From Bryobacterales bacterium (GTDB taxonomy: Bacteria; Acidobacteriota; Terriglobia; Bryobacterales; Bryobacteraceae): a stretch of 47,917 nucleotides of DNA. Position 1 is the first letter of the stretch, and every line of letters begins with the position of its first letter. The stretch covers positions 1-47,917 of the forward strand of contig CANIIC010000009.1 in NCBI GenBank assembly GCA_947467395.1, read 5' to 3'. Under the pieces are notes generated by a model. That model saw only the letters and a list, made by a program, of their open reading frames with translations. It did not search any database and was not told the origin of the DNA. The translations under genes were made by a program, and so were the position numbers. This document shows, in pieces, positions 1-47,917 of the stretch.

Positions 1-213
1 AACAAGCAGCGTTTCCCGGTGCTCGCCACTTACGACAACGTGTTGAAGTGCTCGCACTTGTTCAACCTGCTCGACGCGCGCGGCGCCATCTCGGTGACCG
101 AACGCGTGGGCGTGATCAAGCGCGTGCGTGACCTGGCGGTCGGCACGGCTAAGATCTGGAACGATCAGCAGACGGCGTCTCTTGATAAGAACCAGGCGGA
201 GGTGAGCGCGTGA
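1..213 (+). CDS. glyQ: Glycyl-tRNA synthetase alpha subunit, C-terminal fragment
   Basis: This is the last 70 codons of a gene that begins upstream of the window. The visible protein runs from [19 protein letters not shown] to a charged tail and matches the helical C-terminal end of the bacterial alpha subunit of the two-subunit glycyl-tRNA synthetase. That subunit carries the class II catalytic core and charges tRNA-Gly in the cytoplasm. The stop codon overlaps the GTG start of glyS in a GTGA tetranucleotide at 210-213, so the two subunits are probably translationally coupled. Identity rests on the C-terminal sequence and on the adjacent beta subunit. Confidence 0.93.
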
Positions 214-2123
214 GCCTCGACTTCCTGTTAGAGATCGGTACAGAAGAAATCCCGCATTGGATGATCCCGAGCGCGCTCGATCAGTTGTCGAAGCTCGATT
301 TGTTTGGTGCGAAGGTGAACGTCGATGCGACGCCGCGCCGTCTGGTGGTGTGGGCCGCGGGCTTGCCGGAACGCACACCGGATTCCGAACAAGTCGTGAA
401 GGGTCCGCCGGTGACCTCCGGCGACAAAGCCGCTGAAGGGTTCGCGAAGAAGCAGGGCGCAGATGTTTCGACGCTGCGCAAGGCAGGGAACTACTACGAA
501 CTGGTGAAGCGCGTGGAAGGTCGTGCGGTATGCGACATTCTGGCAGAAACGTTACCGGCCGCGATCCTGGGCATTCAGTGGCCGAAGACAATGTTCTGGA
601 CGGGCGGCAAGAATAGTCCTCGCTTCATTCGTCCGATTCGTTGGATGGTGGCGATGTTGGGCGACCAGGTGATCCCGTTCGAAATCGCTGGAGTGAAGAC
701 GGGCAACCTGACGCGCGGCCATCGTCGCATGGGCCAGCCCACGATTTCCGTAACACCGCATAACTTCGAAGCGGAGTTGCGCAAGAATGGCGTCATTCTT
801 TCTTCCAACGAACGTCGCGAGAAGATTGCGGCGGACATCACGGCGTTGGGCGCGAAGCCCGATGCCGAGTTGCTCGAGACGTTGACGTTCATCACGGAAC
901 TGCCGTCGGCAATTCGTGGCGACTTCAATCCCGACTATCTCGCGCTGCCGGCCGAAGTGCTGACCGAGGTGATGCGATACCACCAGAAGTATTTCGCTGT
1001 GGAATCCGCGCCTGGTAAGTTGGCTCCGCATTTTGTCGCGGTGTTGAATACGAGTGGCGATCCGGATGGACTGGTCAAGCAGGGCAATGAGCGCGTGTTG
1101 CGTGCTCGCTTCAACGATGCTCGCTTCTTCTGGGACGTGGATCAGGCGCATCCGTTGGGGGATCGCGTCGAGGATCTGGCGAAGGTTACATTCCAAGCCA
1201 AGCTGGGCTCGTATAAAGAAAAGACCGATCGCACTGTCGCGCTGGTAAAAGAACTGGGCGGTGACGCTCATGCTCAACGGGCGGCGCTACTCGCCAAGTG
1301 CGATCTCACCACGGAGATGGTGAAGGAATTCACCGATCTGCAGGGCGTGATCGGCGGACTGTATGCGCGCGCGCAAGGTGAGCACGAAGAGGTCGCGAAG
1401 GCGATCTACGAACACTACCAGCCGTTGAGCATGGACGATACGATTCCGTCCACGCGCACGGGCCAGATTGTGGCACTGGCGGATAAGTTGGACACACTGC
1501 GCGGATGCTTCAACGTCGGGCTGATCCCGAGCGGTTCGAAGGATCCGTTTGCTCTGCGTCGCGCGGCTCAGGGTGTGGTGAAGATTCTGGTCGAAGCGAA
1601 GTTCGACTTGAAGCTCGACGCACTGACCAGCGGGGCGCTGTACGACTTTATGCTGGAACGTATCCAGCATTACTTCCGCGAAGTGCGCGGATACAAGTAC
1701 GACGAAGTGAACGCGGTATTGAAGGCAGGCGTCACGACGTTGGCGGATGTGGAAGCTCGGTTGGCGGCAGTGGCTCGTGTGCGTCCGACGCCGAACTTCG
1801 AGCCGCTCGCGGCGAGTTTCAAGCGCATCAACAACATCCTGAAGCAGGCGAATTTCAGTGGCGGCACCGTGGACGCGAAGTTGCTCGAAGCGGGGCCGGA
1901 GCAGGACCTCTATGCGGCGTATCGTGCGTTAGCCGAAGACGCGCCGCTGGAGCAGGTCGCGAATTTGCGGCCGCAGGTAGACCAGTATTTCGACGACATC
2001 ATGGTGAACGCACCGGACGAGAAGGTGCGGTTCAACCGGCTCAGCATGCTGAGCGACATGCTTCGTAAGTTCTCAACCATCGCGGATTTCTCAGAGATTG
2101 TTACATCAGGAGAGCAGAAATAA
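210..2123 (+). CDS. glyS: Glycyl-tRNA synthetase beta subunit
   Basis: A 637-residue partner of GlyQ. It begins [20 protein letters not shown], the usual start of the family. A conserved KDPFALRR segment lies near residue 444, and the C-terminal region has the anticodon-binding-like ending with the [10 protein letters not shown] segment. The family is usually about 690 residues, so this copy is on the short side but has both ends. The GTG start overlaps the glyQ stop by four bases. The stop lies five bases before the ppdK start, which suggests a glyQ-glyS-ppdK transcription unit. The complex acylates tRNA-Gly with glycine at the cost of ATP. The beta subunit mainly binds tRNA. Confidence 0.96.
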
Positions 2124-2128
2124 GACCT

Positions 2129-4849
2129 ATGAAAAACCATGTGTTTAACTTCGGCGGAGGCAAAGCCGACGGCGACGGAACAATGAAGGAGATTCTGGGC
2201 GGCAAAGGTGCCGGCCTGGCGGAGATGAGCAAGGCCGGCGTGCCGGTTCCTCCGGGGTTCACGATTTCCACCGAAGTCTGCACCATCTTCTTCGAAAACG
2301 GCAACAAGGTTCCCGAAGAGATCAACCAACAGTGCCTGAAGGCGCTGGAGAAACTGGAAAAGCAGATCGGCAAGAAGCTGGGCGATCCCAAGAATCCGCT
2401 GCTGGTCAGCGTGCGCAGCGGCGCGAAGTTCTCCATGCCCGGCATGATGAACACGATTCTGAACCTGGGTTTGAACGACGTCACGACGGAAGGCCTCGCG
2501 GCTCTGAGCGGCAACCCTCGCTTTGCCTATGACAGCTACCGTCGCTTCATCCAGATGTTCGGCGAAGTGGCTCTGAACATCGATATGGAGAAGTTTGACC
2601 ATATCTTCGATGCGCAGAAGAAGAAGGCGAAGACCAAGCTGGACACCGCGCTGACGGCGAAGGATCTGCAGGCCATCATCGTCGAGTACAAGAAGCTGGT
2701 CAAGAAGGAAACCAAGAAGGAATTCCCGCAGGACGCCTACGATCAGTTGGCGATGGCGCGTGATGCGGTGTTCCGCAGCTGGTGGAATCCGAAGGCCTCT
2801 TACTATCGCAAGATGGAAAAGATTCCTGACGAAATCGGCACCGCGGCCAACGTGCAGGCGATGGTGTTCGGCAACATGGGCGACACTTGCGCCACGGGCG
2901 TGGGCTTCACTCGCAATCCGTTGTCGGGCGAGAAGGAGTTCTGGGGCGAGTTCCTCATCAACGCGCAGGGCGAAGACGTCGTCGCTGGTATCCGTACGCC
3001 GGAGCCTCTGGCCGACCTCGAAAAGTTGATGCCGGCTGCCTACGAGCAACTGCACAAGATCACCGAGAGCCTGGAACGTCACTATCGTGACATGCAGGAC
3101 TTCGAGTTCACGATCGAAGACGGCACGCTGTACATGCTGCAGACCCGCAACGGTAAGCGCACGGGTCCGGCTGCGGTTCGCGTGGCAGTGGATCTGTGCC
3201 ACGAAGGCTTGATCGATAAGAAGGAAGCTGTGATGCGCGTGGCGCCGTCGCAGTTGGATCAGTTGTTGCACCCGGTGTTCGATACGGCGTCGCTCAAGAA
3301 GTTGGGCGAATTGGCCGCGGGCATTTCGGCCAGTCCTGGTGCTGCGGTGGGTCGCGTGGCGTTCAGCGCCGATGACGCGGTGGTGATGGCTGCGGGCGGG
3401 CCGGTGATCCTGGTCCGCAAGGAAACGACGCCGGACGATATTCACGGCATGGACGTGGCCAAGGGCATCCTGACCGCGGTCGGCGGCAAGTCGTCGCACG
3501 CGGCGGTGGTGGCTCGCGGTATGGGCCGTCCTTGCATCGTGGGTGCGGGCTCGATCCAGATCGATGAGCACGGCAAGAAGTTCACGACGGGTGGTAAGGT
3601 TGTGAAGTCCGGCGATTGGATCTCGATCGACGGTACGACTGGCAAGGTGTATCTGGGCCAGGCGGTGACGAACGAACCCGATCCGAACTCCAGCTACTTC
3701 GGCACGCTGATGAAGTGGGCCGATGAGTTCCGCGGCAAGTTCGGTGTGCGCGCGAACGCGGACATTCCGCGCGATGCGAAGGCTGCTCGTCTGTTCGGTG
3801 CGGAAGGTATCGGTCTGTGCCGCACGGAACACATGTTCTTTGCCGAAGATCGCATCCCGTACGTGCAGGCCATGATTCTGGCGCGTGACGAAAAGAACCG
3901 TCGCAAGGCTTTGGCCAAGTTGTTGCCGATGCAGCGCGCCGATTTCGCGGGCCTGTTCAAGGCGATGGACGGCTTCCCGGTCATCATCCGTACGCTGGAT
4001 CCTCCGCTGCATGAGTTCCTGCCGAAGCGTGAAGATCTGATGGTGGATCTCGCGAAGTTCCCGCATGCGACTGCGAAGGACAAGAAGGCGATGTCCGAGA
4101 AGTATCGCATGCCGGTCGGCGAGCTGAAGAAGCAGCTGCCGGAACTGCTGCATCGCGTGGAAGAGCTGCACGAATTCAACCCGATGCTGGGTCATCGTGG
4201 CTGCCGTCTGGGTATCACGTACCCGGAAATCACGGAAATGCAGGCTCGTGCGATCTTCGAAGCTGCCGCTCAGGTGGCTAAGAAGGGCATCAAGGTCATG
4301 CCGGAAGTGATGATCCCGCTGGTGGGTTCTGAGAAGGAACTCGAAAACCAGAAGCTGATCGTGCAACGTGTTGCTGAAGAAGTGCTCGCCAAGGCGGGGC
4401 TGAAGAAGCTGCACTACATGATCGGTACGATGATCGAAATTCCGCGTGCGGCTCTAACTGCCGATGAGATCGCTCGCCAGGCTGAATTCTTTAGCTTCGG
4501 TACCAACGATCTTACGCAGACGACCATGGGTCTGTCCCGCGACGACTATACGAAATTCTCGGGTCACTACGAAAACATCAAAGTCTTCAAGGCGGATCCG
4601 TTCGCCTCGATCGATCAGGGTGGCGTGGGCAAGATCATCGAGTTGGCGATCAAGTTGGGCCGGCAGACTCGTCCGGACCTCGAAATCGGCATCTGCGGTG
4701 AGCATGGTGGCGATCCGAGCTCGGTGGAATTCTGCTACCGAGTGGGCATGAACTACGTTTCGTGCTCGCCGTATCGTGTGCCGATCGCTCGTCTGGCCGC
4801 GGCGCAGGCTGCGATCTCTGACAAGACGGAAGCGAATCGCACGGCGTAA
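2129..4849 (+). CDS. ppdK: Pyruvate, phosphate dikinase
   Basis: A 906-residue enzyme that interconverts pyruvate + ATP + phosphate and phosphoenolpyruvate + AMP + pyrophosphate in the cytoplasm. The order is an N-terminal ATP-grasp nucleotide-binding domain (start NHVFNFGGGKADGD, with SVRSGAKFSMPGMMNTILN near residue 100), a swivelling phosphohistidine domain with GGKSSHAAVVARGMG (catalytic His about residue 457), and a C-terminal PEP-binding barrel ending CGEHGGDPSSVEFCYRVGM and NYVSCSPYR (catalytic Cys about residue 879). Length is slightly above the typical 870-880. In the regulatory TSH triplet of this family the Thr is replaced by Ser. It follows glyS by five bases. It probably serves gluconeogenesis or pyrophosphate-linked glycolysis, which I infer from the family. 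Confidence 0.97.
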   Translation: MKNHVFNFGGGKADGDGTMKEILGGKGAGLAEMSKAGVPVPPGFTISTEVCTIFFENGNKVPEEINQQCLKALEKLEKQIGKKLGDPKNPLLVSVRSGAKFSMPGMMNTILNLGLNDVTTEGLAALSGNPRFAYDSYRRFIQMFGEVALNIDMEKFDHIFDAQKKKAKTKLDTALTAKDLQAIIVEYKKLVKKETKKEFPQDAYDQLAMARDAVFRSWWNPKASYYRKMEKIPDEIGTAANVQAMVFGNMGDTCATGVGFTRNPLSGEKEFWGEFLINAQGEDVVAGIRTPEPLADLEKLMPAAYEQLHKITESLERHYRDMQDFEFTIEDGTLYMLQTRNGKRTGPAAVRVAVDLCHEGLIDKKEAVMRVAPSQLDQLLHPVFDTASLKKLGELAAGISASPGAAVGRVAFSADDAVVMAAGGPVILVRKETTPDDIHGMDVAKGILTAVGGKSSHAAVVARGMGRPCIVGAGSIQIDEHGKKFTTGGKVVKSGDWISIDGTTGKVYLGQAVTNEPDPNSSYFGTLMKWADEFRGKFGVRANADIPRDAKAARLFGAEGIGLCRTEHMFFAEDRIPYVQAMILARDEKNRRKALAKLLPMQRADFAGLFKAMDGFPVIIRTLDPPLHEFLPKREDLMVDLAKFPHATAKDKKAMSEKYRMPVGELKKQLPELLHRVEELHEFNPMLGHRGCRLGITYPEITEMQARAIFEAAAQVAKKGIKVMPEVMIPLVGSEKELENQKLIVQRVAEEVLAKAGLKKLHYMIGTMIEIPRAALTADEIARQAEFFSFGTNDLTQTTMGLSRDDYTKFSGHYENIKVFKADPFASIDQGGVGKIIELAIKLGRQTRPDLEIGICGEHGGDPSSVEFCYRVGMNYVSCSPYRVPIARLAAAQAAISDKTEANRTA

Positions 4850-4860
4850 GAGAACTGTCA

Positions 4861-4892
4861 CCTTTGGCACGGTGTTCGCATCGTGCCAAAGG
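4861..4892 (+). promoter_or_regulatory. 14-bp UUCG-capped hairpin touching the ribosome binding site
   Basis: The arm CCTTTGGCACGGTG (4861-4874) and the arm CATCGTGCCAAAGG (4879-4892) pair over 14 bases with one G-U, closed by the loop TTCG. It starts 11 bases after the ppdK stop. Its 3' foot overlaps the first G of the GGAGG at 4892-4896 that serves the small gene starting at 4901. No T-run follows, so a classical terminator is unlikely. It could end or stabilise ppdK mRNA, or modulate translation of the small gene. Confidence 0.75.
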
Positions 4893-4900
4893 GAGGTTCC

Positions 4901-5155
4901 ATGAAACAACTTTTCAGATTGGCGGCTGCGGGATCCCTCGCAGCCGCTTTGTCGTTTGGGCAAGTCGGCGGCGACCAACAGAAGCAGCAGCAAAAACAGC
5001 GGGACAAGCAGCAGAGCAAAGACGGGACAGGTGTGGGCCAAAAGGGTGTTGGCAAGGGCAAAGGAACGGGTCCGAAGGATGGCACCGGTCCGATTCATGA
5101 GCCTGGAACGGGCGGCGGCAAAGGTGGCGGAAAGCGCGGAGGGAAGGGGAAGTAA
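4901..5155 (+). CDS. Small exported Gln/Lys/Gly-rich protein, function unknown
   Basis: An 84-residue protein starting MKQLFRLAAAGSLAAALSFGQ, a clear Sec signal peptide with probable cleavage near residue 21. The ATG at 4901 is chosen because GGGAGG lies four bases upstream; a start at 4883 would put six residues before the signal. The mature part is low-complexity and basic: a Q/K-rich segment (QQKQQQKQRDKQQ), then repeated GKG, GTG and GGGKG motifs. I recognise no domain. Such composition suggests a disordered, possibly polyanion-binding, periplasmic or surface protein, but that is inference. It follows ppdK by 51 bases, filled mostly by the hairpin. Confidence 0.72.
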   Translation: MKQLFRLAAAGSLAAALSFGQVGGDQQKQQQKQRDKQQSKDGTGVGQKGVGKGKGTGPKDGTGPIHEPGTGGGKGGGKRGGKGK

Positions 5156-5175
5156 CGGCTCCTTCTTAGCCCGAA

Positions 5176-6267
5176 TCAGTTACCTAGCTGTACAGAGGCC
5201 GTCCGGAGTTTCCGGGCGGCCTCTACGTATTTAGAGGCAGGGGCGTAGGCCTCGTTCCACTTGGGTGGCGTGGCATCGCTCGCGAGGCGCAGGAGGCCGA
5301 GGGCGATGGCTCGATCGACGGTGGCCATGTTGTCGTAGTCGATCTTGTCGGCGGTGTCGGAGACCTTGTGATAGTCGGGGTAGCCATAGGCGACGCTGAG
5401 CGTGTGGGCAGGGATGCCGAGGTCGGCGAGAGCCTGATTGTCGCTGCGACCGAAGTAGGCGTCGCTGGCGGGCATGTCCTTCCAGATGCGGACGCCGAGG
5501 GCGGTGGCTGCGTCGGAGAGAGTTTTCGGGAGATCGCTGAAATCGAAGCCTGTAAGGTTGGCGCTTTGAATCTGCGGGCCGTTGCTAGCGTCGGTGCGGC
5601 CGAGTTGTTCGAGGTTGATCTGGGCGATGGTCGCTGCTGGTGGGACAAGCGGATGTTCGCCGTAGTAGCGAGAGCCCAACAGCCCACGTTCTTCACCGAA
5701 GAAGGTCATGAAGAGGATGCTGCGCTTCGGGCGTGGGTTCAGTGCGGCAAGCGACTTGGCGAGCTCGATGACGCTGACCACGCCGCTGCCATCGTCGTTG
5801 GCTCCGTTGAAGATTTTGTCATCCGCGTTGCCGCCGATTCCGACGTGATCGTAGTGGGCAGAGACGATGATGTAGGTGCTGCGAAGATTCGGGTCGGAGC
5901 CGCGCAGTAGACCTGCGACGTTGCGGGCGGTGGTCGGCGAACCTTCGGGAAGGCCGCGCAGAATCTGTTGGCCGCGTGCGCCGAGGTCAGAGATATTGGC
6001 AGTTTGGAAGTAGCTGTTGTTGATCGGTTCGAGACCGGCCGCTTTAAACTGCGCTGCGATGTAGTCGGCTGCCTTGTCCAGTCCAACGGAGGGAGTGCTG
6101 CGGCCCTCCATGTCATCGGAGGCGAGCACCGTGAGGTTCGCGCGGAGGGATGCGGGCGTGATGCGATCGACCGCGGTGCGCTGCGGGGCGGTGAGATCGG
6201 CTTGTTGCGCGTATGCGGACGCGCAGAACAGAACGAGCGCTAGTCGTCCTGGAATTCTTCGAGCCAT
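5176..6267 (-). CDS. Exported M28-family zinc aminopeptidase
   Basis: A 363-residue protein with a signal peptide (residues 1-20, ending CASAYAQ) and a peptidase M28 domain. Visible zinc-site motifs are SAHYDHVG (His 138), GANDDGSG (Asp 158), GEERGLLGS (Glu 192/193) and a C-terminal YHKVSDTADK His. Family members remove N-terminal residues from peptides in the periplasm or outside the cell. The segment usually written NLDMVGR reads NLEQLGR here, a conservative change at a metal-ligand region. Its start overlaps the end of iscX by 28 bases in another frame, so it is probably co-transcribed with the isc operon although it has no obvious link to iron-sulfur assembly. Confidence 0.9.
   Translation of the reverse strand: MARRIPGRLALVLFCASAYAQQADLTAPQRTAVDRITPASLRANLTVLASDDMEGRSTPSVGLDKAADYIAAQFKAAGLEPINNSYFQTANISDLGARGQQILRGLPEGSPTTARNVAGLLRGSDPNLRSTYIIVSAHYDHVGIGGNADDKIFNGANDDGSGVVSVIELAKSLAALNPRPKRSILFMTFFGEERGLLGSRYYGEHPLVPPAATIAQINLEQLGRTDASNGPQIQSANLTGFDFSDLPKTLSDAATALGVRIWKDMPASDAYFGRSDNQALADLGIPAHTLSVAYGYPDYHKVSDTADKIDYDNMATVDRAIALGLLRLASDATPPKWNEAYAPASKYVEAARKLRTASVQLGN
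5194..5224. terminator. GC-rich hairpin inside the 3' end of the M28 gene
   Basis: AGAGGCCGTCCGG (5194-5206) pairs with CCGGGCGGCCTCT (5212-5224) over 13 bases with one G-T, loop AGTTT. It lies 38 bases beyond the stop of the small + strand gene and within the last codons of the convergent M28 gene. There is no strong T-run on either strand, so terminator function is uncertain. Its position suits stopping + strand transcripts. Confidence 0.45.
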
Positions 6268-6452
6268 AACATCTGAATCCTCTCGAGCTTGGCTTCGTTA
6301 GACTTCATGGGATCGTCGGCGAATCCATCCAGCTCGGTGATCCATTTGTGCAGGTCGGTGAAACGGATGTGCGTTGGATCCTGCTCGGGGAACTTCTCGA
6401 ACAGTGCGTAGGCGATCTCGTTGGTGTTATCCCACGTGAGCTTAGTTGGCAT
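6240..6452 (-). CDS. iscX: IscX, small acidic Fe-S assembly protein
   Basis: A 70-residue acidic protein with the full IscX/YfhJ pattern: [22 protein letters not shown], then [20 protein letters not shown], then a C-terminal helix ending LWLEEFQDD. In the known system IscX binds IscS and iron and tunes cluster assembly. The ATG overlaps the end of hscA by 11 bases, and the 3' end overlaps the M28 gene by 28 bases. In proteobacteria fdx usually lies between hscA and iscX. Here that slot is empty, and an Isc-type ferredoxin gene lies about 36 kb away at 42045-42446. Confidence 0.93.
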
Positions 6453-8283
6453 CGATATGGGTCCCTTCGAGCGCTTTGCCGACGGCCACGTTCATGATGA
6501 TTTCGGCCAACTTCTGCGTGACCTCATCGATCTGCTCGATCTTCGCACGAATCAACAGGTGATCGTCGCCGTGATAGACGACCATCAGTTCGTTGATCGC
6601 GCGATCGATGGCGTCGCGTTCTTCCTGTGAGAGGCAGTTGAAAGCAGCGTCTTCGCGAGCCTTGTTGGTGGCTCCGACGACGGCGTCGGCTTCGACGCGA
6701 GCCTCGCGCACCTGGCGTTCCTTCAGATCCTCTTCAGCCTTGTCGTAGGACTCGAGAATCATGGCTTCGACCTGTTCGTCATTGAGGCCGTAGGAGGGCT
6801 TCACTTCGACGGTCTGTTCGGTGCCGGCGCGGAGGTCTTTCGCCGTGACACTCAAGATGCCGTTGGCGTCGATCAGGAAGCGAACTTGAATGCGAGCCAT
6901 GCCGGCGGGCATCGGCGGGATGCCCTTGAGATCGAAGCGAGCGAGGCTGCGGCAGTCCTTGACGAGTTCGCGTTCGCCTTGCACAACATGGATCAGCACG
7001 TTGGTCTGGCCGTCGACACCCGTGGTGAAGAGTTCGGTTTCAGACGCCGGGATGGTCGAGTTCCGATGGATGAGCTTCGAGACGAGGCCACCCATGGTTT
7101 CGATGCCGAGTGAGAGCGGCGTGACGTCGAGGAGCAGGGCATCATCGACGTGCCCGCCGAGGATGCCAGCTTGTACAGCAGCGCCCAAGGCGACGACTTC
7201 ATCGGGATTCAGTTCGGTGTGCGGACGCTTCTTGAAGAGGCGTTCTACTGCAGATCGCACCAGCGGGATGCGCGTGGAGCCGCCGACCATCACGACTTCG
7301 TCGATCTGTTCGGCCGAGACGCCGGCATCGGCGATGCAGGAGCGGCACGGCGCGAGCGTACGTTCAACGATGGGTTCGATCAGGCGGTTGAAGATCTCGA
7401 GGTTGATCTCGCGCTGGTAGACGCGATCGCCGTACTGCAGATCGATGGTGGCCGCAGGGGCAAAAGAGAGTGCTTCTTTGGCCAGGATCACAGCGCGGCG
7501 CAGGAGTTGGATGGCGTCCTGTTTGCCGGAGATGTCTTCGCCCCATTCGCTCTGGATGTCTTCGAGCGCGATCTGGAGCAGCAAGTTGTCGATGTCATCG
7601 CCGCCCAAGTGCGTGTCGCCGTTGGTCGCGAGCACTTCGAAAATACCGTCGTGCAGGCGGAGGATCGAGATGTCGAAGGTGCCGCCGCCGAAGTCGTATA
7701 CGGCGATCAGGCCCTGGTTGCGCTTGTCGAGACCGTAAGCCAGCGCGGCTGCCGTGGGTTCGTTGACCAGGCGCAGGACTTCAAGTCCAGCGATCCGCCC
7801 AGCGTCTTTAGTTGCCTGGCGCTGTGCGTCATTAAAGTACGCTGGAACAGTGATGACGGCTTGATCGACAGGGCCGCCCAGAACTTCTTCGGCGTCGAGC
7901 TTCAATTTACGGAGGACGTGTGCGGCGATCTCCGGCGGCGTCATGATCTTGTCGCCGAGTTGGAGTTTGAGAACTGTTTCGCTGCCCGGCGCGATGTGGA
8001 AGGGGAAGAGTTTGAGTTCGTCCTGGATATCGGCCACGCCGCGGCCCATGAGGCGCTTGGCGGAATACACGGTGCTTTCGGGGTTCGTGACCAAGCGCTC
8101 ACGCGCTTCGGCACCGGCGATCACTTCACCGGTGGGGAGCACAGAGACCACGCTCGGTACGATGCCGGAGAGAATGCGCGGGCCGGTAAGGTCCAGCACG
8201 GACACCAAGCTGTTGGTGGTACCCAAGTCGATTCCAACGATGTGGGATTTCGACTGGCCGAAATCAATTTGCAGAGTGGACAT
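6442..8283 (-). CDS. hscA: Fe-S assembly chaperone HscA (Hsp70 class)
   Basis: A 613-residue Hsp70 protein. The actin-like ATPase domain starts with [17 protein letters not shown] (GIDLGTTNS at 17-25) and contains [20 protein letters not shown] and [15 protein letters not shown] substrate-binding domain ([14 protein letters not shown] onwards) and a helical lid follow. HscA with HscB drives cluster transfer from IscU, recognising an LPPVK motif that is present in the IscU here. I chose the ATG at 8283, with AAGGAAC upstream, over a start at 8319 that adds 12 unmatched residues. This start overlaps hscB by 20 bases. The C-terminus is lost in the 11-base overlap with iscX. Confidence 0.95.
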
Positions 8284-8797
8284 GTAGTTCCTTGTCGACG
8301 TCGCGAACCAGGTTCGCAATATAGCGGCGGCGGTTGAGCGTGGCCCGGAGCGTATTCAGCGTATCGTCCGAAGGCGAGAAATCGAATTGCGAGAAGATGT
8401 CGGTTAGCTGATCGTCGGAAGACCGCAGCATGGCGCCGAAACGATCGCGCGCTTCGACCAATTGCCCTCTCGCCGACTGGTCGCCATCGCGGAGCTCTTC
8501 GAGCGCCATGTTCAACTCAAAAACTTCTTCGAGCAGTTCCGGCGGGGCTTCGGTCCTGGAGGAATCGAGGCCCCGTTCCTTGAGGAAGTACTCCGCACGA
8601 GCCACAGGGTCGCGCAGGGTACGGAAGGCGTCATTGAGGATCGCGGTCATTTCCAAGGCTTGGTCCTGCTCAGCGGCACTAGCTCGGCTGAAGCGGTCGG
8701 GATGCCACTGGCGGCTGCGATCGTAGAAGCGCTTTTTGAGGTCGTCTAAATCCAACGCGAGAGTTGGGACGAGGTCGAGCGCTTCGTAAAACTTCAT
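8264..8797 (-). CDS. hscB: Fe-S assembly J-protein HscB
   Basis: A 177-residue co-chaperone. The N-terminal J domain has the HPD tripeptide at residues 32-34 ([11 protein letters not shown]), and a C-terminal three-helix IscU-binding domain follows (from about residue 85, [20 protein letters not shown]). Length and two-domain layout match HscB rather than a general DnaJ. It stimulates the HscA ATPase and delivers IscU. It starts three bases after the iscA stop and overlaps hscA by 20 bases, consistent with one polycistronic mRNA. Confidence 0.95.
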
Positions 8798-8800
8798 CGT

Positions 8801-9178
8801 TTACGCGGAGAAGGACGTTCCGCAACCGCAGCTCTTCTTGGCATGCGGATTCTCAAACACAAATCCGGAGTGGATCAGCGAGTCTTTCCAGTCGAGCGTC
8901 ATGCCGTCGAGGAAGACGAGGCTCTTGGGGTCGATGTAGACCTGCACGTCGTCAAACTGCATCACGTTGTCGGTGGGCCGGGGCTTGGGGTCGAACTTGA
9001 ACTGGTAGCTCAAGCCGGAGCAGCCACCGCCCAGGACACCCAGACGCAGCCCGCCGGTGACACCTTGCTTCTTGAAAGCTTCGCGGATCTTGTCGACCGC
9101 TTTGGGCGTAACTGTAACCATTGGTTTCTTGGCGGCAGTTGTTTCGGGAGCCGCTGATTCTAGGGTAGCAGTGCTCAT
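8801..9178 (-). CDS. iscA: A-type Fe-S carrier IscA
   Basis: A 125-residue HesB/IscA-family protein with the three diagnostic cysteines: Cys53 in GGGCSGLSY and Cys117/Cys119 in SCGCGTSF near the C-terminus. It carries an extra N-terminal stretch of about 20 Ala/Thr-rich residues before the family start (VTVTPKAVDKI), so a later start is possible. The protein passes clusters or iron to target apoproteins. It sits 17 bases after iscU and 3 bases before hscB in the isc operon. Confidence 0.95.
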   Translation of the reverse strand: MSTATLESAAPETTAAKKPMVTVTPKAVDKIREAFKKQGVTGGLRLGVLGGGCSGLSYQFKFDPKPRPTDNVMQFDDVQVYIDPKSLVFLDGMTLDWKDSLIHSGFVFENPHAKKSCGCGTSFSA

Positions 9179-9195
9179 TTGTTCGTTCCTAGCGC

Positions 9196-9582
9196 TTAGT
9201 TGCCGGACTTCTTCTTGTAGTCGTCGATGGCCGCCTTGATGGCGTCTTCGGCCAGCACGCTGCAGTGAATCTTCACGGGCGGCAGGCTCAGTTCATTGAC
9301 GATGTCGGTGTTCTTGATGGCGAGGGCTTCGTCGACCGTCTTGCCTCGCAGCCACTCGGTGGCAAGCGACGAACTGGCGATCGCGCTACCGCAGCCGAAG
9401 GTCTTGAACTTGGCTTCTTCGATGATGCCGGTGGAAGGGTTGACCTTCACTTGCAGCTTCATCACGTCGCCGCACTCGGGTGCGCCGACCATCCCGGTGC
9501 CAACTGTCGGATCGGCCTTGTCGAGCGAGCCCACGTTGCGGGGATTGTTGTAGTGGTCGAGAACTTTATCGGAGTATGCCAT
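9196..9582 (-). CDS. iscU: Fe-S cluster scaffold IscU
   Basis: A 128-residue scaffold on which IscS-derived sulfur and iron are assembled. The three ligand cysteines are visible: Cys37 in PECGD (with Asp39), Cys64 in FGCGSAIASSS and Cys107 in KIHCSVLAEDA. The HscA recognition motif LPPVK is at residues 100-104. Spacing is close to E. coli IscU. The gene lies 21 bases after iscS and 17 before iscA. All residues needed for function appear intact. Confidence 0.97.
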   Translation of the reverse strand: MAYSDKVLDHYNNPRNVGSLDKADPTVGTGMVGAPECGDVMKLQVKVNPSTGIIEEAKFKTFGCGSAIASSSLATEWLRGKTVDEALAIKNTDIVNELSLPPVKIHCSVLAEDAIKAAIDDYKKKSGN

Positions 9583-9603
9583 GGTAGTTTGTCCTCTGAA
9601 AAT

Positions 9604-10818
9604 TTAGTGCGCGGTCCACTGGACCTTCGTCAAATCGATGCCTTCCTTGTGCATTTCGTACAAGGGAGAGAGTTCGCGGAGTTTCTGGACGACGTCGATG
9701 ACTTTGCCCGCCACGTAGTCCACTTCCTCTTCCGTGTTGAAGCGGCCGATGCCGAAGCGGATCGAGGAGTGCGCGAGATCGTCACCCGCGCCCAGGGCTT
9801 TCAGGACATAGCTGGGCTCGAGCGTGGCCGAGGTGCAGGCCGAACCGCTGGAGACCGCGATGTCATTGATGCCCATCAGCAGCGATTCGCCTTCGACGAA
9901 CGCGAAGCTGATGTTCAGGTTGTTCGGCAGCCGGGATTCCATAGTGCCGTTGATGTAGCATTCGTCCAGCGCGCCCAGCAGGCGATCCTTCAACTTGTCA
10001 CGAAGGTACGCCATGCGCTTCGATTCTTCGGCCATTTCGGCTTGCGCGATGGCGCAGGCCTCGCCGAGGCCGACGATGCCGGGGACGTTCAGCGTGCCGG
10101 AACGCATGCCGCGTTCGTGGCCGCCGCCGTCGATTTGCGCGGTGAGCTGTACGCGCGGGCCCTTGCGGCGAACATAGAGTGCGCCGACGCCCTTCGGTCC
10201 GTAGATTTTGTGGCCGCTGATGGAGAGCAGATCAATGTTGTCGGCGATCACGTTCACCGGAATCTTGCCGGCGGCCTGTACCGCGTCCGTGTGGAACAGG
10301 ACGCCGCGTTCCTTGGCCAGCTTGCCGATCTCGGCGATGGGTTGCACCACGCCGATTTCGTTGTTCGCATACATGATGCTGATCAGGATGGTCTTGTCGG
10401 TGATCGCTTCGCGAAGTTGATTCAGATCGATCAGGCCGTTGGCCTGGACCGCCAGGTAGGTGACGCGGAAGCCTTCTTTTTCAAGATGCTTGCAGGTGTC
10501 GAGCGTCGCCTTGTGTTCGGTGGCCGCAGTAATGATGTGGTTGCCGCGTTCGGCGTACATCTGCGCGACGCCTTTGATGGCCAGGTTGTTCGATTCGGTG
10601 GCGCCGCTGGTGAACACGATCTCTTTCGAGTTCGCGCCGATCAAGCTCGCAATCTGCTTGCGGCCCTTTTCGACGGCGTCTTCCGCAGCCCAGCCGAAGC
10701 TGTGGTTGCGGCTGGCAGGGTTGCCGAAGAGTTCGGTGAAGTACGGCTTCATCGCCTCAAACACGCGGGGGTCAACCGGCGTGGTGGCGTGGTAGTCCAT
10801 GTAAATCGGGAATTTCAT
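9604..10818 (-). CDS. iscS: Cysteine desulfurase IscS
   Basis: A 404-residue pyridoxal-phosphate enzyme that takes sulfur from cysteine as a persulfide and supplies IscU. The PLP lysine is Lys204 in [12 protein letters not shown], the catalytic loop cysteine is Cys328 in [14 protein letters not shown], and the N-terminus is [16 protein letters not shown]. Length and loop are those of group I IscS/NifS rather than SufS. The ATG overlaps the iscR stop in an ATGA tetranucleotide, so it is translationally coupled to its probable regulator. Confidence 0.97.
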
Positions 10819-11306
10819 GTTCTTGGCCTTGTTGCGACAGATGTCGCCGACGCTGATTGGATGCTCGAAACCATGCCCGGGATGCTTGGGATGGGCATGT
10901 CATCCGAAGAAAGATCCGCAACTGTGATGTTGGAGAGCAGATTCTGGATGCCTTCGTGAACCTTGCGGAGAGGCTCGCGCACGGGGCAGCCGTTGCTCTG
11001 GTCACATTCGGTGTGCTTCGAGTGTTCGGTGAAGCAATGCGTCAGAATGATCGGGCCGTCGATGCTGCGGATAACTTCGAGGGCGGTAATGTCTTCGGGG
11101 GCGCGGGCGAGACGGTATCCGCCAGCCGCGCCCTGTTCGGAGGTCAGCAGTCCGTTGCGGACCAGAGTCTGGAGGACTTTGGAGAGCAGGGGCAGCGGAA
11201 TCCGGTACAGATCGGCGATATCCTTGGCCGAGGCGGTGCCGTCCTGGCGGGAAAGATGCCGGAGGGCGATCAACCCGTAATCCGCTTTCTTGGTGAGTTT
11301 TAGCAT
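10815..11306 (-). CDS. iscR: Rrf2-family Fe-S regulator, IscR-like
   Basis: A 163-residue winged-helix Rrf2 protein: [19 protein letters not shown] at the start, recognition-helix region [19 protein letters not shown], wing [12 protein letters not shown], then three cysteines at 91, 101 and 107 ([16 protein letters not shown]). In E. coli IscR the ligands are spaced CX5CX5C; here they are CX9CX5C, so the cluster loop is longer. It heads the isc operon and probably represses it when loaded with a cluster. The upstream region has a strong promoter and an IscR type-1-like dyad. No clear Shine-Dalgarno is visible. Confidence 0.92.
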
Positions 11307-11342
11307 CGGCTTAGAGATCTCAGACTGTTTCGGTCCTTCTTT

Positions 11343-11372
11343 AGAGTAACAACTCGGACCAAAACTGTCAAT
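11343..11372 (-). promoter_or_regulatory. iscR promoter with IscR type-1-like operator
   Basis: On the minus strand TTGACA (11371-11366), a 17-base spacer and TACTCT (11348-11343) form a good sigma-70-type promoter 37 bases before iscR. The stretch TTGACAGTTTTGGTCCG (11371-11355) agrees with 14 of 17 core positions of the E. coli IscR type-1 consensus and covers the -35. A second imperfect dyad, TTTCGGTCC (11328-11336) and GGACCAAAA (11356-11364), flanks the -10. Cluster-dependent autoregulation is the natural reading. Confidence 0.65.
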
Positions 11373-11423
11373 GATCGAAGAATGTTCCGTAAGTGATTGT
11401 GTGCGCTACTATTAAAGACAGGT

Positions 11424-12212
11424 ATGAGTGACACTCCCAAGCGCGTGCGGGTTCCGGATTTCGCGGACAGGAAGCGGCGCGGAGAAAAGATCGCGGTTCT
11501 GACGGCCTATGATGCGACCATGGCTCGGCTGATGGATCGGGCCGGTGTGGACGCTCTTTTGGTCGGCGATTCGCTGGGTATGGTCGTGAAGGGCGATTCG
11601 ACCACCCTGGAGGTGACCATGGACATGATGGTCCACCATACGCGTTCGGTCGCCAACGGAACAAAACGAGCGCTGGTGATCGCGGATCTACCTTTTTTGA
11701 GCTACCAGACCAGCATGGCGGACGCAGTGCGGAATTCGGGCCGGTTGTTGGCCGAAGGGCATGCGGCGGCGGTGAAGCTGGAAGGCGGCCGGTCGATGTT
11801 CGATACTGTGGCGCGATTGGTCGAGGTCGGGATCCCGGTAATGGGTCACTTGGGCGTGACGCCGCAATCCGTGCATCGGTTGGGTGGGATGCGAAAGTTG
11901 TCGATGAGTGAGTCGGATCGCTTGCTGGAAGATGCGAAGCTGCTGGAGCAGGCGGGCGCGTTTTCAATCGTGCTGGAGTCGATTCCCGCGGAGATCGCAA
12001 AAGAGATTACGGCGGCTGTGGCCGTGCCGACGATCGGCATTGGCGCTGGGCCGCATTGTGATGGACAGGTGCTCGTGAGCTACGACGCCTTTGGTTTGTT
12101 TGATGAGTTTGTCCCGTCATTCGTGAAACGCTACGCGGAACTGGGCCAGCAGATGACTGATGCGGCCAAGGCCTACGTGGACGAAGTGCGAGACGGGCGG
12201 TTCCCGAAGTGA
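11424..12212 (+). CDS. panB: 3-methyl-2-oxobutanoate hydroxymethyltransferase
   Basis: A 262-residue enzyme of the first committed step of pantothenate synthesis: it adds a hydroxymethyl group from methylene-tetrahydrofolate to 2-oxoisovalerate. Characteristic segments are RVPDFADRKRRGEKIAVLTA, DALLVGDSLGMVVKG, VKLEGG, MGHLGVTPQSVH and IGIGAGPHCDGQVLV, spanning the whole barrel. I take the ATG at 11424 (MSDTPKRVRV) rather than a GTG at 11397. A possible -10, TACTAT, is at 11407-11412. The stop overlaps the panC GTG start by four bases. Confidence 0.96.
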   Translation: MSDTPKRVRVPDFADRKRRGEKIAVLTAYDATMARLMDRAGVDALLVGDSLGMVVKGDSTTLEVTMDMMVHHTRSVANGTKRALVIADLPFLSYQTSMADAVRNSGRLLAEGHAAAVKLEGGRSMFDTVARLVEVGIPVMGHLGVTPQSVHRLGGMRKLSMSESDRLLEDAKLLEQAGAFSIVLESIPAEIAKEITAAVAVPTIGIGAGPHCDGQVLVSYDAFGLFDEFVPSFVKRYAELGQQMTDAAKAYVDEVRDGRFPK

Positions 12213-13054
12213 ATACATCCATATTTTCTACGATTGCCGGCTTACGTGAAGCCGTGAAGGCCGCGCGCGGCCAAGGTAAGACGATTGGCGTGGTCCCCAC
12301 GATGGGCGCGCTGCACGAGGGACACGCGGAGTTGATCCGGCGGGCCAGGGCAGGGACGGACTACGTCGTGGTGACGGTGTTCGTGAATCCGATTCAGTTC
12401 GATCGCAAAGAGGACTTGGACAAGTATCCTCGCGATCTGGCCACTGATGTGGCGCTGAGTGAGTCGCTGGGCACCGATGCGGTGTTTGCGCCTCCGGTAG
12501 AGGAGATGTACCCCGACGAGTTGATGACTTCAGTGGATGTGACCGGCATCACCACGCGCCTCGAAGGCGAGTATCGGCCTGGGCACTTCAAGGGTGTGGC
12601 GACGGTGGTCGCGAAGTTGTTAAACATTGTCCAGGCGGACCGTGCGTACTTCGGTGAGAAGGACGCGCAGCAGCTGGCCGTGATCCAGAAGATGGTGACG
12701 GACCTGAATCTTCCATCGGAGATCGTGCCCGTCGAGACGGTTCGCGAATCCGATGGGCTGGCCCTGAGTTCCCGGAATCGGTTGCTGACGCCGGATCAGC
12801 GTAGCGTTGCGCCCTTGGTGTATAAGGCGCTGTCCGCCGCTCGCGATGCGCTGCGCTCGGGCAAGACTCCGGTGGAGGCGCGGACGGAAGCTCTGAAAGT
12901 GCTCGCCGGGACGCAGGACATGACCGTGCAGTACCTGGAAATCGCCGATGCGGCGAACATGATGCCGGTGGATCGCATGACGGGACCCGTGCGCGTGGCG
13001 GCGGCTGTGTGGCTCGGCAAAGTGCGCTTGATCGACAACGTTTTAGTGTCGTAG
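12209..13054 (+). CDS. panC: Pantothenate synthetase
   Basis: A 281-residue ligase that condenses pantoate and beta-alanine with ATP, the last step to pantothenate. The HIGH-like nucleotide-binding motif reads MGALHEGHAELI (His36 and His39). Other family segments are VTVFVNPIQFDRKEDLDKYPR, EGEYRPGHFKGVATVV, YFGEKDAQQLAVI and GLALSSRNRLL. The GTG start lies in the panB stop (GTGA at 12209-12212), so panB and panC are coupled. No panD or panE is in the window. Confidence 0.97.
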   Translation: MNTSIFSTIAGLREAVKAARGQGKTIGVVPTMGALHEGHAELIRRARAGTDYVVVTVFVNPIQFDRKEDLDKYPRDLATDVALSESLGTDAVFAPPVEEMYPDELMTSVDVTGITTRLEGEYRPGHFKGVATVVAKLLNIVQADRAYFGEKDAQQLAVIQKMVTDLNLPSEIVPVETVRESDGLALSSRNRLLTPDQRSVAPLVYKALSAARDALRSGKTPVEARTEALKVLAGTQDMTVQYLEIADAANMMPVDRMTGPVRVAAAVWLGKVRLIDNVLVS

Positions 13055-13083
13055 CATCAAAACATTTTCAAGCGTTCGTGTTC

Positions 13084-13099
13084 TATACTCGCGGGTATG
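13084..13099 (+). promoter_or_regulatory. -10 element seven bases before the DUF481 start
   Basis: TATACT at 13084-13089 is followed by CGCGGGT and then ATG at 13097. With usual start-site spacing the mRNA would begin at or within a base or two of the A of ATG. No clear -35 or Shine-Dalgarno is seen. Confidence 0.5.
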
Positions 13100-14155
13100 A
13101 GTACCAGATTTGCGAGCGCAATCTTTTTGCTGGCCACCACCTTGATGTGGGCGGACCAGATTACGTTAAACAACGGCGACAAATTGACGGGAACGATCGT
13201 CAAGGCCGATACCAAAGAACTAGTTCTGAAGACGGTTTCGGCGTCGGACGTAAAGATTCAGTGGTCGGCGATTACGGCGATCTCGGCGGATGGGCCGGTG
13301 TATGTAGGTTTGTCGGATGGGCAGACCGTGGCTGGTGCGCTCACCACGGCGAACGGGCAGCTACAGGTTCGGACGCAGGCGGCGGGCACGGTGAATACGG
13401 CGATGACCGCAGTGACCAGCTTGCGCAGCCAAGCCGAGCAGACGGCTCACGAAACGGAAGTACAGCGGCTGCAGAATCCGCGTTTGGTGGACCTGTGGAC
13501 GGGCTTCCTGGACCTGGGCTACGCGGCCACGAAAGGCAACGCCAGCACCCAAACCTTCACGCTTTCAACGCGTGCTGACCGGGCAACGAATCGCGACAAG
13601 ATTAGCGTCTACTACACGTCGATCTTCTCTTCGAACAGCACTACCGGCACGAACCTGACCACCGCCAATTCCAAACGCGGCGGCGTGATGTATGATGTGA
13701 ACCTCAATAAACAGTGGTTCGCATGGGGATCCGTGGATCTGGAATCCGATCAGTTTCAGAAGCTCGATTTGCGCTTTGTGCCGCAGGGCGGCGCGGGCCA
13801 TCACACGATCAATACGGACGTGACCAAGTTGGACTTGCGCGTCGGTGCGGCGGGCAACCGGGAATTCTTCTCGACCGGCTTGCAGCGTAACTCGGCCGAA
13901 ATCGTGATGGGCGAAGACTTTCTGCACAGCTTCAACAAGAGCACGTCGATTCAGGAAAAGGTTCGTTTTTACCCGAACGTTTCCAATACGGGCGCCTATC
14001 GTTTCAACTTCGATACGACGTTTTCGACTTCGCTACTGAAGTGGCTGTCCTGGCAGGTGACGCTGAGTGATCGTTACTTGAGCAACCCGGTACCGGGCCG
14101 CAAGACGAACGACATCCTCTACAGCACCGGTGTTCGGCTGACGTTCGCGAAGTAG
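13097..14155 (+). CDS. DUF481-family outer-membrane protein
   Basis: A 352-residue exported protein. A signal peptide (residues 1-19, ending LMWA) is followed by a small beta domain with QITLNNGDKLTGTIVKADT, typical of this family, and a 210-residue C-terminal region of alternating beta strands with aromatic residues that ends LYSTGVRLTFAK, as expected for a beta-barrel. It resembles the YdiY/salt-induced group (DUF481), whose function is not settled. Its stop abuts the convergent metallo-beta-lactamase-fold gene with no gap. Identification rests on recognised segments, with moderate certainty. Confidence 0.82.
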   Translation: MSTRFASAIFLLATTLMWADQITLNNGDKLTGTIVKADTKELVLKTVSASDVKIQWSAITAISADGPVYVGLSDGQTVAGALTTANGQLQVRTQAAGTVNTAMTAVTSLRSQAEQTAHETEVQRLQNPRLVDLWTGFLDLGYAATKGNASTQTFTLSTRADRATNRDKISVYYTSIFSSNSTTGTNLTTANSKRGGVMYDVNLNKQWFAWGSVDLESDQFQKLDLRFVPQGGAGHHTINTDVTKLDLRVGAAGNREFFSTGLQRNSAEIVMGEDFLHSFNKSTSIQEKVRFYPNVSNTGAYRFNFDTTFSTSLLKWLSWQVTLSDRYLSNPVPGRKTNDILYSTGVRLTFAK

Positions 14156-15052
14156 TTACTTGCCTTTGGCCGACGCTGCCGCGCGCTGCTCTGCCAGCGT
14201 GCGCAGAAAGACCTCTTCCTGGAGGTCGAGTTCGGTTTTGTACCCGGCGGGGTCGATGAATGGATTCGGCCCCTTGCCAATCTTCGGGTACTTTTCCCCC
14301 AAGTTATACATGGCCGGATGCGAGCCCAGTGGCACGTCCGTGTGCAGGCTGCGCAGTACCTTGTAGGCCTGCATGTACTCGTCTGCAATGACGGGGTTCT
14401 GGGCGTTATTCACCAGTTGGAAGCCGGGATTCACGCCGACGCTGCCGATGATCGTGACGTCGTAGGTCTTGCCGTCTTCCGCGATCTTCGCGGTCCAGGT
14501 GGTGCAGCCCTTGGTATGCCCAGGCGTCAGGTGCGCAGTGAGCGTGGTGCCGCCCAGTGCCACCGTATCGCCATCGTGCAGTACGCGATCGATCGGATGC
14601 GTCTTATTGCCCGGTTTCATGCGTTCCAGCGCGGGGACGTCTTCAGCCATGGCCATGACCTGCGCGCCCGTGAGTTCCTTCACCATGGCATCGCCTTCCA
14701 TGTGATCGCCGTGAGCGTGGCTGCCCAGCACGATCTTCACATCGCTGAATTTGAAGCCCAGCTTCTCGATGGAATCTTTCAGCACCGGGACCGTGCGTTC
14801 ATAATCCGAGTTGATCAGTATGAGACCCTGCGGCGTCGCGACCAGGAAACTGCCGAGACTCCGCGTGCCGATGTAGTAGACGTTCCCGATGATCTTGTGC
14901 GGCGGGAAGGCGGTGTCCTGATCTTCCTTGCTGCCGATGTTGCGCTGGAAGAGTTCCTGGAGGCTCCATTGTTTGGCGGCTTGGGCCATTAGCGCGGCGG
15001 CTCCACACGTGGCGAGCACGAGGGCGAAAAGAGGCAGGCGGGTCTTCAGCAT
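14156..15052 (-). CDS. Subclass B3-like metallo-beta-lactamase-fold hydrolase
   Basis: A 298-residue exported protein (signal peptide residues 1-23) with all ligands of a B3-type dizinc site: HAHGDH at 112-117, His179 in TPGHTKGCTTW and His245 in GSHPAMYN. The block NPGFQLVNN followed by EYMQAYKVLRSLHTDVPLG closely follows the C-terminal half of known B3 enzymes such as L1. The family can open beta-lactams, but many environmental members have other or unknown substrates. It lies 22 bases after a small exported protein on the same strand. Hydrolase fold is near certain; beta-lactamase activity is inference. Confidence 0.85.
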   Translation of the reverse strand: MLKTRLPLFALVLATCGAAALMAQAAKQWSLQELFQRNIGSKEDQDTAFPPHKIIGNVYYIGTRSLGSFLVATPQGLILINSDYERTVPVLKDSIEKLGFKFSDVKIVLGSHAHGDHMEGDAMVKELTGAQVMAMAEDVPALERMKPGNKTHPIDRVLHDGDTVALGGTTLTAHLTPGHTKGCTTWTAKIAEDGKTYDVTIIGSVGVNPGFQLVNNAQNPVIADEYMQAYKVLRSLHTDVPLGSHPAMYNLGEKYPKIGKGPNPFIDPAGYKTELDLQEEVFLRTLAEQRAAASAKGK

Positions 15053-15074
15053 CGTTGGTCAGGATAACAACAAA

Positions 15075-15521
15075 TCAAGGTCGTACGAATTCCAGCAGGA
15101 ACTGACCCGGAGCGAGTTCGTGGATTGTACGGAAGTCGAACCCAGCTGCGTCGAGTTGGTCACGTAGAGCAGGGGTCGTCGTGCGGAGGAAGACATGACC
15201 TTCGGGCCGGATGGCGCTGCGGATGTGGGCAAGAATGCGCTCGGGGTAGGGAAGGCGTAGCACAGCCTCGGAGATTACGGCAACGTGGATCGAGGCAACG
15301 GTGAGGTGTGGGTCGCCTTCGGCATCCGGACGGATCACAATGCTCTTCCCGAGGGGGCCGACGGCCTGTGCGAGTTCGGAATCGAGCTCCGGGGCTAGGG
15401 CTTCGGCAGCGACCATCCCAGGTGCCAGATGCAAAAGGGCAACTGTTTGCGTAATAATGGTTCGAGCAGATTGTCCCGAGGCAAGGGCAGCTGCCAGGAT
15501 CAGCGTGGGCCAGAACCTCAT
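15075..15521 (-). CDS. Exported small protein with methyltransferase-like segments
   Basis: About 148 residues starting MRFWPTLILAAALASGQ, a signal peptide. The ATG at 15521 is preferred over an upstream start that would precede the signal with 12 residues. The C-terminal half (LPYPERILAHIRSAIRPEGHVFL, then a pair of strands) recalls the end of a Rossmann SAM-methyltransferase fold, but the glycine-rich SAM loop is missing and a signal peptide would be unusual for such an enzyme. It may be a degenerate relative. It is upstream of the B3-like hydrolase and probably co-transcribed. Function not recognised. Confidence 0.6.
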   Translation of the reverse strand: MRFWPTLILAAALASGQSARTIITQTVALLHLAPGMVAAEALAPELDSELAQAVGPLGKSIVIRPDAEGDPHLTVASIHVAVISEAVLRLPYPERILAHIRSAIRPEGHVFLRTTTPALRDQLDAAGFDFRTIHELAPGQFLLEFVRP

Positions 15522-15540
15522 GCGGTCAGGGTAGCGCAAG

Positions 15541-15570
15541 TTGTCAACGGGGAACAAAATGCGATACCAT
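15541..15570 (+). promoter_or_regulatory. Probable rpsT promoter
   Basis: TTGTCA (15541-15546) and TACCAT (15565-15570) are separated by 18 bases, in the 61-base divergent gap. The expected start site is about 5 bases before the rpsT ATG, giving a very short leader without a Shine-Dalgarno. Confidence 0.5.
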
Positions 15571-15582
15571 TAAATCTGTCCC

Positions 15583-15849
15583 ATGGCGAACACAATTTCC
15601 GCGCTGAAGCGCGTCCGCATCACTGAACGCCGCAACGCGGTGAACCAAACTCGTAAGACTCGTCTGCGCCACCAGGTCCGCAAGATGCGTCGTCTTCTGG
15701 AAGCGAAGGATATCCCGGGTGCAACCGCGGCCATTCCTCCGACGTACAGCCTGATCGACCGCGCTGCGAAGTGGGGCATCATCAAGAAGAATACGGCTGC
15801 TCGTTATAAGAGCCGCCTGACTGCGCGCCTGAAGAAACTGGCCGCGTAG
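15583..15849 (+). CDS. rpsT: 30S ribosomal protein S20
   Basis: An 88-residue, highly basic helical protein: [20 protein letters not shown] at the start, HQVRKMRR in the middle, and the family ending [24 protein letters not shown]20 binds 16S rRNA early in small-subunit assembly. It is a single gene, divergent from the 15521 gene and convergent with holA, whose stop is two bases away. A holA neighbour is common for rpsT in other bacteria. There is no Shine-Dalgarno upstream of the ATG. Confidence 0.97.
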
Positions 15850-15850
15850 T

Positions 15851-16924
15851 TTACCTCGCGGTTAACGCGAGAATCATTTCTTCCATCACAATTCTGTCAT
15901 CCGGGCGGGCATCGCGCAGATCACGATCTGCAGCGAAGACCCGCCCGATCGCTTTTTCCAGAGCTGCTTTCGGGAAGGCCTCGACCGTCTGTTCGATCTG
16001 ACGGGCGCGGTCCGGCCAAATGCGCGCGCCGAGCTTGGTGAAGTGCGCCTGGATTTGTCCGGCACCCTTCAGTCCTGCGGCTCGCGCGGCGAGGGCCATG
16101 CGGAATTGCGTGGCGAGGAACGTCAACGCGAGGGGCATGTACTCGCCTTCGCGCGACAGCATGTCCAGGATTTCCAGCGCGCGTGTGCGATCGTTGCGGC
16201 CCAGGGCGGCAACCAATGCGAAGATCGTGCTGGAGTGTGCGTCGGCGACTAACGCTCCGATGTCTTCGGGCGTGACTTTGCGTTCGGTGCCGGCGTAGAG
16301 GCTTAACTTCTCGATTTCAAGCGAGAGTCGAGCCGCGTCGCCGGACGTAATGTCGAGCAGCAAGGCGAGTTCGGCGAGGCCGAGTTGCAGGCGCTTTTCC
16401 TTCGCGAGTCGCTGTGCCAGGGATCGCGCGGCTTCGGGCGAATACGGACGGAACTCGACCACCGAGGGGATCGCGGCGAAGTATTTCGTGACGCGCTCCA
16501 GCTTGGTCTTGTCTTCGCCTTCGAAATCATAGCGCGAACAATCGATGACTACGATTGTCTCGGGTGTAGGGTTGCGCAGGTAGGAACTGAGAGCATCGAC
16601 GTCGGTGGCGCTGCCCGTGCCTTCTTCTTCGTCGCTGGCAGCGGCTACGCGAGCGCGCGGGACGGCTGCTTCGGCGCTGCTCAACCACAGCAGTCTCTGC
16701 GTGGCGAATAGCGACATGGATCGCGCGTCATCAAGGGCTTCGGCAAGCGGGATCTGGCTCAAGTCGTGACGCGTGAACCCGTCTTCACGGGCCTCGGCTG
16801 GCAGTGCGGCGTCAAACAGCGCTCGACGGCAGCGCTCGCGTTCGAAGGCTTCGGGCCCCAGGAACAGATAGGCCGGCTCGGGGCCGTCCTTCTTGAGTTT
16901 GGCGAGGAACTGATCGGGCGTCAT
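15851..16924 (-). CDS. holA: DNA polymerase III delta subunit
   Basis: A 357-residue clamp-loader subunit that opens the beta sliding clamp. Family features are the N-terminal DQFLAKLKKDGPEPAYLFLGPEAFERERCR, the central IVVIDCSRYDFEGEDKTKLE, and the helical C-terminal domain with LAQRLAKEKRLQLGLAELALLL and MPLALTFLATQFRMAL. It ends the psd-pssA-asd-like-lptE-holA operon and overlaps lptE by one base (TAATG). The lptE-holA pair is also adjacent in E. coli, which supports both calls. Confidence 0.93.
   Translation of the reverse strand: MTPDQFLAKLKKDGPEPAYLFLGPEAFERERCRRALFDAALPAEAREDGFTRHDLSQIPLAEALDDARSMSLFATQRLLWLSSAEAAVPRARVAAASDEEEGTGSATDVDALSSYLRNPTPETIVVIDCSRYDFEGEDKTKLERVTKYFAAIPSVVEFRPYSPEAARSLAQRLAKEKRLQLGLAELALLLDITSGDAARLSLEIEKLSLYAGTERKVTPEDIGALVADAHSSTIFALVAALGRNDRTRALEILDMLSREGEYMPLALTFLATQFRMALAARAAGLKGAGQIQAHFTKLGARIWPDRARQIEQTVEAFPKAALEKAIGRVFAADRDLRDARPDDRIVMEEMILALTAR
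15855..15871. terminator. Short hairpin after rpsT, inside the end of holA
   Basis: CTCGCG (15855-15860) and CGCGAG (15866-15871) form a perfect 6-base stem with loop GTTAA, six bases after the rpsT stop and within the last codons of holA. The + strand continues AATCATTTC, only weakly T-rich. It may end rpsT transcripts. Confidence 0.35.
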
Positions 16925-17445
16925 TAGAAATTTTCCAAGATCGCAGTGACGATCTGCTGTGCCACGCGCGTGCTGGCTCGGCGAAGCGCAGGGTCGCTCT
17001 CTTCGAAATATTCCAGCGGGTCGCGGCTGATCTGGTAGCTCTCTTTCACTTCCATCAGAGGGCGATCGAAGAGCACGCGTCCAGTGGCCCGCTCGGTAAG
17101 CTTCACCCGCATGGTGACGCGCAGGTCGGCCACGTTGGCGCGCTGGGCGGTCGGGTCGAAGATCGTGGGGTTGTAAGCGTAGGTGATGACAGCGCCTTCG
17201 AGGATCATGTCCGCCCGGCCAGGATCGCTGACCACTTTGTAGCGCGTGTGGGCAATGAACTCGCGGGCGAAGGCCTCCGGCATCAGGTCCGTCAGCTTGT
17301 AGCGCACGGTACCGTTGCCGAACGCGGGAATTGCGACCGTCTTCAACGACGGAGGGAGAATGTCGGACTTGCCGGCGATTTTGTAGCCGCAGGAAGAGAG
17401 TGCTGCCGCGAGCATCACCAGCAACAGGGCTCTCACGGAATTCAT
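16924..17445 (-). CDS. lptE: LPS-assembly lipoprotein LptE
   Basis: A 173-residue lipoprotein: signal peptide with lipobox LSSC (Cys19) followed by GYKIAG, the hallmark start of LptE. The domain includes SLKTVAIPAFGNGTVRYKLTD, an RADMILEGAV segment and a C-terminal helix. LptE plugs the LptD barrel and helps place LPS in the outer leaflet, so its presence implies a diderm envelope with LPS or a related glycolipid. It overlaps the Asd-like gene by four bases upstream and holA by one base downstream. Confidence 0.92.
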   Translation of the reverse strand: MNSVRALLLVMLAAALSSCGYKIAGKSDILPPSLKTVAIPAFGNGTVRYKLTDLMPEAFAREFIAHTRYKVVSDPGRADMILEGAVITYAYNPTIFDPTAQRANVADLRVTMRVKLTERATGRVLFDRPLMEVKESYQISRDPLEYFEESDPALRRASTRVAQQIVTAILENF

Positions 17446-18437
17446 CCCAATTGTTCCTTGGCGACGGCGAGCGCGTTTTCCGCGGATAGTTTCAGATTGT
17501 CGGCGACCACCCAGATCCAGCAGGCGCGCGGGTTGTTGCGATCGACGGAGATGGCTCCGACGCTGAGGCCGCTTTGTCCGGCGATGTGTGCGTTTGATGG
17601 AGGCTCATCGGGGCGAACGTCCACGCCGAATTCGTTGAGTTTCTGCGCGATCAGGTCCGTATCAGCTTCAGTTTCAAATTCCACCCACAGAGACATGCTG
17701 TGGCCGTGGAACACCGGGGCCTGAATCAGGCGGATCGACGGCATCGGCAGGCCGGGCCATGCGGAGAGCAGGGAAGCCGTATGTTTTTCGATTCGCTGCT
17801 CCACGCCTTCGAGTGGCTCCATGGCCTCTTCGCCGTAACGGGCCAGCAGGTTGAAGGCGAGCTGCGTGTCGAATACCGTGGTGTCGAGCTTCTGGAACGA
17901 GAGCACGCCAACGGTCTGCTTGCGGAGTTCCTCGATGCCTTTTTGGCCGCGCTCGCTGGCCGGTTCAAAGACGTGGGCGACGGAGGATCGCAGTTTGCCG
18001 GTGACGGACAAACGCGCCAGTAACGTGGTGAGAGCGATGGCCGCGGGATGTGCGATCACCTGGAGCTTCGCGCTGGAGCGCTTCAGGTTCGCGGGTTCCG
18101 CCGAAGGTGCGCGCAGCCGGGCTTCGGGTTGTTCGTCGAGTGCCGCAGTGAGGTCGATCAGCGTGACCTGAGTCGCTAGCTTCAGCGCTCGGCGGGCTGC
18201 CGCAGGTGAGCCGGCCAGAAACGCGACGGTGTTGCCTTCGAGCGTCTCTGCGGTGAGCGGCGTCATGACGACAGCGTCTTCATCATCGGTAGAGAGCACA
18301 GGAGAGGTGTCGGCGGTGGCAGAAAGCAGGTGAATGCGAGGCTTCGGCTCTTCGGCCTCGAGCACCTCGCGGAGTTCGCGGGCAAGAAGCGTATCGCCGC
18401 CGACAACGGCGACGTGATGTTCGGAAGTTTTAGCCAA
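17442..18437 (-). CDS. Aspartate-semialdehyde dehydrogenase-like pseudoenzyme (Usg type)
   Basis: About 331 residues with the full Asd layout: a Rossmann start (HHVAVVGGDTLLARELREVL), EPASERGQKGIEELRKQT in the middle and APVFHGHSMSLWVEFE late. The active site is altered. The block that reads NPNC in Asd reads HPAA (residues 130-133), so the catalytic Cys is Ala, and the substrate Arg before PVF(Y)GHS is Gln239. The active-site His246 remains. E. coli Usg is a comparable inactive homologue. I prefer a TTG start at 18437 (GGAG eight bases upstream, 8-base overlap with pssA) over a GTG at 18479. It sits between pssA and lptE. Role unknown. Confidence 0.85.
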   Translation of the reverse strand: MAKTSEHHVAVVGGDTLLARELREVLEAEEPKPRIHLLSATADTSPVLSTDDEDAVVMTPLTAETLEGNTVAFLAGSPAAARRALKLATQVTLIDLTAALDEQPEARLRAPSAEPANLKRSSAKLQVIAHPAAIALTTLLARLSVTGKLRSSVAHVFEPASERGQKGIEELRKQTVGVLSFQKLDTTVFDTQLAFNLLARYGEEAMEPLEGVEQRIEKHTASLLSAWPGLPMPSIRLIQAPVFHGHSMSLWVEFETEADTDLIAQKLNEFGVDVRPDEPPSNAHIAGQSGLSVGAISVDRNNPRACWIWVVADNLKLSAENALAVAKEQLG

Positions 18438-19326
18438 CGTGCTGCTCCGTAGGGGGCGGTTGAGGATGTTGATGTCCACGCCAACGGCGGCGCACCAGCC
18501 CGCCGACGCGAATCACGATGCCGCTGCCAACGTAGCTGACGGCCATCGCCAGCAGGACCGGCTGAGGGAAGGTCCAGACCATGTAGATCGCGGCGCCAGT
18601 GAAGACGAAGGAAATGGGCGACTGCGGTTTGACGAAATTCAGGTCCTTGAAGCTGGGGTAGCGCCACGTGCTGACCATCAGGAACGCCAGCAGGCCGAGC
18701 AGGCACAACCAGGCGACCGAGAACTGCCACGAACGCAGCGGCAAGCTGCCGGCCGCGAAGATGATCGCGGCGATTGCGGCTGCCGCCGACGGGATCGGCA
18801 TGCCGACAAAATATTTGCGGTCGGGGCGGCCGGGGTTTTTCGGGACCGGGTTGGTCTGGATGTTGAAACGCGCCAGACGCATCGCGCCGCACAGCAGGTA
18901 AATGAACGAGAAGAAGTACCCGGCGCGACGGAGCTGTTCCATCGTGAACGGCGCGGGCGGGTTGCTTGTGAATTCGATGCCCCAGGCAAAGGCCATGACG
19001 GCGGGGGCGATGCCGAATGTCACGACGTCGGCCATGGAATCCATCTCGCGGCCGAAGTCGGAGACGGTGTTCGTCATACGCGCGATGCGCCCGTCGAGGC
19101 CATCGAGAAAGACAGCAGCTCCGATGGCGACGCAGGCTTGCGTGAAGTGTTGTTGCGCGGCTCCACCGGCGGTTGCCGTTTGCATGGCGCCGAAGAACGA
19201 CTCCATGATTGCGTAGAAACCCAGAAACACGTTGCCTGCCGTGAAGAACGTGGGCAGCGCATACGCGGCGCGACGTGGTTTGCGATCGGGCGATTTCGGA
19301 TCGATCAGCCGTTCAGCAAGGTTCAT
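18430..19326 (-). CDS. pssA: CDP-diacylglycerol-serine O-phosphatidyltransferase
   Basis: A 298-residue integral membrane enzyme making phosphatidylserine from CDP-diacylglycerol and serine. The CDP-alcohol phosphotransferase motif is at residues 75-100 (DGLDGRIARMTNT, then FGREMDSMAD), with membrane helices before and after it. The ATG at 19326 is chosen because it overlaps the psd stop in ATGA; an upstream start would add 25 basic, unmatched residues. The C-terminus is extended by an Arg/His/Pro-rich tail that overlaps the following Asd-like gene. Confidence 0.93.
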   Translation of the reverse strand: MNLAERLIDPKSPDRKPRRAAYALPTFFTAGNVFLGFYAIMESFFGAMQTATAGGAAQQHFTQACVAIGAAVFLDGLDGRIARMTNTVSDFGREMDSMADVVTFGIAPAVMAFAWGIEFTSNPPAPFTMEQLRRAGYFFSFIYLLCGAMRLARFNIQTNPVPKNPGRPDRKYFVGMPIPSAAAAIAAIIFAAGSLPLRSWQFSVAWLCLLGLLAFLMVSTWRYPSFKDLNFVKPQSPISFVFTGAAIYMVWTFPQPVLLAMAVSYVGSGIVIRVGGLVRRRWRGHQHPQPPPTEQHVG

Positions 19327-19943
19327 GCGTTCTCCCGCATCCGTGCGAGGATGCTTTCGCCGGCGACGACGCGCGAGCCGATCTTTGCGGTGACGTCCCA
19401 CTCCGGGCCGAGCACGATATCTGTGCGTGAGCCGAACTTGATCAGGCCGACACGTTCGCCCGGCTGCAGTACGTCGCCCACCTTCTTGTAGCAGATGATG
19501 CGCCGAGCGATGAGCCCGGCGATCTGGCTGAAGATGACCTTGGTCTGGCGGCCACCCACCACGCCTTCGACAGTGAAAATGTTCTGTTCGTTGGCACTGC
19601 TGGCGTTCGGGTCAGCGGCGTTCAGGAACTCGCCGCGCTTATATTCGATGGCCGTGATCTTGCCTGGAATCGGCGTGCGATTCACGTGGACGTCGAAGAC
19701 GTTCAGGAAGATGCTGATGGTCGTGACGCCAGCGTCGTTTTGCCGGACCACGACGACTTTGCCGTCGGCCGGGGACACGGCCACGGCGCCGGGAGGCACG
19801 GTTCGATCCGGGTCACGGAAGAAGTTCAGACAAAACGCCGCCAGGATGTAGAACGGAATGGCCCAGGGCCAGCCGACCAGAAACGTGACAGCGGCGGCGC
19901 CCACTAAGCAGCCGATCGCATAAGAGATCCCGTAGGACACCAT
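19323..19943 (-). CDS. psd: Phosphatidylserine decarboxylase proenzyme, short type
   Basis: A 206-residue self-processing enzyme that decarboxylates phosphatidylserine to phosphatidylethanolamine. N-terminal hydrophobic segments (residues 1-40) anchor it. SPADGKVVVV and FLNVFDVHVNRTPI are family blocks, and the self-cleavage Gly-Ser is at 171-172 in LIKFGSRTD, where the Ser becomes the pyruvoyl group. Length fits the short archaetidylserine-type family. It is first in the operon and is followed by pssA with a four-base overlap, so synthesis and decarboxylation of PS are encoded together. Confidence 0.95.
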   Translation of the reverse strand: MVSYGISYAIGCLVGAAAVTFLVGWPWAIPFYILAAFCLNFFRDPDRTVPPGAVAVSPADGKVVVVRQNDAGVTTISIFLNVFDVHVNRTPIPGKITAIEYKRGEFLNAADPNASSANEQNIFTVEGVVGGRQTKVIFSQIAGLIARRIICYKKVGDVLQPGERVGLIKFGSRTDIVLGPEWDVTAKIGSRVVAGESILARMRENA

Positions 19944-19985
19944 TCCTTTCTATTGTCGCATTGAGCAGCGAATTGTCGAAGCGCC

Positions 19986-20001
19986 TATAATCGTCACAAT
20001 G
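19986..20001 (+). promoter_or_regulatory. Consensus -10 seven bases before the CorA-like start
   Basis: A perfect TATAAT (19986-19991) is followed by CGTCACA and the ATG at 19999. TTGAGC at 19961-19966 could be a -35 with a long 19-base spacer. No Shine-Dalgarno can fit, so a leaderless mRNA is predicted. Confidence 0.6.
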
Positions 20002-21639
20002 CCGGCGCAGGCCCAGCACCTTCATACCTACTTCCTGTTTCCGTTTTCGATTGACAAGGAAGAGGTGCGCGAACGCTACCCCCACCTGTGGCGCGAGAAC
20101 GCCCGTTGGATCGACGGATTGGACGAATGGATCGCCGCCAGCCGCTCTTCCCTGGCCGGCATGGAGTGGAAGCGCACCCCGTATACGCAGTTCGACATGG
20201 GGTCGCGTGCGTATCAGGACATGATCTTCTTCCACCCGATCGTGCGGCGCGTGTTCTTCGATACGACCGGGCAGGAAGGCAGCCGGGAATCCCTGTTGCG
20301 CTGTTACACCATGACGCCGCCGCCGGGCGCGAAGCTCTGGTACGACTGCGCGGACGCCAAGCAGCGGCAGGCCTCGGTAGAGATCACGGATCTGCGCCTG
20401 TTCTTGTTCGCGAACGGCGTGGGTGTCCTCTCGATCGGCGTTGAGGCATGGGGGCTTCCGGTCAAAGAGGCCCTGTGGATCAACGAAGCGATGCGCAAGG
20501 TATACCCGTCCAGTTCACGCCAGATTCGCGAAGGGCGCACGCCTTCGCTGGAAGCCCTCGTGCTGGAAACGCAGGGGAAACGCACCCCGCTGGTCCGCGA
20601 GACGTTTGAAACAGGCGAGATGGTGGGTTTCCAGCCGCCTCTGGCGTCGACGATTCAAGCGCTGCTGTATTTCGCGGATTACAACCGGCAGGAGTTTGAA
20701 CCTGTTCTGGATGAACGGATGATCGTCTACTCGTATTTTGAGATCGATCCTGCGAGTGTGCCCGAGAATTACAAGGACTCAGAGGAATATCAGGTCCTAT
20801 TGAGCCGCCTGCTGTACGTGGAACAGGATGGCGAGTCGTATCGCTACGAAGTGAACTTCCTGCGGGAGCGCATGCAGGAACATCTCTATCATCGGTGGGC
20901 GCACGAAGGCACGTATTACGGCTTTACCAGCTACAGCAACATCACGGCGGCTATCGGGAAGTTCGACTGCGGCTCACATCAGCTGTCAGAAGGCTTCCTG
21001 ATTCACCGGATGTTCGATACTCGCTACTATCTGATGGCGCTGGTGGGGCTGTTCTATCGCGCGACGCTTCTGGATTTCAGCGAGCGCACGGCATTAGTCT
21101 CCCGCAGGTTGTATGAATCCGAAATCCAGCTGACAGCGGCCAATGTGACGATGGCGAACGAGCTGCGAGCCGAGTTCCTGCATTTTTCGAACTACTGGCA
21201 TTTCGATGAGCTAGCGAACAAGGAAGAAGAACTGGAGCACTTTGAGCTACAGTGCCGCTTCTATCGCATCACGGCGATGAAGGCCGAAATTGAGTCCGAA
21301 GTGCGGTCCTTGGGCGCGTCTCTGCAGGAGCACTACCAGTTCCGGAACACGGAGGCCATTAACCGCGTCGCCATGCTGAGCATGATTCTGGGCCTGGGCG
21401 CGATGATCACGGGCTTCTTCGGGATGAATTTCGGCAAGGGGTTCGCTGCGGCTGTCTTCGAGCCTGCGCCGGAATCGGCACTGCTGTATTACGCGGCGAT
21501 CGTGCTGGTGTTGATCGTATTCTTCGGTGCGCTGTCTTTCTCGATTTACGTGGTGGTTTCTAATTGGGGCGACTACAAGGACATTCTCAACCCGAACGCG
21601 AAGAAGGAGCGGGCGCGGAGCCTGCGGCGCGAACTTTAG
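19999..21639 (+). CDS. CorA-like membrane protein with unrecognised N-terminal domain
   Basis: A 546-residue protein. The end has the CorA fold signature: a long charged helical stalk (about residues 370-455), a first membrane helix closing in GFFGMNFG (GMN at 475-477), a short loop, a second membrane helix (LLYYAAIVLVLIVFFGALSF) and a basic tail rich in Lys/Arg. GMN is the selectivity motif of CorA-family divalent cation channels. The first roughly 370 residues (YFLFPFSIDKEEVRERYPHL onward) do not resemble the usual CorA cytoplasmic domain and I do not recognise them. It is monocistronic, divergent from psd. The stop overlaps the M1 peptidase stop by four bases. Confidence 0.8.
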   Translation: MPAQAQHLHTYFLFPFSIDKEEVRERYPHLWRENARWIDGLDEWIAASRSSLAGMEWKRTPYTQFDMGSRAYQDMIFFHPIVRRVFFDTTGQEGSRESLLRCYTMTPPPGAKLWYDCADAKQRQASVEITDLRLFLFANGVGVLSIGVEAWGLPVKEALWINEAMRKVYPSSSRQIREGRTPSLEALVLETQGKRTPLVRETFETGEMVGFQPPLASTIQALLYFADYNRQEFEPVLDERMIVYSYFEIDPASVPENYKDSEEYQVLLSRLLYVEQDGESYRYEVNFLRERMQEHLYHRWAHEGTYYGFTSYSNITAAIGKFDCGSHQLSEGFLIHRMFDTRYYLMALVGLFYRATLLDFSERTALVSRRLYESEIQLTAANVTMANELRAEFLHFSNYWHFDELANKEEELEHFELQCRFYRITAMKAEIESEVRSLGASLQEHYQFRNTEAINRVAMLSMILGLGAMITGFFGMNFGKGFAAAVFEPAPESALLYYAAIVLVLIVFFGALSFSIYVVVSNWGDYKDILNPNAKKERARSLRREL

Positions 21640-24083
21640 CGCGAGGTCGCCAGGGTTGCCGTCGAAAGCAGTTCGATCTTGGTTGGCGGTTGCGGTAACG
21701 TCAGGCTAAACGGCTGGGTCCCTTCTTCAGAGCGAACCCATTCGATGCGGCGGGTGCCATTGGCGAAGGTGATCTCCAGCGGTAGTTCTGTCGCGAAATC
21801 GCTGTGCACGCCGCGCTCCTCCGAGTTTTCGTAGACGATCGTTCCACTCACGCGAACCGAAGGCGCCCGGCCTGTGCTGGTGTAACGGACACGCACGCTC
21901 GGTACACCGGTCGATTGAATCCAACTATCAAAGACCGCGTCGATCGCGTCGGCGCTTGCGGCGGGGGCCACGATTTCTTTGACCAGTGCTCGGAGCTCGC
22001 GAGTCGAAACTGTGCGGAACTCGTAGCGGGCGCGCAGCTGCTTCAGCAGCTGGAAGAACTTCGTCTCGCCGAGCCTCTGCCGTAGCATGTGGAAGACCCA
22101 GGCTCCTTTTTCATAGGTGATGACGCGCCAGGTGTCGGTGTTGCGCGCGGCTTCCAAACGATAGCCCCAGCTCAACGGGCCATACGAATCGGTGGTGCCA
22201 CCATCGATGCTGGAAAGCAGCAGGTCCGTGCGAAATTCGTTCAGTTCCGTCTGCATCGCCTGTGGACCACGTTTCTTTTCGATCCACAGCAAGGCCGAAT
22301 AGTGCGCGAGCCCTTCCATGATCCAGTCGTCCTGGTAGCCGGAGGTCCCGACGATGTTGCCCCACCATTGGTGAGCCACTTCGTGGGCCACCATCAGGTC
22401 GGAGAAGAACGTCTTGAGCCGCGTGTCGCGAGTGTTCTCCGGGCGCTGGGCCTCTTCGATGTAAGACAACGTAGAGAGATAAATGAGTCCGGGGAAGCCT
22501 TGGCCGGTAGTGCCAGGAATCGGAGACACCGTGAGCGTTTTGAGCGACGGCTGTCCGAACATCGATGCATAGAACTGGAGCGATTCTGCGACATCGGCGG
22601 CAACAGCGTCGAGGCGGCCCAGGGGATCCGGGGGAGCCGGTGTCTGAATGACGGTTGTGGTTGCGGGGCCGTTCGCGGGTTGTCCGCGATAGAGCGGGCG
22701 TACGGGCTGCGGCACGACCGTGGCTCGTGGCCGGGGGGCGAGTGCGGGATCCAGGCCGCGGTTGCCGTACACATCGACCGTGAGACCGTCGGTGGTTTTC
22801 GACGATCGCGCGTAGTTGCCAAGATTGAAACCCGCGACGCGAATGGGGCCCGAGGTGCGCCGCCTCGTGATGTGCACGTCGCCTTCGGTGCGATCTTCGA
22901 GGACATCGCCCGGGCTGACCAACGTGAGGTCTTTCGGGTAACGAAACTCGACTTCGTAGTCTGCGAATTCCAGCGTGATGCGCGGGTACCAGTTCGAACG
23001 TGCGCCCACCGAGTAGACGCCGGCTCCTCGATCGGCGATCACGTCGCCTTCGTGCTCCAGTTCGATTTCATGGTTGGAGCCAGGCGCCATCGGTTGTGTC
23101 GCGACCACCAGGAATAGATCGTTCTCGTCGGCTCGCAGAGCCCTGGAGCGCGCGGATTCCTGGAACAACAGCTCCACCGGAGCCCCGTCCATGCGAGCGG
23201 CAGTGACCTGCTCTGCGCGAGAGATCCCAAAGGTCAGGGCGCGTACCGGCGCACTGCCCACTAGCACAGTGGCCTTTGTGGTGGCCTTGAGACGCAGCGT
23301 CTCATCGAGGGCCGCCGAGATCTTGTAGGAGGTGATGCGAGCCGGCAGTTGGTAGGGCGGCACTGTGCCGGTGCGGATGGAGCGGGCAGGGAAGCTGGTC
23401 CACACATCGTACGCGTAGAATCCGGCGCGTTCGGCCAACTGCCCAGCCAGGATCTGGTCATCGCCCAGCGGATCAAAGATCACGTCGAAATTGCCCAGCC
23501 GGTTGCTTTGCAGCGCGACGAACAGGAAGCCGCCCCCGGGGCGTGTGGCGCTGAGCAGGTCGCCGGTGATGCGCTGGACCAGGCTCTCATTCAGGTTGTT
23601 CACCACAGGAGCCCATTCGGCCTCCAGTTGCTTACCTTCTACGCGAGCTGGGCGGCCTTTGCCTGCGGCGATTTCCTGCAGCAGGTCGCGCGCCGTGCTG
23701 TCGGTGAATGTGAGCAGGGCGGTGTGGAAGTGTTCATCCAGATTGGGCGTGCGGGTGAACTTCGCCATGGACTGTCGTTCGTCCCGCGTTGGGGGCAACA
23801 GCAGCAGTTCACCGTCGGCAGGATCTTCGATTCCCACGAAGATGGCGCTGAGCCGTTCGCCGGCGACGGGTTTCGAGAAGATCAGGAGGCCGTCGTTGAA
23901 GAAGAGCTTGATCTCATCGCGCGCGAAGGCGAGATCCCGAACGCGGTAGCACTGGTCAGGGTCGAGTCCGGCGGTGCGGATGGCGCGGGCCAGGTCAGCG
24001 CCGCTAGAAGAGGGAGGCGTTTGGGCGCAGAGCAGACCGTGAAGCAACGCAAGCAGGAACGCCCATCGCTTCACGGCATGCAC
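21636..24083 (-). CDS. Exported M1-family zinc metallopeptidase
   Basis: An 815-residue protein with a signal peptide (ends LLHGLLCAQ) and a C-terminal-half gluzincin site: HEVAHQWWGN at about 567-576 and the downstream WIMEGLAHYSALL supplying the third ligand Glu. The first 300 residues are beta-rich without a clear family match, and a Pro/Thr-rich linker lies near 470-490. M1 enzymes trim N-terminal residues of peptides. This one would act in the periplasm or outside. The GTG start at 24083 is six bases after the preceding gene; a second GTG at 24074 is possible. Confidence 0.9.
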   Translation of the reverse strand: MHAVKRWAFLLALLHGLLCAQTPPSSSGADLARAIRTAGLDPDQCYRVRDLAFARDEIKLFFNDGLLIFSKPVAGERLSAIFVGIEDPADGELLLLPPTRDERQSMAKFTRTPNLDEHFHTALLTFTDSTARDLLQEIAAGKGRPARVEGKQLEAEWAPVVNNLNESLVQRITGDLLSATRPGGGFLFVALQSNRLGNFDVIFDPLGDDQILAGQLAERAGFYAYDVWTSFPARSIRTGTVPPYQLPARITSYKISAALDETLRLKATTKATVLVGSAPVRALTFGISRAEQVTAARMDGAPVELLFQESARSRALRADENDLFLVVATQPMAPGSNHEIELEHEGDVIADRGAGVYSVGARSNWYPRITLEFADYEVEFRYPKDLTLVSPGDVLEDRTEGDVHITRRRTSGPIRVAGFNLGNYARSSKTTDGLTVDVYGNRGLDPALAPRPRATVVPQPVRPLYRGQPANGPATTTVIQTPAPPDPLGRLDAVAADVAESLQFYASMFGQPSLKTLTVSPIPGTTGQGFPGLIYLSTLSYIEEAQRPENTRDTRLKTFFSDLMVAHEVAHQWWGNIVGTSGYQDDWIMEGLAHYSALLWIEKKRGPQAMQTELNEFRTDLLLSSIDGGTTDSYGPLSWGYRLEAARNTDTWRVITYEKGAWVFHMLRQRLGETKFFQLLKQLRARYEFRTVSTRELRALVKEIVAPAASADAIDAVFDSWIQSTGVPSVRVRYTSTGRAPSVRVSGTIVYENSEERGVHSDFATELPLEITFANGTRRIEWVRSEEGTQPFSLTLPQPPTKIELLSTATLATSR

Positions 24084-24089
24084 CCAGGA

Positions 24090-24593
24090 TCAGATGAACA
24101 TTTCTTCGTCGAGCGTGGCGCTCTGCGGATTCGGCCGGCGGCTCATCAGGTACTGAATGGCGGCGCTGACACCGGCAGCAATTCCAGAGATACCGCGCAG
24201 TGGCTTTAGCACGCCGCGATGCACCATTTCCACAGTGCCTTCGACCCGAGCGAGGGTGTCTTCAACGACCGCTTCGGCGTACGCTAGCTGCCGATTGGTG
24301 CGTTCCGTCGCGTTGGTGAGCAGGGTTTCCAACTGCTGCATCTGTTTCACGCCGCTGTCCAGAATCGCGTTGGATTTCTGACGGATCTCCGTCACTGCAG
24401 TGCGGCTTTCTTCCAGCACCACGCGCGAGGTCTCTAGCAAGCCTTCCACCTTTGGCAGCAAGGTGAGGACTTTCTCCTGCAAATTCATCATGGCCTTATA
24501 CATTCCGACCAACATGAACACCTGAACCACTAGCGCCACCGCGGAAACGGTGACGGCACCGGCCATGATATAGAGCAACGTGGACTGGTCCAT
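24090..24593 (-). CDS. Membrane-anchored coiled-coil protein, DUF948-like
   Basis: A 167-residue protein with one N-terminal membrane helix (LLYIMAGAVTVSAVALVVQVFMLVG) and a long amphipathic helical part with heptad-like spacing (about residues 38-125, VEGLLETSRVVLEESRTAVTEI). It resembles the DUF948 group of general-stress-like membrane proteins. It lies between a YtxH-domain gene and the M1 peptidase on one strand. YtxH and DUF948 genes often neighbour each other, which supports the call. No enzymatic role is apparent. Confidence 0.75.
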   Translation of the reverse strand: MDQSTLLYIMAGAVTVSAVALVVQVFMLVGMYKAMMNLQEKVLTLLPKVEGLLETSRVVLEESRTAVTEIRQKSNAILDSGVKQMQQLETLLTNATERTNRQLAYAEAVVEDTLARVEGTVEMVHRGVLKPLRGISGIAAGVSAAIQYLMSRRPNPQSATLDEEMFI

Positions 24594-24614
24594 AGAGTCT
24601 CTTTTCGCGAACGA

Positions 24615-24938
24615 TTAGTCGTTTTCGGTAGCCGCTTCACGGTACGCCTGGCGGCCGGCTTCCACAGCGGCGGACAGCGTTTCCTTGCGGCGTTGCAGGC
24701 TCTGCTTGCCGCGCTCTAACGCTTCAGCGGCCGTTTCCTGGAATTCCGAAGCGCGGCGGCGCACCAAATCGGCACCTTCTTCCGCTTTGTCCTTGAGGAG
24801 ACGCCGGGTTTCCGCACCCGACTGCGGGGCAAACAGCACGCCAACGGCGACGCCAAGGCCGAGTCCCAGGAAGAAATACGGCAGGCCACTTTCCTGCTCT
24901 ACGATCACTTCCCCTTCATGCGCGTATCTTCTTGCCAT
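24615..24938 (-). CDS. YtxH-domain protein
   Basis: A 107-residue protein. A charged start (ARRYAHEGEVIVEQE) leads to a single glycine-rich membrane segment YFFLGLGLGVAVGVLFAPQSG followed by ETRRLLKDKAEEG, the YtxH signature, and a helical tail. The ATG at 24938 is chosen for its AAGGAG seven bases upstream. Its neighbours are the DUF948-like gene 21 bases downstream and, upstream, the end of a MaoC gene. Members are small stress-associated membrane proteins of unknown mechanism. Confidence 0.85.
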   Translation of the reverse strand: MARRYAHEGEVIVEQESGLPYFFLGLGLGVAVGVLFAPQSGAETRRLLKDKAEEGADLVRRRASEFQETAAEALERGKQSLQRRKETLSAAVEAGRQAYREAATEND

Positions 24939-25003
24939 AGTGAACTCCTTCTCGTCCCCAGCATAACTCACTTTGATGGAAGCGGAACTAATTCAGGCGT
25001 TTT

Positions 25004-25450
25004 TTAGACAGGTCTGCGAGGAACCCAGCAGTTAGGATGCGCGACGAAGACGGTTTCGCCATGTTGGTTGTAGGCGGTGGTCGTCATGGCCACGATTCCG
25101 AACTGCGGCTTTGATCGAGAAGGCGTGATTTTTGTGATTTCGGTGATCACCTGGAGTGTATCGCCGGGGCGGACTGGTTGCGGCCATTCCAGCTTGTCGA
25201 CGCCCAGCCCCAGCATCGGCGTATCGCCCAGAATCCGGGCCTCGGCGTTTCGCTTCATGACCAGTGCGGCGGTGTGCCAGCCACTTGCGATCAGGCCTTT
25301 GAACGCTCCTTCGGCCGCGGCCTGGGGATCGGTGTGCATCGGCTGTGGATCGAACTCGCGGGCGAACTTCAGGAGTTCGTCTTCGTGGACGTGGACAGGA
25401 GGCAGCTCAAAGCGGTCTCCTACGGTGAGGTCTTCGAGGTAGCGATTCAT
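25004..25450 (-). CDS. MaoC-like hot-dog hydratase
   Basis: A 148-residue single hot-dog domain. The hydratase 2 motif is visible as FDPQPMHTD with Asp34 and His39, followed by the central helix GLIASGWHTAALVMK and a LGLGVDKLEWPQPVRPGD segment. Such proteins hydrate enoyl-CoA in (R)-3-hydroxyacyl-CoA or related pathways. Substrate cannot be read from sequence. It starts six bases after the LytTR regulator stop and is probably co-transcribed with it. Confidence 0.9.
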   Translation of the reverse strand: MNRYLEDLTVGDRFELPPVHVHEDELLKFAREFDPQPMHTDPQAAAEGAFKGLIASGWHTAALVMKRNAEARILGDTPMLGLGVDKLEWPQPVRPGDTLQVITEITKITPSRSKPQFGIVAMTTTAYNQHGETVFVAHPNCWVPRRPV

Positions 25451-25456
25451 CGGAGT

Positions 25457-26257
25457 TTAGAGCTTCAGTAACGCGCGCAGCCGCTTGGCCTGAGCGCGGC
25501 TGACCGGAACTTCGGTCTGTTTCTTGTCGTCCATCTTCAATTGCAGGCTGCTCTTGAACCACGGCACCACTTCTCGAATGCGGTTGATGTTCACCAGGAA
25601 CGACCGGTGCACGCGCCAGAACACGTCCGGGTCGAGGTTGGACTGCAGCTCCTCGATAGTCCGGTAGTTTGACTGGCCTTCGACCTGTGCTGTGACCACC
25701 GTGATCAGTCCGTCATGAATGGTCGCGTAGACCACGTCTTGCGCATCCACCACAAAGTTGCGTTGTCCACTGCGGACCAGTAGTTTCGATCGCTGCAGTG
25801 CGGGCTTCGGGGTAGCCGTGGGGGCCTCCGCGGCGAGGGCGGCGCGATTGCGCTCCCCGATCACCTTGCGGGCGCGCTCAATGGTGACTTCCAGGCGGTC
25901 GGCTTCGATGGGTTTCAGCAGGTAGTCCAGTGCTTCCATGCGGAACGCCTCCACCGCGTATTGGTCAAACGCAGTTGCCATCACGATGTAGGGCAGGGGA
26001 ATGTCCCGCTCGCGCAGGGTGCGCACGACGCCCAACCCGTCCAGTCCGGGCATCTGTACGTCCAGGAAAACGAGGTCCGGTTCCAGGTCTTCAATCAACT
26101 TCACCGCTTCCAGTCCGTTGGTGGCCGTCGCCGCGATTTCGATGTCTGGAAATTGCTGTAACTGGTAGGCAAGTTCATCACTTGCAAGCTTTTCGTCATC
26201 CACCAGGATGGCGGAAATCGTGGCAGAACCGACCGGGACACTCGCGCGATTCTGCAT
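25457..26257 (-). CDS. LytTR-family response regulator
   Basis: A 266-residue two-domain regulator. The receiver (residues about 15-130) has the acidic pair DDEK, phospho-acceptor Asp66 in FLDVQMPGLDG and the conserved Lys in LLKPIEADRL. A linker leads to a LytTR DNA-binding domain with NFVVDAQDVVYATIHDG and FWRVHRSFLVNINRIREV. No sensor kinase is adjacent. The MaoC gene lies downstream. TATACT nine bases before the ATG is a likely -10, giving a very short leader. Possible targets include its own promoter or the divergent inositol-phosphate synthase gene. Confidence 0.94.
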   Translation of the reverse strand: MQNRASVPVGSATISAILVDDEKLASDELAYQLQQFPDIEIAATATNGLEAVKLIEDLEPDLVFLDVQMPGLDGLGVVRTLRERDIPLPYIVMATAFDQYAVEAFRMEALDYLLKPIEADRLEVTIERARKVIGERNRAALAAEAPTATPKPALQRSKLLVRSGQRNFVVDAQDVVYATIHDGLITVVTAQVEGQSNYRTIEELQSNLDPDVFWRVHRSFLVNINRIREVVPWFKSSLQLKMDDKKQTEVPVSRAQAKRLRALLKL

Positions 26258-26266
26258 GACAGTGCT

Positions 26267-26272
26267 AGTATA
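26267..26272 (-). promoter_or_regulatory. -10 of the LytTR regulator gene, flanked by ACAGTGC repeats
   Basis: Minus-strand TATACT lies nine bases before the ATG at 26257. Direct copies of ACAGTGC at 26259-26265 and 26286-26292, 27 bases apart, flank it. LytTR proteins bind direct repeats, but the spacing and sequence are not a known site. Confidence 0.4.
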
Positions 26273-26338
26273 TCCTAGACACCGAACAGTGCCCGTCGCG
26301 CGTTTTGCCGCACGTAAAGTCCCCGGAAGGAGTCCCTT

Positions 26339-27654
<1,316 letters not shown>

Positions 27655-27655
<1 letters not shown>

Positions 27656-28650
27656 TGGATTGTCTGGTAATCGGTGGCACGGGCTTTATTGGCCGTGCCT
27701 TAGTTGCTGAGCTTCTGCGAGAGGGGCATGCGGTAACGCTGCTCCATCGTAGGGCGACGCACGGACTGGGCCGCCGGGTTCGAAACATTCAGGCGGATCG
27801 CAACGATGGCAACTCGATGCGCGCCGCCCTGGCGGGCAAGCAGTTTGATGTTGTCTTCGACAATGTCTACGACTGGGAACGCGGTACCACCGCGGGACAC
27901 GTCGAGGCCACGGCCCGTCTGGTCGCTGGCGATAAACTCCAACGCTACATCTTCATGTCGAGCGTCGCTGCTTATGGCGACGGCTTGAACCATCACGAGA
28001 GCGACGGCCTCGCTCCAGACGATTGCCCGGACCTGTACGTGCGCAACAAGGCGATGAGCGAGCGCGCCTTATTCAAGTTGCACCAGCGCATCAGTCTGCC
28101 TGTCGTCACGCTGCGTCCCCCGTTTGTCTACGGGCCCGGACATGGCAACAACTACTATCGCGAGGCGTTCTTCTGGGATCGCTTGAAAGCCGGCCGCCAG
28201 ATCATCATCCCCGGCGATGGTCGCCGATTAATGCAGTTCGTGTTGGTGAGTGATTTGGCAAAGGCCGCAGTGAAGGCCATGACCACGCCCACCGCAGTTG
28301 GCCACGCCTTCAACATCGCGAACAACCGGCCAGTGACGCAGACCGAAGCCGTGGAAGCCTTCGCCGCCGTGTGCCGCAAGAAGGTGCAGATGGTCCGCAT
28401 CCCGCGTGAAGTGATTCAGCGGGCGGGCGGGAACCCCATGGGTCCCAAGCTGTACTTCGGTCAATACTTTGACATGCCGCCGATTACGCAGGTGACGGTG
28501 AAGGCGCAGCGGATTCTGAAGCTAAAGATGACCGACTACGCGACGGGGCTCAAAGAGACCTACAAGTGGTATCAACGCCACCGTAATTTCCCGGAACCGG
28601 ATTTCGGGTTCGAAGACAAGCTACTCGTCAGTGCGTTGAAACAGAACTAA
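27655..28650 (+). CDS. NAD-dependent epimerase/dehydratase
   Basis: A 331-residue extended short-chain dehydrogenase. The NAD-binding GGTGFIG is at residues 7-13, the catalytic SSVAAYG near 102, and Tyr128-x3-Lys132 in LYVRNKAMSE, with PPFVYGPGHGNNY as the substrate loop. The sugar or other substrate is not clear; members act on nucleotide-sugars or related alcohols. The GTG start shares one base with the inositol-phosphate synthase stop, so a connected role in inositol or lipid-head-group metabolism is plausible. A hairpin terminator follows the stop. Confidence 0.9.
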
Positions 28651-28658
28651 GAAACAAA

Positions 28659-28686
28659 AAAGGGGCACGCGAGTGGGCGCCCCTTT
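28659..28686. terminator. Bidirectional intrinsic terminator
   Basis: AAAGGGGC (28659-28666) and GCCCCTTT (28679-28686) form an eight-base stem; an inner CAC/GTG with a GCGA loop can also form. It is preceded by AAAAA and followed by CGTTTT, so it can act on both strands between the epimerase gene and the convergent PQQ dehydrogenase. Confidence 0.8.
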
Positions 28687-28702
28687 CGTTTTGCTGCGTG
28701 AT

Positions 28703-30673
28703 TTACGGCAGAGCGAATACGTAGATGCCGTGGTTGTTCGGAGCCGCATTTGCGCCTCGACCACCGCCGCCGCCGCTGGACGCGACGATCGCCACATACT
28801 GCTTTCCGTTGTTGCCCATGTAAGTCATCGGCATCGCGGTTGCGACGTACGGAAGCTCGACTTGCCATACGAGTTTGCCGGTCTTCGATTCATAGGCGCG
28901 GAACAGCTTGTCCGATGTGCCGCCGCTGATGAAGAACAGACCGCCGCCCGTAGCGATGCCGCCGGCGCTGTTGCTCGATCCGGTGTTTTCCTTACCTGCA
29001 GGCAGTCCAGGAGTCGTGCCCAAGGGCACTTCCCACGCGAACTTGCCCGTCGCCGCGTTCACTGCCACCAAACGGCCCCATGGCGGACGGAAGCAGGGCA
29101 GAGAGCCGATGGACTGGCCATCCTTGTTGCGAACCGTGGCCGAGAAGTTCGAGCCCGACGGAGCGGTGCGGATGTACTCGACATTCTGCATGTCGCCCGG
29201 ACCCTTCCACTTCGGATTCTTCACCAGCCAGCCGATGAACGGAGCATCCTTCGTGTTCGCGAAGATGTAGCCCAAGTTCGGATCGATAGCCGTACCGCCC
29301 CAGTTAGCGCCGCCCGTGGTGCCGGGGAAGATGATCGCCGGACGAGCCTTATCGCCGTCTTCGTGATACGTGAACGACGTGAACGGACCGTCGTTGTAGT
29401 AGTTCATCTTGTTCCACAACTCGAGACATGCCGCGGCATGCTCCGGTGTGGTGTCTTCGGGCCGCACAATATCATCCTTCGTCATCTGATCGCGGGCGAT
29501 CGGCGGAGGCAGCGTCGGAATCGGCTGCGTGGGGAAGCTGACTTCCTTCGGCACCAGGGACTTGGTGACCTTCACCTCCGGAATCGGATAGATCGGCTCG
29601 CCCGTGATGCGATTCAGGATGTACATGTAGGCCGTCTTGCCCACCTGCGCCAGCGCGGGAATGATCTTGCCGTCCTTCTTGATGTCGATCAGCGTCGGCG
29701 AAGGCGGCAGGTTGTAGTCCCACAGTTCGTGATGCACGGTCTGGAAGTGCCACTTGTATTTACCGGTCTTCATGTCGACCGCGACCAGGGAGTTGCCGAA
29801 CAGGTTCGCGCCCGGGCGATCGCCGCCGTAGTAGTTGGCGCCAGGGCCGCTGACGGGGAAGTAGACCAAGCCGTTCTTTTCGTCGACGGTGAGCGTGAAC
29901 GCCCACACGTTGTTGCCGGTGCGATTCTTTTCCGAATCCTTCAGCTCCCACGTTTCGTGCCCGACTTCGCCTTCGCGTGGGAAGGTGTGGAACTCCCACA
30001 GTTCTTTGCCTGTGCGCACGTCGTACGCCTTCTGTGTCGGGATCTGACCACCGCGTTCATCGAGCTGCGGACCGATGTGTGGCATGCCGGGACCGTAGAA
30101 GTTGGTGCCCAGGAACATCAGGTTGCCGACGATCGTCGGCGCGCCGTCATAGGTGATGTCGAGGTTGACGACACCTTCCTTGCCGAAGCCCGGATCGATG
30201 CGGCCGGTCTTCGCGTTGAGGCCGACCATCTTCTTGCCGCTCAGGAAGATCACGCGGGGCGGATTCTGCTTGTCGCCGGGCCAGTAGCTGACACCGCGGA
30301 AGCTGGCGAGGCCGTCAGTGACTTCATAAGTCCACAGCTCCTTGCCGTTGACGGGGTCCAGGGCCACCACGCGATCACCGGAAGGCGTGTACATGATGCC
30401 GTTGACCACGATCGGCGTGATCTCCTGGTACAGTTCGCTCGGGCTGGCTCCGGTGATGTTCGGCTTACCATCGCGATTGAAGCGATACATCCAGGCCTGC
30501 TTCATCTTGCCCACGTTCTGCGGGGTGATCTGTTTCAGCGATGAGAACTTCGTGCCCTTCAGATCATGAGCCCACATGGGCCAGTCCCAGGACGGGTCCC
30601 GCTTGGCCTTCGGCAGTAGCAGGGCGGGGACCAACGCAATGGCGGCAATTCCGATCGCAAGACGAACGCGCAT
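28703..30673 (-). CDS. PQQ-dependent dehydrogenase
   Basis: A 656-residue quinoprotein with an N-terminal membrane or signal helix (VRLAIGIAAIALVPALLL) and an eight-bladed propeller beginning WPMWAHDLKGTKFSSLKQIT. Propeller tryptophan-docking segments and LVAVDMKTGKYKWHFQTVHH are typical of the PQQ glucose/alcohol/sorbosone dehydrogenase group. I see no CXXCH, so the haem c domain of quinohaemoproteins is absent. It would oxidise a sugar or alcohol in the periplasm. The ATG at 30673 is chosen with GAAGGAGAG upstream. No PQQ-synthesis genes are in the window. Confidence 0.9.
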   Translation of the reverse strand: MRVRLAIGIAAIALVPALLLPKAKRDPSWDWPMWAHDLKGTKFSSLKQITPQNVGKMKQAWMYRFNRDGKPNITGASPSELYQEITPIVVNGIMYTPSGDRVVALDPVNGKELWTYEVTDGLASFRGVSYWPGDKQNPPRVIFLSGKKMVGLNAKTGRIDPGFGKEGVVNLDITYDGAPTIVGNLMFLGTNFYGPGMPHIGPQLDERGGQIPTQKAYDVRTGKELWEFHTFPREGEVGHETWELKDSEKNRTGNNVWAFTLTVDEKNGLVYFPVSGPGANYYGGDRPGANLFGNSLVAVDMKTGKYKWHFQTVHHELWDYNLPPSPTLIDIKKDGKIIPALAQVGKTAYMYILNRITGEPIYPIPEVKVTKSLVPKEVSFPTQPIPTLPPPIARDQMTKDDIVRPEDTTPEHAAACLELWNKMNYYNDGPFTSFTYHEDGDKARPAIIFPGTTGGANWGGTAIDPNLGYIFANTKDAPFIGWLVKNPKWKGPGDMQNVEYIRTAPSGSNFSATVRNKDGQSIGSLPCFRPPWGRLVAVNAATGKFAWEVPLGTTPGLPAGKENTGSSNSAGGIATGGGLFFISGGTSDKLFRAYESKTGKLVWQVELPYVATAMPMTYMGNNGKQYVAIVASSGGGGGRGANAAPNNHGIYVFALP

Positions 30674-30694
30674 CAAAACACTCTCCTTCGGTAG

Positions 30695-30702
30695 AGTATA
30701 TA
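30695..30702. promoter_or_regulatory. Overlapping divergent -10 elements
   Basis: AGTATATA at 30695-30702 reads TATACT on the minus strand (for the PQQ dehydrogenase, 21 bases before its ATG) and TATATA on the plus strand (30697-30702, seven bases before the GTG at 30710). Both starts lie in a 36-base gap, so the two polymerases would compete. Confidence 0.5.
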
Positions 30703-30709
30703 TGTCCGC

Positions 30710-31234
30710 GTGTCCCGCCGCTATCACATCTTCCTCTTAATTTGCGCCGCTTTCCTGAGCGCAGTGCTGTCCTTCGTATTCACGAAACGCGTGGACCCCA
30801 AGGACAATTTCCCCATCGCGCGCGTGGCAGTCAGCCGCAGTGGACAGTGGATCGCCGTCGCCTCCGATACGGGCTGGATCGGGATCTTTGACCATGAACA
30901 TCCCGAGAATCCGCAGCGCTTCCGCTTGGTGGACGGGGGCACGGTGAAGGATCTCCGCTTCACGCCGGATGAAGACTGGTTGATGATTCAGGATCACGAG
31001 TTGCGGCGGCATCCCGTGAAGATTCTGGGTTCGACGGAGGCTGTGCCCAAAGGGCAAGACACGAGCGAGCCACAGGTGGTGGCTGCATTGCCGGCGGGAA
31101 TCGACAAGAGCGAGATCACCAGCAACGTGGTGCGAGGTCCAGGATCCGGCACCGTCCTGTTTGGGAACTTTGCCGGATCCGTCGAGATTCACGACCCAGC
31201 AGGCAAGCTGCTGGAGCGCTACACGTTTCGTTAG
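30710..31234 (+). CDS. Membrane-anchored propeller-like protein, function unknown
   Basis: A 174-residue protein with an N-terminal membrane helix (HIFLLICAAFLSAVLSFVF) and repeats resembling WD40/beta-propeller blades: ARVAVSRSGQWIAVASDTGWIGIFD, then VKDLRFTPDEDWLMIQD, then SGTVLFGNFAGSVEIHD. There are too few blades for a closed propeller, so it may oligomerise or be a remnant. The GTG start is supported by a -10 seven bases upstream. The stop overlaps the convergent AIM24-like gene by four bases. Function not recognised. Confidence 0.7.
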   Translation: MSRRYHIFLLICAAFLSAVLSFVFTKRVDPKDNFPIARVAVSRSGQWIAVASDTGWIGIFDHEHPENPQRFRLVDGGTVKDLRFTPDEDWLMIQDHELRRHPVKILGSTEAVPKGQDTSEPQVVAALPAGIDKSEITSNVVRGPGSGTVLFGNFAGSVEIHDPAGKLLERYTFR

Positions 31235-32097
31235 TCGTCGCTGGTGAAGATCGAGCCGATTGCGCCCAGTCCGTGGCTTTCGTTGCCACCCATCGGGTAG
31301 GGAGCGAGTTCGCGGCGCATCTTTGCGAGCGTCATGCTCTGCACGATCACTCGTCCAGGGCCGCGCATCGTGGCCAGGAAGAGGCCTTCGCCACCGAATA
31401 AGGCGGTCCGAATACCGCCGACCAGTTGGATGTCGTAGTCGACCGATTCTTCGAACGCGACCAGCGAGCCGGTATCGACTTGCAGCACTTCGTTGGGTGC
31501 CAGGTTGAACTCGACGAAATCGCCGCCTGCGTGTATGAAGACCGTTCCGGGGCCCGTCAATTTTTCGAGGATGAAGCCTTCCCCGCCGAAGAATCCCGCG
31601 CCCAGTTTCTTGGTGAATGCGATGTTCAGTTGCGCGGACGATTGCGCCACCAGGAAGCTGTCGCGCTGCACCAGGACGCTTTCGCCGGCGCGGAGTTCAA
31701 AGGCCTGGATGCGGCCGGGGTAGCTGCCCGCGAAGCCGACTTCGCCCGGTCCGGACGAGCGGAAATAGGTGAGGAACAACGACTCGCCCATAAGCTTGCG
31801 CTTTACCGCACCGATTAGTTTGTCGCCCAAGGATTCGCCGCTCATGCGCGTTTCCCAGGACACTTGCGGCTGCTTGTAGAGCATCTTGCCGGCTTCTGCA
31901 AATAGTTCCTGGCCGGGCTTGAGGCGAATGCGGATCACCTGCAGGTTATCGCCTTGAATGGTGTAGTCGAGCGGCTCGACGCTGACGGGCGCTGCGTAAC
32001 TTTGTGGTGCGCCCACTGCTCCCATCGCCTTGCCACATTGGGTGCAAAAACGTGCGCTGTCCGGCATCTGGCCGCCGCAGCCTGTGCAATACGCCAT
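31231..32097 (-). CDS. AIM24/TIGR00266-like protein with N-terminal zinc ribbon
   Basis: A 288-residue protein. A four-cysteine zinc ribbon (Cys4, Cys7, Cys18, Cys21) is followed, after a short linker, by a beta-rich domain with LFAEAGKMLYKQPQVSWETRM, GKLIGAVKRKLMGES-like repeats and the GGEGLFLATMRGPGRVIVQS ending that mark the AIM24 family. Members lack a settled function. The ATG has a strong AGGAGGAAG and lies ten bases after the stop of the beta-CASP gene, so the two are probably one operon. Confidence 0.85.
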   Translation of the reverse strand: MAYCTGCGGQMPDSARFCTQCGKAMGAVGAPQSYAAPVSVEPLDYTIQGDNLQVIRIRLKPGQELFAEAGKMLYKQPQVSWETRMSGESLGDKLIGAVKRKLMGESLFLTYFRSSGPGEVGFAGSYPGRIQAFELRAGESVLVQRDSFLVAQSSAQLNIAFTKKLGAGFFGGEGFILEKLTGPGTVFIHAGGDFVEFNLAPNEVLQVDTGSLVAFEESVDYDIQLVGGIRTALFGGEGLFLATMRGPGRVIVQSMTLAKMRRELAPYPMGGNESHGLGAIGSIFTSDD

Positions 32098-32107
32098 GAA
32101 CTTCCTC

Positions 32108-33508
32108 CTAGCTCAAATAGAAACTTTCGCCGCGCGAGGGTTGCACGGCTTCGATGCCGAACTCTTTATGGATCGCGTTCGATAATGCTGCCCCTTGCCC
32201 CGGATCTCCGTGCACAAGGAACACCTTCTTCAGTTTGGGAACCAGCGGGCGCATCCATTCGATGAGTTCGCCCTGATCGGCGTGGCCGCTGAGTTCGTCG
32301 AGTACATCGACTTCAGCTCGCAGGCGTTCCGGTTCGCCGAAGATCGGGACCTCGGCGTGTCGTTCGAGAATCTTCCGGCCCAGTGTGTTTTCCGCTTGAT
32401 ACCCGGTGATCAGCACTGTGTTTCGCGGATCGCCGATGTTGTTGCGTAGATGATGCAGGATCCGCCCGGCTTCGCACATGCCGGATGCGGCCAGCACGAT
32501 AAACGGGCCGCGTAGATCGTTGAGGGCCTTCGACTGTGTGACATCCCGAACGTACTGCAGACGTCCGAAGCCGAACGGATCGTCGCCTTCGGTCAGGAAC
32601 TTGCGCGCTTCTTCGTCGTAGCACTCGGGATGCTTGCGAAACACTTCGGTCGCGTTGACCGCCAGCGGGCTATCGACGTAGACGGGAATGGAAGGAATGC
32701 GGTTCTGATCCATCAACTCATGCAGGATCATGACTAGCTGTTGAGTACGGCCGACCGCGAAGGCAGGAACAATCAGGCGGCCCCCGCGCCGAGCGGTCCG
32801 GTTGACCACGTCCGCCAATTTGTCTGCGGCATTCTGCATCGGAGCGTGGAAGCGATCCCCATAGGTGCTCTCCATGATCAGATAGTCGACGTCCGGTGGG
32901 GGTGTTTCGGGATCATGCAGAATCGGCAAGCCGTGCCGGCCGACGTCTCCGGAGAAGCACAGTCGTTGACCTTCAGATTCCATCACGACGGATGACGAGC
33001 CCAGCATGTGCCCGGCTTCATAGCTGCGATATTTTACGCCCGGGGCCAGCTCTTGGTCCTGATGCAGCGGGACGCTGCGGAATAGCGGGAACGTGGCCTC
33101 CGCATCGACGGCGGTGTAAAGCGGCTCACAGATCTCGGCGTGGCGACCGAGCTTCTTACGGTAGTCGCGCCGGCGATTGCAGAACTCGATGTCCTTCTCT
33201 TGAATGAAGGCCGAATCCGCCAGCATCGCGAGACACAAATCGATGGTCGCAGGCGTGGTGTAGATAGGCCCACGGTATCCGTTCCGAACCAGAGTAGGAA
33301 GGTTCCCGCTGTGATCGATGTGGGCGTGGGAGAGAACCACGCCGTCGATGCTGGAAACCGGGAACGGAAAGTTTCGATTCCGTTCGAAGGCTTCCGCCCG
33401 TCGCCCTTGATAGAGACCGCAATCGAGGAGGAAACGTTTGCCTGCCGCTTCCACATGATGCATCGATCCGGTGACCGTCTTCGCCGCACCCCAGAATGTG
33501 AGTTTCAT
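32108..33508 (-). CDS. Beta-CASP metallo-beta-lactamase-fold RNase
   Basis: A 466-residue metallo-beta-lactamase/beta-CASP protein: LDCGLYQG, zinc site SHAHIDHSGNLP (His61, His63, Asp65, His66), MESTYGDRFH, the inserted beta-CASP region (VPAFAVGRTQQLVMIL) and the C-terminal SGHADQGELIEWM and LVHGDPGQ. This layout is that of CPSF73/Ysh1-like RNA-processing nucleases found in many bacteria. Cytoplasmic RNA cleavage is the likely role. The start is 19 bases from the divergent S9 peptidase gene, and the AIM24-like gene follows. Confidence 0.92.
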   Translation of the reverse strand: MKLTFWGAAKTVTGSMHHVEAAGKRFLLDCGLYQGRRAEAFERNRNFPFPVSSIDGVVLSHAHIDHSGNLPTLVRNGYRGPIYTTPATIDLCLAMLADSAFIQEKDIEFCNRRRDYRKKLGRHAEICEPLYTAVDAEATFPLFRSVPLHQDQELAPGVKYRSYEAGHMLGSSSVVMESEGQRLCFSGDVGRHGLPILHDPETPPPDVDYLIMESTYGDRFHAPMQNAADKLADVVNRTARRGGRLIVPAFAVGRTQQLVMILHELMDQNRIPSIPVYVDSPLAVNATEVFRKHPECYDEEARKFLTEGDDPFGFGRLQYVRDVTQSKALNDLRGPFIVLAASGMCEAGRILHHLRNNIGDPRNTVLITGYQAENTLGRKILERHAEVPIFGEPERLRAEVDVLDELSGHADQGELIEWMRPLVPKLKKVFLVHGDPGQGAALSNAIHKEFGIEAVQPSRGESFYLS

Positions 33509-33512
33509 TGAC

Positions 33513-33525
33513 TACAATCACTATA
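33513..33525. promoter_or_regulatory. Divergent -10 candidates in a 19-base gap
   Basis: Plus strand TACAAT (33513-33518) is nine bases before the S9 peptidase ATG. Minus strand TATAGT (33525-33520) is 11 bases before the beta-CASP ATG. They sit side by side in a gap of only 19 bases, and both -35 regions would fall in coding sequence. Confidence 0.45.
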
Positions 33526-33527
33526 CG

Positions 33528-35675
33528 ATGCGGGTCTTGATTTTGTTCCTCCTTTTGGTCGCTCCGGCGATCGCACAGAAGAAGCCGGTTACGTTGGCCG
33601 CGCTAGACGAAATCTCCAAGCTCGCCCCGGCGGGAAGTCCGGGGAATCCGCTGGCGTGGTCTCCCAATTCGAAGCAGTTCGTCTACCGGCAAGGCTTGCG
33701 GCTGATGACCTACTCGGTCGAGACGCAGATGGCCAAGGAACTCATCGATACTGCGATGCTGCCAGTCGCGAAATCTGCGGCGGTCGCGTTGGTACAGCCG
33801 TTTGAATGGGAGAATCGGCGCGTCAGTGAATCCGGCGTGCAGTGGTCTTCACGAGATCAGATTCTGTACAGCGCTTCAGGCGAATTGTTCCTGATTGATC
33901 TCAAAGGGACGGCTGCCCCGTTGGGCATCACTGGTGCTCGCGATCCGAAACTATCTCCCGACGGGAAGATGGTCTCGTATCGGTTGGGTTGGGACCTCTA
34001 CTCGCTCGATTTGGAGACTAAGAAGCAGCATCGCCTCACGACCGGCGGCAGCGACACGCTTCGCAACGCAGGCGTCGACTGGGTGTATCCCGAAGAACTG
34101 GATCTCGGCACCGCGTATTGGTGGGCCCCCGATTCGAAGTCCATCGCTTATCTGCGTTTCGATCTCACTGGTGAGCCTCTCTATCCGCACGCTGATCTGC
34201 GCCGGGCGCGCGCGATTGCCGAGCCGCAGCATTACCCACAGGTCGGAGAAAGGAATCCTGATGTTCGCTTGGGTGTGGTCTCCGCAAAAGGCGGCGCCAC
34301 GAAATGGTTCGACACGGGCGATACGGTATGGACGTATCTGATCGCTCGCGTGACGTGGACTCCGGATTCGAAGAAGCTGTACGTAGTGCGGCCGACTCGC
34401 AACCAGAGCCGCGCGCAGTTGCTTGCCTACGAGGTTAGTTCGCGTCGCGCGACCACCATTTCAGAGGAGAGCGATGTTTACTGGGTGAACGTGCCCAGTG
34501 AGCCGGTGTTCCTGAAGGACGGCCGTTTCTTGTGGCTGAGCGAGCGCGACGGCTTCAACCACATCTATCTGCACGCGCCCGACGGCAAACGTTTGGCGCA
34601 GCTTACGAGTGGCCCGTGGGAAGTCACCTCGCTCGATGGCGTGGATGAGGCTGCGGGCACAGTCTTTTACACGTCCAGCGAACCGAGTCCCTTGGAGAGG
34701 CATGCCTACGCGATCGGGCTCGACGGACAAGGCAAGCGGCAACTCACGACGGGGGCAGGGACTCATTCGATCGCGCTGAGTCCAGATGCGAAACACTACT
34801 TGCACACGCATTCCTCCGTGCAGTCTCCGTCGCGTGTGACGCTGCATGCGGCCGATGGTCGCGAGCTTGCGGTCTATCGGGAGGCCGATCGCAGGGTGCT
34901 CGACAACTACGATCTGCGGCCCACTGAACTGGGCAGCTTCCGGGTTCCTGACGGCACGTTGCTCTACACGCGCTTGGTGCGGCCTGCGGGTTTTGATCCA
35001 ACGAAGAAGTACCCGGCGGTGGTGCTGGTGTACGGCGGTCCGCAAGCGCAAGGCGTGCGTAATTCTTGGTACGGTGCCGACTTCGATCAAGTGCTGGCGA
35101 ACGCAGGCTTTGTGGTGTGGCAGGTGGACAATCGAGGTTCGGTCGGCCGTGGCCATGCGTTTGAGGCTCCCGTGTTTCGCAACCTGGGGCCGACGGAACT
35201 TGCCGATCAAGTGGCGGGTGTGAAGCAACTCGTGTCGATGGGCTTCGTCGATCCTGCCCGTGTGGGCGTGCGCGGCTGGAGCTACGGTGGCTTCATGACG
35301 CTGAACGCGATGCTGAATGCGCCGGATACGTTCCACGCGGGCGCAGCCGGAGCTCCGGTGACAGACTGGCGCAACTACGACACTATCTACACGGAGCGTT
35401 ACATGGGTTTGGCGGATGCGAACGCTGAGGGGTACAAGAACACCGCGCTTCCGCAGCGCGCAGCGAACCTCAAGGGCAAGCTGATGATGCTGCACAACTA
35501 TGAAGACGACAACGTGCTGTTCCAAAATTCGCTGCAGATGATCGATGCATTGGAACGGGCAGGGAAGCAGTTCGAACTGGTCCTCTATACGCAAAAGACG
35601 CATGGCGTGACGGGCCCGGAGGCCCAACACGTCAATGCGTCTATGCTCGGGTTCTTTGAGCGCTCGCTGAAGTAA
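33528..35675 (+). CDS. Exported S9-family prolyl oligopeptidase (DPP IV-like)
   Basis: A 715-residue serine peptidase. Signal peptide MRVLILFLLLVAPAIAQ, an N-terminal beta-propeller with WSPNSKQFVYRQG and WAPDSKSIAYLRFD, then an alpha/beta-hydrolase domain with nucleophile GWSYGGFM (Ser about 585), Asp in NYEDDNVLF and His in KTHGVTG. DPP IV-like enzymes remove N-terminal dipeptides, favouring proline at position two. The ATG at 33528 is used because it starts the signal peptide; a longer frame from 33471 would run into the divergent gene. Confidence 0.93.
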   Translation: MRVLILFLLLVAPAIAQKKPVTLAALDEISKLAPAGSPGNPLAWSPNSKQFVYRQGLRLMTYSVETQMAKELIDTAMLPVAKSAAVALVQPFEWENRRVSESGVQWSSRDQILYSASGELFLIDLKGTAAPLGITGARDPKLSPDGKMVSYRLGWDLYSLDLETKKQHRLTTGGSDTLRNAGVDWVYPEELDLGTAYWWAPDSKSIAYLRFDLTGEPLYPHADLRRARAIAEPQHYPQVGERNPDVRLGVVSAKGGATKWFDTGDTVWTYLIARVTWTPDSKKLYVVRPTRNQSRAQLLAYEVSSRRATTISEESDVYWVNVPSEPVFLKDGRFLWLSERDGFNHIYLHAPDGKRLAQLTSGPWEVTSLDGVDEAAGTVFYTSSEPSPLERHAYAIGLDGQGKRQLTTGAGTHSIALSPDAKHYLHTHSSVQSPSRVTLHAADGRELAVYREADRRVLDNYDLRPTELGSFRVPDGTLLYTRLVRPAGFDPTKKYPAVVLVYGGPQAQGVRNSWYGADFDQVLANAGFVVWQVDNRGSVGRGHAFEAPVFRNLGPTELADQVAGVKQLVSMGFVDPARVGVRGWSYGGFMTLNAMLNAPDTFHAGAAGAPVTDWRNYDTIYTERYMGLADANAEGYKNTALPQRAANLKGKLMMLHNYEDDNVLFQNSLQMIDALERAGKQFELVLYTQKTHGVTGPEAQHVNASMLGFFERSLK

Positions 35676-38297
35676 CTACTTCGTGATCGCGTAATCCGTC
35701 CAGCACCACTCGTCATCCGCACTGGACGGAATCGGAATCGGCACGCCCTGTCCGGGCGGATTCGCCTGCTGATACTTCGGATCGAGGATCTTCGTGATCT
35801 CCGAACTGAGGTCTTCCAAGTGCAACCTCGTTGTGCGATCGGAGGCACGCAGTGCCGCCGTCTTCGCGCTGGCCGAGATCGCCTGGAGTTCTCCTCGAAG
35901 CATCGGGCGCTGATCGTCGGTAGCTCGGTTGGCGCCATTCAGACGCTGGCTGATCAGATCCAGATAGGCGCGCTGGAGGTTGCGTCGGTAGGCGTCGACC
36001 TTCACCTGCGTCTGCGAGAGTTCGGTGAAGATCCCTTGTCGCACGTCGGCCAGGAACTGAGTCGGAGTGTATGCCGCAGCGCCGTCGACGGCTTCCTGTT
36101 CCACTAGGCGCGAGAAGCGTTGAGCAGACATCAAAGTCGTCAACACGCGGAGCTGTGCAGTGCGAATGCGGGTCAGCGCGCCAGCAGGTTCGATGCGGCG
36201 CAGTACCTCCGGATTGAGGAACATCTTCGGGGTCGCAAAGGCGTTCTCATTCAGGAACTTCACCGCGGCCTGCTGCCGGGCCTTCGGCACCGATGTAAAA
36301 CGCACCCCGGCCTGACCGCCGTGTTTGTCCTGTGAATCCGAACCACCCACGATGGCCGCCACATGATTCAACTCCGTGGACCACTGCCCCAGAGCGCGAC
36401 CATAGACCTGCTCCAGGTCTGACCAATCGTCACCCTCATGCGTGGTCGCACTGAGCAGCATGTTGTCCATCACGCGTTTGAGGTTTTTCATGCCCAGCGT
36501 CGTGGAATAAACAGCGTCACCATCGCCGACGGCTTCGGTATTCTCGCCCGGATCCGCGCCATCAGAACCCTCCGTCGAGAAGCGTAGCCACGGAGACTTG
36601 TCTTGCTCGCGAGCCCACGCGTCCAACGTCTTCAATTCGTCATCGGGGGTCTTCGCGTTCGCGATGGGTGCGTAGCCCCAGCGAATCGCAAAGTTGTCGT
36701 ACGGGCCTTGCTGCGGGATCAGTAGTTTCGGGTCGATCTTGTCTTCCGGCTGGACCAAGTAGTTGAAGCGCGAGTAGTCCATGATGGTCGGCGTGTGGCC
36801 CATGGTCTTCAACCATTCGGGATCGCGCAGTTTGTCGACCGGATAATTCGCGCTGGCCTTCATGTTGTGCTGCAGGCCCAACGTGTGACCCACTTCGTGC
36901 GCTGCAACGAACTGGAGCAGTTCACCCATTAAGGCGTCCGGCAGCGGGAGTTTCGCCGCGCGAGGATCCAGCGGACCCACCTGCACAAAATACCAGTCGC
37001 GAACCAGATTCATGACGTTGTGATAGAACTGAATGTCCGCGTCCAGGATCTCGCCCGTTCGCGGGTCGGAAATGTGTGGACCACTCGCATTTTCTGTTGT
37101 GGACGGTAGCCAACGGATCACGGAATAGCGAGCGTCTTCCGGGCTCCAATTCGGGTCTTCCTCGGCGGACGGTGCTTCTTTCGCGAGAATCGCGTTCTTG
37201 AATCCCGCCGCCTCAAACGCAGGCTGCCAGCTTTCGATGCCCTTCTTAATGAAGGGGACCCAAGCCTTGGGTGTAGCCGGATCCACGTAGTAGACGATCG
37301 GCTTCACCGGTTCGGATACAGCGGCGTTCGTATCCTTCTTTTCCAGGCGCCAGCGCGCGATGAACGTCCGGCGTTCGGCGCGATGTTCAGGCCGGCTGAA
37401 GTCCATCGTCGATTCCGAGAAGTAGCCGACGCGAGAATCTGCGAGGCGCGGCATCATGGGCTGTTCCGGCAGCTTCACCATGCTGAAGTGGATGGTCACC
37501 GTGCCCGAGCCCGGCTGCATCGCCTGTTGCGGAGCTCCGCGTCCAGGGCCGCCGTTGCCGTCGACAGGATTCGTGAACGTCTGAACCGATTCCGCTTCGA
37601 TGTTCGTCGGGTAGGCCGTGACCCGATCGATGTAGCTACGCTGCGCATCCATGCCGCGACCGCGCACGGTGTTGCGACCGCTCAACTCGGGCAGGTCCTG
37701 ATTAAAGAGGCGGCTGACCTCGATCACCGGGTCGCCATCTTTCGAAAGAGCCTCGATGTTGAACGCCATTAGAATCGCCGGGGTGTTCGCGTTCTGCACG
37801 GCCTTGGCGACTTCCGATTTCGGGTCCGCCACGATGTCGTAGTTAATGTTCTCAAGGAAGATGCGATTTTCGCGGCGTTCCCAGCGGACGACCAGCGCCC
37901 CCACCATGCGGCCGCCATAGCCGGCACCGATCGTGTTTCGCGCGATCTGGCCTTCCAGCAGGAAATCCTTGCCGAGTTGCGCGGTCGGAATCTCGTAGTA
38001 GTAACACGTGTTGACGTGGTGGACCTTGAAGATGCCTTCCTGCGTCTTCGTTTCCGGGCGGATGACGACGTCATAGCCGCGTGGAGCGTTATAGGGGTTC
38101 TGCGTGCAGGGCGGGGGATTATTGTTGCCGCCTCGACCGCCTCCATTATTTGCGACTGGCTTCGCCGGTTCCGCCGCCGGGGCAGGAGCGGGCGCGGGAG
38201 CAGGAGCAGGTGCGTCTGGTGCCGGAGCAGGTTCCTCTTGCGCGTGCACTGCCGGAAGCAGGCACAGCGCCGCGATAAACAGGAGCGAGTATTTCAC
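35676..38297 (-). CDS. Large exported zinc metalloprotease (DUF5117/metzincin-like)
   Basis: An 873-residue secreted protein. Signal peptide ends AVHAQ. Next comes a Pro/Ala repeat (about residues 21-50, PAPAPAPAPA pattern) and a Gly/Asn patch, then a large globular part. The zinc site is HEVGHTLGLQH at about 467-477, a metzincin-type HExxHxxGxxH, preceded by QFYHNVMNLVRDW. The C-terminal 300 residues are helical. Several such large proteases occur in Acidobacteriota and Bacteroidota. It abuts the S9 gene stop with no gap. Substrate unknown. Confidence 0.88.
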   Translation of the reverse strand: MKYSLLFIAALCLLPAVHAQEEPAPAPDAPAPAPAPAPAPAAEPAKPVANNGGGRGGNNNPPPCTQNPYNAPRGYDVVIRPETKTQEGIFKVHHVNTCYYYEIPTAQLGKDFLLEGQIARNTIGAGYGGRMVGALVVRWERRENRIFLENINYDIVADPKSEVAKAVQNANTPAILMAFNIEALSKDGDPVIEVSRLFNQDLPELSGRNTVRGRGMDAQRSYIDRVTAYPTNIEAESVQTFTNPVDGNGGPGRGAPQQAMQPGSGTVTIHFSMVKLPEQPMMPRLADSRVGYFSESTMDFSRPEHRAERRTFIARWRLEKKDTNAAVSEPVKPIVYYVDPATPKAWVPFIKKGIESWQPAFEAAGFKNAILAKEAPSAEEDPNWSPEDARYSVIRWLPSTTENASGPHISDPRTGEILDADIQFYHNVMNLVRDWYFVQVGPLDPRAAKLPLPDALMGELLQFVAAHEVGHTLGLQHNMKASANYPVDKLRDPEWLKTMGHTPTIMDYSRFNYLVQPEDKIDPKLLIPQQGPYDNFAIRWGYAPIANAKTPDDELKTLDAWAREQDKSPWLRFSTEGSDGADPGENTEAVGDGDAVYSTTLGMKNLKRVMDNMLLSATTHEGDDWSDLEQVYGRALGQWSTELNHVAAIVGGSDSQDKHGGQAGVRFTSVPKARQQAAVKFLNENAFATPKMFLNPEVLRRIEPAGALTRIRTAQLRVLTTLMSAQRFSRLVEQEAVDGAAAYTPTQFLADVRQGIFTELSQTQVKVDAYRRNLQRAYLDLISQRLNGANRATDDQRPMLRGELQAISASAKTAALRASDRTTRLHLEDLSSEITKILDPKYQQANPPGQGVPIPIPSSADDEWCWTDYAITK

Positions 38298-38365
38298 GCA
38301 AAACTCCTTCAGAAACAGGCGGTCACCACTGAAAAAGCGGATGTGGGCTCATTTTAGCAAGTTGT

Positions 38366-38380
38366 TACAGTAAGATGATG
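38366..38380 (+). promoter_or_regulatory. -10 candidate at the M19 gene start
   Basis: TACAGT (38366-38371) is followed six bases later by the ATG at 38378. A leaderless start at that codon fits; no Shine-Dalgarno is visible. Confidence 0.4.
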
Positions 38381-39580
38381 CGGACCCGATTCCTGGCTTT
38401 GTGCGCGACCGCCTTATTTTTATGTGCCCAGACGCGGACGGTGACTGATGCGGAAGTCCAGCGCGTCCACAAAGGGGCGCTGCTGATCGATACGCATAAT
38501 GATGTCCCCTGGCGCGTGGTCGACGGGTTTGACATCGGCTCCAAGACTGGCGAGTGGCATACCGACATTTCGAGACTGAAGCAGGGTGGCGTCGGCGCGG
38601 TTTTCTTCGTGGCCTATGTTGGCGGTGAGTACGTGGACGGCAATCGGTCCGCGCATCGCACGCTGCAGGTGATCGACGCGATTCGCAAGGACATCATCGG
38701 CAAGTACCCGACCGACTTTGTGTTGGCCACACGGGCCGACGAGATCGAGCAAGCCCGTAAGAACGGCAAGATTGCGGCGTTGATCGGGATCGAAGGCGGC
38801 CATGCGATCGAGAACGATTTGGGCCTACTGCGGCAGTATTACAACCTCGGCGCGCGCTACCTGACTCTGACCCATACGAACACCAACGAATGGGCGGATT
38901 CGGCGGGCGATATCACCAAGGCTGGCGTGAAACATCACGGGGGACTGACGGAATTCGGCAAACAGGTGGTGCGCGAGATGAATCGCCTTGGCATGATGGT
39001 GGATATTTCGCACACCGCTGATGAAACGTTTGCGGATGCTCTGGCGACCAGTACTGCTCCGATCATCGCGTCGCACTCTTCCTGCCGCGCGTTGACGAAT
39101 CACCCTCGAAATCTGACGGACGCGATGATTACCGCGATCGCCAAGAAGGGCGGCGTGGTCCAGATCAACTTCAACTGCAACTTCATCTCGGAGAAGTTCC
39201 GCGCCGCACAGGCGGTGGATGATCCGAAACTCGAGGCTCGCTTCAAGCAGGTCACGGCCGGAAAGAAACTGAGTGAGGTCGAGACGGACGGCACCTACCA
39301 GCGTCTTCGTTTGGAAATGGGGCTCACGCGCGCGCAGTTGTCCGATGTCGTGGATCACATTGACCACGTCCGTAAGATTGCGGGGATCGATGCGGTGGGC
39401 ATCGGGAGTGATTTCAACGGTGTCACGTGCACGCCCGTGGGGCTTGACGATGTTTCGAAGTATCCGAACCTCACGCGGGCCTTGCTGGAACGCGGATATT
39501 CGGAAGCCGATATTCAGAAGATTTACGGCGGGAACCTGCTTCGCGTGATGCGCGCAGTGGAGAAGGCGGCGGGGAAGTAA
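38378..39580 (+). CDS. Exported membrane dipeptidase, M19 family
   Basis: A 400-residue zinc dipeptidase. Signal peptide MRTRFLALCATALFLCAQ, then the barrel: IDTHNDVPW (His40 and Asp42), GIEGGHAIEND (Glu139), VDISHTADETF and IASHSSCRAL (two His ligands), and a late GIGSDFNG. It cleaves dipeptides, often including D-residues. Two ATG codons are in tandem (38375 and 38378). I choose the second because the -10 spacing fits a leaderless start. It is followed three bases on by a lipoprotein gene. Confidence 0.93.
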   Translation: MRTRFLALCATALFLCAQTRTVTDAEVQRVHKGALLIDTHNDVPWRVVDGFDIGSKTGEWHTDISRLKQGGVGAVFFVAYVGGEYVDGNRSAHRTLQVIDAIRKDIIGKYPTDFVLATRADEIEQARKNGKIAALIGIEGGHAIENDLGLLRQYYNLGARYLTLTHTNTNEWADSAGDITKAGVKHHGGLTEFGKQVVREMNRLGMMVDISHTADETFADALATSTAPIIASHSSCRALTNHPRNLTDAMITAIAKKGGVVQINFNCNFISEKFRAAQAVDDPKLEARFKQVTAGKKLSEVETDGTYQRLRLEMGLTRAQLSDVVDHIDHVRKIAGIDAVGIGSDFNGVTCTPVGLDDVSKYPNLTRALLERGYSEADIQKIYGGNLLRVMRAVEKAAGK

Positions 39581-39583
39581 ACG

Positions 39584-40513
39584 ATGAAGACTCTGGTTCT
39601 CTTAGTAGGCGTCGTGCTGCTGGTTGGATGCAACTCGACCGTTCCGGGCCCTGTGGTGGATCCGGCGATGATCACGTTGGTGCCGCCCGATACAACCATG
39701 CTGATCGGCGTGCGCGTGGAGGATCTGGTGAAGACCTCGATCTACCAGCGCTATCTGGCCGACCGTCCCATTGCCCCGCTGGATGAGTTCGCCAAACAGA
39801 TCGGCGTAGATCCGCGCAAGAACGTGTGGGAACTGCTGTACATCTCGAACGGCAAAGAGCGAGCCCTGCTCGGTCGCGGGAAGTTTTCGAATGAAGCCGA
39901 GCCCCGGTTAGAGATCGAGGCAAAGGGTGCCAAGCGCACCGGATATCGTGGTTTTTCGCTGGTCGGGGATGACGAAGCGGCAGTCATGTTGATGGGACCG
40001 TCGATGGCCGGCATTGGAGACACCGCTGCGTTGAAGCGCATTATCGATACGCGCGACAAAACGAACGGCCCTCCGGCCGTGCTCACGGAGCGTATGAAGG
40101 AGATTCCGAAAACCGCCGCGCTGTGGACCGTCTACGCGGGTCCTCCGATGACGCTGCCGCCGGATGCGTCGGCAAACATGGGGAATCTCGTGAAAATCGT
40201 GAACTCTGTGGAGTCAGGCTCGTTTTACCTCGACGTGCATGCCGGGGTTTCCGGAAAAGGGACGGGGATCGCAGCCAGCGAAGCCGATGCCAAGGAGTTG
40301 CAGGGTGGAATGCGCGGCTTGCTGGGGATCGGTCGATTGGTCGGTGCGAAGGACGATGTGCGGTTACAGCGCTTGTTCGATGGGATGCGGGTGACCCAGG
40401 AGGGGAAGAACGTGAACCTCTACATCGAGGAACAGGAAGACGCGATCACTACTTTGCTGGACTTTATGCTGTCAGGGCAGGGCCGCAACGCGATCCCCGC
40501 CCCGAAGCAGTAA
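39584..40513 (+). CDS. Lipoprotein of unknown function
   Basis: A 309-residue protein with lipobox LVGC (Cys16) in a typical signal sequence, so it is lipid-anchored. The mature part is alpha/beta with a segment ITLVPPDTTMLIGVRVEDLVK near the start and VWELLYISNGKERALLGRGKF. I do not recognise a family with confidence. Its ATG has GGGGAAG upstream and follows the M19 stop by three bases, so the two probably share a transcript. Possible link to peptide use is only by position. Confidence 0.75.
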   Translation: MKTLVLLVGVVLLVGCNSTVPGPVVDPAMITLVPPDTTMLIGVRVEDLVKTSIYQRYLADRPIAPLDEFAKQIGVDPRKNVWELLYISNGKERALLGRGKFSNEAEPRLEIEAKGAKRTGYRGFSLVGDDEAAVMLMGPSMAGIGDTAALKRIIDTRDKTNGPPAVLTERMKEIPKTAALWTVYAGPPMTLPPDASANMGNLVKIVNSVESGSFYLDVHAGVSGKGTGIAASEADAKELQGGMRGLLGIGRLVGAKDDVRLQRLFDGMRVTQEGKNVNLYIEEQEDAITTLLDFMLSGQGRNAIPAPKQ

Positions 40514-40521
40514 AGCTGCTT
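40505..40521. terminator. Short hairpin between convergent genes
   Basis: AAGCAG (40505-40510) and CTGCTT (40516-40521) pair across the lipoprotein stop. The stem is only six bases and there is no T-run, so termination is doubtful. Confidence 0.25.
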
Positions 40522-41299
40522 ACTTCACAGCCGGTAGAGAAGACGGATTGCCGTCCTTGGCAACGTCGAGGCAGTGCGGATGACCGAAGCCACCTGCGCT
40601 GACACCCGTGCCGCCCGCCGCGTTCGGCGTGATGTCGAAGATCATGTTGTCCGGGTGAGCGCCATCGGCGACCCCACCGACCGTCAGAAGATTGTCGAGG
40701 TTCAGGTTCGCGCGCACGCGCCAGCCGATGCGATGATCCGCGCACGAGGTATCGCCACTCACGCCCACCGCGCCGATCACTTTGCGGCTCGCGTTATAGA
40801 GCGCCAGACCGCCACCGAACACGTTCACGCCACCGATCTTGGAGCCGACCATCGGGTCGTTCGCTTTGCCGTAGTTAGCCGAGGGTCCCTTGTAGGCAAC
40901 GTCCGTAGCGACGGGGTTGCTCTCCTGCAGACCGAACAGGCTGCCGCCCGGCTGAACGGCCGAGTATAGATTCGCTGTGGAAAGCGCCAGGCCATTCAGG
41001 CTGAACGCATTCGCGGTATTCGCCTTCTGGGCGGAAATTACACGGCTGCCGGGCCATTGCGAGCCACGATCGTCACCGGAAAACGCCACGGCGCAAACCA
41101 CACCGTCGCGATCCACGATCGTCGCCCACATCTGTAGGTCCAGGCCGGAGGTCTCGGCCGTCACGGCGGTAGACAGCGCATCTTTCAACTGCGCGTAGTT
41201 CGGCAGGCTGCTGCAGCCGTTGCTGTTGCCGGGGCTTTGCGCGAACACGGCCGGCGCGGCGACGCACAGGGTCGCAAGAATAAGTTTCGAAAACGTCAT
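40520..41299 (-). CDS. Exported GlcG/HbpS-like (DUF336) protein
   Basis: A 259-residue protein with a signal peptide (ending AVFAQ) and a GlcG/HbpS (DUF336) domain: LDLQMWATIVDRDGVVCAVAFSG, QKANTANAFS and VIGAVGVSGDTSCADHR. Members include haem-binding HbpS and uncharacterised secreted proteins; haem binding here is not shown. The ATG at 41299 is chosen for AAAGGAG upstream. The family is usually about 140-160 residues, so this copy carries inserted segments (YSAVQPGGSLFGLQESNPVA and the C-terminal tail). Confidence 0.82.
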   Translation of the reverse strand: MTFSKLILATLCVAAPAVFAQSPGNSNGCSSLPNYAQLKDALSTAVTAETSGLDLQMWATIVDRDGVVCAVAFSGDDRGSQWPGSRVISAQKANTANAFSLNGLALSTANLYSAVQPGGSLFGLQESNPVATDVAYKGPSANYGKANDPMVGSKIGGVNVFGGGLALYNASRKVIGAVGVSGDTSCADHRIGWRVRANLNLDNLLTVGGVADGAHPDNMIFDITPNAAGGTGVSAGGFGHPHCLDVAKDGNPSSLPAVK

Positions 41300-41460
41300 G
41301 GTTGGACTACTCCTTTGGAACTTAAGATCGCACGGAATCATGGAACGTTAACCGGCTAAGGCAAAATTATTTTGTGGAAAAGGTGAGTCTCCAATAAATC
41401 CCCTAACCCGGTTCTCAGGACGTCCTCAAGTTCGTACTAGTCCTCTAAAATAGGAGCGCG
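41300..41460. other. 161-base divergent regulatory gap
   Basis: This is the longest gap in the window. It holds a TAAAAT (41446-41451) nine bases before the matrixin ATG, with an AGGAG Shine-Dalgarno overlapping, and a perfect ten-base palindrome AGGACGTCCT at 41417-41426 about 20 bases upstream of that -10. An AT-rich AAAATTATTTTG lies near 41363. I see no small gene or RNA. Confidence 0.5.
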
Positions 41461-42048
41461 ATGCGAATCCTTCTTGCCTTCCTCTGTTTCGCGAGTGCGG
41501 CTTCGGCCGCCGACCTTCGCTACTGGGTGGAGCCATGCACTCGCCCCGAGACCAAGTGTGCCGAACAGGATCCTCTCATGGCCGAATGGGCCTTCCAGGA
41601 TTGGGCACGAGCCTCGGCAGGTAAGTTACATCTGGAGCGCGCGTCACAGCGCCGTCAGGCCAATATCCGCGTTCACTGGGCGGCCGCCAATCAGGGGCTC
41701 TACGGCGAAGCCGTCCCGTTCTTCGAGGATGGCTTGCATGGTTTCGAAGTCTACGTCCTGCCCGATCTGAGCGGCATGGGGCGCGATATCTCGCAGGCGG
41801 TCCGTCTCGATTCGTTGCTGCGCGACTCGATCGTGTATCTCACCTGCTTGCATGAGATCGGTCACGCGCTCGGGCTGGCGCACACGAATCAATTCGCCGA
41901 CATCATGTACAGCTTCCAATTCGGGGGCGATATTCCCGAATATTTCGGCCGCTACCGGCGCCAAATAAAAACGCGTGCTGACATCGAGACAGTCACGGGG
42001 ACCTCTTCGAATGACCGCACGCGTTTGGTGTCGATCCTAAGCCGCTAG
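41461..42048 (+). CDS. Exported matrixin-like metalloprotease
   Basis: A 195-residue small protease. Signal peptide MRILLAFLCFASAASA, then one metzincin domain with zinc site HEIGHALGLAH (131-141) and downstream DIMYSFQFG, giving a Met-turn. The layout matches short bacterial M10-like proteases. There is no propeptide cysteine switch visible. A good AGGAG precedes the ATG. The stop overlaps the ferredoxin gene stop by four bases. It would digest proteins outside the cell or in the periplasm. Confidence 0.88.
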   Translation: MRILLAFLCFASAASAADLRYWVEPCTRPETKCAEQDPLMAEWAFQDWARASAGKLHLERASQRRQANIRVHWAAANQGLYGEAVPFFEDGLHGFEVYVLPDLSGMGRDISQAVRLDSLLRDSIVYLTCLHEIGHALGLAHTNQFADIMYSFQFGGDIPEYFGRYRRQIKTRADIETVTGTSSNDRTRLVSILSR

Positions 42049-42446
42049 ATCTTCGGGGGCGGGATGGCGTCGCCGAGGTTCATCGATCCGCCGCCTTCGC
42101 TGACGTAGTTGCGATTCCACGCCGGGAGGCGGACTGTGACATCGCCCTTGACCACGGCTTGGCAACCGAGGCGCGAATGCAGCGTCAGGTCGGCCGCGGT
42201 ATCCAGCTTGTCGAGTTCGTCATCGTCGGCTTCCGACAGGTTGGCGTCACCCGAAGTGACGATCACATGGCAGGTGGTGCAGGCGCAGCTGCCGCCGCAG
42301 GCATGTTCCAGATGGATGCCGAAGTTCATGGCGATGTCCAGCAGAGACTCGGGTTTCCCGTGATCCTGAAACGGCAACTTCCCGTGTTCAAATTCGACCG
42401 TCTGGTCGCCTTCTGCTCCGAAATTCGTAAATGTAACCTTAGGCAC
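42045..42446 (-). CDS. fdx: Isc-type [2Fe-2S] ferredoxin
   Basis: A 133-residue adrenodoxin-type ferredoxin. Cluster ligands Cys50, Cys56, Cys59 and Cys95 (HACGGSCACTTCH and RLGCQAVV) have the CX5CX2C...C spacing of Isc Fdx. An extra Cys54 lies in the loop. The N-terminus PKVTFTNFG and C-terminal LPAWNRNYVSEGG extend the domain. It probably supplies electrons for cluster assembly; its gene is separate from the isc operon at 6240-11306. The GTG start is six bases after a TACAAT -10, predicting a leaderless mRNA. Confidence 0.93.
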   Translation of the reverse strand: MPKVTFTNFGAEGDQTVEFEHGKLPFQDHGKPESLLDIAMNFGIHLEHACGGSCACTTCHVIVTSGDANLSEADDDELDKLDTAADLTLHSRLGCQAVVKGDVTVRLPAWNRNYVSEGGGSMNLGDAIPPPKI

Positions 42447-42452
42447 GATTTC

Positions 42453-42458
42453 ATTGTA
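42453..42458 (-). promoter_or_regulatory. -10 six bases before the ferredoxin GTG
   Basis: Minus strand TACAAT (42458-42453) ends six bases before the GTG at 42446. No Shine-Dalgarno fits in the gap, so translation from a leaderless GUG is implied. The divergent argS start is only 44 bases away. Confidence 0.5.
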
Positions 42459-42490
42459 GCGTCCGAGACTGGCATACTAGTCATTTCCCC

Positions 42491-44461
42491 ATGTTTCATC
42501 AAGTTGAGAAGCGTATTGCCGATGCCTTTGCCGCGCGCCTGAAGGCGCAGTTCGGCGTCGATGGTCCTGTGCAGACCGAACAGCCCAAGCAGTCTTCGTT
42601 TGGCGAACTAGCCTTGCCCGCTGCGTTCCAGTTGGCGCGGTCGTTGAAGAAGGCCCCCAAAGTGATCGCAGGCGAAGTGCTGGAGGCGGTCGGCAAGATC
42701 GATGGCGTTGCCGCGATTGAGATCGCCGGTAACGGCTACTTGAACGTGCGGTTCGATCGCGGTGCGTTCGGCGCTGCTGTGCTGGCCGGGGTTCAACCCG
42801 AGACCACCAGTGACGCGGCGAAGATCATCGTTGAGCACACCAACATCAACCCGAACAAAGCGGCGCACATCGGCCACCTGCGCAACGCGATCCTGGGCGA
42901 CACGTTCGTGCGCATGCTGCGCGCGACCGGCAGCCGCGTGGAAGCGCAGAACTACATCGACAACACCGGCGTGCAGGTCGCCGACGTCGTGGTTGGCTTC
43001 GAACATCTGGAGAAGAAGACTGCGGCCGAAGTTCGTGCTCTGATTGCCGATCAAAACGTGCGCTTCGACTACCTGTGCTGGGATCTTTACGCACGAACCT
43101 CGCAGTATTACGCCGAGCATCCCGAGGCTCTGGAGTGGCGCAAAGACACGCTCCACAAAATCGAGCACGGGGAAGGGGAGACAGCGGCCCTGGCGCACGT
43201 GGTGGCCGACGCGATCGTTCGCGCGCACCTGACCACGATGTATCGTCTGAACATCGAGTACGACGTTCTTCCGCGCGAAAGCGAAATCCTTCACCTGAAG
43301 TTCTGGGCCACCGCCTTCGAACTGCTGAAAGAACGCAAGGCGATCTTCTTCGAGACCGAAGGCAAGAACAAGGGCTGCTGGGTGATGCCCTCATCGGCGT
43401 TTCGTACCAAGGGCGACGACACGCCTGCTGAAGACAACGTCGATGACAGCAAGGTGATCGTGCGTTCGAACGGCACCGTCACGTACGTGGGTAAGGACAT
43501 CGCGTATCAGCTGTGGAAGTTCGGTCTGCTGGGCAAGGACTTCTTCTATCACCTGTGGCACACGTATCCGGACGGGCACAAGGTGTGGGCCTCGACGACG
43601 GAGCCGCAGGAAGGCGCTCCGAAGTTCGGCGGCGGTGTGCGCGTCTACAACGTGATCGATTCGCGCCAGTCGTATTTGCAGGACGTCGTGGTGGCGGGTC
43701 TTCGTGCGCTGGATTATCAGGCGCAGGCGGACGCCAGCATTCACTTCTCCTACGAAATGGTCGCGCTCTCGCCGCGTACCTGCATCGAGATGGGGATCAC
43801 CTTGTCGGACGAAGACAAGAAGCGTCCCTATGTGGAAGTTTCCGGCCGCAAGGGCCTGGGCGTGAAGGCCGATGACCTGATCGATACGTTGATCGCCAAG
43901 GCCTACGAGGAAGTGAGCTCACGGAACGCCGAGCAGTCCGAAAAGTCCCGCCGGAAGGCGGCGACGCAGATCGCCGTGGGCGCGCTGCGTTACTTCATGT
44001 TGAAGTACACACGCAATTCGGTGATCGCGTTCGATTTCGGCGAAGCGCTGGCGTTCACTGGCGAAACCGGTGTATACGTGCAGTACGCGACGATTCGCAC
44101 TAAGAAGATCCTCAAGAAGTTCCTCGAAAGCGGCCACGCGCTGCCGGACTTCGCGGCGGTGCTGACGCCCGAGGCCATGGCTCGACAATTGGAGAACGAA
44201 GACTGTTGGCAATCGTTGCTGGACGCATCGAAGATGGAAACTGCCATCGAACGTGCTGTGGCTGGCGGCGAACCGTCACACGTCGCCCGTTACGCGTTCC
44301 AGTTGGCGCAATCCTTCAGCAGCTTTTACGACAAGTTCCACGTCGCCGGCGAGCCTGACCCGGAAAAGCAGGCGTTTCTACTGTGGTTGACCGGCTACTA
44401 CTCCGAGCAGTTGGAGCGCACGTTGGGCGTCCTCGGTATCGAAGTGCCCGAATACATGTAG
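42491..44461 (+). CDS. argS: Arginyl-tRNA synthetase
   Basis: A 656-residue class I synthetase charging tRNA-Arg. The HIGH motif is HIGHLRNAI at about 126-129, preceded by IIVEHTNINPNK, and the region matching KMSKS is GRKGLGVKADD, the relaxed form common in ArgRS. The C-terminal anticodon-binding helices end FYDKFHVAGE...GYYSEQLERTLGVLGIE. An N-terminal additional domain (residues 1-80) is present as usual. It is divergent from fdx and 41 bases before acnA. Confidence 0.97.
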   Translation: MFHQVEKRIADAFAARLKAQFGVDGPVQTEQPKQSSFGELALPAAFQLARSLKKAPKVIAGEVLEAVGKIDGVAAIEIAGNGYLNVRFDRGAFGAAVLAGVQPETTSDAAKIIVEHTNINPNKAAHIGHLRNAILGDTFVRMLRATGSRVEAQNYIDNTGVQVADVVVGFEHLEKKTAAEVRALIADQNVRFDYLCWDLYARTSQYYAEHPEALEWRKDTLHKIEHGEGETAALAHVVADAIVRAHLTTMYRLNIEYDVLPRESEILHLKFWATAFELLKERKAIFFETEGKNKGCWVMPSSAFRTKGDDTPAEDNVDDSKVIVRSNGTVTYVGKDIAYQLWKFGLLGKDFFYHLWHTYPDGHKVWASTTEPQEGAPKFGGGVRVYNVIDSRQSYLQDVVVAGLRALDYQAQADASIHFSYEMVALSPRTCIEMGITLSDEDKKRPYVEVSGRKGLGVKADDLIDTLIAKAYEEVSSRNAEQSEKSRRKAATQIAVGALRYFMLKYTRNSVIAFDFGEALAFTGETGVYVQYATIRTKKILKKFLESGHALPDFAAVLTPEAMARQLENEDCWQSLLDASKMETAIERAVAGGEPSHVARYAFQLAQSFSSFYDKFHVAGEPDPEKQAFLLWLTGYYSEQLERTLGVLGIEVPEYM

Positions 44462-44462
44462 C

Positions 44463-44492
44463 CTGACACGCAGCGGTAAACCCAGCTAAAAT
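44463..44492 (+). promoter_or_regulatory. acnA promoter
   Basis: CTGACA (44463-44468), 18 bases and TAAAAT (44487-44492) match a sigma-70-type promoter starting two bases beyond the argS stop. The expected start site leaves only a few bases before the ATG at 44503, with no Shine-Dalgarno. Confidence 0.6.
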
Positions 44493-44502
44493 AGAAGAAT
44501 CC

Positions 44503-47136
44503 ATGACAAGTCAGAATTCCTTCGGGGCTGCGGGCGAACTGCGCGTTAGCGGCCGTACTTACAAGATGTTTCGTCTGGCCGCCCTCGAAAAACAGGGCGT
44601 AAACCTGGCTCGGGTTCCGTATTCGATCAAGATCCTGCTCGAAAACCTGCTGCGTGCCGAAGACGGCACCACGGTGAAGAAGAGCGACATCGAATACGTC
44701 GCCAAGTGGGATACGACGGCCGCTGCGCAGGAGATCAACTTCCGCCCGGCTCGCGTGCTGCTGCAGGATTTCACGGGCGTTCCGTGCGTGGTCGACTTGG
44801 CCGCGATGCGTGATGCTCTGGCGAAGATGGGCGCGGACCCGAAGAAGGCGAATCCGCTGATCCCTGTGGACCTGGTCATTGACCACTCCGTGCAGGTGGA
44901 TCACTTCGGCACGCCGCAAGCGTTCGAGCAGAACGCGATTCTCGAATTTTCGCGCAACCAAGAACGTTACTCGTTCCTGCGCTGGGGCCAATCGGCGTTC
45001 CAGGATTTCCGCGCGGTTCCGCCTGATACGGGCATCGTGCACCAGGTGAACTTGGAGTACCTCGCTCCGGTTGTGTTCGTCGACAAGGAAGGCACCGCCT
45101 ATCCTGACACCGTCGTCGGCACCGACTCCCACACCACCATGATCAACGGCATCGGCGTCGTCGGTTGGGGCGTGGGCGGCATCGAGGCAGAAGCCTGCAT
45201 GTTGGGCCAGCCGGCGACCATGCTGCTGCCGCAGGTGATCGGCTTCAAGCTGACCGGCAAGTTGCCGGAAGGCGCCACCGCGACCGACCTCGTGCTGACC
45301 GTCACGCAGATGCTCCGCAAGAAGGGCGTCGTGGGCAAGTTCGTCGAATACTACGGCGACGGCCTCGATAACCTGAGCCTGGCCGATCGCGCGACCATCG
45401 CCAACATGGCTCCCGAATACGGCGCCACCATCGGTGTGTTCCCGATCGATGGCCAGACGCTGGAGTACATGCGTCTCTCGAATCGCCCGGCCGAAACGGT
45501 CGAGCTGGTCGAAGCCTACGCCAAGGAACAGGGCCTGTTCCGTATCGCCGGAGCACCGGAGCCGGTGTACACGGACACGTTGTCGCTCGACATGTCGACC
45601 GTGGTGCCGTCGCTGGCCGGTCCGAAGCGCCCGCAGGATCGCATCAACCTGCCGGACGTGAAGAAGAACTTCCTCGATGTGCTCGGTGCTGAGCCGAAGA
45701 AGTCGGGCAATGTTTCCGACGGCGCGGTCGTGATCGCTGCGATCACCTCCTGCACTAATACTTCGAACCCGTCGGTGCTGATCGCCGCCGGTCTCGTTGC
45801 GAAGAAGGCCGTAGCCTTGGGCCTCAATGTGAAGCCGTGGGTCAAGCCGAGCCTCGCGCCGGGTTCGAAGGTGGTCATGGACTACCTAACCGACGCTGGC
45901 GTCGTGCCTGCTCTCGAAGCGTTGAAGTTCCACCTGGTCGGCTACGGCTGCACCACGTGTATCGGCAACAGCGGTCCGCTGCCGGACGAAGTCGCTGCCG
46001 ATGTCACGACGGGCAAGCTGACGGTCGCCTCGGTGCTGTCGGGCAACCGTAACTTTGAAGGCCGCGTGAACCCGCTGGTGAAGGCGAACTACCTCGCTTC
46101 GCCGCCGTTGGTGGTCGCCTATGCGATCGCCGGTCGCGTGGATCTGGACCTCGCCAACGAAGCCATCGGTCAGGGCAAGGACGGCCAGGACGTGTTCCTC
46201 AAGGACATCTGGCCCACCACGCAGGAAGTACAGGATGCGGTGAAGAAGTCCGTGCGCCAGGAAATGTTCGCCAAGCAGTACGGCGAAGTGTTCAAGGGCG
46301 ACGCGATGTGGAACGCGATCAAGGTTCCGCTGGGCGACCGCTACGCCTGGGACGACGCCTCCACCTACATTAAGAAGGCTCCGTACTTCGACGACATGGT
46401 CGATCCGGCCACGCACGTGAAGGATTTCTCGGGCGTGCGCACGCTGGCCGTGCTGGGCGATTCGGTCACCACCGATCACATCTCGCCCGCAGGCAACATC
46501 GCCAAGGACAGCCCGGCTGCCAAGTACCTGATGTCGCTGGGCGTGAAGCCTGCCGACTTCAATAGCTACGGCGCTCGTCGCGGCAACCATGAAGTGATGA
46601 CGCGCGGTACGCTGGCCAACATTCGCCTGCGTAACCTCATGGCTCCGGGCACCGAAGGCGGCTGGACCAAGCATGTTCCTTCGGGCGAACAGACCACCAT
46701 CTATGACGCCTCCGTGCAGTATCAGAAGGACGGCGTGCCGCTGCTGATCATCGCGGGCAAGGAATACGGTACCGGTTCGTCGCGCGATTGGGCGGCGAAG
46801 GGCGTGCTGCTGCTGGGCGTGAAGGTCGTCATCGCCGAAAGCTTCGAGCGTATCCATCGTTCGAACCTCGTCGGCATGGGCGTTCTGCCGCTGCAGTTCC
46901 TCGAAGGCCAGACGCGCGAATCGCTGGGCTTGACGGGCTTCGAAGAATACACGTTCGAAGGCGTGAAGTCGGCGGTGGATACCGCGGGCAAGACGCGCGT
47001 GAAGGTGACGGCCACGCAGGACGGCCAGACCAAGACGTTTGAAGTGCTGGCTCGCGTGGATACGCCGGTGGAAGCCGACTACTACCGCAACGGCGGCATC
47101 CTGCCGTTCGTGCTGAAGCAGATCGCTCGCTCGTAG
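44503..47136 (+). CDS. acnA: Aconitate hydratase A
   Basis: An 877-residue [4Fe-4S] enzyme that isomerises citrate to isocitrate. The cluster cysteines are Cys417 in TSCTNTSNP and Cys483/Cys486 in [13 protein letters not shown]. Other family blocks are [53 protein letters not shown] and the C-terminal swivel [13 protein letters not shown]. Length matches AcnA/iron-regulatory-protein type enzymes. It is a client of the Isc system encoded in the window. A strong terminator follows. Confidence 0.98.
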
Positions 47137-47157
47137 TTACCAGCGTTCGAAAAGAAA

Positions 47158-47191
47158 CAGGCCGGTTGGGGAGCGATCCTCAACCGGCCTG
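47158..47191. terminator. 15-bp bidirectional terminator after acnA
   Basis: The arms 47158-47172 and 47177-47191 (CAGGCCGGTTG... and ...CAACCGGCCTG) pair over 15 bases with one G-T, closed by the loop GCGA. AAAAGAAA precedes and AATTGTTTG follows. It lies between acnA and the convergent kinase fragment and can serve both strands. Confidence 0.85.
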
Positions 47192-47222
47192 AATTGTTTG
47201 TAGCCGCTTTCGTGGGGGGCGG

Positions 47223-47917
47223 TTACTTGTTGCCTTGCTCGCCAATTTCCCCGAGGATCCGATCCAGCGATCCCTCTTCCACCGGACGCGACAGCAGGTA
47301 CCCGCCGTTCTTCTCCAGGCTCGACGCAAGCTCGCTGTTGTAGCCGTCGCTGATCACCACGAACGATCCGATGGAGGCGCGCACGCGCTCCAGGAATTCG
47401 CCCCATCCGGTGCGGCCTGGGCGCGCGGCCCAAAAGACGGCATCGAAACGCAGGCGCGGGGCGACGTCGGCGGCTTCTTCGCCCGCCACGGGCACCACGC
47501 GATGCCCACGCGAGCTCAGTAACTTCAGAAGCGTACGATTGGCACCCGCCTCGGGATCGACCAGCATCAGCGTGAGCGCGCGCCCTTGCGGAGCAACGGT
47601 GCGGCGAACGGTGTCGGTCGCGCGATTAGCGCTGGGCAAGGTGACCTCGAACGCAAAGACACCGGAGCGCTGATGGATCTTGAGGTCGCCGCCATGTGTA
47701 CGCAGAATGCTGCGACATACGTCGATGCTGAGGCCGCCATCTTCGCCCGTGGTCACCGGGGCTTCGGCTTCCGCATCGCTGGCAGGTGCGGCATACCCGA
47801 CTTCCACGCGAAGATGTCCTGCCGTCTCGCTACTCTTGACGAAAAACGCGCGTCCCACCGAAGCGGCTGCGCGAGCCTCCACGTACAGCAGGAACGTCAG
47901 AAACAATTGCTCCAACT
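47223..47917 (-). CDS. Degenerate histidine kinase-receiver protein, C-terminal fragment
   Basis: The last 230 or more residues of a gene whose start is beyond the window. The visible part begins in an ATPase N-box (EQLFLTFLLYVEARA), goes through an ATP-lid region (TGEDGGLSIDVCRSILRTHGG) and the end of a HATPase domain, then a receiver-like domain from about residue 112 (ALTLMLVDPEAG). The N-box asparagine positions read Thr/Tyr, and the receiver phospho-Asp position is Ala (FDAVFWAARPG). It looks like a catalytically altered hybrid kinase, or a signalling pseudoenzyme. Confidence 0.75.
   Translation of the reverse strand, partial: LEQLFLTFLLYVEARAAASVGRAFFVKSSETAGHLRVEVGYAAPASDAEAEAPVTTGEDGGLSIDVCRSILRTHGGDLKIHQRSGVFAFEVTLPSANRATDTVRRTVAPQGRALTLMLVDPEAGANRTLLKLLSSRGHRVVPVAGEEAADVAPRLRFDAVFWAARPGRTGWGEFLERVRASIGSFVVISDGYNSELASSLEKNGGYLLSRPVEEGSLDRILGEIGEQGNK

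Follow-up and report, generated by a model that had tools for sequence, protein, structure and literature searches.

A widespread Acidobacteriota branch of Usg-like pseudo-aspartate-semialdehyde dehydrogenases tied to phosphatidylethanolamine genes

The analysis of a Bryobacterales lipid gene cluster led to a widespread Acidobacteriota branch of Usg-like proteins which are related to aspartate-semialdehyde dehydrogenase (Asd), lack its catalytic cysteine and are tied to the genes of phosphatidylethanolamine (PE) synthesis. Their retention beside these genes suggests that they help to control membrane building and do not serve Asd catalysis. The DNA under study is a stretch of 47,917 nt from a Bryobacterales bacterium (assembly GCA_947467395.1, contig CANIIC010000009.1), hereafter the window; "class" denotes the class of the window genome, Terriglobia. 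The protein of the minus-strand open reading frame 18437-17442 and its homologues are labeled X. In the window, X is the third gene of an overlapping, same-strand run, psd-pssA-X-lptE-holA, in which the neighboring genes were named from Pfam and NCBIfam matches:

15851 to 16924, minus strand: holA, DNA polymerase III delta (TIGR01128, 181 bits, cut-off 80), in 1-bp contact with lptE
16924 to 17445, minus strand: lptE (PF04390, 45.9 bits, cut-off 23), overlapping the end of X by 4 bp (ATGA)
17442 to 18437, minus strand: X, putative pseudo-Asd (Usg-like) of 331 aa with a TTG start and with HP at residues 130-131, where Asd has the NC of NPNC
18430 to 19326, minus strand: pssA, CDP-diacylglycerol-serine O-phosphatidyltransferase (TIGR00473, 122 bits, cut-off 107), overlapping the start of X by 8 bp
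19323 to 19943, minus strand: psd, phosphatidylserine decarboxylase (PF02666, 130.4 bits, cut-off 22), overlapping pssA by 4 bp

The TTG start of X at 18437 is preceded by GGAG. A preliminary description of the window had placed an Asd homologue without the catalytic Cys between pssA and lptE, and this was borne out by the PF02774, TIGR00473 and PF04390 matches and by the alignment presented below. Divergent from psd lies an ORF of 546 aa (19999-21639, plus strand), the C-terminal end of which consists of two hydrophobic stretches with GMNFG, a motif that, on reading, recalls the CorA-type GMN motif.

The X protein of the window scores above the cut-off of the Pfam family Semialdhyde_dhC, PF02774 (61.7 bits, cut-off 26). 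In NCBIfam it hits five models, each carrying the name aspartate-semialdehyde dehydrogenase, at scores far under the cut-offs: among the curated Asd models it reaches 80 against 324 bits for asd_B (TIGR01296) and 81.6 against 223 bits for PRK14874. PRK05671, the best of the five (109.5 against 284 bits), and PRK08040 (53.4 against 273 bits) are what we take to be Usg-type models, built on other phyla. An AlphaFold2 model, calculated from the window protein plus 39 relatives, had a pLDDT of 85.9 and a pTM of 0.86, with a weak stretch at residues 191-202. The top VIA-align match of this model was the Pseudomonas aeruginosa structure 2hjs, over the full length (Z 30.7, rmsd 3.3, 310 residues), with which the Streptococcus pneumoniae Asd 2gz3 (Z 30.4) and the Vibrio cholerae Asd tie, the Asd structures having Z values of 26-31; in Foldseek, 2hjs came second to the V. 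cholerae Asd 2qz9. By the PF02774 match and these structure matches, X is predicted to have the full-length Asd fold, including the C-terminal dimerization domain; the full-length match of the model to Asd structures agrees with the earlier statement that the overall fold is kept.

The active site was analyzed in a MAFFT alignment, numbered after Escherichia coli Asd, of 119 X proteins (81 from the class and 38 from other classes, with L138 present and L064 and L087 absent), seven Asd, E. coli Usg and 2hjs. The seven Asd controls all retain R102, C135, Q162, E241, K244, R267 and H274, together with the Gly residues of the NADP loop. In the column of the catalytic residue C135, Cys is present in 7/7 Asd controls and in 0/119 X, of which 106 have Pro and two a gap. 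The residue of the window protein in this column is Pro131, at which a helix begins in the AlphaFold2 model. The preliminary description had read the replacement as Ala, with HPAA in place of NPNC, and this reading proved to be two columns off. Among the alignment methods, pairwise phmmer alone gave Ala at the Cys position, which was ruled out on the following grounds: in the MAFFT alignment many X from outside the class read NPHP at the NPNC site, which sets HP opposite NC, and an hhalign run of the class X profile against an Asd profile was gap-free from the Cys loop to the next conserved block, again with HP on NC. One X is an exception, L093, in which a Cys stands one position ahead of the catalytic column (SPCA), as it does in 2hjs; its catalytic column is gapped, and a shifted alignment could put the Cys there. 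In L095 and L115, a Cys is found no more than four columns away from the catalytic one.

The substrate-binding R267 is replaced by Gln in 92 of the 119 X, including the window protein as previously described, and is Arg in seven; the K244 column has Arg in 85. The His of the GHS motif, which had been described as kept, is indeed present in the window protein, but this does not extend to the clade, in which the H274 column has His in 51 and Tyr in 53 of 119. A feature absent from the preliminary description is the degeneracy of the NADP loop GATGAVG, the middle Gly of which is retained in 1/119 X. As far as sequence can tell, the pseudoenzyme status of X is well supported. X could instead be a different, still active enzyme or a ligand-binding sensor, with HP, PASE and PVFH at the core of a rebuilt pocket that serves a Cys-free reaction. 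The conservation of these new motifs (Pro in 106, the PVFH His in 107 and the Ser of the PAS block in 115 of 119) speaks for such a rebuilt pocket, but 118/119 have lost the central Gly of the NADP loop, His is found at H274 in only 51, and no co-conserved new catalytic set is evident, so that we consider an active enzyme or sensor improbable.

A separate Asd of the active type, for which the preliminary description had proposed a check, is present in the genome. The window genome, which is 95.67% complete, holds two further PF02774 members: L001, an Asd with an intact NPNCST block adjoining a putative lysC, and L002, a putative ArgC, where the names lysC and ArgC were assigned by reading the sequences.

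X is common in the class and extends beyond it. A match at 1e-10 was obtained in 216 of 250 class genomes, the window genome included, although true Asd may be among the weakest of these matches (G045, 1.9e-11): a second hit in genome G004 (4.6e-11, 25% identity) looks like one. In the phylum sample, 82 of 199 genomes matched at 1e-5, 21 of them from the window's class and 61 from other classes. Inspection of 40 places outside the class showed that 38 hold X and that two (L135 and L136) are true Asd by sequence. In a 68-row tree, a starred branch (100/99) separated 62 X from the six Asd/Usg rows, and in a 40-row tree 32 X were split from the eight other rows (100/100); the comparison beyond Acidobacteriota consists of E. 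coli Asd, E. coli Usg and four PDB proteins, and samples the origin of X thinly. Two records with Bryobacterales-like psd-pssA-X loci have names that look wrong, "Bordetella parapertussis" (L034, whose X is 70% identical to that of the window) and "Nevskia soli" (L066).

Selection was estimated with NG86 on distinct close pairs. Omega was 0.047-0.233 for X (median 0.071, 12 pairs), 0.052-0.209 for pssA (median 0.086, 12 pairs) and 0.065-0.256 for lptE (median 0.133, 11 pairs, one saturated); these values are rough, as dS is often about 1 or above, six of the 12 pairs fall among four loci and are not independent, and the medians were taken by hand. Selection on X is purifying and similar to that on pssA. 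For the pair with the highest omega of X (L011/L044), a frameshift was considered as the cause, and none was seen, the differences being spread along the protein. Among the class matches listed, only G234 has an in-frame stop (G234:C334:6049-7011, an X frame with one in-frame TAG), which reflects either an error or recent decay. A recent point loss or a pseudogene is ruled out by the omega values, by the lack of the Cys in every aligned X and by the occurrence of a single in-frame stop (G234) among the matches listed. The earlier argument against decay thus held: neither a homologue with Cys in the catalytic column (0/119, two gapped) nor relaxed selection (omega 0.047-0.233) was seen. One might still regard X as a decaying Asd duplicate heading for loss, given that it has been lost in several lineages and that one pair, L011/L044, reaches an omega of 0.233. 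This is the least probable of the accounts that we considered, being disfavored by class- and phylum-wide persistence, by purifying selection and by the single in-frame stop, that of G234, among the matches listed.

Gene neighbors were counted at 120 distinct X loci, a subset of all matches, consisting of 83 class loci (drawn from the window, 29 of the 216 matching genomes, 20 hand-picked places and 44/44 places of another search) and 37 loci outside the class (from 40 places picked from the phylum match list). The true Asd L135 and L136, duplicates and L138, which was missed by tblastn and has psd-pssA beside X, were left out of this count. pssA lies upstream of X on the same strand in 109 of the 120 loci, that is in 81/83 class and 28/37 outside loci, with a median gap of -8 bp in the class and -7.5 bp outside it. 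In the two class loci where pssA was not seen, L062 and L064, the contig begins 58 and 0 bases before X, respectively. Of the 81 class loci with pssA, 79 have gaps of -60 to +150 bp; those of the other two (L023, -151; L075, -149) we take to be artifacts of start-codon choice. Downstream of X, lptE was found in 77 of the 83 class loci (at -60 to +150 bp in 71) and in none of the 37 outside ones. The retention of X in a coupled lipid/LPS operon, as the preliminary description had it, holds for pssA, the linkage to which is class-wide and recurs in other classes, and less so for the more variable lptE.

Nine of the 37 outside loci lack pssA beside X, and three of these (L101, L107 and L132) have fewer than 600 bases upstream. 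In five of the nine, the gene directly downstream encodes an ABC transporter whose best NCBIfam model is MsbA_lipidA (5/5 tested; 544-574 bits, below the cut-off of 602). In the other four of the nine, X is followed by an untyped gene of a size similar to that of the MsbA-like ones (L107), a 291-aa gene (L102 and L108; YicC-like in L102) and a tRNA-synthetase-like gene (L132). In L113 and L127, the order psd-pssA-X is followed by an MsbA-like gene (584.6 and 516.5 bits, both under the same cut-off). Together with the lptE loci, these two make for two separate arrangements in which X has PE-synthesis genes on one side and a gene of LPS export on the other. Further loci have other genes in the downstream position, and the downstream gene differs by lineage. 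No TruA match and no ORF with E. coli LeuA-D as its best match were found in L100-L156. In eight outside loci (L109:4858-5724, and L106, L111, L114, L116, L119, L122 and L124), a related gene of about 250-290 aa was observed at or just past the end of X, overlapping it by 4 bp in L106, L109, L111 and L124; its N-terminus reads as signal-peptide-like, followed by an apparent coiled coil, and the three members tested (L109, L111 and L119) had no Pfam match at 1e-5.

To see what becomes of the locus where X is missing, 18 X-less genomes of the class and 20 of the phylum sample, a part of those without X in either sample, were asked for pssA. pssA without X was found in 16 of the 18 and in 19 of the 20. 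A family HMM detected no diverged X in the 38 pssA-like loci of these genomes (17 from 16 class genomes and 21 from 19 phylum genomes, with about 1.5 kb per side); L169 is uninformative behind pssA, where its contig ends. Because several lineages keep pssA without X, the latter is accessory, and dispensable for phosphatidylserine synthesis as such. lptE stands directly behind pssA in nine of the 16 X-less class genomes, with gaps of -4 to +132 bp, and not in the other seven. In one group without X (f8 g32, L152-L155), the place of X and lptE behind pssA is taken by a gene with weak similarity to PdxB (3e-15 to 7e-14). When PssA columns were compared between class genomes with and without X, only T87 was over the threshold; PssA thus bears little trace of X, which speaks against an X-specific interface, unless that interface is held constant by other constraints.

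These arrangements bear on two further explanations. X might have no trans-acting role at all, its frame being kept mainly to couple the translation of pssA to that of lptE, as the overlapping junctions on both sides of X in the window would allow. We regard this as very improbable: pssA and lptE are directly joined in nine X-less genomes, X is kept elsewhere without lptE, its omega is as low as that of pssA, and its protein motifs are conserved across classes. The pseudoenzyme could also have its partner in the machinery of LPS export or in some other envelope protein (LptE, MsbA), and not in PssA, its place next to pssA being inherited from an old operon. The 77/83 class loci with lptE behind X are in favor of such a partner, as are the MsbA-like genes behind X in L113, in L127 and in the five tested loci where no adjacent pssA was found. 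Outside the class, however, lptE is beside X in 0/37 loci against 28/37 for pssA, the downstream gene varies by lineage, and lptE keeps its place after the loss of X (9/16), which makes an LPS-export partner rather unlikely. For the same reasons, namely 28/37 against 0/37 outside loci and the persistence of pssA-lptE without X in 9/16 genomes, PssA or PE synthesis is a better candidate partner than LptE.

Our preferred reading, held with moderate confidence, is that X is a non-catalytic, Usg-like relative of Asd, kept for a job other than that of Asd in membrane-lipid synthesis. Like Asd, X would form dimers by way of its conserved C-terminal domain. Its target on the inner face of the membrane would be PssA, with or without Psd, and X would serve there as an accessory or regulatory subunit, tuning the output of PE; in loci where lptE or an msbA-like gene comes next, X may contribute to keeping the supply of phospholipid in step with the export of LPS. 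PssA is favored above all by being the most constant neighbor of X (109/120 loci), and a wider role in the envelope by the lptE or msbA-like gene next to X. We count against a link of X with PssA the presence of pssA in X-less genomes, the restriction of covarying PssA columns to T87 and the nine of 37 outside loci without pssA; a constant neighbor can also reflect an inherited operon without functional contact. Still, the near-fixed neighbor pssA provides a concrete partner candidate for a widespread relative of Usg. If true, this reading would define a protein-level control point on PE synthesis, and perhaps on the balance of phospholipid and LPS. Genes of the X type, if called Asd from their fold, are mis-annotated.

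Compared with the Asd of its own genome (L001), X has in common the full-length fold and the C-terminal dimerization domain, but it is only about 20% identical, has no Cys, has mostly lost the substrate Arg residues and has an altered NADP loop. E. coli Usg (b2319) is also a member of the Asd fold family without the Cys (Ser, in VPDS) and with the same R267Q and K244R replacements; unlike X, it retains GATGAVG and H274, and the two are about 22% identical. The gene orders differ too, usg lying in pdxB-usg-truA-dedA-accD, with neither pssA nor lptE there, and X in psd-pssA-X-lptE-holA. We know of no mechanism for Usg. For Salmonella usg, oxidative-survival and virulence phenotypes have been described, and truA complements a usg deletion (PMC6358828); the passages available from that paper do not give a biochemical role, and those from PMC8743551 merely cite it. 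The literature search, in which sources were available in part, returned no account of X in Acidobacteriota.

The best PDB sequence match of X is 2hjs (6e-21), a P. aeruginosa USG-1 homologue which we take to be PA3116. It resembles X in R267Q, K244R, QAPVF and a residue other than Cys (Ala) in the catalytic column, and departs from it in retaining the GATG of the NADP loop and in having Asp at H274; its gene lies presumably near asd, fimV and truA and not near pssA. The 40-row tree has a branch, at 86/80 and not starred, with six Asd on one side and E. coli Usg, 2hjs and X on the other, and X with 2hjs is set against the rest at 96/92, which makes 2hjs the closest non-X row; a grouping of X with E. 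coli Usg to the exclusion of 2hjs was not rejected (p-AU 0.206). In the 68-row tree, which has fewer Asd, E. coli Usg joins the V. cholerae Asd (86/50). The parallel with E. coli Usg that had been drawn from the window thus stands as regards the common R267Q and K244R and may reflect kinship, while the branch that would carry it is the unstarred one. From these common residues, X may be kin to E. coli Usg and to Pseudomonas PA3116, the only two Usg-like proteins in the comparison, and a single old loss of the Cys for Usg and X is plausible but not settled. A bolder and doubtful extension would make X and the Usg proteins one ancient Asd-derived pseudoenzyme line that regulates membrane lipids, in which the Acidobacteriota X would bind a metabolite in its reshaped pocket and set the output of PssA and Psd in step with LPS export, represented by the downstream lptE or msbA, while the Usg of Proteobacteria, near dedA and accD, would do a related job.
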